From the NCBI RefSeq assembly GCF_025698545.1, contig NC_068571.1:50315733-50379732 (forward strand): a stretch of DNA of 64,000 bases, given 5' to 3'. This stretch comes from Gossypium raimondii. Lineage: Eukaryota; Streptophyta; Magnoliopsida; Malvales; Malvaceae. Shown piece after piece: positions 1 to 64,000 of the stretch (the first letter of the stretch is position 1; every line of letters begins with the position of its first letter). Made by a program: the position numbers and the translations under genes. Below the pieces are notes generated by a model. The model searched no databases. It saw nothing but the letters and a program-made list of their open reading frames with translations, and was not told the origin of the DNA.

Positions 1-597
1 CAGAGTTACGGAGTATTACCGAACTTTACGAATTAAATACGAACATTTCTCAACTTTTGTTACACATATTAAGAATCAATTATATAGCACACATATTGTC
101 CCTTAGAAGGACCTTCGAGGCCCAATATTCACCTTAGAAGTGAATTGGGACTAAATTGGGTACTTAGGAAATTTTCTCAAAATTTCAAAAATTTTCTTAG
201 AAGCAGGGGACACATGCCCGTGTCTCTGCCCGCGTGGACGAAAATAGGCCATTTTAAGGCCACTTTTCTCACCCATTTTGACATTAACCTGTACTCAACA
301 TTCACATACACCAATATATCCCAACCAAACAATCAATACAAGCTAAAAAATGTTCTCAACATGACATAACATCACAAATATTTCATTTATTTATACCTAC
401 CTATTTAACTCATTTCATTGATTTACCAAATTCTACTACTAATTACATGCATACAAACATTTAATATTCACAACCACAATTCAAATTATTTCATTGCCAA
501 ACCAACCCTATACATGCCATATAAACCAAAATTTACATTGCAAAAACTACCGGAATAAACTAGATAATGTAGCTTGATGTGTTGATCCGATCTTCCA
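1..597. mobile_element. LTR of a TGTAAC-type retrotransposon, first part (cut by window edge)
   Basis: This stretch aligns by eye with the LTR that starts at 61552: both share a GTTACGGAG-TATTACCGAA-like opening, a TATTGTCCCTTAGA / GAGGCC block, and a GCAGGGGACACA-GCCCGTGT block. By that alignment about 35 bases of the LTR lie before the window. The LTR is interrupted after 597 by another element and resumes at 3649. No gag or pol is seen here. Short ORFs such as 145-369 lie inside the LTR and are not genes. Family membership is by eye only. Confidence 0.75.
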
Positions 598-1166
598 TGT
601 AACACCCCTTACCCGTATCCAACACCGGAATAGGGTACGAGGCATTACCAGAACACATACACTTGTAAACGTGTTTAACCGAGTTATAAAATTCCATCTA
701 AAAAAAACTTTCAAAACTATTAGCATGCTTCTATAACTTTTCACAATATATCCTCAAAATATTATGATCATAATAATTAGGGCCTACGAGACCCGATACA
801 TACTCATGCAATTCAATGCTTCATTTCCATTTCATTCAATTTGCAATTTCTCATGCTCACAATTTAAATCATATCACTAGCAATTTCCATTTAATTCACG
901 TACAATTCAATGTCATTAAGTTCAACACTAATACGTATTTACCATTTGACTCAACGTTTATCGATTATACCATTCATTAACACATTTATGAAATTCTTAA
1001 TTTTGCAATGAAAATATCACTTTAGCTTAAATAACAACATCATCCTGGTATAAATGCACTACCACTTATCCATTTTCTATAATTCTTTTGAGTCAATTTG
1101 TCACTTACCATCCTTAATCAAATTAGGGAACGGTTACGGAAAATTGAGTTCTTCATTTTCACTTTG

Positions 1167-1183
1167 CCATAGTATAACTATGG
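1167..1183. repeat. Single perfect 7+3+7 hairpin
   Basis: CCATAGT-ATA-ACTATGG forms a perfect 7-bp stem with a 3-base loop, followed by TCTTA. It has the same architecture as each unit of the 33-bp array at 3941-4196 in the other LTR, and it lies just before the 45-bp hairpin repeats. Confidence 0.85.
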
Positions 1184-1196
1184 TCTTACGTATGAT

Positions 1197-1402
1197 CACT
1201 TATCACTTGTCCCTGATCAGATAAGTTTAGCTAGGCTACCACTTATCACTTTGTCACTTGATCAGATAAGTGTAGCTAGGCTACCACTTATCACTTTGTC
1301 ACTTGATCAGATAAGTGTAGCTAAAGCTACCACTTATCACTTTGTCTCTTGATCAGATAAGTATAGCTAAAGCTACCACTTATCACTTTGTCACTTGATC
1401 AG
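1197..1402. repeat. 45-46 bp minisatellite, about 4 units, each unit a hairpin
   Basis: GATCAGATAAG recurs at 1215, 1260, 1305 and 1351, and a partial fifth copy starts at 1397. The period is 45, 45, 46 and 46. Each unit contains GATAAGTG and, about 12 bases on, CACTTATC, with TAGC...GCTA (or TAGCT...AGCTA) inside. Each unit can therefore fold into a stem of about 12-13 bp with one bulged base. The loop differs between units (TAG in early units, AA in late ones) while the stem is kept. Confidence 0.9.
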
Positions 1403-3648
1403 AAATACTCAAATCCGCGCGTTCCGCTCAATTTGATCATTTATTCGGTTTTCACATTTTTATTTTATTCTCATTTCAACAATAAATATATTTCATCATA
1501 CATTATATAATTCATGAAATTAACATTTAATCATTAAATTTCAGCCATATAAACTTACTATTTCATTACCTTTCCACACCCGTTTCCTATGCATATCACA
1601 AGCATATTTTCATTCAAGCTCTTATTATTTCAATGCATAACTTTTAGGTTTAACGTGGCATAATTCAGCCACAACTTAGCCAAAGCCTAAGCATGTATGC
1701 CCAATATCTTAGCCAAATAAACATATAGCATAAGCATTATAAGCATGGATGAACACAATATTTATTTTAAACTTACTAACATGTGTTAATTCAGTACCCA
1801 TTCATGACATCACTTCATGCCAAATCATATGCTAAATATACCATACACAAGTACTATGAAACTTTATTTTTCCACCTGAGCTCAAACCATGACCAATACT
1901 GCACAAAATATATGCATCATTTCTATTTCATCGTTTATCAATTATAATCGAGCGTATTACCAATTATACACAAATCATTCATATATTTTCCAATTTTTCC
2001 TCCTCCTCCTCTCCATTCCACATCCTTAATGTATATAACACATTTAAACAACATTATCGATACTATCACTATTTTCCTGTATATAAATTCAAGCTGTCCG
2101 TCTGAGTCAGAGTCACTAATTTATTTATATCTCGAGCTACAGAGCTCCAAATTAAGATCCATTAATTTTCCCTAAAACTAGAATCACATATATTCTTACC
2201 ATAAAATTTTCAGAATTTTTGGTTCAGCCAATAAGTACAGTTTATTCTTTAAAGTTTCCCCTGTTTCACTGTTTGACAATTCCGACCCCTCTTCACTAAA
2301 AATTAATTATCTCATTATACAGAATTAGAATAATATTCTAGTTTGTTTCTTTTGAAAATAAACTCATTCAAGATTATAAACATATAAATTTTATCCCATA
2401 TTTATTTTTTTACAATTTTTAATGATTTTCTAAAGTCAGAACAGGGGAGCTCGAAATCATTCTGACCTTGTCTCATAAAATTAATTATATTTCATGATTT
2501 CCAATTCCATTGCTTACACCATTTCTTCTATGAGAAACTAGACTCAATAAGCTTTAATTTCATATCTATTCATCTTCTAATTAAATTCCCACAATTTTTG
2601 GTGATTTTTCAAAGTTAGACCACTGCTGCTGCCCAAAACAGTTTTAGTATAAAATATTGATTACCAATTTGATCCTAAACTTTTATACATGACAATTTCG
2701 TCCCATGGCTCGGAAAATGAAATTATTGCAATATAATCCTTGATTCAAGACTAATAATTCTCATACATATCAATAACAGCCCATGGATTCCATGAAATTT
2801 CAGAAGTTATCCACAATTTCAATACTTTTCAATTTAATCCCTAAAATATGTTTTCATCCAAAATTATTTAATAAAACACCTTTAAACATCCATTAACATC
2901 TCAATTTCATCATAAAATAACAAAAATCATATGAAATTATCATTGGTATCTTCCAAAACTTTCAACAAAATGAGAAACTAGTAGAATACAAAGTTGGACC
3001 TAATTGTAAAAGTCTAAAAATATAAAAATTTCAAGGAAAAAGCAGAATTAAACTTACTTGAAGCCAAAATATGGAATACCAGCTCCAAACCCTCTTCCAT
3101 GGCTGTTTCCCACCGAAATTTCAAGAAGAAATGGTCTTGAAATCCTTAAAATAAAATTTGGCCACATAAATTTTTTATAATTCCAATTTTGTCCTTAAAT
3201 ACATAAAAATCTTAGATTTTTTTAACGGTATGCCATCTCAGCCACTTAACTTGGTCCATTTGCTCTTTTAGCCCTTCCTTATTTAATTGTTAAACTATTT
3301 AATCACTTTAGCAAGTTTTGCATCTTTTCAATTCAATCCTTTTTAATTAATTAACTACCGAAGCATTAAAATTTTCTGACGAAACTTTAACACTACCATA
3401 TTGACACTTTGTAAATATTTATAAAAATATTTACGGCTCGGTTTATAACATCAAGGTCTCGATACCTCTTTTCCTCAATTTCTTGACTTAATAAATTTTA
3501 TAAAACACAAATTACTAATTCAAAAATCTCTTAAAAATCATATTTGGCTCGTAATTATTAATAATGAAATTTACGAGCTTATTTTCTGAATTTGATGATC
3601 TCGTACCACTATTTTCGACATTTTTGAAAATCGGGCTATTACATTCCA

Positions 3649-5530
3649 GCTACACGTTAATCTACAAGAACATTAAACAACACGAGTAAGCTTAATGAAG
3701 CTTAGCAAGTTCAATAGGTTAAACATTGATATTACCGAACTTAATATAATATAATAAATTAAATTGTAAATAAATCATACATCTTTCCCCATCAGATACA
3801 ATATAATCAATAAACACACTTCCTTCAGATCAATATCAATAATAATCTATAAATCTTTCAATTCATTCACATAAGTCTCTTACCATTTCTTACTGAATCG
3901 AAGAACAACTTACGGATATGAGTACATCGTTCTTTTTGTGCCATAGTCCAACTATGGTCTTATAAATGCATTGCCATGGCCCTACCACGATCTTACATTT
4001 TTAGTGCCATAACCCAGTTATGGTCTTATAATCAGAATGTCATAGCCCAACTATGGTCTTACACATGTATTTATACTGCCATGGTCTAACCATGGTCTTA
4101 TGTTAAAAGTGTCATAACCTAGTTATGGTCTTTTCATTAAAATGCCATAGCCTAGCTATGGTCTTACATTTAAACATTGTCATGGTCCGACCATGGTCTT
4201 ATCCGTCAATTCATTCTTGCCACAGAACGATCGTACTCAATCCTGCGTTCTACTCGTTTTAAACATTCGATTCAATTTTCATACTTTTACAATAATCTTA
4301 ATTTCAACAACAAAATATGAATAAATATATTATATCATTCCTAAATTAACAAATAATAATGAAATTTTAACCATATGAACTTACCTGGGTTGTATTGTAA
4401 AATTGGTAATAGTTTAGAGACTACTCGGCTAATTTCCCTTTTTCTCGTTGATCTACGAGCTCTTAATCTAGAATGTAAAATTTTTTATTCATTAGCATAT
4501 ATTTCAATTTCAATCCACTTCACAATTTATACCCCTCAAATTTTGAAATTGCACAATTACTAGAACTTTTATTATTTTTACAACTTAGTCCCTCACCAAT
4601 TAACTTATCAAATGAGATATTTTTTCTCAATTAACACTTTATATAAATATTATAAGCTATTACACAGCCCTCAATAAATAGGCTTTAATACCAAACCCTA
4701 AGATTTTAATCTTTTCACAATTTGGTCCTAAAATCAATTTCTATTGAAATTACTTGATAAAATCATCATATAACAAAATTAAAACTTAAAATCCATGTTT
4801 TATCATAAACATTCAGTACTCATCAATGATAAATTTCAAAATTACCCATAGAATAAAAACTAATGAATTAGATAGTTGGACCTAATTGTAAAAGTCTCAA
4901 AAACATAAAAAAATTAAAAGAAAAGCAATAATTAAACTTACATGATGCAAAAAAATGAAAAACCAGCTTAGAGGACCTTCAATGGCGTTTTTGGACTGAA
5001 AATTAGAAGAAGAATAGCCTAGAAAAGTTTAGCATTCAATTTATTTAAGTTAATTTCACAAAATTTACAATTTTGTCCTTAAATCACCTAATTCCAAGAT
5101 TTTTTTCTGCTTATGCCGCCTCAGCCATTCCTTGGGTGTCTAATTTCCCTTTTAGTCCTCCCTTATTTGCCATTTATGCTATTTAATCACTTTAGTAAGT
5201 TTTGCACCTTTTTCAATTTAGTCCTTTTTAATTAATTAACTATCGAAACGATAAAATTTTCTAACGAAACTTTAATACTACCTTAATGAAACTCCGTAAA
5301 TATTTATAAAAATATTTATGGCCCGATTTATAAAATCGAGGTCTCGATACCCCATTTTAAAAACTAATTAACCTAATAATTTCTTTTAAACTCAAATCAG
5401 TATTTCACAAATCTTTCTAAAATCACATTTAACTCGTAAATACTAGATAATAAAATTTATGAGCTTACTCATCGGAATTGGTGACTTCAAATCACCGTTT
5501 CCATTACCACTGAAAGTTTAGGCTGTTACA
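3649..5530. mobile_element. LTR of a TGTAAC-type retrotransposon, second part
   Basis: This continues the LTR broken at 597 and ends GTTTAGGCTGTTACA. The final part (about 5100-5530) is clearly related to 3200-3643 of the inserted solo LTR: both have TTTAATCACTTTAG-AAGTTTTGCA, TTAATTAATTAACTA, and TAAATATTTATAAAAATATTTA, followed by AAGGTCTCGATACC-like sequence. The total length of this LTR would be roughly 2.5 kb. It contains the hairpin array at 3941-4196. The 62-codon ORF at 4375-4563 is not considered a gene. Confidence 0.75.
3941..4196. repeat. 33-bp tandem array of eight 7+3+7 hairpins with compensatory stem changes
   Basis: Eight 17-base inverted repeats start at 3941, 3974, 4007, 4040, 4079, 4112, 4145 and 4180, so the spacing is 33, 33, 33, 39, 33, 33 and 35. 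The general form is YCATRNY-CYR-RNYATGG followed by TCTTA. The stems differ between units, yet both arms change together: CCATAGT/ACTATGG, CCATAAC/GTTATGG, CCATGGT/ACCATGG and CCATAGC/GCTATGG. Units 6 and 8 have one T-G wobble, unit 4 has one mismatch besides its T-G pair, and unit 2 is decayed. The array lies within the LTR. Confidence 0.92.
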
Positions 5531-6108
5531 TTGATTATGATTCAAATATATATATTTAAAAAAAATAAATACATCACTTTCTTTTCATATTAGATAAATA
5601 TAATTATTTATGTATGCAATATATAAACATAAAATGATATTATATCGATAATTATTTCAATAATTTGTGAAAATAGAATCAAATCAAAATTTCATGTGCA
5701 AAATTGCACAAAATCATAATTTATGTATAGTATTGCATATTTGACCAAAATTTATATATAATTTTAAGACTTATTCCTATAATGAAAAAATTTTAAATTA
5801 AAAATTAGGGTTTTATTTATTTATTTTGGTATTCTAGATTTTAATATTATTTATTAAAATAGGTTTAGTGAGAGATTTTCCAAAGTACATTTTACATTTT
5901 GGAGGAGTAACTCGACATTCGTGGGTGTTAGTATAAGTTTTTTTATTATTGAATTTATTTGGGATCAATGAGGAGATAAAGAAAGAGAATGTTATTTGAC
6001 GAGTTTGACTTAAGAACTCGACACTCATGGGTGTAAAATTCTACTTTATATATTGATTCCCATTAATGTTCGATTAACATTTTGACTATTTTTTTATTTC
6101 TTTGTTCC

Positions 6109-6160
<52 letters not shown>

Positions 6161-6189
6161 AAAACATTTATATGGTGTTGCCTTAATCA
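5531..6189. other. AT-rich intergenic DNA
   Basis: No gene or recognised repeat is seen apart from the ATT microsatellite at 6109-6158. ORFs here are short and uninformative. Confidence 0.6.
6109..6158. repeat. (ATT)n microsatellite
   Basis: About 16 uninterrupted ATT units. Confidence 0.97.
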
Positions 6190-6455
6190 ACCCCAGAACT
6201 ATGGGGCTGGCAAGGCCCCGATCTCTCTAAAATGAAATTTTTTTTATTTAGGCCTTTTAACATTTTTAAAATTTTAAATTAATAAATATAAAATTACACT
6301 TTGACCCTCCCTAAAAATATAAAAATTTGATTTAATCGTTTAAAAATTATAAAGATATAAGTTATCAAAATGATGAAATTACATTTTTGCTATCGTAAAA
6401 ATTACAATTTAATTTTGGCTCCCTCTAAAAAAATTTTTTAATTTCGCCTCTAGTG
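6190..6455 (+). mobile_element. MITE-like repeat, GGGGCTGGCA family (copy 1)
   Basis: It starts near GGGGCTGGCAAGGCCCCGA and ends near TTTAATTTCGCCTCTAG. The same order of blocks is found at 12630-12860 and 22783-23040, and in reverse orientation at about 22460-22690 and 24020-24230: GGCTGG-AGGGCCC, AAATG-A, TTTAGGC, TAAAATTACACTTT, TTTGATTTAAT and TAAAAATTATAA. It has no coding capacity. Confidence 0.65.
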
Positions 6456-6960
6456 TTGACTCTTGTTTAACTCAAATTCAAATTGTGCAATCCCATCCCA
6501 CATTCAATATTATTGTATCAAAAGCTCTCATGGTGTTTCTTAAATGGAAGAAACTCCTAAAAACTTGAGAAATTTTTGATAACTTAACTTTGTTATAGAT
6601 GAAAGCATAAACATAATAGAAAAAAAAAAAAAAACTAGATGCTATGCGAAATTGTTGAAAATTTTTCAAAATTTGATAATCCAAAACAAAATAAAGGAGA
6701 GATGAAAAATTAATTTTCCTTGGAATGAAAATATTTTATATCTTGAATTTACTTGAAATCTAAGTCTGAAACTTAAATTTTAAGTAAATTAATTTAACCA
6801 ATAAAAATAATAAAATATAATTTAACAATTGGATCCAAAAATAGCAAAACCCCCGTTAGTAATTGAAATCGTATATGTAAGGAATCGTAAACCCTTTTAA
6901 TATACCCGCCTAAACTTAGAAACCCCTAATTTTCTCAATCCCCAAAATCCTTGATTTTGC

Positions 6961-7840
6961 ATGGATGAAGCCAATATTAAGCTTTTTGATGGTAATGGAG
7001 AGAATAAACTAATTTGGCATCCAAGTAGTAATGGTAGATACTCCGTTAAAGGTGCTTATAGAGCCATGGCTGAAAGAATTTCGAGATTTGGCCCACATAA
7101 GAAAATCTGGAAGTCCTCCTTACTGCCGAGAGTGTGTCACTTTGCTTGGAGTCTTTGTTGTGACATTCTACCTACGACTTCTAATATTGCGAGACGTTTA
7201 AATAGTCCAGACACTAGCTGTAAACGTGAGATGCTTGCTTTGAAGGACTGTAGTAATGCTAAGTTAGCATTGCTACCTTGCAGGTTCCCTACCGAGGTTA
7301 TGGAATCGGAAACCAGTAATGGCGTGGATTGGCTGGAATCAACGACCAACTCCATTGACAAGGAGCAATTCCATCTTCTTTTATGATGGATTGGGGGTTT
7401 ATGGAATGTAAGGAACAAGGAACAAGCAGATTAATGGTTTAAAGAAGCTAACGGTCGGTAATCTAATGAACTCCATCAAAAGCTACTGTAATAAATTTAG
7501 AAAAGTGAATAGCTATTAGTCAGCGCTTAAATAGGCTTCTACTATGCAAAAATGGAAGCCTCCTCCTCCGGACTTCGTTAAAGTGAACTTCGATGGGAGT
7601 TTTGATGGTGAACTAAAGGCTGGTGGAGGAGGCATTTTGATAGGAGACTGTAATGGATTTGTGTTGGCTTGCGCAGTTGTTAAGCATGGGACTGTCACTA
7701 ACCTTGAGTCAGCAGAGGCTTTGACAGCAAAGAAAAAAAAAAGGGCTCTTGAATTTACTCTACAAACCGGGTATCGAAGAATTTGTTGGAAGGAGATGCA
7801 CTCCAGATTATCAACAAGCTGCAGGAACTAGGGGAAGACT
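6961..7840 (+). pseudogene. Non-LTR retrotransposon (LINE) 3' end: zf-RVT and RNase H remnants
   Basis: The first ORF (6961-7386) shows the reverse-transcriptase zinc-binding region typical of plant LINEs: NKLIWHPSSNGRYSVK, then IWKSSLLPRVCHFAW and ILPTTSNIARR. The following part (7544-7831) shows an RNase H-like start with WKPPPPDFVKVNFDGSF, GGGILIGDCNG and an NLESAEALTA segment. The two parts are in different ORFs separated by stops, and the zinc-binding cysteines are incomplete, so this is a decayed element, not a working gene. No poly-A tail or target duplication could be fixed. Confidence 0.8.
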
Positions 7841-8859
7841 TTTGAAGTGTAGGACTAATTAATTACATCAAAATTTCAAAAAGTTGTATTAAATCAAAAT
7901 AATGACTTGTGAATAATAAAGTTACCTTTATATAGACTAGTATTTTGGGCCTAATTCGCAACTATACCTCCTCAACTTAGTTCTTACTAGTTAAATGAAG
8001 TATAATGACTTATAAACAAGATCTCAATATCTTTCTTGGTTCTTTTGAAATCTCTCAAATTTTTCAATAGACAATACAACATGTATAACTCAAAGATGTA
8101 ATGTGATGTTGCCATTAGGGGAGTTTAAAACAATGTCATACTCATTTCTTTTAGTTAATGTTTTGTCTCACAGAGTTTTCCTGGTAAAGGTTTTTAATGA
8201 CTCAGCTTGTAGTGAGAAATTGTATACTCTCTTCCATTTATTAGGTTTTTATCCCACATGATTTTACTTAATAAAATATTGTAAATATTTCATATGTGAA
8301 TGTTATTTCAATTCTCATAATCCCAAATAATGATGTGGATGACCTTTCAATTCCTAAAACTCTCAAGAAAATTATAGAATACATTAATTTTCTTATTTAT
8401 GTATTTGCAATTTATGATAGTTAAAATCCTAAATATAGACAGCATATATAAGTTTCCATCCCATCTTGTTGTTACCATTCTCATCTTTGTTATCACTACA
8501 ATCTCTTTTCAGCATAATTGCCATACAATTGCCTTTAAATTCAATGCATTTAGTTTGTGTAGCGATGAATATAGTTGAAATTGAATTTTAAAGTTTTCAA
8601 ACCAAGACATCCTTTAATAAATTCAATTGAAATAGAGGCTTGAATCAAGAAGTCCAGGATTTAGCATTATGATAATAATATAATCTCGATTTTATTGAAT
8701 TATAATTATGTCGATGATTTTCAATTTCTAAAACTCTCATGGAAGTTATGGAATACCTTGATTTTTTTATTTATTTATGTATTTGAAATGATTGTATGAA
8801 ACAGTGACACCACATCATCTCTGTCATTTTTCATTTGTTTTATGTGAATGACGTGTTTG
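7841..8859. other. Intergenic, no feature seen
   Basis: AT-rich sequence with no ORF of interest and no recognised repeat. Confidence 0.5.
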
Positions 8860-9005
8860 TTGCACATTTAAATTTTTTTAAATAGATGGTGCGTTTATTT
8901 GTAATTAATGTAAAAATAATTATAACAATAAAATTAAATACTATAAACGTGAGTGAGATAAAAAAAATTAAATGCTCCGCACTCAAAATAAATAACCGTT
9001 AAAAG
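8860..9005. mobile_element. Degraded copy of the GGATGG...CCATCC MITE family
   Basis: It has the same internal order as the copies at 14226-14372 and 21474-21611: GGTGCGTTTA, TTAATGTAAAAA-AAT, AAATTAAATACT, GAGATAAAAAAA, then a GCGGTGCA-like block read here as GCTCCGCACTC. The outer inverted repeats are eroded. Confidence 0.5.
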
Positions 9006-9059
9006 TTTTTTCTTTTAATAGGAAGGCGAAAAAACTTTTTCTGATATTATGGTGGGTAC

Positions 9060-9672
9060 CAAGACAGATTTTAATACGTACTTTGATTTTCCATCCCTAA
9101 CACCGGAAGTGCAAGCGGCACATCAGACGGTTCTGGATTTTGTTTTAATGTTATCAAATAGCTAATGTGACTGCTTAGCCGAATATCAAAAGCTTTGAAG
9201 GATTTTTCTCCTTTTCTTTCTTATGAACATTCGGCCATGCGAGGAAGAAAAGATGATGATTTTTCTCTTTCCTTCCACTCATCCACCAATTTATATGATA
9301 ATTTAAGGCTTAATTAACTTTATTTTCTTAATTAATTAACATAATCACCATTTTAACTTCAATTGGAGATGACCATCATCTCCCACTAACATTCATTAAT
9401 TCTTGGTTTAATTATTATTTTAGGACCTTTAGTTAATTGCTATTTCAATCCTCACTCATTTTGTCAATTAAAGATCTTTAGCAATTGGACTTTACAATTT
9501 AGTCACCGTGCCTTAATTAACTATAATTTCGACAAAATTACTTGACCAATCTTTAATATATTTTTATATTATCTCCGTAAATATTTATTTTTAATATTCA
9601 CAGACTCGATTCATAAAAATAGGATTCTAAAACCACATTTTCCGGTATCACTAAAAATTTGACTGTTACAAC
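9060..9672. mobile_element. LTR tail remnant (TGTAAC-type family)
   Basis: The end of this stretch (about 9440-9672) has the same series of blocks as the ends of the LTRs at 3200-3643 and 5100-5530: CCTTAATTAACTA, TTTCGACAAAATTA, CCGTAAATATTTAT, ACTCGATTCATAAAA and a final GACTGTTACA. Its 5' boundary is unclear. Confidence 0.55.
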
Positions 9673-10190
9673 AGTGACGATTATATAAGACTCTGTCCCG
9701 ATGGTGTTGAATTGGGCGACTCTACTGCACGGGTCCTGATTGACGAGGGGATCCTACAGTATTGCTGCAGGGGGTTATACTGCCGGAACCGTTCATCACC
9801 TACTTAAGGATGAGTCCCATGCTGGGGTTGATATTGATGTGGAATAGGTTGGTATTGGTGCGGCGGGCATGATTGCTTGGAAAATTAAGACACATGGGTT
9901 GCAAAAATTAAAGGTTGAGTTTGATCCATGTCCATCTAGTCACCCTCCGTGAAGCTATCGATGGACTATCTCATACAACTGTGGCAATTTCTTTTGAGGG
10001 TTGCAAATGATGTGAAACGGGAGAAATTGATGGGTGGTTTCAAACATAAAAACTTGAATGGCTAGGGCATTAGAGACGCCCTTTGTGATTATTGTTACAA
10101 ACTTTCTCAAGCGAGGTCAATAGGAGATCAACGATGCTTGGTTTGTTGGCACGTGTCTCAAGGATGGAGGAACATAACAATACACGAAAT
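9673..10190. other. Unidentified segment with higher GC than its surroundings
   Basis: From 9673 to about 10180 the base composition is near 45 percent GC by eye, against about 25-30 percent on either side. All frames are closed within short distances. It looks like a decayed coding fragment, perhaps from a transposon, but no domain is recognised. Confidence 0.4.
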
Positions 10191-11865
10191 TTATATTCTT
10201 TAAAAATTTAAAAGGACAATAAATCATATTCATTAAAATTTCATGTAAGAAAGATTTTTGATAAATTTTATGTAAATAGTATAATATCATTTTAAATTTT
10301 ATTAAAAAATTAATATATAGAAATTTTATAAAATGACAAAAGAAGAAGGAAGAAGAATAAAGTTTTGAAAAAAAATATATATTAAAATTATTAAAGTAAT
10401 TAAAATTTTGATAGAAATAAAAATTGAAAATTCTATTTTTTTTGAAACGTTTGAAATTTGAACTATTTATAAATTTTTCTTATTTTGTAATATCCTTTAT
10501 TTAAAAATTATTTCTTTTATTTAAACTTTTTATATTTAGACAAATTTTTTTATGATTTTATTCAAATTTAAAATTGATATTATACCAATTACAATAAAAT
10601 GTAAAAATATTTTTTGATGAATTTTATTGAACATAAATTTTAATAAAATTTTGGAAAATCCAATTTTTTTATTTTGAATTTTTAAAATTTTTGGAAAATT
10701 TTACTGAATTTTTCAAAAGAACTTTTGAAAATTTTTGAATCCTATATTTTATTAACTTATTTTAGTTTTTAAAACCAACCAACCACAATTCCACGCTATC
10801 ATATATTACAATCATCTATTAATAGAAATAATTAACATTAATATATTTATTTTCTCACTTTCGAAATTAACATGAATTAAATTACTTTTTAATTTAAAAT
10901 CTACAAGAGCCTAAAGAATAATTATACCATAAAGATTGTGGAATCCATGTACATATACGACATACATACATTGGTTATCTAACAGTCGTGGGTCTGAAAA
11001 TGGCTTCACATTGATCAGCTTAGAAGAAGGCACCACCACTAAAGTAAAACGGCTTGGGTCCTCACAAAAAAAATCATCTTCTTCCTTTATTTATTTGGAT
11101 ACAAGAAGGTTAGTGTATTATGGATCAGAAATTCACATTCAGAAAAGAAAAAAAAAAGGAATAATAAAAGGGAAAAAAACGTTGTTGTTGAACTGGTGCT
11201 TAGATATGGTCCTTAGGTTCTTAAGCGAGAAAAAGAAGATATGGTCCTTAGATACCTTGGTTCAAATGGTTCACATGTCTCAATCCATAGCCACCCAATA
11301 TACCTATTATCCTTTTACCGGCCACCACCTTATTTTACTGAGAACTATCACCAAAAGTAGATGACGAAAACTAATTCTATGTACATATATATATATGATT
11401 AAGATATATTCACATTAATTTAAATTTTTATAAATTTTCAATACCTAAAAACATATTTTTTTCATTTTATAAATAAACTTGTAAATAGAATTAAGTAGGG
11501 TTGAATTCATAGAGACCGGTGATAATTCTACTCCTTCAAGATGCATTTACTAAAATTATTTTAAAGTACCCATTTTCGGATAAATGGACACATATTTCTT
11601 TCAAAAATGTAAGAGATTCAATCTCAACTTTTGTTAGTGATGTTTTAATAATTCATATTATTTGAGAAGAAGCAACACTTGAAAAATGAAAATTTTTCAT
11701 GTAAATTCTCATTTTGGCACGCCATTATTGAATGGGATGATCTAATCGATCATGCCAACTAATTAATATAAAGTTTACTGTGAATGTGATTCAACAATAC
11801 TAAAGTATACTTCTAGTTTACCATCGTATGTGATTTAACCATACAAATAAATGCACTTTAAACTT

Positions 11866-11918
<53 letters not shown>

Positions 11919-12629
11919 AAAATTAAGCAAAGTTCGTAATCATTCCATAAATGCACAACAATTAAAGTCGCAATATAGAATGAAACTATTAATCTGAATT
12001 TCAACATCAAACTTTTATCAGTCTTCATATTATCTTCATTTTTTCACTTCTAGTGGTGAGAATAATTATTATGACTATCACTTTTTACTATTATAGAGCA
12101 ACTTACCACATATCGAGCAAAAAGAAGTGCATATTTTAATTAATCAATAGCATATTTACAATACTTCTCGAAGCCTATATTTATGGATATATGAAGTATA
12201 AATAATATAAAATTCTACTTCGATAAACATTAGAGTCTTGATATATGCCAAACTTCTTATCCTGAAAAAATTCACTTCTATAATAATAAAATATTTGTAA
12301 CACTATCAATATAAACACGTAATAACGAAACTTTTATAATATATCTTTTACACATTAAATATTTTTACATCACATTTTAAAATTCATTTTCTATCATATG
12401 TTCAATATTTAATTTATTACTTAAAATATTCTTTTAATATAATATAAAAATTAATAAATTAATATAAATTTTAAATAATTAAATAAAATATTAAGTATTT
12501 TCAATTATTGAATTTAAATATATTTTGATAATTAAATTAATTAAAATTATTTTAAACTAATTCGTAATAATATATAAAGTAATGAAGGAAACCAATATCT
12601 AAAGAAAAAAAATTTTATAGCATAGAGTA
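10191..12629. other. AT-rich intergenic DNA
   Basis: Nothing is recognised apart from the AT microsatellite at 11869-11912. The 142-codon ORF at 10936-11364 is lysine- and serine-rich translation of simple sequence, with no domain and no sensible gene context. Confidence 0.5.
11869..11912. repeat. (AT)n microsatellite
   Basis: About 22 AT units. Confidence 0.97.
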
Positions 12630-12860
12630 GAGGCGAATCTAGGGGGCTGGTAAGGGCCCCGACCCCTCCTAAAATGGAAAATTGTTATTTAGGCTATTTA
12701 AAAAATTTTAAAATTTTAAATTAGTAAAAATAAAATTACACTTTACCTCCCAAAATTATAAAAATTCGATTTAATCCTTTAAAAATTATAAAGTAATAGA
12801 TTATAAAAAATTAAAATTTCATTCTCCCTAAAATATTGTTCTGGCTTTGCTCCTAGCATA
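12630..12860 (+). mobile_element. MITE-like repeat, GGGGCTGG family (copy 2)
   Basis: It starts TAGAGGCGAATCTAGGGGGC and shares the blocks GGGCTGG-AAGGGCCCCGACCCC, AAAATGGAAA, ATTTAGGC, AAATTACACTTTACC and TTCGATTTAATCCTT with the copies at 6190 and 22783. Its right end is shortened. Confidence 0.65.
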
Positions 12861-13640
12861 GAAGAAAAATAAAACTTTTCCTTATTGTAGAGCTTTGTAG
12901 TCTCTTCGACCGGTGAAGATATTATTTTTAGGTGTTTATTTTGCACCCTTTTAAGAGAACTTAAAGAGGTCCACCGAGTTCAATAAAAGATAAAAGGTCA
13001 TGTGCTTGAATTCTATTGAGATTAAATTGCTAAAAATATTTCCTTAATTGAATAGGTGCTCTCACTAAACTTCATGAATCCTTTAAGATTTTTACTAAAG
13101 GAGGGAGTAAACGCTCTAAAATTAATATTTTCGACACTTCAATCGATTGTTCAGAAAATAACATTTAAAAGACTTTCCCACCTCAACAAGCCGAAATAGA
13201 GACGTCTTAGGCACCGAAACAGGGGCTTAAACGTTCAATCAAGGTGGAGGCACCCACCATTTCAATCAACATCCTTTGGTTCGGCAATGATATTTGCTCG
13301 CATGTGATGCTATCTCTGCATACAACAAACGCTATCAATTATTGAAAAATATATATGAATCAATACCGGACAAAACACGACAAGTTGACAAGAAACGTTT
13401 CATGTTTATTGTCACAATCCCTGAGAGCTGGAATCCATTTGATAGGGGGAAAAGTCACAGCCCCTTTTCTTCGTATTTATATTTTAGATCACGCGTTTTT
13501 TTTTTAATTATAAAATGTGAATAGTTCATTCTATTGTAAGTTGATTTATTTTAGATACAGTCGGCTATATGTTACTTTATTTTATTTAATTTATTTGATT
13601 ATAATATGAAATTTTATTATTTGGTGAATTATGAAAATAG
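12861..13640. other. Intergenic, unidentified moderately GC-rich segment
   Basis: The segment around 13180-13460 is less AT-rich than its surroundings and holds a 76-codon ORF (13294-13524). No domain is recognised. It may be a decayed element. Confidence 0.35.
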
Positions 13641-13740
13641 AGTAAGATTCGATTCAAATCCAGGCTACATCTGAGACGGTGTGTACTCTGACAATCAAGT
13701 CATTACATGGGGTTTAGAATTTAAGATTACTTAAAAATAT
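13640..13740 (-). mobile_element. SINE-like tRNA-derived fragment
   Basis: Read on the minus strand it runs CCCCATGTAATGACTTGATTG...TAGCCTGGATTTGAATC. This parallels 20310-20395 (minus) with CCCCATGTGATGGCCTGATG...GCCTGAGTTCGAGTC. The order resembles a pol III A box followed by a B box, as in tRNA-derived SINEs. It has no tRNA fold. Confidence 0.45.
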
Positions 13741-14225
13741 ATTGTTAGTGTCAATTACATGGGTAAGAGATGTAACTATAATTGTAAGTGATGGAACAAT
13801 AAAATTCATCATATTTGGTTGGTATTTTTTGATAAAAATTGTTGGAGAATTTTTAATACTTCTGTGAAGGCAAGATATGGAAAATCAAGTCAAACAAAGA
13901 TGTTACGAAGACTTTTAATGTGATTGAAGTTTCCAAATTAGAAGAGATTTGAACTTAAAAGGATGTTCATATCAATATCTCAACCACTTTATTCTATATT
14001 GAAAGTTTAACTGTAAGCAATTTTCAAGGAATTAAATATTCACATTCATTGTATTTGCGCAATCCATTGAACATCTATTTAACAAAAAGACTTGTTTAAG
14101 TTTTTGCATGAGATCAAGAGATCAGTTATCTTGTTCGTATGAGACCTATTTTAGTGCTGAACTGTTGTAAGTAAAATGTTCTTGTTCAATTTACAACTAA
14201 GTTTTCAAGGAGAAAGTCTTAGTGT

Positions 14226-14372
14226 GGGTTTGGATGGGTGATTGGGTGCGGTGCGTTTAGTTTACTTTTTGTCTCACGCTACAGTATCGCTACAGTATCT
14301 AATCTCACCGTCACCGCTGTTTTTACACTAACCGCAGGTAAACGCGCAGCCCATCCAAACTCACCCTTAGTA
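14226..14372. mobile_element. MITE with GTGGGTTTGGATGGG terminal inverted repeat
   Basis: The left end GTGGGTTTGGATGGGTGA matches the right end read backwards (GCCCATCCAAACTCACCC). Inside are GGTGCGTTTAG, a block rich in CTACAGTATC, and AACCGCAGGTAAACGC, which mirrors the left part. Flanks read TTAG on both sides, suggesting a short TTA-type target duplication as in PIF/Harbinger-derived MITEs (inference). Related copies are at 21474-21611 and 8860-9005. Confidence 0.75.
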
Positions 14373-15019
14373 AAGAGACTTAAATCATGTATTGTACTTA
14401 TTGATTCATAGTGAATTACTCTCTAGACAAGGCTTTATAAATGTAAGAAATTTTCGATTTATGTAACCAGCGGTAAGTAAAGTTGAATTTGAACTTTTAA
14501 AAATTGAGAAGGCAAAATCAATGAACTTTTACACATTTTACTAATTTATTCTTATATATTTTTTATTGTTTACTACATAAAAATTGAAACTTATAGTATT
14601 TTATTTTATTGATACATAAATACATTTCTCTAGTAAATTAATCATATATATGTAATATAATGGACACAACATTAAATTGTTGTGTTATTTGAAAGAATAT
14701 ATTAAAATGAGAGAATTTTGATTCATCAATTTTATTTTTAATAAAGAAAGAGAACAAAGCCTAAAACGAGTAAAAAACAGCTTAAAATCTTTGCTCTCCA
14801 CCACTAATTTTATTGTTATTTCATCTTGATTTATGCAAAATAAAAAAAATAGGTAAAAATTTTCAAAATTTCAAATTATTAAAATAAACTAAAATCATTT
14901 GAAGAAGATATGATATCACCCTTACCGACTCAAAATAATTATCATACAAACATCATACTATTATTTTAGAATGTAAAATAATTAAATTTAATGGAACATT
15001 CATGAATGCAATATATTTA

Positions 15020-15540
15020 TGGGTGGGTTATTTGTCTAGGTTCGAAGGTTTGTCTAAAATTTGAAAAGGTTTGGGTAAAAATATTAGGTTCGAGAAATGG
15101 GCTTGGACAAAAAAATTAGGCCTATTTAAAATATGAATTGGACTCGGGCTTAAGCATTTAAAGCCCGAGCTAGGTCAAACCTGTTTTTAAGTTTATAATA
15201 TTTAATATTTACGTTATTTTTATATATTATGTAATTTAGAACATATTAAAAAATTAATTTATACTGAATATATAATACTACTCTAATATAAATATTAAAA
15301 TACTGTTAAAATGACTATAAAAGTTTTAATAAATAAAATATATAAAATTATCAAATATTAAAATAAAATAATATAAACACATATTTTTAAAAATTTTAAA
15401 AATGAGTTTGAATTAATCTTTTGCAAATATGGACAGATTTAGATAATATCTTAAACTCATATTTCAAACCGGGTCGAATTTAAACAAACATAAAATATAT
15501 TAATATAATGATTAGAGCCAACCATCAGCACCTCTAGGAG
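15020..15540 (+). mobile_element. Dispersed repeat, GGGTGG...CACCTCTAGG family (copy 1)
   Basis: It shares ordered blocks with 24580-24975: TTGAA-GGTTTGGGTAAAAATATTAGGTTC, GGACAAAAAAATTA, GTTTAAAATAT-ATTGGACT, TTTTTAAGTTT, TAAAATATAT, ATTTCRGGCY, AAACATAAA and CACCTCTAG. It is non-coding and AT-rich inside, and looks MITE-like. Confidence 0.6.
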
Positions 15541-16058
15541 AGGAGAATGAATTGTATGAAACTATGATTCCACGTCATATCTATCCATTTCCAATAGAAA
15601 AATAATAAATTAGATTTTTCCTCCTGATTTTTAGTATTTTTAGTTAGATTTGAATTCTTTTAAGAGGAAAAAGCTAAAAATTAGGAGAAAAAATTTAATT
15701 TTTCATCATCCTATTAAAAAGAAAAAAGGATAACATAAAATCATAATTTTATATAATCCGAGATGTAAAAATAAGCAACAGTACCGTATTTGCGTCCACT
15801 TAGAGCCCCGCCAATGAACGCATATTTTTCCATTTGACTGAAAACCTGTACATATTTCATTACCCAGAAGCTTACAAAAATAAAACAAAATCCAACTGCT
15901 ACATTATATCATCCATTTTCACTCTCTTCCACTCAATCAGATTCCCTTAAACAGCCACCTCACAAATTTCCTTTAAAAAAGCTACTTCTGGTGCTACACT
16001 TACCCACTGGCTCCTTCCATATCTACAGTTCACTTCTGCTTCTGCCTGCCTGCCTGCA
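15541..16058 (+). promoter_or_regulatory. Upstream region of the hybrid proline-rich protein gene
   Basis: The stretch just before the ATG (15960-16058) is pyrimidine-rich, as expected for a 5' UTR (CTTCTGCTTCTGCCTGCC). CATTATATC at 15902-15910 could serve as a TATA element. No other site can be supported. Confidence 0.35.
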
Positions 16059-16439
16059 ATGGCTTCCTACAAACTCTGTGCCCTCTTTCTGCTCTTCACT
16101 CTTCTTTTCCACTCAACATTCACCACTGCTTGCAATTCATGCAAACCCAAACCTCCACCATGCCCTCCACCAGCAACCCCTGCTTCTTGCCCTAAGGACA
16201 CGTTGAAGCTCGGTGTTTGTGCTGACGTGCTTGGACTTGTCAACGTGATTGTTGGAACCCCTCCTTCCAGCAAATGCTGTGCTTTGCTTCAAGGGTTGGC
16301 TGATTTGGAAGCTGCCCTTTGCCTTTGCACTGCCATTAAAGCCAATGTACTTGGAATCAACCTCAACATCCCAGTTTCTCTTAGTCTAATCCTTAGTGCA
16401 TGTCAGAAGGAGGTTCCTCCAGGCTTCAAATGTGAATAA
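16059..16439 (+). CDS. Hybrid proline-rich protein (14 kDa PRP / DC2.15-like, eight-cysteine motif)
   Basis: An intronless gene for a 126-residue secreted protein. Residues 1-24 are a signal peptide ([10 protein letters not shown], hydrophobic core, cut near FTTA-C). Residues 25-43 are a very short proline-rich linker ([13 protein letters not shown]). Residues 44-126 are the hydrophobic eight-cysteine domain of the LTP/HyPRP superfamily, with cysteines at 44, 54, 73, 74 (the CC pair), 88 and 90 (CLC), 115 and 125. This family makes small cell-wall or apoplast proteins; relatives include carrot DC2.15 and the AZI1/EARLI1 group, linked to development, cold and defence. The length is normal for the group. 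The first ATG of the ORF follows a pyrimidine-rich leader. The specific substrate or ligand is unknown. The nearest gene is more than 7 kb away. Confidence 0.95.
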
Positions 16440-18950
16440 AAAGGATATATTATCATGTTGCTGGCTAAAGTTTGGTCTAAGTTACTTTCATCATTTCTAG
16501 TGTTTCATGTTGGATATTAGGGTTTTTCTTTTGTCATTCAACAATTGTCGTTGTAATATTTGTTCTAGTTCAATAACTAGGCGTGTGGGTTCAATTACCT
16601 CAGCCTAATGTAATGTTTGATTAATGTTGTTTGTTCTCAATTAATGTCAAGTTTGATTTTGCTTAATTGTTATCATTTCTGGAGGCAGAATTTCATGTTT
16701 GCGAAAACACAATTAATTATCAAATTGGGGGGAGACATTGACTATACCATCAAACTAATTAGGATCTCAATATCAATAAAATGCAAATAATATCTTCTTT
16801 TGAAACTACATAAACAACTTGTAACATGCTTTTTAAGTTGAGGTCCAGCAACAAATAATTTATTATAAATAAATTGAAATTGTTGTCCCCACTATAAATA
16901 ATTTGTGCTAAAAGTATCATAGAGTTTATTATATTAGGAGTCAGATTGCATTTTATCCCTTCTACTCGAAAAATGACAAATTAATCGTTCTACGTTAGAT
17001 CGAAGAGCCAATTGGTTCTTTTTGTTAAAATATTCATCCGTTTGTACTGTTATAAAAATTGACATATATAATTGAAGAAATAACCAAACAATGACATGTG
17101 ACGTGCCACATGTACCTCATGCTGATATACATGAACCAGTTTTTAACATTAGAAATGAATGGTTTTCTTAACAAAAAGATCAATTTATTTATTTTTTGAA
17201 TAAAAAGAGAAAAATGCAATCCAACTTTCAATATAAAAGTCTTTATAATACTTTTACCAATAATTTGCAGTGTGAAATTTAAGTTATATAATTTAGAGTT
17301 AATTTTTTAGTTTTTCTAAACATGCAATTTTTAATGGCTTAGTCAAAAGAAAGACTCCATATTTTGCAAAGCAAAGGACGTACGACAAAACAAAAGTAAT
17401 TACTACATTTTTCTATTCTTTTCTGATAGCATTATACAAAAAATTATCTAATATATTTAGTTTTGCAATTATAAAATAAAATTTGAATAATTATATATGT
17501 TATTTATACTCCATTTCTAACCTATAAATAGGAGGATAATGTGTTTCTGTATACTTGAATCCCTATCATCTTGTATTGATAATAATACACATGCAAGACT
17601 CAACCAGCTTGTAATTGTAAAACTTTAAATGGGTAAGGATTGATGGTTATATGACCATTCAACTTGACAATGAAAGGAAGCTATTTGAGTGGTGGATACA
17701 TAGTTTGGAGAGATGCATGTCGATCATAGGTTTTCCGAATACATGTGATATATATATATGGGACCTTTGTTTCATTATATTCATATTAATGTTATATAAT
17801 GAAATTTTATTTTAAATTTTATAAAATTAATAAAATAATTTACCTTTAGTGGCTACAAATGACACAACTTACCTAACATGTCTCACTAAAACTAGTTCCA
17901 CATATAGAACATATATCATAACTAAAAATGGAAATAAGCAGTCATATTTACATTATATATATATACACTTTTGGCACTCTCGTTTGAAGTATTTATTTAT
18001 AATTTGGGTAAATTCTTCTTTTACTCCATGCTTTTTAAATGATATTAGATCATTTATTTTAAACATTACGTAATTATTGTATGTTTAATTATTACAATTT
18101 ATAAGATTTTTAAAATTAATCTTAATTATTGTATGCTTTTTTAATTTATTTTAACAGTTGTTGACATTTCTATTATTATAATGGTTGAGACACAATAAGT
18201 TGAAACAGTGCCAATTGTAGACTATTACCGAAGTGGTTATGCGTTGTTTTATTGAAGATATTTTTGGTCCATCTATGAAAACCAATCTTTGGCATTTGAA
18301 GATTGGATTGAATTCGTGTGAATCAATTAAGCCCTTGAAATGTGGAGATGTGATCGAGATGGTGCTGTTGATTTTGGAGACTATATCTTCGAGTGACTTT
18401 ATTTTGATTGTCATTGATGTAATAGCTATTTTCAAGGAGTTACTTTGTATCCACTTAGATTCTATTGTTAGCAAGTTAGAATAATTGATATATGTTTGGA
18501 GGCTTGTATAGGTTCTGTAGGAGAGCTTATTGGGTGCATTCTAATATGTTCATTGTGGAACTATCTTGTGAGAGAGTGCAAACTATTATTGTAAACATTG
18601 TAGAGTATTTATTGCCTAAATTCTCAAGGGGGATTTGGAGCTGAGTGCTCTAGTCTTTAGCTATAAAGGTGAGATCTCTATGATTGGAGAATAATAGAAT
18701 GTGAACAAATTGTTTTATTGTGGATAAAATATATATTGGTTAGTTCAAATATTTGATAATAATAAAGATTATTGAAAATTATTAAATACTTAATTAAAAT
18801 ATTTGTAATAATAAAAATTATTGAAAATATTTAAATATATTAATATTATCTTTTATTTAAAAATGTAATATTGAAAAGTAACTTTTATTTCCAAGAAAGT
18901 GTTGAATGTAATACTAAATGTGTTAATGTTGTTAAACTGTAAAATTCTAA
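16440..18950. other. Intergenic; 3' region of the PRP gene, then AT-rich DNA
   Basis: 16440-16700 is presumably the 3' UTR and terminator of the PRP gene. CCTATAAATAGG at 17521-17532 is a strong TATA-like motif, but no ORF follows it and it may belong to an old LTR. The overlapping 107- and 83-codon ORFs near 18151-18484 show no domain. Confidence 0.4.
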
Positions 18951-18954
18951 TAAA

Positions 18955-20050
18955 TTAGGATCTATCATGTCGATTATTAAGATAAAAAATTAGATGCGGA
19001 AATGTATATAAACATATTGATATGTTGAAATATTCAAGTCTTGTTGTTTTGATCTTCCAAATTAGCACAAAATTATTTTAGAGAAGGTAACTCTCTCTTT
19101 ATTGAATATGGGATGTCAAATAAGTTACATATGTCTAATTTGGGGACTATAACCGTAATTTAATACTTTTGCACATTAATCTTGATTTCTAATCAGCCCA
19201 CCATCAATGAGAAATTAGTGACTAGAGTATCTATATATATTTGATCCATGATTTATTGAATAACTAAAGCATAATAAGCCTCAACTATATTAGCTCACTT
19301 TTAATTTAGGTTAACTTGTTATGATAGTAAATAATAACATGTAATTATTCTTATAATATACATGAGACGTCCATATTATCCAACAATCTCCCACTTGGAC
19401 CACATATATATACTAATTATCTTTTAATTACATGTCATTATTAAGCCTTACAAGCTTAAAATTTTATTATCATAATCAAAAGTTATTCGAACAATTTCAT
19501 CCATTAATTATGTTAAGATAGAACCAATGCAACTTTCATTACATATATCGTAACTAAATTCATCCATGATCACATATATTAACACAACTAAATGAAATAG
19601 ATCAAGTATGGATGTGTAACATGGAAATTACATGTAAAGTGATCTAAACATGTCTATTTTCAACTGGTCCTCCTTAAACCTTAATGACATCAAACCTTAC
19701 CAAAATTAGAGTGTGAATATATCAAATAAACTTTATTTTTGCAGAGAATAACCTTAAAATATTTGCAAATTGAAAATTTGTCTATGATAGAAAAACATTT
19801 AAAATTACAAACTTCCACTGAAATCGAATATTCCTAAATGACATCACACTTATATGAGCAGTGTGCTTATAAAAAAAACCTTGAGTAGTAGACCTTTAGT
19901 AAGTGGATCCATAACCATGGAGTTTGTCCCAAAATGCTTTATAGATACCTAACCACTCTGAACTTTCTTTAACAACCAAGAATTTAAAGTTTATGTGTTT
20001 TGAATTTGATTACTTCAGATGTTATTAAAATAAAAGCAACTACCATTTAT
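18955..20050 (-). mobile_element. Ty1/copia retrotransposon tail (RNase H end, purine tract, LTR)
   Basis: Read on the minus strand, 19830-20015 contains pieces of a copia polyprotein C-terminus: FLVVKESSEWL, IKHFGTNSM, MDPLTKGLLLKV and, in another frame, YKHTAHISVMSF. The DPLTKGL and EHTAHMG motifs are hallmarks of this region. Further along, the purine tract AAGTGGGAGATTG (about 19383-19395) is followed directly by the LTR start TGTTGGATAATATGG (sense start at 19385). The LTR runs toward about 18955. Frameshifts and stops show it is dead, and no 5' half was found. Confidence 0.75.
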
Positions 20051-20300
20051 TGTCAGAATTTGCACCCTAGTTACAAAATTTTGTACTCATATTCCATCAA
20101 AATTGAAGTTTATATACTAAATGATCTCTAACTTATCAAACCTCTAAAATGTGAGCATGCAATATTTTGTTTTTTGAAAATAATATATGAATCGCTTGAA
20201 TGCTTTCCAAAGATCCATACCCAAATTGCGCAAATGTCTACACAACCTTTTGCATTTCCTATTTCCTCTCAACAAAGTCGACTTCAAGATTCGAACTTGA
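20051..20300. other. Intergenic, possibly further copia remnant
   Basis: No clear signal is seen. Confidence 0.3.
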
Positions 20301-20309
20301 TTTAAATGA

Positions 20310-20400
20310 ACAACAAATGCGACTAGCGCGACTCGAACTCAGGCCATACTTGGAGCAATGAACGCCCTTGACCATCAGGCCATCACATGGGGTTCAATTA
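20310..20400 (-). mobile_element. SINE-like tRNA-derived fragment
   Basis: The minus strand reads CCCCATGTGATGGCCTGATG, then GGTCAAGGGCGTTCATTGCT, then GCCTGAGTTCGAGTCGCGC. The last part has the B-box consensus GTTCGANTC and the first part resembles an A box. A related copy is at 13640-13740. Confidence 0.55.
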
Positions 20401-21470
20401 AGCTTTTTTTTTTTTAAAGTCTATTAATAGATATTTATATATTTAATTTAGGGTGTCTTTGATAAACTAAAAATTTAAGTGCTGAAATATTAAGTACTGA
20501 ATTTTTATTGCTAAATTTTATAAGGGCTAGTTTTAAATTAAAAATTATTTGGTAAATTAGTAAATATAAGTATTGAATATAATTATGTTGTTTGAGAAAA
20601 TAAATATTAATTTTTTAATTTTAATCTTATTGATATAATATTTTATATTATTTTAGATAACTTTGGATGAAATATAAATATATTAATTTAAATATTTTAT
20701 TTAAGAAAAGATAATTTATTTCAATTTTAATAAAATAAAATCAACTTATGTTAAAACTTTAACCAAACGTGGTAAAAGACATGTATTACATAAATTTAAA
20801 ATGTCTACCCAACATTGTGATAATTATTCATTATGTATTAAGGAGCCAATTTAATACTTACCTAAGCTTTTCCTTATGTTATTACCTAAGTAATCAGACG
20901 AGGCATAAGTAATAAGTAGTTAACTTACCTACTTATTTTTTGTTAAAATTTTTATATTAAATAAAAATAAAATATTAAAAACATTAATTTTAATAAAATA
21001 AAAAAATCCAGTGGTTTATCAAACACTTATAGAAATATAATTATATTATAGATACTTATAGAAATAGATATAGATAAAGATATAAAAAAAAAATCTTGAC
21101 ATTTACTAGATGTTTTGTTTTGATGACATAATAATATGGTAGTATAATAAAAATTAGAAAGCAAAAAGTATGGCCGAAAGGTGAAGAAGGGTTTGATGGT
21201 TTGATAAATGGGTTATGAGAGGTGACAACAAGTCCACATGAAGTACTACGTCATGGGCTCAGAGCAGTTATACATATGTATATTTTCCCCACCCATCTGC
21301 CCACACGTACCATCCCTTTCATTTGCGAAACGCCCGAGGGACCTTCTGATGCAAACCGCAACGCACGCCCTTTCAGCATGTTAAATGTTTAAATTTTTTT
21401 TTTTGTGTATTATGATTGAGTTTTTGTTGATCTATTTTGAGTCAGTATTCAATTGGTTTGTGATGTTAAT
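20401..21470. other. AT-rich intergenic DNA
   Basis: No gene, RNA or defined repeat is recognised. Confidence 0.5.
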
Positions 21471-21473
21471 TTA

Positions 21474-21611
21474 GGGTGGGTTTTGATGGACAGTGCGTTT
21501 ACTTGAAGTTAGTGTAAAAATAATGGTGACTGTAAAATTAAATACTGTAACAAGAGATAAAAAAAAACTAAACACACTGTATCGCACCTCATTATCTATC
21601 CAAATCCACCA
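21474..21611. mobile_element. MITE copy, GGTGGG...CCACC family
   Basis: It begins GGGTGGGTTTTGATGGACAG and ends ATCTATCCAAATCCACC. Inside are GTGCGTTTACTTG, GTTAGTGTAAAAATAATGG, ACTGTAAAATTAAATACTGT and CACACTGTATCGCACC. It matches the copy at 14226 in order and ends. Confidence 0.7.
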
Positions 21612-21809
21612 TTAATCAGAAATTTAATATATGTGTATAGAGTAAATGATTTGACATGATTGGTTACAAGTTCAATATATGCAATAAGAAGATTAGACTC
21701 TTTTGTTTTTTAGTTTACAAGGACAATCATAAGTATGTGTATTGGGACAATCATAAGGACAATAACAAATTATATATACATTGGGATAAGCTATAATTAG
21801 AATCAAATC

Positions 21810-21915
21810 GACACAAGGCACAATTAGATTGAACTCAAAGTTTGATTTATTGATCGGGTGTTCATTTATCTTATGAATAGCCTAGGTTCGAACTTCAAAT
21901 CATCATTGTAAAAAA
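21810..21915 (+). mobile_element. Possible SINE-like fragment
   Basis: TTTATTGATCGGGTGTTCAT followed by AATAGCCTAGGTTCGAACTT has a B-box-like GGTTCGAAC at A-to-B spacing typical of tRNA-derived SINEs. The evidence is weak. Confidence 0.3.
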
Positions 21916-22459
21916 AGAAGAAGCACAATACCAAAATATAACCAAAACTAAATCATAACAAATCTAGATAGTTACCACATTCGATGAGACATTAAAAAAA
22001 AGTACGAGAAAACATTTAGGGATAAATCTCAAAATTATACATAAATTTTTATTCAATGTACTATTTGATACATGAACTTTGATTTAATCATACACATTTA
22101 AATAAATACATTAATTTATTTTTATAGTGGATAAATATAATTATTTGTGTATGCAATATATAAATATAAAACGATGCTATATCAATAATTGTGTTAATAC
22201 TTTGTGAGAATTTGATTAAATTAAAATTTCATGTATAAAATTACACATTGGGCCAAAGTTCATGTATAACTTTTGACATTTATCCCAAACATTTATTAAT
22301 GAGTCATAGCCAATAAATCCTAATATATCCCTGGTGGGGCTTAAAACTCAAAAATATTTTTATATAATCAATGTATCCTTCATATTTGTCTTACAGTCTA
22401 TGAAGACTAATCATTTTCGAGTTCATGATTGTTCTTTCCAACAATATCATTTAAAAAAA

Positions 22460-22690
22460 AAAATTTAGGGAGGCCAAAATTGAATTATAAAATTTTGAGG
22501 TGTCAAAATATTAATTTATGATTTCATTATTTTTGAAAGGACTAAATAGATTTTTTTTTCATTTTTGGGGGAGAAGTACAATTTGACTTATATTAATTTA
22601 TAATTTAATCATTTACAAGGGACTTTTAGGGTCAAGGACCCTACATACCCCTTGTATTCACCTTTTTTCTAGGGTTCGACCTTAAATTTT
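22460..22690 (-). mobile_element. MITE-like repeat, GGGGCTGG family (reverse copy, eroded)
   Basis: Read in reverse it shows the same blocks as 22783-23040, with AGGGAGGCCAAAATTGAATT at one end and AAGGGACTTTTAGGGTC near the other. The two copies lie head to tail in opposite orientation only about 90 bp apart. Confidence 0.45.
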
Positions 22691-22782
22691 CCCCTTAGAA
22701 CCATTGCACCTATTAATAAGCCCAAAATAAATCTTGAAAAGAAGCTAAGATTGTAAGTTGTAAGATTAGAACCTGGGTAGGG

Positions 22783-23041
22783 GCGACCAGGGGGCTGGCA
22801 GGGACCCTGGCCCCCTAAAATGAAGTTCTTTTTCATTTAGGCTCTTTGAAATTTTTAAAAATTTAAATTAGTAAAGATAAAATTGCACTTTGTCGCCCCT
22901 TAAAAATGATAAAAATTTGATTTAGTCCTTTAAAAATTATAAATATAGAGGCTATTAAAATGGTCAAACTGTATTTTTATTATCGTAAAAATTATAATTT
23001 TAATTTTGCCCCCTAAAAATTTTTCTAATTTCGCCCCTATA
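22783..23041 (+). mobile_element. MITE, TAGGGGCGA terminal inverted repeats (best copy)
   Basis: It starts TAGGGGCGACCAGGGGGC and ends TCTAATTTCGCCCCTAT, giving a 9-bp terminal inverted repeat TAGGGGCGA/TCGCCCCTA. Flanking ACCTGGG on the left and ACCTGAG on the right look like a 7-8 bp target duplication with one change, which would fit a hAT-type element (inference). It is about 255 bp and has no coding capacity. The 113- and 65-codon ORFs across it are spurious. Confidence 0.75.
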
Positions 23042-23477
23042 CCTGAGCCATTGAGGACCCAAGGGCATACCATTTCATTTCTCATTGACAAAATTAGAAC
23101 AAATTTAAATTTATATAGTGTAAACATATCTAATCTAAAATCAGTAACAAATCAAGAAAATTACTTAAAGATCATATCATTTTACAATTTTAAGCTCCAA
23201 AAGTTAAAGCCATTCATATTGCATCTCATACGTTACTGTAAGTATAATACAAATGGAATAGCCTTTGAAAATGAAGGGTTCTCTTTATGTATATATATGT
23301 GTGTGTATATATTCAGTTTTCACATCACAATAATACTACTCGGCTAGCCCTCTGCCTATCATTTCTCCCACTTTCACTTCTTCTCTCTTCTCTTCTCTTC
23401 TCTTCTCTTGCCTTTCATCTACCAAGTTCTTCTCAATCTGAGATATGGTTAGGTGGTCAGATGCTTGCATGCAGCAG
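23042..23477 (+). promoter_or_regulatory. Probable promoter and leader of MIR396
   Basis: A run of TATATATA-like sequence at 23288-23312 lies about 190 bp before the precursor. It is followed by a pyrimidine-rich leader with a TCTCT microsatellite (about 23378-23409), typical of plant 5' leaders. The transcription start cannot be fixed from sequence. Confidence 0.4.
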
Positions 23478-23613
23478 CTATGGTTCTCTTTGTGGTTTTC
23501 CACAGCTTTCTTGAACTGTATCAAGAAAAAAAGCTAAAGCATTTCACCATGCAACAGTACTGAAATCAAACACAGTTCAAAAAATCTGTGGAAAATTACT
23601 GAGAGGATCTTCT
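23478..23613 (+). ncRNA. MIR396: MIR396 microRNA precursor
   Basis: Positions 23498-23518 (start TTCCACAGC, end TTGAACTG) give the 21 bases of plant miR396a, as far as I recall that sequence, without mismatch. The opposite arm at 23573-23593 (CAGTTCAAAAAATCTGTGG...) pairs with it at 19 of 21 positions, so the predicted miR396* is 23575-23595. Pairing continues outward: GGTTCTCTTTGTGGTTT on the 5' side matches the reverse of 23594-23613 with a few mismatches. The loop is about 54 bases. In plants miR396 targets GRF growth-regulating transcription factors and so limits cell proliferation in leaves; no target is in this window. Confidence 0.93.
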
Positions 23614-24019
23614 TCTTATTCATCAATATTCCTTCATGGTATTAGTTCTTCTTATGATTCTACAACCAAAATGATTTTATTTCTACTTTAAGCTTTTATT
23701 ATGGAGTTGTGTTGTTTCAAGTTCAACTAGTAGTAAAAGTTTGGGAGAGCATATTGAGAAGAAACCTAAAGATAGTCTTAGTTTTTTATTTTTTTATTTT
23801 ATGGTATTAATTTTCATATTTTTGTTTCCATTTTTATGTAGTTTGAACTTTGATCGGTGGAGAAAGTGAAAGTTCTTACAAGAATAGGTTTAAGATTAAA
23901 AGAGGTATATGAAGACAAAAGATATTAAACGGAATCTGAGTTAAATTTTTGAAACGTGTTTTTGATAAATAAATTTTAGATGATACCAAAAGTAAATTTA
24001 GAAATAATAAAATTATGTT
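23614..24019. other. Downstream part of the MIR396 primary transcript, then AT-rich DNA
   Basis: No further feature is recognised. Confidence 0.4.
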
Positions 24020-24230
24020 GCATGTAGGGCGAAGCTAGAAAACCTTTTAGGAACCGAAATTGAATTATAATTTTATGATAATAAAATATAATTTTAAATG
24101 ATTAAATCAAAATTTTATTATTTTTAGAGGATTAAAGTACAATTTTATATTTATTAATTCAAAAATTTTAAATAGTTAAAATAAAAAAAATTATTTTAGA
24201 AAGGAGCAGGAACTGTCAGCCCTAGTTACA
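24020..24230 (-). mobile_element. MITE-like repeat, GGGGCTGG family (reverse copy, eroded)
   Basis: It starts GGGCGAAGCTAGAAAACC and ends GGAACTGTCAGCCCTAG. The interior, read in reverse, matches the ATTTTAAT / TACTTTAATCC / TTTGATTTAATC blocks of the family. Confidence 0.5.
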
Positions 24231-24579
24231 TACAATAATGATAAATACATGTTAATAAGAGTGCAATTAGAAAGTAAAACTATATGATAGTAACATGATA
24301 CAAATAAAACTATAGGACATAAAGGGTAAAAACATTGCTTATTTAAGAAATTAAGACACACATGTTTTAGTATAATTGAGACAGACATATATGAATGTAG
24401 ATGCAGAGTGAAAAATCTAATTTGGCAAAGGTAGAGGAGACATGGGAGGGGTATTGACGTCTTGTCCTTCTAATTAAAACAACCGACTCTCTTTCTCTGC
24501 ATGCAGACATTGTTGAAACAAACGTGACCTTCATGATTTACTTGTCTGATCTCTTCCACTCTGTTTGTCGAATTTATTC
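24231..24579. other. Intergenic, no feature seen
   Basis: No coding or repeat signal is strong enough to name. Confidence 0.4.
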
Positions 24580-24975
24580 ATCTCAATTTGAAGGTTTTTT
24601 TAGAAAATTTGAAATGTTTGGATAAAAATATTAGGTTCATAGAATGAGTTTAGACAAAAAAATTAAACTTGTTTAAAATATAGATTGGACTTGAATTTGA
24701 ACATTCAAAGATCTGATTCGATCTTTTTTTTAAGTTTGTAATGTCTTATATTATAAAATTCATTACATATAAAAAAATTAAATTTATAGTATGCATTTAA
24801 AAAATGTTGAGATGACTATGTATAAAATTTTAATAAAATATATATAAATAATAAAGATATATGTTTCAATTTTTTTAAAATAAAATTGGTGGACTTAGGC
24901 AAGATTTAAAGCCTGTATTTCGGGCTAAGTCGAGCTTGGATAAACATAAAGTGTGACCATGAACACCTCTAGACG
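24580..24975 (+). mobile_element. Dispersed repeat, CACCTCTAG family (copy 2)
   Basis: It matches 15020-15540 block by block and ends CATGAACACCTCTAGACG. Confidence 0.6.
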
Positions 24976-25639
24976 AAATCGAAATAAAATTAAAAGAAAA
25001 TGGAATTGAAGTTAATTTTTTTATTAAACTAACTTAAATAAAATTTTTAATATTTGAAAGTAGCTAAAAAAGAAAAAAAATTCATTTAACAAAAAATAAA
25101 AAAAAGATTAAATCAAATTATTAATATTTGAAAGGGACTAAAATTACAATTATATCATTTAATAAAAAATGTCGAACTTAATTTTACTATCACAAATCTT
25201 TGATTGATTTCTCAAGAGCGTAACCAAAGGAAGCAGGGCCTTGACCCCTAGTTATGACAAATTGTCATATAAGTCCCCAAGAATATATTGTTTGACTTCA
25301 CCCTAACTGGTTTCCTTGGTTAATTTTTACACTACTACAACTTCAATTAGATCTAATAGTGGCAAGACCAATGGATCAAGGATTGAGATCCTATCCAATA
25401 TCCTTTCATCCATTAATTTTCAATCTACTAATCAATACTTTTAAAACATATGATTTATGGGGAAATAATAGGTATGAAAAATAATGAATGTGAGTGAAAG
25501 CAATACCAATGTGTTGAATGTCATGGGTTTAGTGAAAACTGAAGCCCAATCATGCACAACACATGGCTGCCTACATCCAAGATTATGCTTTATAAGCCTA
25601 AAAGATTAAATTGTTTTGGTTCTAAAATTAAAAATGGTA

Positions 25640-25745
25640 ACAGTAGATTGAGTATTAGTTTGATTGATATGAATATTATTACCAATATAAAGGGTGCGAG
25701 TTCGAGTACACTGGAGTACATTATCCTCCTATTTATGAGTCGAGG
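25640..25745 (+). mobile_element. SINE-like tRNA-derived fragment
   Basis: It carries TTAGTTTGATTGATATGAAT (A-box-like) and, about 35 bases on, GGGTGCGAGTTCGAGTACAC (B-box-like). An AT-rich tail follows. Confidence 0.45.
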
Positions 25746-26620
25746 ATTATTTTTTGATTAACACACCATGAATATCAAAGTAAAAAAATGTCAACTTTGA
25801 ATTGCACTTAGGCTAGCCTAAACAAATGTTTGTTATCCCAACACAATCGATAAGTGTTTGTTTTGAATAGATAAAATATATATATTTTTACGAGAAAAGA
25901 TTGTATGAAATAAGAATATTATCAATTTTTAATAATTTTATCTTAAATCTTAAGATTTTTATTTAATTTTTTTAAAATAAAAATGTTAAAATTCTGAATA
26001 AAAATATTAATATCGTGGTTGTATTACAATCCTTTCCGATATCGTCTTTGGCGTGAAATTTAATGCAAGGCAGAACAAGAGAATTAGGTAAGACCGTTCA
26101 CAAGTGTCCCGAAATTTATAAAATAATATAAAATAAAATAAACTGAAAAACCTGCAAAAATAATGATTGAATAAATTAAATAAAGAAAAGAATAGAAAGG
26201 TATGGGACGGAAATTTTGGCATCCAGGACCAGGACTTGTGAGAGACGACCAAAAAGAGGCAGAAGAAGACACCTTCGGAATATAGAAGCAAGGTTTTCAG
26301 ATGATACGCTACGCTCACGGCTCAATTTAGCCCACTCCTTTCTTTTCGCTTTTAAAATGCGCTCTATCTTCTTCTTCTTCTTTTCTTTTTCAACTCCGAA
26401 TTGTTATTACTGATAATAATAGAGAAAAAAAAAAGAGGCGAAATCGGTCTCTGATCATTGAATTTCCACGCCAAATGCCTAACTTGCCTACTTTCCTCCC
26501 TCTGATCCGATCAGTTAAACCCTAAAGCTCTTCGCCCCTTGATTTTAATGTTCTATTTCGGTTCCACGAGAGAGAGATCGGCGTCGTTTCCGCAGTGAAT
26601 AATAGAAAAAAGAGAAATAG
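25746..26620 (+). promoter_or_regulatory. Upstream region and 5' UTR of EREL1
   Basis: 26340-26620 is pyrimidine-rich in part (CTTCTTCTTCTTCTTTTC) and holds GAGAGAGATCGG just before the start codon, as expected for a plant 5' UTR. The ORFs on both strands here show no domain. The core promoter cannot be fixed. Confidence 0.4.
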
Positions 26621-29600
26621 ATGATGCAGAGACGGAGTCCACCGAAGCATAGGCACGATGGGACTTCGCCGCTGCCTCTCGGGATGGATTGGAGTCCGCC
26701 CCCTCGTAAATGGGTCAGCTTTCCCTCCAAATTTATCCCTCTTTCCTTTTTTTTTTCCTTATTTGAATTTAGTTTGGAATCTGAATTAGCGCTCAATAGT
26801 GTTTTGAGTGATCATATGGTGGATCGAGAAAACAGAAAGTTGATCAATTTTGCAACGACTTGGTTGCTAGATTGTTTCAGTAACTTAGTTTACCTTGATC
26901 TTAAATGGAAAAGACAGTGCGTTTATTGCTTTAACCTGCTTTTTTAATACATCAATCTAGTCAACTTTAGAATTTAGGTTATTTTGCTCCCCAAGTTTCA
27001 GTGTCAATATGAGACCTTCTATTGATTTATAAGTACATTCAGCTGTGATGTGGTTTAGGGGAGAAAACAGCTGCAATATAAAGAATTAGGGCTGAACAAA
27101 TGAGTAAGAAAGTTGGAAATCTAGAAAACTCGAGGGCTATAGAAAACCTTTAGCTTTTTATATTAATTCAAAGAAAATAAAAAGAATAACAATGTTGGCT
27201 GTAAAGCTTACAACTTCTTTATATAAGCTTTCTTTCTTGCAAGTAAAGTTACTAAGCTTTCTTGCAAATAAAGTTTTAATCCATACCTAGATTTAGACCT
27301 TAAGATAACTAATAATCTTAGCTCCCCAAAATATATCCAATACTTAAACTAAATACTATAAAATAAACTGAAATAATAAAATAAAATATTATAAAATTAA
27401 GCTCCTGCGTCATTCTCCCTGACTTGGAAAACTCAACTCCAGTGAGACAACTTCCACCATGTCCGCATAATTTTCTAGATCAGCTCTTTTTAGGCAATTC
27501 TTCATGTTGTTTTCCTGATTCATATCACTGGTTTGAAAAACTTCTGCATTGGTAAAAATTAAAGAATGAGTCTGTTTTTCAGGTTTTCTTTCTCCTAACT
27601 TTGCTTTCTTAAGCAACTTAATTCGATAGATTTCCTGGTCAAGATTATCAGCACCTTTAACCACTACAGAATCGTAAACTTTCTGAACTCATCCACCTTC
27701 CCTTTCTTCCCTTTCTTCAACTTCATCAATATGTGCCACACAAAGAGAGGGATCATTAACCTTCAATTTCAGGATGTTAGTTGCATAATGGTCTCCACTC
27801 CTTTTCTGATTTCCACAATTTTGATTGGTAGCAAAATAAGTAAATTTCATGTCAGCCACCAAAGAACTAGATCCGAGACTGTTCGAGTTTTCTGAAGCTT
27901 TGGAACCTTTAGAAACAACCACTATAAAATACTTCATAGTCATAAAAAGCATGTCTGACTTGTCAAAGGTTATGTCACTCAAATAAGCAGCAGATCGATT
28001 ACAAACCAATGTTTCTGCAAGAATATCCTTAAGATCAGTACTTCTATTTCCATGGGAAGTTCTAGGAGATCCTTTCAAAGAAGGCTCCACCTCAATTCCA
28101 GACAGTATATCAATCATTCTACGACTTCCTTCTTTGGTTTCAAAATCATCAATAGAAGTTTCCACCATACCCGCAAAAGATAGGACCATTCTAGAATTAT
28201 TACCAACAATATCAGCTTTTGGATATTCTTTAAAACCAGACCGTAAGTTGGTTTTACCCCTCTCAGCAATTCGAGGTAGTTTCATTGGATTGGTAAAGTC
28301 ATGTTGAACGCTAGAATCTGTTTGATCACCAGCATAAGCAAGAGGTCCTTGAGAAACATTGTTCTTATTACCAGCATTCTGAGAGCATGTACTATCAGCC
28401 TCCATTTTATTCTCTGTAATTAATTTTCGTTTGGAGTCTCTTTTGAACTTGCAACATTCTCTAAGCCAATATGGGTTTTTGTACTCAGGTTTCAAAGAAT
28501 TAGCTCTCTGAACAGAGGTCGTAACCACAATAGATCCATTGTTCTCTAGTTCCTTTGCACCAAGTTCAGTAACATATACTTTTTCTTTCTTCTTTTGGAA
28601 CGTCACAAGCTGAAACAGCTTTTCCATTTGCTGTTGTGCTAACATGATTTATTGTCAAAATTTTTCTTGTCTACCTCAACCAGTGTCTTTTTTGATATAT
28701 GAGCAGTAGGAGTATTCCTGCTCTCACTCCCGGCAGGTTCCCCAGCTTCAGTTTTTGTTGAGTAGGTTTCAGAGAAAATTACAATATTTAAAGTAGCTAT
28801 TACAACAGCTTCATACTGTTTTGCAGTGTCTAGTTGTCTGCCTACCGCACTCATGATCCACATTAGATGTGCTTGGCATTTCTAACCATTTATAAAAGCC
28901 ATCTGTAGTCTTAAAAGTTGTCTTCCATTCATCAACAATTCTCAATCTATTATGGTGGTAACCACTCTTCAAATCAATCATTAAAAACTCTATAGAATCA
29001 GTCGATCAAGAATATCATTCAGCCAAGGTATTTCTGCAAGAATATGATTTGTAGCCGTAGGAATATCATACAAGGCTTATCATCCAGTTGAGGATATTCT
29101 TTAAAGAATACTTCAATCTCTTAGATTTTATGTTGGGTATGGCAAAGATAACACTTCTTTTTAGAATGTTGGCTAGGGTCCTGATCATCACTCAATGGAG
29201 CATCTATTTCAATAACTGATTTGGCTTCACAAAGGGTCATGCTGAACATCTTAGGACTCTCAAATATGTTTGGGCCAAAATATGAGTCAGTTTCCTATTG
29301 ATCCCTGACTTCTTCAAAACCCTTCACTTGAGCACTCAACGCCTTTATAGTGAAGATTATCAGCTAAGTGCATCTACCACAATGCTAGTCTCCTTTCCCT
29401 CTTTAGTTGTTGTTGCCAACACATCACGAGCAATCAAGGATTCTTCCTCAATTTCTTCGGATACTCATCATAAATAGGATCTAACAAATCATAGTCTTGC
29501 TCTTCCGTATACATCTTTCCAAAAAAATCAACAACTTCAACTCTGATTCAATCCTCATTTAATTCTAGGGTACACAATAACCATTCCTCCTGTCCACCTT

Positions 29601-32600
29601 GTATTGCACAGTTTGCAGGTCCAATATCATGAAAGGGGTTTTCTTCCTCATCAAATTAGATTTATCAGCAAGGCTACCTTTAGGTATGTCAAACTGGCTG
29701 TGGGTAGCTTCCAGAATCTCCATTTGGGTTCCTACTTTGATGTGGATTGGGGAAGAAAACAGTAGCAATTAAAAAGAATTAGGGCTAAACAAACGAATAG
29801 GAAAGATGGAACTCTAGAAAACTTAGGTTATAGAAAACCTCTAGTTTTTCTATTAATTCAAAGGAAATAATCAGAATAATAATTATGGCTGTAACGCCTA
29901 CAACATATAGGATTTCTTTCTTGCAAGTAAAGTTTCTAGGCTTTCTTGCAAAAAAATTAATTAACAATCCTATACTTAATCCCCAAGTAATAATAATCCA
30001 AGCTGTCAAAAAAACAAATCTAATACTTTAAATAAAATAAACTGAAATAATAAAATATATTTATTTTTAATTTTAAGCTTCTGCATCGCACTTGTTCTTG
30101 TGGAAACAACCATGTTGTATTTCAGCCAATCTTGTTTCTTGACAGACTTCCTCTTTCTCAATCTCTAATTTGTCCAACCATGGGTTAAAAGCAAACTCTA
30201 GTCGATATGGTTTAGGGGAGAAAATAGCAATAATAGAAAGAATTAGGGTAGAACAAACGAGTAAGAAAGAAGTTGGAACTCTAGAAAATTTGGGGTTATT
30301 GAAAATCTCTAGTTTCTTTATATTAATTCAAAGAAAATAGTAAGAATAACAATGTTGGCTGTAAAGCTTACAACTTATTTATATAGGCTTTCTTTCTTGC
30401 AAGTAATGTTATAAAAGTTTCAATCCTAAACGTAGATTTAAACCTAATGATAACTAATAATATTAGCTGCCCAAAATATATCTAATACATAAAATAAATA
30501 TTATAAAATAAAACTGAAATAATAAAATGAAATATTATAAAATTAAGCTTCTGCATCAAGTTGAATTGCATTAGTTTTTTTGGTTAAGCAGGATGATCTG
30601 AGAACTCGAGCAAGGATCTAGAAATCATCTTAAAATAAGGATTGATTTTGATGCATTTTCAATACCATTGTTTATGGTTCTTTTTAGCAGGAAAAAAGAA
30701 ATGATTTTCTTTTCCTTCGTTTATTTTCTGATTCTTGTAGTAAGAGCCTGTACTCATTATACATATACGTGCAGAATGGGAGGGAAACTGTTTGGCCACA
30801 TGATCCTCAAACAGGATGGAGTTACTCTGTTACAATACCATCTTGGGTTGTCCTTCCCAAAGCAAGAGATTCAGATCCTGTTGTGGTAACCACCATTGTC
30901 TATGCCTATGATAGATGTAATCCTATTCTGCTTTGTAGTTTGTAATATTCTTATATGTTGAATTCTCTTTCATAATACAAAACTCTACCTAGTACATTTC
31001 TATTTATTAAAAAAATCTAATACTTTTCTAATGGATTGTTATATTACAAATCAGAAAACTTTCAACATGTAAAGGGGCTTAAATTCTCTATGTTGGCAAT
31101 CTAATACTCTAAGAGTTAATTTCATTTTTTAAACTGACACACTGGCATTTTTTCGTAATCATCAGTCATATAGATATAGTCATCTTAGTCATACTAATAT
31201 AATTTTCACAGTTCTCTGTTAACATTCTTAGGGGGGCAGTTTTACAGGGTACAGGTTGGGTTACAGTCACCAGAGGGCGTTACAACCACACGTGGAGTAT
31301 TAAGAAGATTTAATGATTTTTTGAAGCTATTTACTGAAGTAAGTCCTGGAATTTGCTTTAGTTGCAGCAAGAACTCCATATGTAGAGTGTAATGTTATGT
31401 AACTGAAGCTGATTGTTATGACATAATTGCTTGAGCAGAACTATGGATACAGATGATATGCATTCAGACTAAAATATTCAAATACATTTCATTTGGGACC
31501 TCACCGCTTATATTGTTATTTGACTTCTGTCTACAGCTAAAAACGGCATTTCCCAAGAAAAGTCTTCCCCCTGCACCACCCAAGGGATTGTTGCGTATGA
31601 AAAGCAGGGTTTTGTTGGAAGAGGTAGGCAATATGCTTTTCATTTTGGGTGTGTGTGTGTGTGTGTTTTAATTTTTTATGGTTTTAATAGAATTTCTGTA
31701 GTGTCTTCTTTCTCTTTATCATCTGGAAAATGTGCCATAACAATATTTCATTTGCCATTGTTTTCTTCTCTGATGATCAGTACTAGCTTTTTGGCTTCCC
31801 CTTATAGTTGCTAATACAATGCATCCTTGATAGCAAACTTAGAACTTCTCAGATCTTTGCCACAAAACTTAGTTTTTTATGGACATTTTCCCTGCACTAT
31901 TTTGTCCTAGAAACAGTTTGCGCAAATTGGGGCATGTCTTTGTGATAGGCTATATTGATTGAAGCATGTCAAAGTTCTCTACGTAACTTGGCACTGCATA
32001 ATTCAGAACTGAAGCCCATAAAGGTGTTTTCCTTCAGTTGTCTGATGTAACTAAAAGAATCCTGAAAATGGAAATCACCACTATTGATTTCCAAGGTTCA
32101 AATCATATGTTTTCTATACAGACATACAAACTTGGTATTGAACTACAGTTTTTATTTGACAAACCTTTTTTCTTTAACAAAAAACTTGAACTTCAAGAAT
32201 TATAGATAGCTAAAGGAGCCTATTGTTAAGTTGCAACAGTAGCAATTAACTGTTTATGCGATGCGAGTTGGTATGTTTGGGAAAAAAACAAAGAGAGAGA
32301 AAAAAGGGAAGCTTCTGATTAAATGTTTGTCATGTCTATTATCTGAGTGACTAATGTCCTCAAAAGTCTTAGTTTTGTTGCAGAGAAGGTATTCATTGGA
32401 GGAGTGGATGACAAAGCTGTTATCTGACTTTGATTTGTCGAGAAGTGTCACAGTTGCGTCCTTTCTTGAACTAGAAGCTGCTGCAAGATCTGGTATGTCC
32501 AATTCTACTTCATTAACAGGACTTTAAGATGTAGTTATCTTATCTTCTACAATTTTCCTGTAAAAGTGGATTTCTGATAGAATCCAAGCAATAGTGGATG

Positions 32601-35600
32601 TCTATTAGAAGATATGTAGTCTATCTATGATCGAGATTAATTTTATCATGAACTTGGACTTTTTACATATTATATATTCTTTTCAGCATTCCAAGAGGTA
32701 AATAAATGCTCCTCAGAACCGAATGTTGCTGGAAATAGCACAATTTCATCAAATGAGATTCATCCCAGTTCAAACACATCTCATATTGCTGGTTGTTCAT
32801 CAGTGACGTCAGATTATGGCAGTGATACTGCTTATGAGACATCTGAGCTTGGGTCACCTAGGTTAGGGAGAGAAAACAGCTCTGACATTGGTTTGGGAGA
32901 TCTGACATTGGATGAAGATTTGTCAGGATCAATAGAAAATTTTGTGAAGTATGGTATGTCCAACATTGATGAGGGACTATCTATGGGACAGACAATTTTG
33001 GAGCAGCTAGAAGATTTTCCTAGGCATAAAACACATAACAGAAACATCAATAAAACTTTGGAGAAAGATACTTATAATGGAAATGGCTCTAGAGCTTCAT
33101 TTCATGGCACTGATGGATTGGAACTCTTTTCCGAACCAGAGCCTGCTAAGGCGGCTGGTCATGCTCGAAAGCTATCAACTGAAAGTGTTGGGAGTGATGT
33201 AACTTCTTTGAGAGGTAGTGATATGTGCAACTTTAGAATTCCAAATTCATCTTGTGACCTTCCTGGAACTTCTGAAGTATTGAGTACCATGGGAACTCTT
33301 GGAAAATCAGATTTGCAGTTTTCTGGTGCTACACAAATTGTTCTTCCATTGGATCAGCGTCACAAGATGAACAGGTTTCTTTTGACAATGCAGCAGGGAC
33401 TATTCACTGCAAAAACTGACATGGAGGATCTTATAGCAAGACTAAATCAAGAAATAGCTGTGAAAGGTTATCTTACAACAAAGGTTTGTAGAAGCAGTTC
33501 AATGTGGCTTTTGAGATTTCGATTTTGGAAGTTATCATAATATAAATTGTTTAGTATCAATGCAATTTGGATATTCTCATTATTCAGGGGGTTATTTGCA
33601 GTGACAGTATATAGTTTTGATGCTGACTTTTGATATTTCACTATATTGGTCACTTTTTTCTTTCAATAATGTGTTCTATTTTATCTACATTTAGATGAAT
33701 TGTGCGTGCAAAACAGAAATTTTTTATAGTTCTTTTTCTTATGGGTCAGTTTTTTTTTTTAATTTATTTTTTGCCCCTTTTTGGTCAAGGATTTTCAGAC
33801 CTGTGTCCTTTCCAACAAATTTTGACCAGAATCCTATATAGCTTTTTTAATTCTGTTTTTAAATGGTTTTTGTCTTTGGGTGCTTTATATTGCAATAGAG
33901 GTTGAATTAGCTTTCTTCTTAGTAAAATATTAGCAATTTGAGTTTAATTAACATATTGGAGATTCTCAGGTTAAGGATTTGGAAGTGGAACTTGAAAGCA
34001 CCAAACAGAAAAGTAAAGAGAACTTGCAGCAAGCTCTCCTGATTGAAAGAGAAAGGTTTACTCAAATGCAGTGGGAAATGGCAGAACTTCGGCGTAAATT
34101 ATTGGAAATGGAGTTGAATTTGAATCCTAAACAGGTAAAGCATTTGACTCCTTTTAATCTTGAAATATGTTTTTCTTTATAACTGCCACACTAGTGCACA
34201 TGCATGATATTGGTGCTTTGTGCAGATATTTTTGTCAATTAAGGTAGATGATGAACATAGCCTTATAAATTATGCATGGAGTGGAAGTGCTTAAAATTAG
34301 TGATTATATGTCTCTAAATGTTTAATGTCTTATTTCCATTAAACGTCTATCTCCAGCCCTCTGCCTCTCACCCCACAGGATAAAACCAAACTAATCTCTA
34401 GATAGGAATGTTATAGAACCTGATTGTTGAAGTTTTCTGCTGTTACTTGAGAAATTTGTTTGAAAAGTTAACCGTCATTGCTTTCCCTTGGACAAGCATT
34501 GCAAATCCTTTTTGAGTGCCTAACATGCATTTTGAGGCAATTTCTTTGCCCCTTAAAGTAAAATATACTTGCCGATGTTTTAGTATTCACTGATAAAAAT
34601 AAAACTTGAGACAGGATGAGATGCAAATAACAGAAACAACTAATCATTCTGCTGCTAAGGAGGAAGATGCAATGTTGCAAGAGTTAAATGCTAGTAAGGA
34701 GCAGCTGAACATTATCTCAAAGCAATATGAAGAGCTAGAGACTAAATCAAAAGCCGAAATTAAAGTTCTTGTTAAAGAGGTCAAGTCTCTTAGGAAATCT
34801 GAAAAAGAACTGAAGCAGGAGGTTGATCAATCACTATCAAAGATATCTGAGGTGGAGGTAATTGTCTGTACTAAAGCATTTCCAGAACACCCCGCTCCCC
34901 AAATTTACTGAGATTTTTACATTCAATGTGGTCAAAGCAAATCGTCGCTAATGGATTTAGTCCTTGGATTTTGCAGGTACAACTAGAGCACGAAAGACAA
35001 ATCAGCAAGCATGTAAGAACTGCTAGAGAAAAGCTGCTAAATGAATGCCAACTTCTTCACAATCGTCTTCTTGAGTGCAATGTGAATTTGTCCATAGTTG
35101 ATGATGAAAATTTAATCAAGGATTCTTCCTTAGTTGAAGAAGCATTGGATTTGTTGACTAAATCTGATGATAAAATCACTGTCCTACTTGCAGAGGTACC
35201 TTGCTTTTTGGCTATTTCCAGCATTGTGAAAATTATTGCCCCTTGATTTGATCTTTAGATATTCATTTTTATTGGAAATATTGAATAGAAAATGAAAGGC
35301 TTATAAACCATAAAATGGATTCCGAACTTTTGTCCTCTCTATCTCTCATTCTTTCTTCCCTACCCTGCCCCTTGCTTTTTGGCAACTTTGTAATATAATG
35401 TTCCATTGTTTTATTGTTTCATCTTCCCTGTCCTTTGCCTTTAGCTAATCTTTTTCCTGCATAATATGATTTAGGTGCAACTATTAGCGAAGGAAGATAG
35501 CAGTGCCATTGGGGATACCGATAATGTACATGACAACCACTACGATAATAGAATAGATGATGAGTTAAGGAAGATCATAGCAGACATCTTCACCGACAAT

Positions 35601-35696
35601 GCTAAATTAAGAAAGCAGGTGAATTCTCAACTACAGCATAGGCTCAAATGTGACATCATGTCAAAGAATAATGACAAGGAATTAGAAAAATCTTAG
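26621..35696 (+). CDS. EREL1: PX domain protein EREL1 (endosomal Rab effector), 10 exons
   Basis: Exons: 26621-26713, 30775-30885, 31240-31338, 31537-31623, 32384-32492, 32687-33483, 33970-34134, 34615-34857, 34977-35195, 35475-35696. They join in phase to 714 codons plus stop. Every intron is GT-AG. Residues about 48-165 form a PX (phox) domain, with GVLRRFNDF where the phosphoinositide-binding RRY/F motif is expected and a [10 protein letters not shown] proline loop. Residues about 167-390 are acidic and serine-rich. The remainder is coiled coil. In Arabidopsis, EREL1 binds the plant Rab5 ARA7 on endosomes and supports vacuolar sorting of storage proteins. The C-terminal [10 protein letters not shown] helix is conserved. 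The start at the first of two ATGs gives [10 protein letters not shown]; the second is also possible. Intron 1 is 4061 bp because of a 3.5 kb retroelement insertion. The next gene, MRC, is on the same strand. Confidence 0.92.
27046..27412 (-). mobile_element. LTR copy 1 of the gypsy derivative in EREL1 intron 1
   Basis: It runs from TGATGTGG to GCGTCA on the plus strand, 367 bp. In element sense (minus strand) it is the 3' LTR. The bases just before it in that sense, AGGGAGAA (27413-27420), fit a polypurine tract. It shares long near-identical stretches with copies 2 and 3 (for example TTTAGGGGAGAAAA, GAATTAGGGCTGAAC, TCTAGAAAA and TATTAATTCAAAG). The outer flank AGCTG (27041-27045) pairs with AGTTG after copy 3, a likely 5-bp target duplication with one change. 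Confidence 0.85.
27413..29737 (-). mobile_element. Internal region of a decayed Ty3/gypsy element with unknown ORFs
   Basis: On the minus strand 28878-28990 reads [14 protein letters not shown], then [20 protein letters not shown]. This is the reverse transcriptase core of Ty3/gypsy elements, interrupted just after MP. Farther up (29400-29510), DPIYDEY and [14 protein letters not shown] resemble the acidic stretch before gypsy protease. The rest of pol (the end of RT, RNase H and integrase) is missing. In its place are ORFs at 28639-28863, 27689-28645 and 27410-27664 with no recognised domain. It is non-autonomous or dead. Confidence 0.75.
27689..28645 (-). CDS. Unidentified 318-codon ORF inside the gypsy derivative
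   Basis: An open frame from ATG at 28645 to a stop at 27689, on the strand opposite EREL1 and wholly inside its intron 1. The product is hydrophilic and rich in Ser, Asn, Glu and Lys. Notable stretches are [20 protein letters not shown] near residue 53 and EEREEREGG at the end. I see no gag, RT, integrase, zinc knuckle, signal peptide or membrane segment. It begins about 230 bp after the broken reverse transcriptase. An 84-codon ORF in another frame follows at 27410-27664. It could be a captured host fragment or a rearranged element gene. Whether it is expressed is unknown. Confidence 0.35.
   Translation of the reverse strand: MLAQQQMEKLFQLVTFQKKKEKVYVTELGAKELENNGSIVVTTSVQRANSLKPEYKNPYWLRECCKFKRDSKRKLITENKMEADSTCSQNAGNKNNVSQGPLAYAGDQTDSSVQHDFTNPMKLPRIAERGKTNLRSGFKEYPKADIVGNNSRMVLSFAGMVETSIDDFETKEGSRRMIDILSGIEVEPSLKGSPRTSHGNRSTDLKDILAETLVCNRSAAYLSDITFDKSDMLFMTMKYFIVVVSKGSKASENSNSLGSSSLVADMKFTYFATNQNCGNQKRSGDHYATNILKLKVNDPSLCVAHIDEVEEREEREGG
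29738..30088 (-). mobile_element. LTR copy 2 of the gypsy derivative
   Basis: TGATGTGGATTGGGG to CTGCATCG, about 351 bp, in the same orientation as copies 1 and 3. The end has CATCG where copy 3 has CATCA, a point change in the terminal inverted TGATG/CATCA. Confidence 0.85.
30089..30202. other. 114-bp spacer between LTR copies 2 and 3
   Basis: On the minus strand it is an open stretch reading [14 protein letters not shown] and onward. It does not match the sequences that border LTR copy 1 or the other side of copy 2, so the three-LTR structure is not a simple tandem duplication. Confidence 0.5.
30203..30558 (-). mobile_element. LTR copy 3 of the gypsy derivative
   Basis: CGATATGGTTTAGGGG to CTGCATCA, about 356 bp. 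It is followed by AGTTG (30559-30563), the probable partner of AGCTG before copy 1. Confidence 0.85.
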
Positions 35697-36603
35697 AAAA
35701 GTTGAAATGGTGTTTGAATATTGTAGTTCTCTGATACTATAGAGTATGATAAGCCAAGCCCCCCACAATCTCCAATACAGTTCCCAGTAATCAATCGCAT
35801 GCTGCTTTTATTGCATGATCTTAACAATTATAGTTGTGAATTTTGCGGTTACATGTATATCAGTGATGATGAGAAGATGCCCTTTTATGACACTGCTGTA
35901 TTCTTTTTTTTTTTTGTCTAGTCACTTGAATAAATAGAAAGATGAAAGCAAAAAGCATGTGTTAGATGTGTCCCTCTAATCCCCGGGGGGGGGGGGGATT
36001 AGTTTACCTGTTTCTGCATTTGATAACTTTGTAGAGAGATCATTGTTCCAATAGCAGCAATTTTCAAGCATTAACAGTTAAACCATGTTGTGTAAAAGGA
36101 TGATCAACTATTCATTGTAAGTGTAGTTTGGTCGAGTGACTATACTCTAAAATTATAAATATATTTGGACCATCATGCTTTGTGATTAGGGACTTTTGTC
36201 ACCATTGTCACAAGTCTCTGAACAAAAACTGACATTTAGTTATGGGGAAACAACATTTTTTTTATTTGATGCTTTATTCACGATTTGTGGATTGGAAACA
36301 TAAATTTTGAAGCCTAGGAAAGGATAGCGAAAATGAAGCACATGCAAAATAAGCCTTGTGAGGGGTTTTGTTTCCTTTGCCCAACAATTAGAAGTTAAAA
36401 AAGCTGACGGCATCTTCTGTGCAATACAGAAAAATATGAACATAAAATCAAACTACAAGTAACTTTATGAAATGAAATAAATAGCATTATCTTCAATTTT
36501 AACACACATATAAAATCTAGGTATATATGTTATTTAATATCAACTTTCAAATCGTCCTAATAATTATCTTTAAACTTTACGGTTATTTTATTTTAAAACT
36601 ACC

Positions 36604-36635
<32 letters not shown>

Positions 36636-38448
36636 TTCACTTTTTGTCATTTCATTTTTAGTTTTTCACTCTTGTGGGATATATTGAAATATAGTAAAAT
36701 TAATATACCAACTGCTTGATCCTAACGTAAAATGAATTAATTAATCTCCATCCATGTACTTTTTAAAAAAAAAAAAAAGAAAAATACTTCTCGGAATACA
36801 TAGCCATTAATGTACATATTTCATTGCCTAAAAATCTAAAAAGAAAACTTAAATAAAAGAATAAAAATAAACTGATATTAACTGCAATAATGAAAGAATT
36901 CATAAACAATCAGGGATAGTAAAAACTAAGGATAATCACAATATCAAAAGATTTCAAAAACAACCATAAATGTATAAAAGTTTAAAATTTCATGATTACA
37001 AGACTTCAAAATAAAAATAGGAACCAAAGAGGAAAATAAAAACAACAACAACAATAGCTTTTAGATATATATACTCCCCTTTTTTTGTTACTGGTACTTC
37101 GGGAGAGCTAGTAGATCATTACGCAAGGCAATCTCATAATCTTTGGTCAGTTGAATCACCTTGATCTCAACTTGAAGCTTTGTAATGATACAGTTGTGTG
37201 AATCAATAGAAAAAGCAAGGTCATCAACCATCCTCTTGTCGAAACCAGCCGGGTTAGATGTAGTGCCTGCAATGGCGAGCACTTCATCAATCTATTGAAT
37301 TTGATGTAGTGCCTGCAATTCGAATATTAAAGACCACACTATTAGGAGGGATAGTAAGAAATCTTACATATAGATACATGAAATATACAAAAAAAAATGG
37401 TGTCACATTAATAATAATGTTAATGATACTTGAAAATGAAAGTGAATTAAATTTTCATATATATATAATTATAAAAATATATAACTTTGAGATTGAAATT
37501 TATTCCGAAAACACAAATTGATTTTAATATTCCTCAACTTTTAATTCATTTTCTTTCTTCCACTCCTTGTGTCATGGTGGGTTCCAAGAGTGTGGACACC
37601 ACTTTTTCTCCCTCAACTAATTATTGGCATAATGTGATTCACATAAAATTGAAAAGGAGCTACCTTTGATCAAACTAAAGTTTAATCATCACACAACACC
37701 TTTGCAGTTCATGGTCAACAATTTGCCACATTCCCACCGCCCCAACCAATTTGTATGCAAGATTATTATACTATACCTTTTTTAAAAAAAAATTGTGCAA
37801 AAGTTTTATTTGGATAAATATAAAACTATATAAAATTTAATTTTGTGTAATTACACATATAAATTTTATTTTTAAAAGATAGAATTAAGATTAAAAATAT
37901 ATAGCAAAATTATTTTGAAAAAGACAAAAAAAAAAAATCTAAGTTTGGAGTATAGGAGTGAATATGAGGGCAGAATGGCCAATCAGTTTTCAGTTGAATC
38001 TATTCGATTAAGATAATAAAACAACGTATTCAATTGTCTTCTATATCCCCTGGTCAAATATATTACACGTGGCATCTCCTCAGAATCCTCCAGTCACTTA
38101 AACAACTCCATGGCATATATAATTCGTGGTATCAAAAGCAGGGGATTGCACCCCACCTAGCACGTAGGCATTCATTATCCGAATCCCAAAAATTCATTTT
38201 CACTGGGCTTTGGCGAGTGGCGTAGAATCGCGATTCTTTCTCTGCTGAAGCAAACTCCCTGTTTTCCTTTTTGTTTTCTTTTTCAATTTCTAATCCCTTG
38301 CTCCATTTTCAAGTTACATTTCATTCGGAGCTCAAAACTTCGTAGGATTTTTTTTTTTAATCGATGTTCAAAATCGAAGGTCAGTATTTATTCAATAAAG
38401 GGATTAAAGAGTGGGCTTTTGTTGAAGTGTGCTCAAGAGCCAAAAAAC
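35697..38448. other. EREL1 3' region and intergenic DNA up to MRC
   Basis: It holds a run of 13 G at 35985-35997 flanked by CTAATCCCC and GGGGATTAG, and an AT microsatellite at 36609-36636. A 17-bp direct repeat GATGTAGTGCCTGCAAT occurs at 37257 and 37303, next to a 64-codon minus-strand ORF (37088-37282) that I do not recognise. 38230-38448 is the MRC 5' UTR and promoter, rich in CTTTTT. Confidence 0.5.
36609..36636. repeat. (AT)n microsatellite
   Basis: About 14 AT units between EREL1 and MRC. Confidence 0.95.
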
Positions 38449-41400
38449 ATGGGCTTCGCTGCTGCTCTTCGCCCTAATCTTCCAGCTACTTTTCCTCTTC
38501 GTTTTCGCCAGGTGTTTTTCTCTGTCTCTGCATTTCTTTTCCCTTTTTCTTTGCTTGGATTTATTTCAGCCCAGATAATTTGTTTCTTCTGGAATCTACA
38601 TGCTAACTTTTATGTTTATTTTTAGTTAGGATTCCTGAATTCACTGTTTTAATTATTTCCAAGCTTAATTCATGCTTCTTTGGTGCTAGAGATAATGAAA
38701 AATCTTTAGCAAGTACTTAGTAAAGTCGGTGAGTTGACCAAATGGAAACTGGCTAGTAAAAAACTGGATTTATGAACATCATTTGTTGGATTTGTAACTT
38801 TTGGATTCTGATAATTTTTGGATTAGGATATTAGATTTACTATCTATAGCCTATATGGATAGTAACTCTTGAATATTTGATACTGTTGATGTGCGAAACA
38901 TCATACCAATTGGGAGTGAGCACTGAAGAGCGGTGCTTCCTCTTGATGCCTGAATAGGCCAAACCATAGCTGCTAAAGAGCTTTGTGCATTGGGGCTTTG
39001 AACCCATGACTCTAAGATATAGAAGTGATAATGAGTGCAAAGGTGGTACCATTTGGACAGGTCGTGGGTTCAAGTGCCCCAAACTCTCTTCAGAGTCAAT
39101 GACAAAACTTTGAGGATGTACGGCACTTCAGTCCAACGACACCCAAAAGAACAATACTCGATTTATGTGATGTTTCACACATCAACATATACCAAACCTC
39201 CTGTCGTTTTGATTCAAAAGTACTGCATATTCGAATCTATTATCCGAATTTGTTTTGTTTATACATATATATTATCCAATAAATTGTTATCTAATTCATA
39301 TTTGGATATATCATGTAGTTATTTATGGTTGAGCAATATCTTGTGCAGTTATCTACTCAGAGGCACAGTTGGAAACAGAAAACGCTACCTTTTGTGGCAG
39401 TAACAAGAGGGAAAGGCCATTCTCTTCTTATTGTCGAATCTGTCTTGAATAACAGTAAGTCGAGCATCAATGACAATGGGGCAGCTGAATCTGCAAAAGT
39501 TCTTCTTGAGAGATTGTTTGCGCAGACCCAGAAACTCGAACAAGGAATAAGCCGAGATGGTGAACCACTTAAGGATTTTCACCTTGCTCTTGACCTTCAG
39601 ACTCTTGAGTCTGATCTGCTTGCTGCTTTGACAGCGTTGAAGCAGAAGGAAGATGATCTACAGGATGCGGAGAAAATGGTTGTGTTGGAGCAAAGTGAGT
39701 TAAGCCGTGCGAAGGATGAGTTGGAGCAACGGGAGAAAGAAATTGCTGCTGCATCTTCTAAGCATGAAAAACTGGAAGAGAAGCTAACGCAGGCAAATCT
39801 TGCATTTGCTTCTCAAGCTAGTCAGATAGAAGATTTGAAGCTTCAACTCAAAGAACAAGACCATAAGGTTGCTGCTGCACAATCTACACTGTCTGCAAAA
39901 GAAGATGAAATGGATAAAATGAGGCATGAATTGGTAAAGAAGACTGAGGAAGCTGAGAAGATTCGTTCTGAACTTACATCGAAGTCTCAGCTCCTGAATG
40001 AAGCCAATGAAGTTATGAAGAAACAAGAAATTGAGCTTCAAGAACTCCGAGAAGCAATTTGGGAGAGAGAAGAGGAGTTAGAAACTTCTCTGACTCAAAG
40101 GAAACTTGAAGAGGAGAAGCTGAAAGTTGCTGAAGCTAAATTGCAGCAGCAGACCATGGAATGGTTATTAGCCCAAGAAGAACTGAAGAAACTTGCAGAA
40201 CAAGCATCTAGACACATGGGAGAAGCTAATGAGGCCTTCAAAGATTTCACAAGGGTGAAGCAGCTACTTTCTGATGTTAGGTCTGAGTTGGTTTCTTCTC
40301 AGAAATCTCTGGCATCGTCAAGACAGCAAATGGAACAGCAAGAACAGTTATTGAAAATGCAACTCGAAGAGCTTGAAGAACAGAGGAAAAGTGTTGCATC
40401 CTACATGGAAAGCTTGAAAAATGCCCAGATAGAAGTAGAGAGTGAAAGAGTGAAGCTTAGGGTTGTAGAGGCTCGAAACAAGGATCTTGAACGGGATTTA
40501 TCTGTAGAGAGGGAACTAATAAAAGAGTTACAAGAGGAGCTGAAGAAAGAGAAATATTCACTTCAGCTGGCTATCCAGGATGCCTCTTTTCTTCGAAAGC
40601 AGTTAGGGAAGAAGCATACTGAATTTGTTGAAATGAACAATGTTCTGCAAAATAAAGAAGTAGACCTGGTGGAGGCTAAACTCGAAATCCAGCATCTGAA
40701 ATCTGAGAGAGCTTCTCTTCAGCTTATATTGGAGGAGAAAGACCAGGAACTCTCTGATGCCAAAAAGAATTTAGAGCAATTAAACCAAGAGATTGCAGAG
40801 CTGAAGATGCTTATGAGCAGTAAAGAAAATCAGCTCATTCAAGCTACTGCTTTATTAAAGGAGAAAGATGAATATGCTCTGAAAGTACAAGATGAGTTGA
40901 ATGATACAAAGATGAAGTTCTCTGAAGCTGAAACTGTCATAGAACGAATTGCAGAACTCACAAACCGACTAGTTATCTCAGTTAAGGATGAAGACAATAA
41001 TGTGTTGAGGCCTGTTGATGATGTGAGCAGCGAATTAATGCATCAGCTGGTAGATAGGCCTTCTAGTGATTTTGGATTGCAGAAAAAGCAACTTGAAACT
41101 GAACTCAGATTCACTAAAGAGAGCTTAAAAGATAAAGAAATGGAAGTTCTTGCTGCACAGAGGGCTCTTGCAATAAAAGATGAAGAGCTCAAAATGGTTC
41201 TTGGAAGGTTGGAGGCAAGAGAAAAAGAACTACAAAGGCTGAAGGAAGAAATGATTGAAGATGCTAATGATATGAAGAAGCTTTATGCTTTGGCACAAGA
41301 GAGAATTGGGGAGAAAAGTATAGGTGACTTGGCCATTGAGAAGCTGCAGCTCGAGGCAGCTCAACTGGAAGTTGAAGCTGCCACGAGTGCTCTTCAAAAA

Positions 41401-41622
41401 CTGGCTGAAATGAGCCATGAACTTTTGATTAAAGCTAGCACTAGTATTGAGTCTGATTCTGATACCAGTATCTTCCTGCAAAGTGGTTCTGATCCAATGA
41501 TTAGCATGATGAAGAACGATGAAAGTTTCACTGAGGTTAAAACAGGAGTAGCCAAGCTTTCAGCTTTGACAGAGCAGCTAGTGAAAGATGCTGGAATTGT
41601 TGGTGCACACCTGCAAAGTTAA
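38449..41622 (+). CDS. MRC: MRC/PII1: chloroplast coiled-coil protein of starch granule initiation
   Basis: Two exons, 38449-38511 and 39349-41622, joined in phase with GT-AG ends, give 778 residues. Exon 1 encodes MGFAAALRPNLPATFPLRFR, a typical basic, acid-free transit peptide start. An in-frame ATG ten codons upstream (38419) is possible but would put acidic residues into the transit peptide. From about residue 60 to 730 the protein is almost entirely heptad coiled coil rich in Glu, Lys, Leu and Gln. In Arabidopsis the orthologue (MYOSIN-RESEMBLING CHLOROPLAST PROTEIN, or PROTEIN INVOLVED IN STARCH INITIATION 1) works with PTST2 and starch synthase 4 to set granule number in chloroplasts. 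The assignment rests on overall form, the two-exon layout and the neighbours. A foldback element sits in the intron. Confidence 0.85.
38884..39187. mobile_element. Foldback element with tRNA-like boxes in MRC intron 1
   Basis: The left end GTTGATGTGCGAAACATCAT (38886-38905) is the inverted copy of the right end (39162-39184, GTGATGTTTCACACATCAAC) at 18 of 20 positions. Inner parts also pair loosely: GGGGCTTTGAACCCATGACT on the left and AGGTCGTGGGTTCAAGTGCC on the right face each other. Each arm therefore has one pol III B-box-like GGGTTCAA. Total length is about 300 bp and it is non-coding. Confidence 0.65.
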
Positions 41623-43480
41623 AGCTCCTGACTTGATGTTGTAGATAAATATCTGACTGTTTTTGCTCGCAGTGAACGGCCGGCATTGGGTGGCGTGTTC
41701 AGCTCAGCAGAATTTTGGGTCGTAGGTTAGTTGCCTGCTTCTTGATTATTAATCATGTTCTCATCGATCATGCAGATGTCAAAACGTATAATATTCTTTA
41801 GTTTGATGCTGAGCAAAACTCTACCAACTATTTATTCCTTGCTCTGAAGTAGAGACTTAGACCTTCTGTGTACTTGTATCATGTTCATGTATTTTATCAT
41901 GTTACAATCTGTGTTGAAGTTATTTTATATTTATATAAATTATGAGATTTTAATAATTCATTTAAGATAGATTTTAAGCATTCATATATCCAGATTTGGG
42001 TTTCTTTAGGTGTCTAATATTACCAAATCTACTCAGAAGCCCCAGTTCTTTCGCTCACTATTTTATGCTCTATTTATTGAAAATGCAACTGTTCCTAATA
42101 TCAATTGAATTCTTACAATTTAATCACTTATTGATATATTCTTCATTTATTCATAATTAATATCTATTTTCCTTTAGATAGAAATTACATGTGTAACTCT
42201 ATAAATATGTTTAATAACAATATTTACGTTAAACGTACTAGTTCTGAATCAAAAGGAAATTTGACTCTGCAGTCTTTTATTTTTGGGTTTATGGTATGTG
42301 TATAAACACAGATTAAATGTGTCATAATTTTATTAATGAATATAATATGTATATTAAACTTGTGCCGTGAATTTTATTTCATTGTTTTGTGTTGTAAATT
42401 TATTGTGGCAGTTTGGGACTATGGGCAAATTGGGAAGACGATGTTATTTTAATCAAGTTGGTGGTCATGATAGAAAGTATAAGATATCCATAATAAGATT
42501 TATATAAATCTAGGCTTTGTTTTGTGTTACTTGTGCAGAGGTTGGTTCTGGAGTTGTTTTTCTATTATTGGAACGAGGTATTTTCGAGTGGCCTTTGTGA
42601 AGCCTTGAAAATGAGGGTATAGGAAAGAAGTGAAACACTGATACAATAAATGAGTTTTGTTTAACAACTATGAGCGCTGATGTTGTGAAAGAGCCTTTGT
42701 GCAGGAAAAAGGAAGTTTTAGGGAATAGGATGGTGTTGTGGTGGCTTTGGAAGACAGGACAGATTGTCTGTGGGAATGAGTGGCGCCGATTTAACGTGCT
42801 CCATTGATATCAGTGTGTAATTCTTCTCTAGTTTCTACCACTGTTGGTGATTAACAAACTCCTTTTATCCACTAAAAGATATGGAGTTTGAAAACAACTG
42901 CCAGCTTTTGGCATTTGGCTTGGGCATTATACGAGCATCCGAGCCAAACATAGCGATATTAGTTTTGAGTGGTTTAGTTGAGAATTGGGAACTAAATGTA
43001 CTAGATGCTCAAATTGGGATCAAACTGAGTTAAACATGATCAAATGTTTTCAAATATACTCAAAAGTCTTTTTACGACCTCACTCAAGTCTATAATATGT
43101 GTATTTAAAAAGGTGAAATAAAATTATACGAATATTGATATATTTAAAATAAAACACATGATTACATGAGAAAAAAGATTGAAAAGCAAAAAAGAAAATT
43201 CTCGAATGTCATCCATAAACTTGAGCAACGTCAAAAGAAAAATCATTAAAACCCAAAACGATAGAACTAACCAAAGGTGAGAAAAAACACAGTAATAAGC
43301 ACTATTAATCCACAAATGAAACTAAAAAAACACCACAATACAATAGACATCATAGTACAAATAGCCAAAAATCTCCAAAACACAGTAGCAAACATATATC
43401 ACAAAAGCACCCAAAATTCTTTGTACAAAACATAAGCTCCTATCATCGCAAATCCACTTCAATTCTGTATACCTCTCCTT
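41623..43480. other. MRC 3' region and intergenic DNA
   Basis: About 41623-41920 is probable 3' UTR (TGTACTTGTATCATG... and AT-rich sequence after it). Beyond that no gene, RNA or repeat is recognised. Confidence 0.45.
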
Positions 43481-43666
43481 AGTTTAATGTTTGTCAATCC
43501 ACAACTACATTTTCTTCCCTTCCAATTACATTGAGACTTCTTTTTCCCCGAGAGCTCATGTTTCTTCTTCATCCTTGATGACATCTCCTTCCAAAACGCA
43601 ATGGTGACATCTCCTTCCAATTACATAAGCCCTTTGTATTTGCCTTGCCTTTCTGTTCAATTTTTC

Positions 43667-45200
43667 TCAATTTCCTAATCCTCTTTCCTTTTTTTTTCTA
43701 GCAAAATCTTTAAGTAATGTGAACCAATCTTCATGACTACTATCAAACCTTTTTCCTTTGATCTCACCAACCTCCCTAAACCTCCTTTTCCCCAATATGA
43801 CTTTCCTGTGTATCACGGCTTCAGTTTGGCTAACCATATTATCAATTAAGGGGTCCCATCTCAACTTGTAGCAATAACGTTTTTCGCTTTAGACTCCAAA
43901 GTTGTATCCATTAAAAAACCTGAGCTATTTCCGCCCTCAATACACATAATCAGCTCTGAGCTATTTCGTACATGTAACGTCGTCCATATCATCAATTGCC
44001 ATTATGTGGGTATCATCAACGAGCTCAAGGTCTTTATGATGCTTTCCAAGATCCATAACTCAATTATTAGAGCCTCAAAACTCAGTTTCTTCAACATGAT
44101 CCATAGGAGCCACCAAAGTATTCTTTTCCATATCATTAGCTAAAATATGATAGCCTATACCACTACCCCTTACGTGATCATAATCACAGAGCAAGGATTG
44201 AGCAAACGTTGTCCCATCATTAGGATAAAACTCCACCTTCTCCACCCGAATTGAATAATCCTCCCTAGCGCATGAAACTAAAATAAACTTTTCTTCATAT
44301 GTTATAGTTTCAGTAAACAAGAACCCTTTACTAAGGTTTGACAACCTCATTGTTCTATTATTATAAACTTGAATAAAAGATTCCCGAATACTTGCAATAG
44401 TATGAAATGTGTTCATATTCCAAAGCTTGAAGGGGAATACCATAGCAACAAATCTACACAAGTCTCGTAGCTGGATCGGAACCTCTTAACCAAACCTCTA
44501 TATCGGATAACCATTCAATGAGCCAACCACAATATCATTCTAAAGGATGCCAATGTGTTAAGGCTTTCAAATTCGATTAAGGAGTAGCAACCATCCAACT
44601 TCATAACATTGACATCAACATAATCCAATTGAAAAAAGTTTCTCAATAGCCAATCACTACGATAAACCCCTTTTTGCTTTCCCTATAATACTCGAAAGCT
44701 TATTTAGCATTTCATTGTTGACAGTTGCATTATTGGATCTAAATGTTACCTTAGATTGGATTTTTTGAACTTTTGAAGCATGTATTAAGATCAATAAACA
44801 CTAAGAAGGGGTGATTGGTGAAAAAAAGAAAAGAAAATGAAAGCTTAAATTTGACGAATTTATAGTAATTCAAACTCAATTACCTGCTTTCATTATTTTC
44901 GCTTTCCTCAACTAAGGATTTCTCACCTCATTATCTCTTAAAATTGCACTTGAGGTGGATGCAACCTCTTTCATATACTTCACGTCTATCATTGCCTCTA
45001 CTAAATTTAGTTTCGTCTCATTTAATTGATGAATAGTATGACTTCTAGGACTATCAAACATGGCTTGAGAAACGGAAACATGTGTACTGACACGCTTGGG
45101 AGGGATTTTCAACTTGTGCCTCCCTCGAATGTTTTTTTTATGCATTTGCAACTCTCCTACTTTAGTCCCGTTGTTCCTAATTGATGCCAATGGGGTTTGT
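43667..45200 (-). pseudogene. Decayed LINE ORF1-like segment
   Basis: On the minus strand 44075-44500 reads PIQLRDL, then WNMNTFHTIASIRESF and LSKGFLFTETITYEEKFILV. This resembles the plant LINE ORF1 (DUF4283-type) pattern in which a WN-x-x-TF motif is followed by a short strand-rich domain. Separate ORFs at 43667-43864 (KKKER-rich end) and 44912-45190 are on the same strand and could be further parts. Frames are broken and no RT is present. Identification is by pattern only. Confidence 0.45.
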
Positions 45201-46587
45201 TTGTATCCAACTGTTAACTAGTTTTTATTAATGTATTGATATTCCCTTTTCAACCAAAAAAAAGTTGAGGGTTGTTGAAGATTTAGTATTATTTTCGAAT
45301 AAGTTGGATACTAGGGTTCTTAAGGATTACTCATATAAAAGTCAAATCTTTCAAAATGTTTATATAAGGCCTAACTTCTATAAAAATGTTTAAATAAGAA
45401 TTTTACACACACTTCAATCCAATTTGAGTAAAAATTAGATGAATTCTAACATATTTAAAATAAAATGCATTATAGTTGAATTAGATATTGCTTGAAAATA
45501 AAAGAAGATAATAACAACATAATTTGAGACCTAATTTGTTTGAGCACTTTCAAAAAGTTTGACTCTTATTTAAGCACTTTGAAATGTTTGACATTCATTT
45601 GAGCACTTTGATAAAGGTTAAATCCTTCTATGAGCATTTTAAAAAAATTAATTGTAATGTAAACAACCCCTAAAAAAGTTGAGCACCAATTTGAACATTT
45701 AACCTACGAAATATGAGAACCTAAGATTGAAGAAATAAATTTCTTTTTTGTTTTTAGTATTACATAATTTCCGAGTTGGCTTTTTATTATATTTTTTTTA
45801 AAAATTATACGTCAGCATTAAAAAAATGCCATTTTAGTTTCACAAATGCAGCACATGTATGAACTACAAAAGTCACAGAAAAATCCTTATTTTAACACAT
45901 TCAAATTTTCTTTTCCTTTATTTAATCATTACCCTTGTGCGGGTAATCTTTGGCTCAATTTGAGCATTTAACCAACCAAATTGTGCAAACTTTTGGCCAA
46001 TCATTTTCATTCGAGGCAGCAAGAACAGTATAGGTTCTGAAACTGTTCTTTTCTCCCACAGATTCATTGGGAGATATTTGCTTTGTCATTGGTTAATGTT
46101 CAGTTTTCATCTATGAAAATCACTGGTAAGTCCAAGCGGCCATTCCAAGGAACCAATTTCTCTTGCTCGAATGTGGCTGATTGTAGTATTCAAAGCATCC
46201 TAAATCCTTTGGCTTCCTTGATGAATACTTAAACTAGTAAACCAACCCCCAAAAAAAAAAAAAAACCAAAATCGATTATCACTTGAAGAAAAACTAGTTC
46301 ATAGATGAATTTAAATCAGAACATAAAGCAACCACACGAGCATAGCCCCATTTAAGTTTCTAAAGTTGCTAACTTTCAATCATCTTACGGAACTTAGGAA
46401 CTTGAATAACTGGCGCCTTTGGCAGATAAATTGAAATCCATAAATAAAAAATAAAGGGTTCAGATTTCATTGGAGTACAGAAAGTTGTCCCTTGTTCTAC
46501 AATTCAAAATCATATTAAATACATAGATGGTTTCAAAACTATATAAACATTATTGACTCAAAATTAAACCAAATATGAAGTGGGATT
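45201..46587. other. Intergenic DNA and 3' region of the ATP synthase b' gene
   Basis: 45540-45700 contains short repeated wording (TTTGAGCAC-TTT...) three to four times but no gene. About 46430-46587 is the probable 3' UTR of the minus-strand gene. Confidence 0.4.
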
Positions 46588-47256
46588 TTAGAGAGGAAGC
46601 ACCTTCTTGACAATATCCTGACTGAGAGCAGCAATCTGGGAATCAAGTGACTTGATAGTCTCTTCTTTTTGATTCTCCAAATTAGCCAAAGCCTCCTGCA
46701 ATTCAACCTCAACTTTCTTCCTCCCTTCAGCCAGTTTCTCCTCAACTTCCAACTGAGTCTCCTTCTTCATCTTGTTCAAAGCGGCTGCAATCTCAGCCCT
46801 TGCAGCTCTCATAATAGCCGCTGCTTGTTCTTCAAGTTGCTTCACTTCCTCAGACGTGTCCTTCACACTGGCAAGTTTCTCCTTTATGGCAGCATCTCTC
46901 TCATCCATGAATTTCCCGAGTGGGGTAAAGTAGACCTTGTCAAGAGCAAACATGAGGAACAAGAACTGGACCATCATGATGGGGAGGGTTAAGTTGAAAT
47001 CGAAAAGAGCGGCCTTTTCTATTTCTGCAGCAAGAGAAGGTGGGGCAAAGGATAAAGTGGTGACTGTGAAGAGGGAGATAGATTTGAGAGTGGTGGAGGA
47101 GAGTGAGGGGATTTGTTGGGTTTTCAAGAACTTTGGGGTGGGGAGTTTTGGGAGGGAAAGTTGTGGGATTTGTTTGAGTTTGGGTTTGGAAAAGAAGGAT
47201 GATGAAGCAGCAATGGAGATTACAGGCTTTGAGGAAGCCATTATCATGCTGGCCAT
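46588..47256 (-). CDS. ATPG: ATP synthase subunit b', chloroplastic (CF0 subunit II)
   Basis: An intronless gene for 222 residues, the usual length. Residues 1 to about 76 are a Ser/Lys/Pro-rich transit region ending in a hydrophobic stretch and an Ala-rich cleavage-like site (FAPPSLAA). Residues about 89-108 are the single membrane span ([20 protein letters not shown]), followed by the conserved [13 protein letters not shown]. The remainder is the long charged helix that forms the peripheral stator stalk with subunit b, holding CF1 against rotation of the c-ring in the thylakoid membrane. The nuclear-encoded b' is known as PDE334/ATPG in Arabidopsis. An ATG (M4 or M6) slightly downstream could also be used. 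The long antisense ORFs across it are shadows. Confidence 0.96.
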
Positions 47257-48105
47257 GGCTTCTGGTTTGAGGAAGTAAGGGAAATCACAGACTCTTTTGA
47301 GTTTTAGATGTCGATACGATGTGAGATTGTGTTGTGCAAATTGAAAGGAAAAAAGGTGGGGTTTTTTTTTTTTTTTTTTTCAATTTTTTGTGGAGATGGT
47401 GAGCATGAAGTTTTGCAGAAGGTTATCTCATTCTTTGCCACACAAATTGATGAGGTTATGGTGGACTGAATGACTGGGTCAAGTGGTGTGGGGAAAGTGG
47501 GCTTTGGATCAGATAATGGGTCAAATGGTACTTTTTCATCGACCCAATAGAAAATTTGGGGTTCTTTGTTCCATCATAGTTGGGTACACCAAAGATTCAA
47601 AGGGCTCAAAAAAATTGGAAATTTAAATGAAAATCAAAGTTACAAATCCTACCCTAAATCAAAATACTAGATGTTGATGATGCTAACTAAATTTGTATTC
47701 AATTTTTCAGTAAGATGTGACAGCATGTTGAGAACTAAAAGAGCAGGAAAAGCCTATATAAATGTCAAATCTAATCGAGTTGAACCGAACAGAATTGAGT
47801 ATGCCATTACCCTAAAGCTGTAAAGATTTTTCATTGAACTTTTCACAAGAAAGCACACATACTACGGCAACCTCGGTATTTGAAAGTTCCTGCTCTTTTA
47901 AGGGTTGGAAGCTTTGAACATGTGGACCGTAAGTGTTCACACTTGCCTTTTTGTGTCTCACTATCCTTGTATCCTTCTTCGTTATTAAGTTCAGCCTCCA
48001 CAGAGCTTGATAATGGCCTGCATATTTCGAATACGATGACAGGATTATAGCACTATGGATGATATCCTAATATAAATAGCAATACTTTTACTGATGTAAA
48101 GAGCC
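47257..48105 (-). promoter_or_regulatory. Upstream region of the ATP synthase b' gene
   Basis: This is the 850 bp between the b' start and the stop of the next gene on the same strand. A run of T at 47359-47380 is present. No light-response element can be claimed with confidence. Confidence 0.35.
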
Positions 48106-49016
48106 TTACGTGTATGAATGATCTTGAGGAACAGTCTGTTTAACTTTTTGAACCTTTGTCGAGATATGCCTAGTGAAATGAAGCTGAAGAGGAAAAAGCG
48201 AATAGAGATTGACACATTTAATTGTGGGACAAAAATATGATAACAAACAATGTTGTAAGAGCAGAGGAAACATGGGACAAACCTGATCATCATCCTTGAT
48301 GCCATACTTTTCGATAAGATCAGCGTCTGTGATCAACTTCACATCACCATAAGACAAGCAAAAGTGTCCCCAAACACGTCCCCTCCATGATGTATTATGC
48401 AGATTCATATGAATTCATATCACAAAAAAGCAATACAATGTCAATAACACAGATCAATTCGCCCATAGCCAAACTTGAATATTAGACATCACGTGCGGGC
48501 AGGGTAATAAGCAATAACAACAAAACGAATTGGCTATGATACTACATTAAGAATCTGGCCTAGAACCAATTTGCATGCATGAGAAGCCAAACTTGAATAG
48601 GGAAGGGATTTTCAGACAATGAAATAAGTGAAGTTACCATGAAATCTTGTCAGGACCTTCGTCTGGCATATGACAAAAGACATTCTGGACTCCCAGCTTG
48701 AGATCTGCAACGGTAGCCGACTTTAAAACTTCAATAACTGCAAGAAAAACAGATGTTAATGGAACACAAAAATAAGTGAAATGTAATTATGGCATTTGGG
48801 ATGGGAAAAGAAAGGAGAGAAAAAAGTACCAAAGGAAGAGCCATCCAATTTGCGAATGGAGAGATTGAGGGTCTCTTCGGGAAGCTTAGAATAAGAGAAA
48901 GATTCGTGAGTTGAACCATCGGCGGCAACCACAGGGGATGATGAGGTTGACTTCCCTGGAAGCCTCTCCAAAGAAGCTGTTGAGGTAGAAATTTCCTCCA
49001 CTTCGAGTCCCGACAT
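48106..49016 (-). CDS. Ubiquitin-like domain protein, U11/U12 snRNP 25 kDa-like
   Basis: Exons on the minus strand: 49016-48830, 48737-48638, 48382-48283 and 48183-48106. They join in phase with GT-AG ends to 154 residues. Residues 1-45 are a Ser/Thr/Glu-rich leader. From about residue 46 there is a ubiquitin-like fold: NLSIRKLDGSSF, then VIEVLKSATVADLKLGVQN, then the W-x-x-VW-x-x-FCLSY motif typical of the U11/U12-25K group, then KLITDADLIEKYGIKDDDQL and HFTRHIS. U11/U12-25K belongs to the minor spliceosome, but this protein is closer in form to the Arabidopsis ubiquitin-like family member At4g32270, whose function is not established. Exon 3 could also be read through its donor for a few codons, so that boundary relies on phase and the family pattern. 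Confidence 0.85.
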
Positions 49017-50390
49017 GCTGTCAATATGTCAAGAAGAAAACAGAAGAAACAAAAACAAAAAACAAAGCAAAACAACTATAGGAAAATATATAGAAAAGGA
49101 CCGGGAGAATATATCGGGTGGGGTCCCTGAACACACCAGATGTCAAAGGCTCAACCCATTTTAGGGAGAAAACTTTGATTCTTTGGCGACATGGGACGAC
49201 CTTTGTGTGTCGTTGGAGATTCAGAGAAAGAAGGAGGGAATGGGCGTTTCTCGTTACTTCCTATATTTGCTATATTTGGAAGGCTTTTCAGGGGACAAAT
49301 GGAACTGAGAGGAGATTGACAGTTTGAGAGTCTCAAGGGTCAGGTTCTCATTTATTACACACGCCCCCAGTTTTTTTCCTTTTATAATATACATATATTT
49401 GGTATAAATGCTTCTTCAATTCACCTTTCAAGCCATTTGGATGCCGAGAAAAACCAGAGAATAACTCAGAAAAAAATGTGATTGTCGATGTGACTCACTC
49501 TGCCAAGAGCCCTACAAGTTCACAGGCTGAGGGTTACATTACACATTGTCTCCTTACATTGCCGAGAGTTTTGGCAAGTTAACGGAGTGTTTGATTAGGT
49601 GAAAACACGACAATTGGAGTACCATGGCATATAAGTCATGACTTTAAGGGAAGATGCCACCACTTGCCATAAGCCATCAGATCAAATCCAACCATGCGCA
49701 AACTCTTCAATTGGACATGATTCCACCTATTTAGGCACTACCAGGCACCCCACTCTATGAACCATCATGAATTTCTACAAAGTAGAAAAACAGAACCCTG
49801 ACCAAGAACAATATCAAACTAGTCGAAGGTTCGTAACCCTCGAAAGAGTTCAATATGTACTCTAAAAAAGAACATTTGAATGTTCCAGTTATAAAACTAC
49901 ATATCCATCTATAGTTGCAGCCTTTCAGGTGTAAATAGAATCGCAAAGCTTCTGGCATATAATCAGTTCAAATATAAAACGAAATGAAATAGGGGAACTT
50001 CAACATTTTCCTTTCCATTTGAGGAAAAAACATGGAAATCCCAACTACAAGAATTTGACAAAAAGAACAAGAAAGAAAGGAAGTAAGAAAAATGATCCCG
50101 AAAAGAGATATACAGTAGGAATAGTTGTAAGCTATCCTAACTCTTCACTATTACAAAGTTTCACCAAATTTAGTACTCTTGTGACCCCGAGGGAGGGAAA
50201 AAGGGAAGACAAAAAATGGTGAGATGATCAGACTGCAGAGTCATCAGCTACGTTGGCTCTAACCGCAAGGGATGTCAAAACTTTGGATAAATCTCCATTC
50301 CTTTTAGAAGGCTATCTTACTTCCAACAGCTCATAAGCACTTTGATTGAACAAAGGTAAAGCAGAAATCAGCAACTTAGCCTGAAGTCAG
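49017..50390. other. Upstream region of the ubiquitin-like gene and 3' region of UGNT1
   Basis: 49017-49330 should hold the promoter and 5' UTR of the minus-strand gene. 50200-50390 is the probable UGNT1 3' UTR. Between them nothing is recognised. Confidence 0.4.
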
Positions 50391-53300
50391 TTATTTCCCC
50401 ACAAGCTTGTAGTAGGCATACAAACCAGAACCAACAAACCCCAGCAATTGCCCGATAACATTCAGCTGTAACAAAAATAAATAGAGTTCCTTTACAAAGT
50501 GCAACTTAAAAGGAGAGAGACAAATTTACATTTATGCCAAATGTTAACTAGCAGTAACAATAAGGTATTGCACTTACAATATCAAAGGGAAGCCCACCAA
50601 AAAGCATCCAGCCAAGTCCAATGGTAAAAAGATCCTACAACCACAAATTAATTAGCAAACCAGAGAACAAATTTGGAAATATGCGCATTTTTTTTTCTAA
50701 CAAAGGAAAATATGTACTTGTATGTGCTGCATGACAGTAAATGAGGCCAAGCAAGATATCTAGAAAGTTCATTTATACATGGAGATGAGAAATGCATCAT
50801 TATACCCTCATGGTCAAATCAAATGCGAAGTCAGACAGCTTAAAACTTTTAATAAATAATGCATTTAAAGGAGTTCAGTGCTTGGAACTTTTTGGGGGGC
50901 CAACATTTGGTGGAACTTCATTCTGAGGATTCCTCAATTAAACACAATTAGCAACAATGAGAATGAAATTGCAGATCATTATACATGACTGCCAGACTGT
51001 AGGGAGGAGAATGCATGAATCATGATTGGAGACGAGTGTAAGCATACCTTCAGATTCCCACAAATGGTTTGTGTAACTGCCGAATTGAGAGTTGTGTTCA
51101 AGAATATAGTGTAATTCAAGAAGAAAGCTAGCATACAAGAAAGAATCAATACGGCCTGTCCAGAAAGAAGGGGGAAAATGTATCACCATTGTAAGAACCA
51201 TATTGAGTTATTTGAGGTGAAGCTAAAAGGCACTGCAACAAGAGGTAAACTGGACAGTGTTTCAAGTTTTCTGAACTTCAAGAGACTAATACAAGGCATA
51301 AACATATCAAATGTCAATAATCCTTCAAATGATTGAAAAGAGAATGGTTATGAAGCAAATCATTGTGGACTATGCATTAATATATGCAACTGTCGTTTAT
51401 AAAAGAGTTCAATTACCAACAAACAGGCAATCCCCAAACATAAAAATAAATATTCATATTGATACAGCAGCTAGCTTGAGAGCGCAAAACATACCAAAAA
51501 ACCAGGTGACAAGAGGTGAGGGAAATTCATTGTAGTCTTCAAATCACCATGAAGAAATGTCCACACTAACAAAATCGGTCCACATATTATACCTATTATA
51601 AAAAAAACCAGTTAATCATAAAATAGCTCTTAACTGAGACCAAAAGTTAAGTGACCATGGAATAAAAGAAAATGTAATTCAAGCTGGAGTTATAAGTTAC
51701 CGTTACACCACATAAGCCCAAAGCTATTAAGCCCACTAGATTTCCCTGAAAAAGAGAAAAATAGGCAAGCACACAATAATTATGCCAAAACAGAGAAGGG
51801 GAAATGTAGTTAAAAGAATAAAAGATAGAAAGAAAATGGAGAGAATGCTACCAATTCGGGCAATGGTTGCAAGATATATAGCTGTAGAGATGTTGGCCAA
51901 GAAAACAATAGCGTATCCATAAAAGTCAAATGACAAGTCACGAGCTCCCGCAACAAATGCACCAATAACAATCAATCCAACACTGATAAGATCTTTAAAT
52001 TTTTTCAGTTGAAGGAAGAAATCAGAAACATGGCTATTCAAGCAAAAGGTCTTTCAATATTTCCCATTAAAAAGTAAAATTTTTATGCAGCTAAGGTTTT
52101 AAAAACCACTTAGTTGAACTCTCACAATAGAAAATTTGTATAACTAGAAGTTATGTCAAGTAATAGTAGAAGGAAGAATTCCCTATCACAGCCACGATCT
52201 TACAAATAGGAGCACATTTTACTAATATCTGCAATGACCATAGAAGAAATGGAACTGAAAAGCCAAAGATTGGGCTTGAGTCCAACTCCAATGAGAGCAC
52301 ATCAAAACTATGATAAGCCCTTTTATTGGTCAGCTTAAAATTTTGTATTAGCATTCTCATCAATGAAAAACAACCAAACAAAACTTATGTTTCAAAATCA
52401 TACTCTAGCAGCAACTCGGTCAAACACAATGTAAGATGCTCTAAATAAATTTCAGAACAACCTGAGCTACAGACATTACTAATCATCTTCCCTAGATTTT
52501 CTTACTTTCAACAAGATAACATTTCCTAGAGAAGCAACAGCAAGAAAGGGATCGAAGCAGCAGTTACCTTCCAACTATAGATGATGTATACTTCTGTCCT
52601 GCGAGGAGAAACTCCACAATCATCGTAAAAACAACAGTGGTTCGCCTAAGAGTAGTGTACATGGGAACATTTACTCCACGAATAGACTCAACAGTGACTA
52701 GCTTTCAAGGAGAAAGAGGAAGAACCCATAACTTTTTTATCAGCCAAATATTTAAAAAAAAAAGTAAACGATTATCCAATGGGTCGAAACATAATAATAC
52801 CATGTAAAGCAAATAAGTTCCTGCAAGAGGAAGGGTATGAATCAAAGTCTTCAAGGGAACCAAACTGGTGTTGCTATCAGAAATGGTTAAAGATTCATTG
52901 TTTGCGAAAGATATCATCTTCCACCGTCTCAGTGCATAGAGAAAGGTACACGAACTTATCATCTACCGAAGAAAGGATACAAGATAATTCCAAAACAATT
53001 ATGCAAAAAAACATATACGAATAATATAATTGAAATGAATTTTTTTATTTTTACCTGAAAGAGTGTAATTACATTGGCACAGGGGAAACCATAAGAAGAT
53101 AAAGCTGCTTTATTGAACAGTATCAAAAGCACTGCAACAAAAAAAAAACAATTTAACCAATAAAAAAGCGATCAGAGAACTGAAAATTATAAAAAGAAAA
53201 AAAATGAAACAAAGAAGAGGGAAAAGGGAACGAACCAGCGCAAGACATGTAATAGATGGCGGCGTAGGCTCCTCTCTTGGTCATGGCGGATCCTTTGAAA

Positions 53301-53413
53301 ATCCTCTCATCTCCTCTTTTGAGAAGCCTTTCTTTTTCTTCTTCTTTGTCTATCGGCGGATCCGAAACCGGAAGCATCGGGTTCTTGAAGGAATTCGTCG
53401 CCATCATTGACAT
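50391..53413 (-). CDS. UGNT1: UDP-GlcNAc/UDP-GalNAc transporter UGNT1-like (nucleotide-sugar transporter), 10 exons
   Basis: Exons on the minus strand: 53413-53236, 53131-53055, 52962-52801, 52701-52568, 51982-51852, 51745-51701, 51592-51495, 51155-51048, 50634-50578 and 50465-50391. All phases agree and give 354 residues. After a charged cytosolic N-terminus (KEEEKERLLKRGDERIFKGS) come about ten membrane segments of the NST/TPT family. They include NKAALSSYGFPCANVITLFQ, RGVNVPMYTTLRRTTVVFTM, GARDLSFDFYGYAIVFLANI and LNTTLNSAVTQTICGNLKD. The C-terminus is YAYYKLVGK. In Arabidopsis UGNT1 (At4g32272) moves UDP-N-acetylglucosamine and -galactosamine into the Golgi for N-glycan and other glycan synthesis. 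The start may instead be the ATG at 53404 (MATNSFKN). Substrate is inferred from the family. Confidence 0.93.
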
Positions 53414-53929
53414 TTCTTTGCTCTTTCGTTCTCGTTTTTTTTTTACTTTTTTTTTGTGAGTTTTGGAAGACGACGACTTCAAGCGATGGTAGTTAAGAGT
53501 GAGGAGAGCCAACCTTCGTAGCACGGCAACGACAAGTACGATAGCTGAGTCACTGAATCAGGAACTCGAACAGGGACCTAGTCACCAATTAGGCCCAATT
53601 CGTTTGAATATTCCACGTCTTTCCTCTGATCTTATCAACTTTTAGAAACAATTAATTGGGCCCAAATGCAAATCCGGGGCCTTTTTTAAGTGATATAGTT
53701 CATGTGTAGAGTCTAGTTCAGTGAGAATAATGCAATTTGAAGAGGAGATGTGGTACACTTATCAAAAATCTGTACTCAACAGCTGTCCTAACAGCTGTCA
53801 TGCAAGTATTGGTCACCGAGGCGTTGGCTCGGGTTTTCCTAAAAAACTTAAAAGAAAAAAGAAAATGAAAGGCCACAGATAAAATCCTAAGCAAACAAAA
53901 CCAAAAATAAAAAACTGAAGAAACATAAA
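53414..53929 (-). promoter_or_regulatory. UGNT1 upstream region
   Basis: A T/A-rich pyrimidine stretch (53430-53457) fits a 5' UTR. No promoter element can be named. Confidence 0.35.
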
Positions 53930-54545
53930 TTCTATAAACACATTTCCTCCTCTTTGCATCTTTAGACGTTTTAATGGAGTATACTGGCTGTTCCTTTCCA
54001 TCACTGTAAATGATCCCATTGAATCACTATAGCAATGTTTAACAGTCACGTCCCACGACTTGGTTAACCATTTTCGAATCTGCCTGAGCAAACCCATACT
54101 CTCTTTGCCCAACATATTGGCCACCCATAGATTATCAGTCTCTCAAATCAGCTGTCTAATATTCAACGCCCAAGCTCTTTGGATACCTTCAAAAACACCC
54201 CACAATTCCGCTTCCATCGCAGAGCATATGCCAATACGTTTGAAGAACACCTCCAGCAGCCGCCATACTGTCCGATCGCCTCAAAGCCCGTCAACAGGAG
54301 GAGGGGACCAGCAGACCCACGTTGGAATTCTGCTGTTATTTCCAACAGCAGGCACGTTTCTATTCATTGCTGGAAGGAGATGAGAACATTGCTGGAGGCT
54401 CCAGTTCAATATCACGACCAGGATCGAAGATACGCCTACACCGGTCCTTCCAAAGTCCCCAACATATAAACCCGAATAATAGATCCCGATCCGAAAGGGT
54501 CGAAAACCGCTGTGAGCTGCCAATAATACTCAAAATCCATTCGCT
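53930..54545 (-). pseudogene. LINE RNase H domain remnant
   Basis: On the minus strand one frame reads, in order, GICSAMEAELWGVFEGIQ, RAWALNIRQLI, a single stop, ETDNLWVANMLGKES, MGLLRQIRKWLTKSWDV and TVKHCYSDSMG. This is the RVT_3-type RNase H at the end of plant LINE ORF2, with the EAE and E(S/T)DN acidic positions. Upstream in another frame WVCWSPPPVDG matches the W-x-PP entry motif. A stop and a frameshift make it a pseudogene. Confidence 0.82.
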
Positions 54546-56537
54546 AATATCAGCTTGAACTATCGACGATCATAAGCCTAAAGCTATTTAACCAAAAGGA
54601 AAGAAATTAAAGTCATTGTGGTAGAGTCCATATTAGCTAATAATTGACCGTGCAACAACAATTTTTTTTTTCATTGTATAGCAAATCGTTGATAACAAAT
54701 ATTTTTTTTGAATATTAAACAATTAAAAAGTGTAATTTAGAATGAACGAAAATAATAAAAACTCAATTTTGAAAGAAATTGTAAAAAATGAAAAAAAAAA
54801 TCCTAAAACTATTCTTGTAGTAATAAAATAAGCTTCCTTCAAAATCGCAACTTAATTGGAAGCTTTGAATATCAATGCAACATAAAAGCACATGATAATG
54901 TCAGTGCCGGTTACAACTATTAGATGCAACGGCAATGGTAACTTAGGGAACCGCTGAAACACTATTATAACTTACTTTATTTGGTTGACATATGATTTAT
55001 GAGAACTTTTAGCATCCTATTAGTGAAAACTCATCATGCTAGAATCAAATCAAGTGTGATTTAAGTTCCTATAAATAAGAGTTTTTATTTTGTGAGGAGA
55101 TTATTTTTGCTCTTATATATATAAATAAGTACACTTGGCTCAATTGTATCCTAACCAATATATGACAAGCAAAACCAATGAACTTTTAATGGGTATGAAA
55201 GCAAGCTGCTTGACACCATCATTGAGTGATTTGCAATCAAGATAGAAGGTTCATGATTTCTTGCCTTCTATGTTGGATGATACAAATTATACCTATTGAA
55301 AAGTTACAACGAAAGTTTTTATAAAATCTATGAATGAAAAAGCTTCACGCTCAACTCTAACTAACTAAGAACCTCCAAGATGTGTCTAGTATAAGTCAAC
55401 TCCAAATTTACTTAGATCGTTAAGGAAAAAAACTGGTGAATGCAAACTCCAAGGATTTTAATGCAATCTTCTATGGCATTGATTCTAAAGAATTCAGGTG
55501 AATCTCTAAATGCATTACTATCGAAGAAACTTGGACTATTCTTAAAAGTACGAACAACCAATTGCACTAGCTCGAAGATTATTAGATAAGCTTGTATACA
55601 ATGGTCAAACGTTAAGTCTTAGGATTTGAATTTTAATTTAACGTGATTAATGGTTATTTTATTTTTCATTAATTTATCATTATCATTAGACTAAATCGTT
55701 ATAGTTATGTTTGAATTTAAATATATTTCACCATTTTTAAAAATTTCACCGTTATAATACTTAATTTCACTAATACAATCTTTTTATTAACTTATCATTA
55801 TCTTTAGGCTCACCATTATATTTGAATCGAACACATATTTTATAATTAATTTCATCGTTACAATAACTAACCCCATGGCTACCATTAGTTTTGAGATCCT
55901 TCTTTAGTGTATGTGATCTAAATATATTTTTAATTATTTATTTTAAATTTGTATTTTAATTCAAACACGATTAAATTTTAGTCTTATTTAATTTGATTGT
56001 TGCACTAATTAATCTCATTACCTCAATCTTATTGAACCGACCCAAAGTCTAAGTCTAAAGTAATAAAGAAAAGGTTAGTTATTATGTTAACGTCAAAGAA
56101 CATAAAACAAGCGGTAAAATACAAGCATTAGCTTTTTTCCATGGAAAAATATCGACAAGATTTTTCGATTGACTCTGTTCTGGTCTTCGTCTTCCTATAA
56201 TACAGTAATACTTTTTAATGAAGGGATTAAAAAAAAAGCCTCCTGAACTCATGGCTCTGCCTAGTCTTCTTTGTCCTTGTCTTACACCCCTTTTTGCTGA
56301 TTCTTTCACTTGTAAATATTGTATGGCCGGCCTTCCCCTTCTGTATTTATTTTTGAAAACCTAACCGAAAACTAATCTGGTATGAGTTGAAAGTTAAATA
56401 TCAGATTATAGAAAATCCGAGGCACACAAAGAAAAAAACCCAAAGCTTGGACTTGGGACAACCCCACTTTAAAATAGTGTGTGTATATATATATTTATAC
56501 ACCTTAGTTCTTTCATGTTTTCTATAGCTATTCTGAT
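54546..56537. other. Intergenic DNA and promoter of the LRR-malectin gene
   Basis: No gene is recognised. TATATATATATTTATAC at 56484-56500 lies about 40 bp before the start codon and may be the TATA region. Confidence 0.4.
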
Positions 56538-59500
56538 ATGGGGCTCCTTAGCTTTACTTTGTTGATCCTTGGTTTGTTTCAGCTTGTTTCTGCACAACAA
56601 AACACTGATCCAAATGAAGGTCTATAAGCAAAAACCATTACTTTTTATAGATGTTATGATTATATTTCAACTGGTACTTGGCATTCTAACTTGCATGTCA
56701 GTGTTTGGAGTTTGCCAATGTTTATGGAAAAATCTGAATCTTCTTATATGCTTTTTATCTTTCACAGTGGCTGCCCTTAGAACGCTCATAAATTACTGGA
56801 ACTTGGGAAGTAAGATAAATCTAACCATTGACCCTTGCAACCAAAATGCATCATGGACCTCTGAGGATTCAAATCCTCGTGTTGCTTGTGACTGCTCCAG
56901 CAATATTTGTCACATCACTCATTTGTCAGCACCACCATGGATAATTTTTTTATTCACCATTTCACTTCTGTTTTAGTTTTATTAACCTGAACTTGTTTTA
57001 AACATTTGCAGGAAGATTTATGCTTTGGATATCAAAGGTGAGATACCCAAAGAACTGTTTGAGCTTAAGGAGCTGATGGACTTGTATGATACTAAACATT
57101 TTTGAACTTTGGTCCCCTTTTTTTTAGCCTTTGTTTGAAATTCATTAATCTGGTATCTTACCTTTGATACAGGAACCTCGGTCAGAACGTGTTAAACGGT
57201 TCCATTCCGGCTGAAATCGGACAACTATCGAAGATGCAATACCTGTAACTGTCATAACTTGCTAATTTGAAGTTTACTGATGAGCTCATGGATATGATGG
57301 ACTAATGCATTTTTATGATCCAAATCTGTTTTATGTGTAAAGGAACTTGATTTATCACTAACATCCTTTTGTTTGAACAATTCAACAGAAGCTTAGGCAT
57401 AAACAATCTAACAGGTGCAGTGCCCCCAGAGCTTGGCAATTTAAGCCAATTACATTCCCTGTTAAGTTCATATCTATCTGCAATTTCTTGAATATTTTTC
57501 TTATTTTTGGTTTGTTTTAAAATTAACCAATTTAACCAAGTTCATTGTTATTATTATTCTTTTTTTGTATTTTTGTGTTACAGGAGTTTTAGCTCCAACA
57601 ACTTCTTTGGACCATTACCCAAAGAGCTTGGAAATTTGACATCGTTGCAACAGCTGTAAGTAGCCTAAAATTTAATCTGTTTGACAATATCTCTTGAATG
57701 CTTGTGCATGCTATGTCTATGTTACTCGGACTCGGGTCTGAGTCTCACTTGCACATAAGTGAAAACTGAATTAAGCATTGATATAACAACTTAAAATCTA
57801 CCCCCAGTTTTAAGAGCTATCATTAACTTACCATGTTTCTATTTGCTTTTAGGTATATTGATAGCAGTGGAGTGAGTGGATCAATACCTGAAGAGTTTGC
57901 AAATTTGAAATCCCTTCAGATTCTGTACTTATCTATTGATTATTGGAAGCAGCCTTTAAAATATATCTTCCTCATAGTAGAAATACAAAAGGAATTTGTT
58001 CGAAAGCTTATGTTTTTATGTTGACATGCCAGCTGGGCTTCTGATAATCGTTTAACTGGGAAACTGCCTGAATATTTTGGTACCTTCACAGAATTCAGAG
58101 ACATGTATGAATATGGCTTTCATTTTAACTATATGATTCTTTCTTCAGAAATCATAGTAGACAATCGGTTTTTTATAGTTTTTTTCATTGACAGGCGACT
58201 TCAAGGAACATCTGTTGAAGGTCCGATCCCGAGCAGCTTTTCGGCTCTAACGAAATTGGAAGATCTGTAAGGCCTATTTGATTGCCTTTCTTGCAGAGAT
58301 TTCCCTTCTTTTTTTTTTGTAGAATTCATTTTAATTATATGATTCATTGTATGTTTGATTCATATTTTTAATTTATAGGAGAATTGGTGATCTAAGAGGG
58401 GAAGCTTCATCTCTTGATTTTTTGGATAGCCAAACAAGTTTGTCCACACTGTAAGAGTCTTTCTGTTTTTTCAGCTGTTGTAATTGTTTTCATATATTAA
58501 TGTCACTTGCAATGTTAAATGCAGATCTTTGAGAAATTGTCAACTGTCGGGACAAATTCCAGAACGTATTGGCAAATTCACCAACTTGAAATACCTGTAA
58601 GCCTTATTTAGTTCAGCTATGCACTGAAAGAGATTTAATTGTTCAGTCATTACATGACATTCGTATTTATCTGGACAAAATCATGATCTCAGGGACCTTA
58701 GTTTCAACAAGTTGACAGGCCAAATACCTACCTCTTTCCGGGGATTCTCTTCATTGCAGTTCTTGTAAGTCATCTAAAAGCTTCATGTCCTTAAATTTGA
58801 ATGATCTTATGCGTAGAAACATGAATATCTCGATCCTTAAGTGACTTGGGGGAATAATGAGCAGTACAGGTGCAGCATCAATTCATCTGATTATACTTAT
58901 ATTGCAGGTATCTTGGAAACAACAACTTGAGTGGGGAGTTGCCTGAAGACATTATAACTCCAGAGCTCATTGCACTGTAAGTGTGGTTTCGAGTTATGTC
59001 AACGGTTTTCAAGTTGCTTCGCATGACCTTAAGCTTAATTCTCATGACACTGAGTGATTGTTTTTCATTGCAGAGATGTTTCATTCAATCCCCTTTCCGG
59101 AAATTTACCAACACAATTCGCTAAGACGAAATCAATGTAAGTTTCATCTTTCCATTTCAACCATATGGGATACCCCTAGTGCTAGCCAAATGCTCATTGA
59201 TATTCTCCTGTTGCTCATATTCAGCAATGTTGTTGGAACCTCTATCAATGCAAATGGATTACAGGACAAGTAAGCAAATAATTCCATGCAAATTGGAGTT
59301 GCATTTAATGATTTCTTATGATATTTTAACTAGCTTTGGCAAATTTATGTCAATGGTGATGAATATAGCAAGGTTTCTGGGATGTTGAACTGCATCCAAG
59401 GCAAAACCAAGTGCAAAAACAAGGGCTCATCCAGTGAGTGTAGCCTTCCATCTTCTCCTTTATGTTCTTTTTATCATTCTTCAGCATTGAATAATGAGAA

Positions 59501-60434
59501 TCAACCAATATGTGCAGCTTCATTTTCTATCAAGTGTGGAGGCACTGCTCAAAAGTCTGCATCTGGAATTGAATTTGACGACGACTCCGAAGCACTCGGA
59601 GCTGCCGCATTGTATACAAGCACGGACGAACAATGGGCAGTAAGCAATGCTGGAAATTTCATTTCGAACCCAAAGGGAAATAGATATGTTGCAATGACAG
59701 ATTCTCAGATAACAGAAACTTTAGAATCAGAGCTGTATAAGACCTCAAGGATCTCACCTAGTTCCTTGAGGTACTATGGCCTTAATCTAAAGAATGGAAA
59801 ATACAGTGTTGAGCTTCATTTTGCAGAGATAGAAATGGAGGACTCTTCGTCCTGGAACGGTCTTGGGAGACGCTTATTTGATGTTTACATTCAGGTATGT
59901 TGGCAAAAAATAAAAATAAAAAAGGAAGAAAGCTCTATCTTTAGCATTTTCAAGTTGCAGATTATTGATTACTTGATAAATTTGTTTTAAGGGTGAGAAA
60001 GTTCTTGAAGATTTCAATATCCAAAAAGAGGCTGGTGGATCCAAAAAAGCCTTGGTAAAAACATTTGAGGCAAATGTGACCAACGCAATCATGGAAATTC
60101 ACTTCTTCTGGGCAGGAAAAGGCACTTGCTGTATTCCATATCAAAGCACATATGGTCCCTTAGTATCAGCAATCCATGCATCTCAAGGTTAATTTTTCTG
60201 TTTTCCCCTTCATAATCATTCAATTTTGCTGCATACTAATAAATTTTTTTTGCAGTATCTGAAGCTGCGGATGCCTCTTCAAGCCGCAAACATGTTGGAC
60301 GAATAGCCGGAATAGTAATCGGAGCTGTCGCCGGTGTTGTGATACTGTCTTCTGTATTCTACTTATGGTGGAAGAAGGATCCACAGGGTCATATGAGAAT
60401 TTTCACAGACTCACCAAGGAAACCATTAAAATAG
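56538..60434 (+). CDS. LRR-malectin receptor-like protein without kinase domain, 19 exons
   Basis: Exons: 56538-56619, 56768-56924, 57012-57083, 57173-57244, 57389-57460, 57584-57655, 57853-57924, 58033-58104, 58195-58266, 58379-58450, 58525-58596, 58693-58764, 58908-58976, 59074-59136, 59225-59269, 59369-59433, 59518-59894, 59992-60187, 60256-60434. They sum to 650 codons in one frame. Residues 1-19 are a signal peptide. Exons 3-12 are each exactly 72 bp and encode one 24-residue LRR. Residues about 401-591 form a malectin domain (SIKCGG, SSLRYYGLNLKNG, GLGRRLFDVYIQ, FFWAGKGTCCIP). A membrane span lies at about 608-629 (IAGIVIGAVAGVVILSSVFY). This is the ectodomain of LRR VIII-2 receptor kinases such as At1g53430 or At1g56130. 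The kinase exons are absent: the frame stops about 21 residues after the membrane, and a LINE lies downstream. It may be a receptor-like protein or a truncated gene. The exon 2 donor (GTCAGC) is weak but gives the family CHITHLK junction. Confidence 0.88.
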
Positions 60435-60984
60435 TTCCATTGTATACATAAATGAACCATGTCCGTATACATATATGGACGGTTGAAAACTATAATGTAA
60501 AGGCATTTTGCTTGATGTGGGTATCTCAAGGTGGGATCATATATTAAATTATGTAATCGCTATCTTTCGCTTGCTTAGCCCCACTATTGTGTAATTTTAT
60601 GAATAAAAAGTTGGGGTTTCTAGTGGCTTTCGCATTAGTACTGTTTTTCATTGTTTTTGTTTCTTTCTTGGTGTCCGGATGTTGGTGAATAAAAGTAGGA
60701 CCATCTTTGTTTTGTCCAATAATGGACCGGCCAAAAAGTCTTTTCTGATAAAAGTGCCTGTAGGGGTCTGGATATTTTTTCAAACTTCATTGAAGTAGGG
60801 TTCAAATTTTGGTTTACTGTAAAATAATAAACAATCGTGGTGTAACATAGTGATAGCCGAATCACCGTTTGCTTTGCTTTGTAGATTTTTCTTATAAAAC
60901 ACTCCCCAGGTATAGCGTGTATAGGTTGAAATCTATTTCGGATTTTTTTATTCAAATTTTATTTAAGTTGGGTTCATATCGACC
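60435..60984. other. 3' region of the LRR-malectin gene
   Basis: Probable 3' UTR to about 60610 (AATAAAAAG at 60602 could be a polyadenylation signal). No kinase-like sequence is seen in any frame. Confidence 0.5.
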
Positions 60985-61551
60985 CAAAATCATGTTCCCT
61001 GAGTTGCTTATTGGTTGGGTAAGGGCTTGTATTACCAAGCCTAGATTCTTTATTGTTGTTAATGAGGTTTATTTCTGGAGCAAAAGGAGTGAGACATGGG
61101 ACCCTTAGGAGTGAGACATGGGACCCTTTGTCCCCCTATGAATATTCTGTCAGGACTTCTCAACAAAGCTGGAGATTGGGGAAGTTTTCATTACCATCCT
61201 AAGTGTAAAAGAATTGGTGTCACTCATCTCTGATTCCTTGATGACTTTTTGGTCTTTGGGAAAAGCTCTTTGGAGGCAAATGAAGTTGTTAAGAATGCAC
61301 TGGACTTCTTCTATAAGATAATGAACTCTGGAAAATGTGAAATTCGAGGATTGGTCTAGAAGAACTTTCATGTATTATAGATAGAACTGCCATGAAGATA
61401 AGAATGTTGCTTGTGAGATATCTTGGAGTTCCATTAGTTACTAGGTGCTCAAGGGAAGGTGAATGTGGTCCATTGGTTGAGAAAGTCACTTAGAGGATTC
61501 GAAGTTCGACTACTAAGTTTCTTTCATTTTCAGGTAGATTACAACTTATTT
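60985..61551 (+). pseudogene. LINE reverse transcriptase remnant
   Basis: Across several frames it reads in the order of plant LINE RT: VRACITKPRF, DPLSPYEY (from the QGDPLSPYIF motif), HPKCKRIGVTHL (catalytic motif region eroded), then RYLGVPLVTRCS, PLVEKV and FSGRLQLI. The segment ends at SGRLQLI, where an LTR is inserted. A 22-bp direct duplication (GGAGTGAGACATGGGACCCT, 61087 and 61109) lies inside the DPLSP region. Confidence 0.8.
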
Positions 61552-62430
61552 TGTAACACTCCTAACCTGAATCCGTTGCCAGAATAGGGTTACGGAGCAT
61601 TACCGAAATTTACAGATCAAATAAACAGATATTTCATATAAAATAACATTTATATCAGAAACCAATCAAAAGCAAATATATTGTCACTTATGCGAGCCCT
61701 CGAGGCCTAAAATACACTTTAGAAATAAATCAGAACTAAATTGGATACTCAAAGAATTTTTTGGAAAACATTAAAAATTTTCAAAGGTGCAGGGGACACA
61801 CGCCCGTGTGGCTAGGCCGTGTGGCTCACATGGTCAAGAGATACGCCCGTGTCTCAGGCCGTGTGGGTATTCAAAATAGGGGCATACGGTCGTGTCCCAA
61901 CCCGTGTCCATACCCGTGTAACTCTCTGACTTGGGTCACACGGCCAAGCCACACGCTCATGTGCTAGGCCGTGTGAGCATTTGTTTTGCGCAAATTAAAG
62001 ATACAAGGGGACACACGGCTGAAACACATGCCCATGTCTCTGCCCGTGTGGACAAAATAGACCATTTTCCTAGCCACATTTCTTACCCAATTTGTCATCA
62101 ACCTAAATCAACATTTTAGACATCAACAAGCCATAACAAGGCAATCAAATCAAGCCAAAATCAATACTTAAACATATAATACTATCACATACCAACAATA
62201 TGCCCTTAGGCTCTTTAAATGACAACATAACTCATATCAATCTAATAACCAATTTCACCTACATAATTAAATACATATATGCATAATTCACCTAATATAC
62301 CTATTCAACCCAATCATCAATATACCTATAAGATTTTCATCATTCAACCATTTCAAACACACATCAAACATGATAGGGTCATTTACATACACATCAAAAT
62401 TTATCCATCATAAGTCATTTAAATGGCTAG
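61552..62430. mobile_element. LTR fragment, same family as 1-597
   Basis: It starts TGTAACACTCCTAACC exactly where the LINE frame stops. It contains GGAATAGGGTTACGGAGCATT-like opening sequence (here AGAATAGGG) and a cluster of ACACGCCCGTGT, GGCCGTGTG and CACACGGCC motifs from 61798 to 62050. It is interrupted at 62431 by another LTR. Only the first 880 bp of the LTR lie here. Confidence 0.75.
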
Positions 62431-63666
62431 TGATACGCTGTAGAAGTAACATATTTTAATCATATTCTTAATGCGTTTTTGGATGATTAATTATGTAAAT
62501 TAGTGAATTTGATGCTCCTAATCCTTTAAATTCATGTTTCTATACTTAGGAGAGCATTTTGGAGTAAAAAGAGCGAAAAACAAGCCAAAATCGGACAAAT
62601 AGAGTTGTTTCCAAGATCCACACGGCCTGGGCATTTCCACACGCCCATGTTAGACACACGAGCTAGCCACACACCCATGTGTCAACCCATGTCGATATTG
62701 CACCCTATTTCCCAACAATGCGGAAAAACCCAATTTTTAGGCTTTTTGAGCATTCTAAAGTCTATAAATATCAATTAGAAGAAGATCTAAAGAGGCATGC
62801 AGAGAAGATTGAAGAAAAGACTCAAAGAATGCCATCGGAATCATCTCAGAAGCAGATTTCCTTCAAGATTGAAGATCTCCATTTAATTTCTTTAGAAGTT
62901 TTATTGAGTTTCTTTATGTCTTGCTGTTATCTTAACTTTGAGATGTTTCTATTTAGGATTATGAACTAAATTCCCTAGATACCTAGGGAAGATGAAACCT
63001 ATGATGAATCTTGTTATTTGATGTCTGATTTACATGATAAATACTTGATTCTTGTTCTCAATTATGTATGCTTATTTCGTGTTTTGATATTTTAAGGATA
63101 TTAATTCATGTTTAATGTGCTTATTTTAGTGGAGTAAAAGTCCCTATTTAAGAGTAGATCTAGCATAATTGAGTGGAGTTGCATGCAATCCTAGAAATAG
63201 GACGACATAAATCTACCAGATTAGAGTCAAATCTAATAGGGGAATCCATAAATCGAGTTAATGTGATAATAGGAGTTTTAATTAGAAAGAGATTTCAATT
63301 AATCAAGTTAGAGCCAGTTGTTCTTCCTCTCGAAAGAAATATTAACATAATTTAGGGAATTCTACGGATCAAGGCACAAGTGAATAAATATTTTAAATTC
63401 AAATTCATAATAATAAGTAAAGTCTAGGTGGATTTTTTCCTGTGTATTGTCTATCTCATTGATATCTTCCATTATTCTCATATTTTATTCTCTGTTGCTT
63501 TCTTAGTTAAATTGGTTTAGTAATTTTAAATTAAAAACAATCACTCCAAATTGTCGGCTAAATAATAGAAAAACGGTAATTACTAATACTTTTAGCCCTC
63601 GGGGATACAATATTTCTTACTCACCATAACTATACTATGGTTCAATAGATGCGCTTGCCTTAGTAT
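62431..63666. mobile_element. LTR of a TGATACG-type retrotransposon
   Basis: It begins TGATACGCTGTAG and ends before a further element near 63666. It carries CACACGGCCTGGGC, CCACACGCCC and CACACCCATGTG motifs (62620-62690), a TATAAATATC TATA-like box at 62763 and an A/G-rich leader. The final part (CCCTCGGGGATACAAT...) resembles the R-U5 end of Athila/Tat-like gypsy LTRs in dicots (inference). The 96-codon ORF at 62679 is inside it and not a gene. The exact right border and target duplication could not be fixed. Confidence 0.55.
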
Positions 63667-64000
63667 TGTCGAAACCATTTTTTTTATAAAGGTCGACTTT
63701 TTATTTAAACGAAAACGAACATGGGAGTTGCCACCAATCCTTTTTGATGAGGTGTGATCGGGTTACCTCGAAGAGTGGTTGTTTTTAATAAACGATATCT
63801 AATATATAAAAACAACGATTTTGATCCACAAAATTCAGAAAGACGAGTTCGGGAGTCGGTTACGTACGAGGAAGGATTAGCACCCTCGTAATGCCCAAAA
63901 TTGGTACCTAGTTGATTACTTAATGTCTTGGTGTCAAAAATTAAAAACTCGAAAAGAATTTAAAATATGATCTCTCTTTATATTGTGTTATTTTTAATTA
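63667..64000. mobile_element. LTR of a TGTCGAAACC-type retrotransposon, cut by window edge
   Basis: The block TGTCGAAACCATTTTTTT, GGTCGACTTTTTATTTAAACG, TGGGAGTTGCCACCAATC, GGTGTGATCGGGTTACCTCG and GGATTAGCACCCTCGTAA is of a kind I know as a repeated LTR in cotton-like genomes. It continues beyond the window. It may begin within the preceding LTR. Confidence 0.5.

Follow-up and report, generated by a model that had tools for sequence, protein, structure and literature searches.

The question raised by this locus is what has been kept in a row of short palindromes inside an LTR: the capacity of their arms to pair, a binding site for a protein, or nothing more than a duplicated unit. The row lies in the window, the whole stretch of 64,000 nucleotides of Gossypium raimondii that was analysed (assembly of 751 Mb in 281 contigs); positions below are those of the window, and all features are assigned to the minus strand, which is the sense strand of the LTR. 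The array consists of eight units of 7+3+7 bases with a period of 33, starting at 3941, 3974, 4007, 4040, 4079, 4112, 4145 and 4180, and the spacings between them are 33, 33, 33, 39, 33, 33 and 35. A sequence-only reading of the window had described eight 17-base inverted repeats with one gap of 39 and one of 35. Both gaps were confirmed, and positions, period and geometry hold, but only four of the eight units are perfect. These are unit 1 (3941..3957, AGT/ACT, by pattern search and pair count), unit 3 (4007..4023, AAC/GTT), unit 5 (4079..4095, GGT/ACC) and unit 7 (4145..4161, AGC/GCT). Unit 6 (4112..4128, AAC/GTT) and unit 8 (4180..4196, GGT/ACC) each have one outer T/G. The stem of unit 2 (3974..3990) is broken, with 4 of 7 Watson-Crick pairs, and unit 4 (4040..4056) has 5 of 7; the commonest form of each is perfect (GGC/GCC among 30 copies for unit 2, AGC/GCT for unit 4). 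The same reading had the two arms changing together from unit to unit in front of a fixed TCTTA tail. Inner triplets are indeed complementary in six units, but not in the other two, and the tail is kept except after unit 6, where it is TCTTT.

A pattern search of the window with up to 3 mismatches returned nine matches, the eight units of the array and one at 1167, whereas 0.29 are expected from shuffled sequence. Between 3941 and 4196 there are six repeats with at least 6 of 7 pairs; the maximum in 1,000 dinucleotide shuffles was 4 and the mean 0.55. The rest of the AT-rich window holds perfect and near-perfect 7+3+7 repeats at 0.08 and 0.94 per 256 bases, respectively. Since such repeats are present elsewhere in the window, it is the periodic array and not any single repeat that goes beyond chance. 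An Rfam search of positions 500-6000 gave two matches only (E 0.37 and 0.93), both far under the gathering scores, so that no described RNA family was recognised there. No match to the plasmid collection was found.

The array sits within an LTR of about 2.5 kb, LTR B, whose first part in the sense direction (3644..5530) holds it. The second part occupies 1..597 and runs on past the left edge of the window, ending 33 bases outside it next to a primer-binding-site-like stretch (locus L031). LTR B is interrupted by a related LTR, LTR A (598..3643), with TTCCA duplicated at 593-597 and 3644-3648; LTR A and LTR B share 75% identity across 652 bases. With TTCCA on either side, 598-3643 has the appearance of a solo LTR. 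The ends are of the TG..CA type with a 5-base target-site duplication, and identical 5-base flanks were found in 6 of the 11 copies showing both ends. The primer-binding-site-like stretch adjoins the window copy, L015 and L026, the latter two out of 21 copies in which that end was found, and in L017 and L029 a purine tract adjoins the opposite end of the LTR. We take these stretches to be the primer-binding site and the polypurine tract. Together with the identical flanks, they are the basis for assigning the sense strand and the LTR nature of the sequence, in agreement with the sequence-only reading, which had placed the array inside an LTR. A neighbouring frame in an interrupted coding stretch encodes the retroviral-type protease domain RVP_2 (E 6.5e-35), which presumably marks a Ty3/gypsy type. 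No further protein domain, such as a reverse transcriptase or integrase, was detected in two more frames or in nine frames of L031. Judged by RVP_2, the sole domain found, the host element of the array is probably a Ty3/gypsy-type LTR retrotransposon.

The copies of LTR B show how the arms came to match and how the match is lost. Family B was represented by 30 copies from 41 places, the window copy (L001) among them; of 1,074 candidates only the best 40 were scored, so that these are the nearest copies. In each of the eight units the commonest exact form, present in 9 to 18 of the 30 copies, is a perfect 7+3+7 palindrome. The inner triplets of these forms in units 1 to 8 are AGT, GGC, AAC, AGC, GGT, AAC, AGC and GGT. 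Units 3-5 and 6-8 thus repeat one series, and the array contains five unit types instead of eight independent stems, but all five triplets are matched by their partners. C>T and G>A make up most departures from the commonest forms. Changes affect 175 of 1,680 pair cells; both sides are changed in 4, all compensatory, against 4.57 expected if the arms change independently. The test of covariation across genomic copies that the sequence-only reading had proposed therefore shows no excess among the 30 copies, and covariation was dropped as evidence of structure. Stems changed at a rate of 0.053, loops at 0.051, spacers at 0.031 and flanks at 0.050.

The negative result is explained by the decay of integrated copies, which is mostly C>T and G>A. 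Because the integrated copies show no pairing constraint, their matched arms go back to the replicating lineage; it is well supported that the match was held there, and it was lost after insertion. Paired change, as originally claimed, thus stands for the replicating lineage, in the five matched triplets and in the types of a second family described below, and not for single copies, which drift arm by arm. Formally the arms do vary independently among copies, the outcome that the sequence-only reading had set against its own proposal, but this variation arose after insertion. In L001-L030 (3941-4196), T replaces a C within GCCA, usually the base at the outer end of the left arm, in 65 of 330 cells, and a C within ACCA in 12 of 390. 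The outer C>T changes, seen as T/G pairs on the plus strand, were rejected as a guide to the strand: they occur in various units and copies and fall in the high-rate GCCA context.

Matched arms are found well beyond family B. A genome search with fixed outer CAT/ATG and free inner bases returned 921 unit pairs and a reversed control none; twelve stretches from the places listed for this pattern contain further arrays. A ninth unit type, with matched arms and a CTC or CTT loop, occurs in L054, L055 and L058. A second large family, G, is characterised by GTC/GAC units, with 5,268 exact units in the genome and none in the control; this search pattern is itself palindromic, and the count is silent on mismatched units. 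Among 92 G units, 65 were GTC/GAC, 5 ATC/GAT and 1 GTT/AAC, 13 had unmatched inner bases, and 8 were out of register with a loop one base shorter; the 92 come from 19 stretches picked off the exact GTC/GAC list and are biased toward perfect units. Over all picked units, with no choice by arm, the inner triplets are in fact complementary in 170 of 259 units at family B loci (mean 39 and maximum 58 when permuted) and in 126 of 179 at other loci (mean 42 and maximum 56 when permuted), the copies being related and the trials accordingly not independent. By simple arithmetic that ignores relatedness, random matching would leave the six commonest types all self-matching once in 720.

The related LTR A carries, at the place corresponding to the array of LTR B, one CCAT-type unit (1167..1183, CCATAGT ATA ACTATGG) followed by another array capable of forming hairpins (1197..1403). 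This second array has a period of 46 and arms GATAAGTG/CACTTATC together with TAGC/GCTA. Counted over the window and eight other loci, 45 units have intact outer arms; inner arms of 5-6 bases are kept in 38 of these, with a varying loop. The copy number of the 46-base unit (L046-L053 and window 1197-1403) varies widely between elements. In L062 and L073, GTC-type units adjoin a right flank of the B type, so that arrays seem to have been exchanged between LTR families. Pairs of GTC-type arrays on the same strand, about 6-8 kb apart, are present on contig C1 among the listed places (for example 18889614/18895549 and 14001736/14009174). Their spacing suggests that they are the two LTRs of one element.

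If pairing is what was kept, the form of the fold has to be considered. The array folds better than 100 shuffles on both strands (z -6.1 for sense and -7.5 for antisense), and because the antisense strand folds as well as the sense strand, folding leaves the strand undecided. Judged by the fold ensembles, a unit closes into its own hairpin with a probability of at least 0.5 in 20 of 80 cases in B and 7 of 48 in G; the single CCAT unit of A does so in 6 of 8. The remaining B and G units mostly pair elsewhere, unit with unit, which self-complementary repeats are able to do. Independent local hairpins are therefore not the favoured equilibrium fold in these predictions. Hairpins could also form while the transcript is being made, or two molecules could pair with each other.

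The sequences flanking the arrays are complementary to each other in A and G, less strongly so in B, and they may form a stem that closes the array. In the window the proposed arms of this stem are 3920..3933, which precedes the array on the plus strand, and 4224..4238, which follows it, with moderate support from family B. When the two flanks were treated as separate strands, none of 60 shuffles paired as well as the real sequences at any of the 8 A loci or the 5 G loci. Pairing in B was weak (mean z -1.26 over 30 loci), and nothing above shuffles was found in families C (3 loci) and D (5 loci); a closing stem as a general feature was thus ruled out. Flanks combined across families (A with G and G with A) gave background energies only. 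In a set of 17 G loci, which leaves out L073 and L083 with their foreign or cut left flank, at most 3 of 100 shuffles were as low as the real flanks in 15; the copies L074 and L084 failed, with 15 and 28 of 100 shuffles as low. Ensemble-expected pairs between the flanks numbered 34.0 in A (8 loci), 34.7 in G (the first 10 without L073) and 24.9 in B (the first 10 of 30), compared with 10.4, 12.9 and 12.9 for shuffled flanks. They exceeded all 12 controls at 8 of 8, 10 of 10 and 4 of 10 loci, respectively, and the window's own copy was not above all 12. A and B have homologous though not identical stems; the stem of G resembles neither. In the alignment of G, for which the structure was derived from one aligned sequence, 81% of stem cells are paired, compared with 28-40% in slid controls; both sides are changed in 2 cells only. 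G arrays (L066-L084) have an extra palindrome, CAAATGTCATGACATTTG or near forms of it, between the array and the right arm of the closing stem.

The reading that we favour, at just under an even chance, takes the array as a domain that acts in cis within a Ty3/gypsy-type LTR retrotransposon and is kept because its sequences pair, probably as RNA. Two things speak for it: the inner arms differ in a matched fashion, and in two or three families the array is closed by its flanks. The thing kept would be pairing in a single strand, and the RNA of the element is the most likely site of it. The RNA of a full element includes the copied LTR sequence. The closing stem would gather the array into one domain of this RNA, and the palindromic units would pair within or between RNA molecules. 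The likeliest roles, all putative, would be to join genomic RNAs as dimers, to help in packaging them, or to fold an untranslated end of the transcript. Lack of covariation among copies, the small number of units forming their own hairpin, the weak stem of B and its absence in C and D, the failure of L074 and L084, and the mere two both-side changes in the stem of G all count against the favoured reading.

The main competitor, unlikely but deserving attention, is that a dimeric host factor binds the units as dyad-symmetric DNA sites, and that the LTR thereby holds a tandem enhancer of the sort suggested for the palindromic repeated motifs of Sirevirus LTRs. CCAT, ATGG and TCTTA are constant across families whose flanks otherwise differ, which such sites would explain, and OPIE-2 has a similar array with even the 7+3+7 geometry (PMC2829016). 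A protein site, however, needs no matching at the three inner arm positions, which vary by unit type and yet match their partners, and the complementary flanks are left unexplained. We consider it rather less probable still that quasipalindrome correction, in which reverse transcription switches template from one arm to the other, has kept the arms identical with no selection for function. This process would act in the replicating lineage alone, as observed, and homogenisation of inverted-repeat arms is described for yeast and other systems (PMC8604942, PMC3820800). Against this, template switching is said to invert spacers, and a TGG or AGG loop occurs in none of the 438 picked units, which include 21 with loop TTT that are probably false picks; nor does it easily account for flanks that are complementary at a distance of some 300-600 bases.

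Two further readings are very improbable. The array could be an ordinary minisatellite whose palindromic units spread by duplication with unconstrained arms. The single series repeated by units 3-5 and 6-8, the variation in unit copy number between elements and the free drift in integrated copies would all follow, but not the matching of each of the five B inner triplets in its commonest form, nor the further matched types in G. Equally remote is the view that the main importance of the palindromes is to give rise to small RNAs of the host or to be targeted by them. Stems of 7 bases are short for a dicer substrate, and small RNAs are a cost to the element and would leave the keeping of matched arms unexplained. 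In its favour, palindrome regions of maize Sireviruses are small-RNA hotspots (PMC5311732, PMC10760457).

A proposal broader than the favoured reading is that LTRs of plant Ty3/gypsy elements carry a modular fold, made of a family-specific closing stem and exchangeable self-complementary units, whose sequence turns over and whose pairing is kept because the replicating element needs it, for example for RNA dimerisation or packaging. This generalisation is possible but doubtful. Palindrome arrays in plant LTRs have so far been read as cis-regulatory boxes or small-RNA hotspots, and the matched arm differences, the other array in a related LTR and the complementary flanks point to pairing itself as the thing kept. 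The question is testable, since one genome holds many copies and the dead ones are a built-in neutral control.

No description of this array was found in the open-licence literature, which is weak evidence of absence. The nearest arrays on record are those of Sirevirus LTRs. The LTRs of Sireviruses, which are Ty1/copia elements, contain palindromic repeated motifs in eight or more copies; nearly all have a CGG-CCG core, and they form CpG islands; the motif of Tnd-1 is without the core (PMC2829016). A position upstream of the TATA box is a further trait of the Sirevirus motifs. The cotton array shares with them the presence of at least eight short palindromes in an LTR, and the published table in the same source gives motifs of OPIE-2 and PREM-2 that also read as 17 bases of 7+3+7. 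Its core is different: CCAT..ATGG, followed by TCTTA, with inner variants that match between the arms; a CGG..CCG core is absent from the commonest forms of the units. The cotton element also has an RVP_2 protease and, in some families, complementary flanks around the array. Arm homogenisation by template switching (PMC8604942) would keep arms matched without selection but also inverts spacers. Palindrome regions of maize Sirevirus LTRs are enriched in small RNAs, as PMC5311732 and PMC10760457 report, citing Bousios et al. 2016. Those regions are likewise clusters of palindromes in the LTR with strong predicted structure, but they belong to copia elements of maize.
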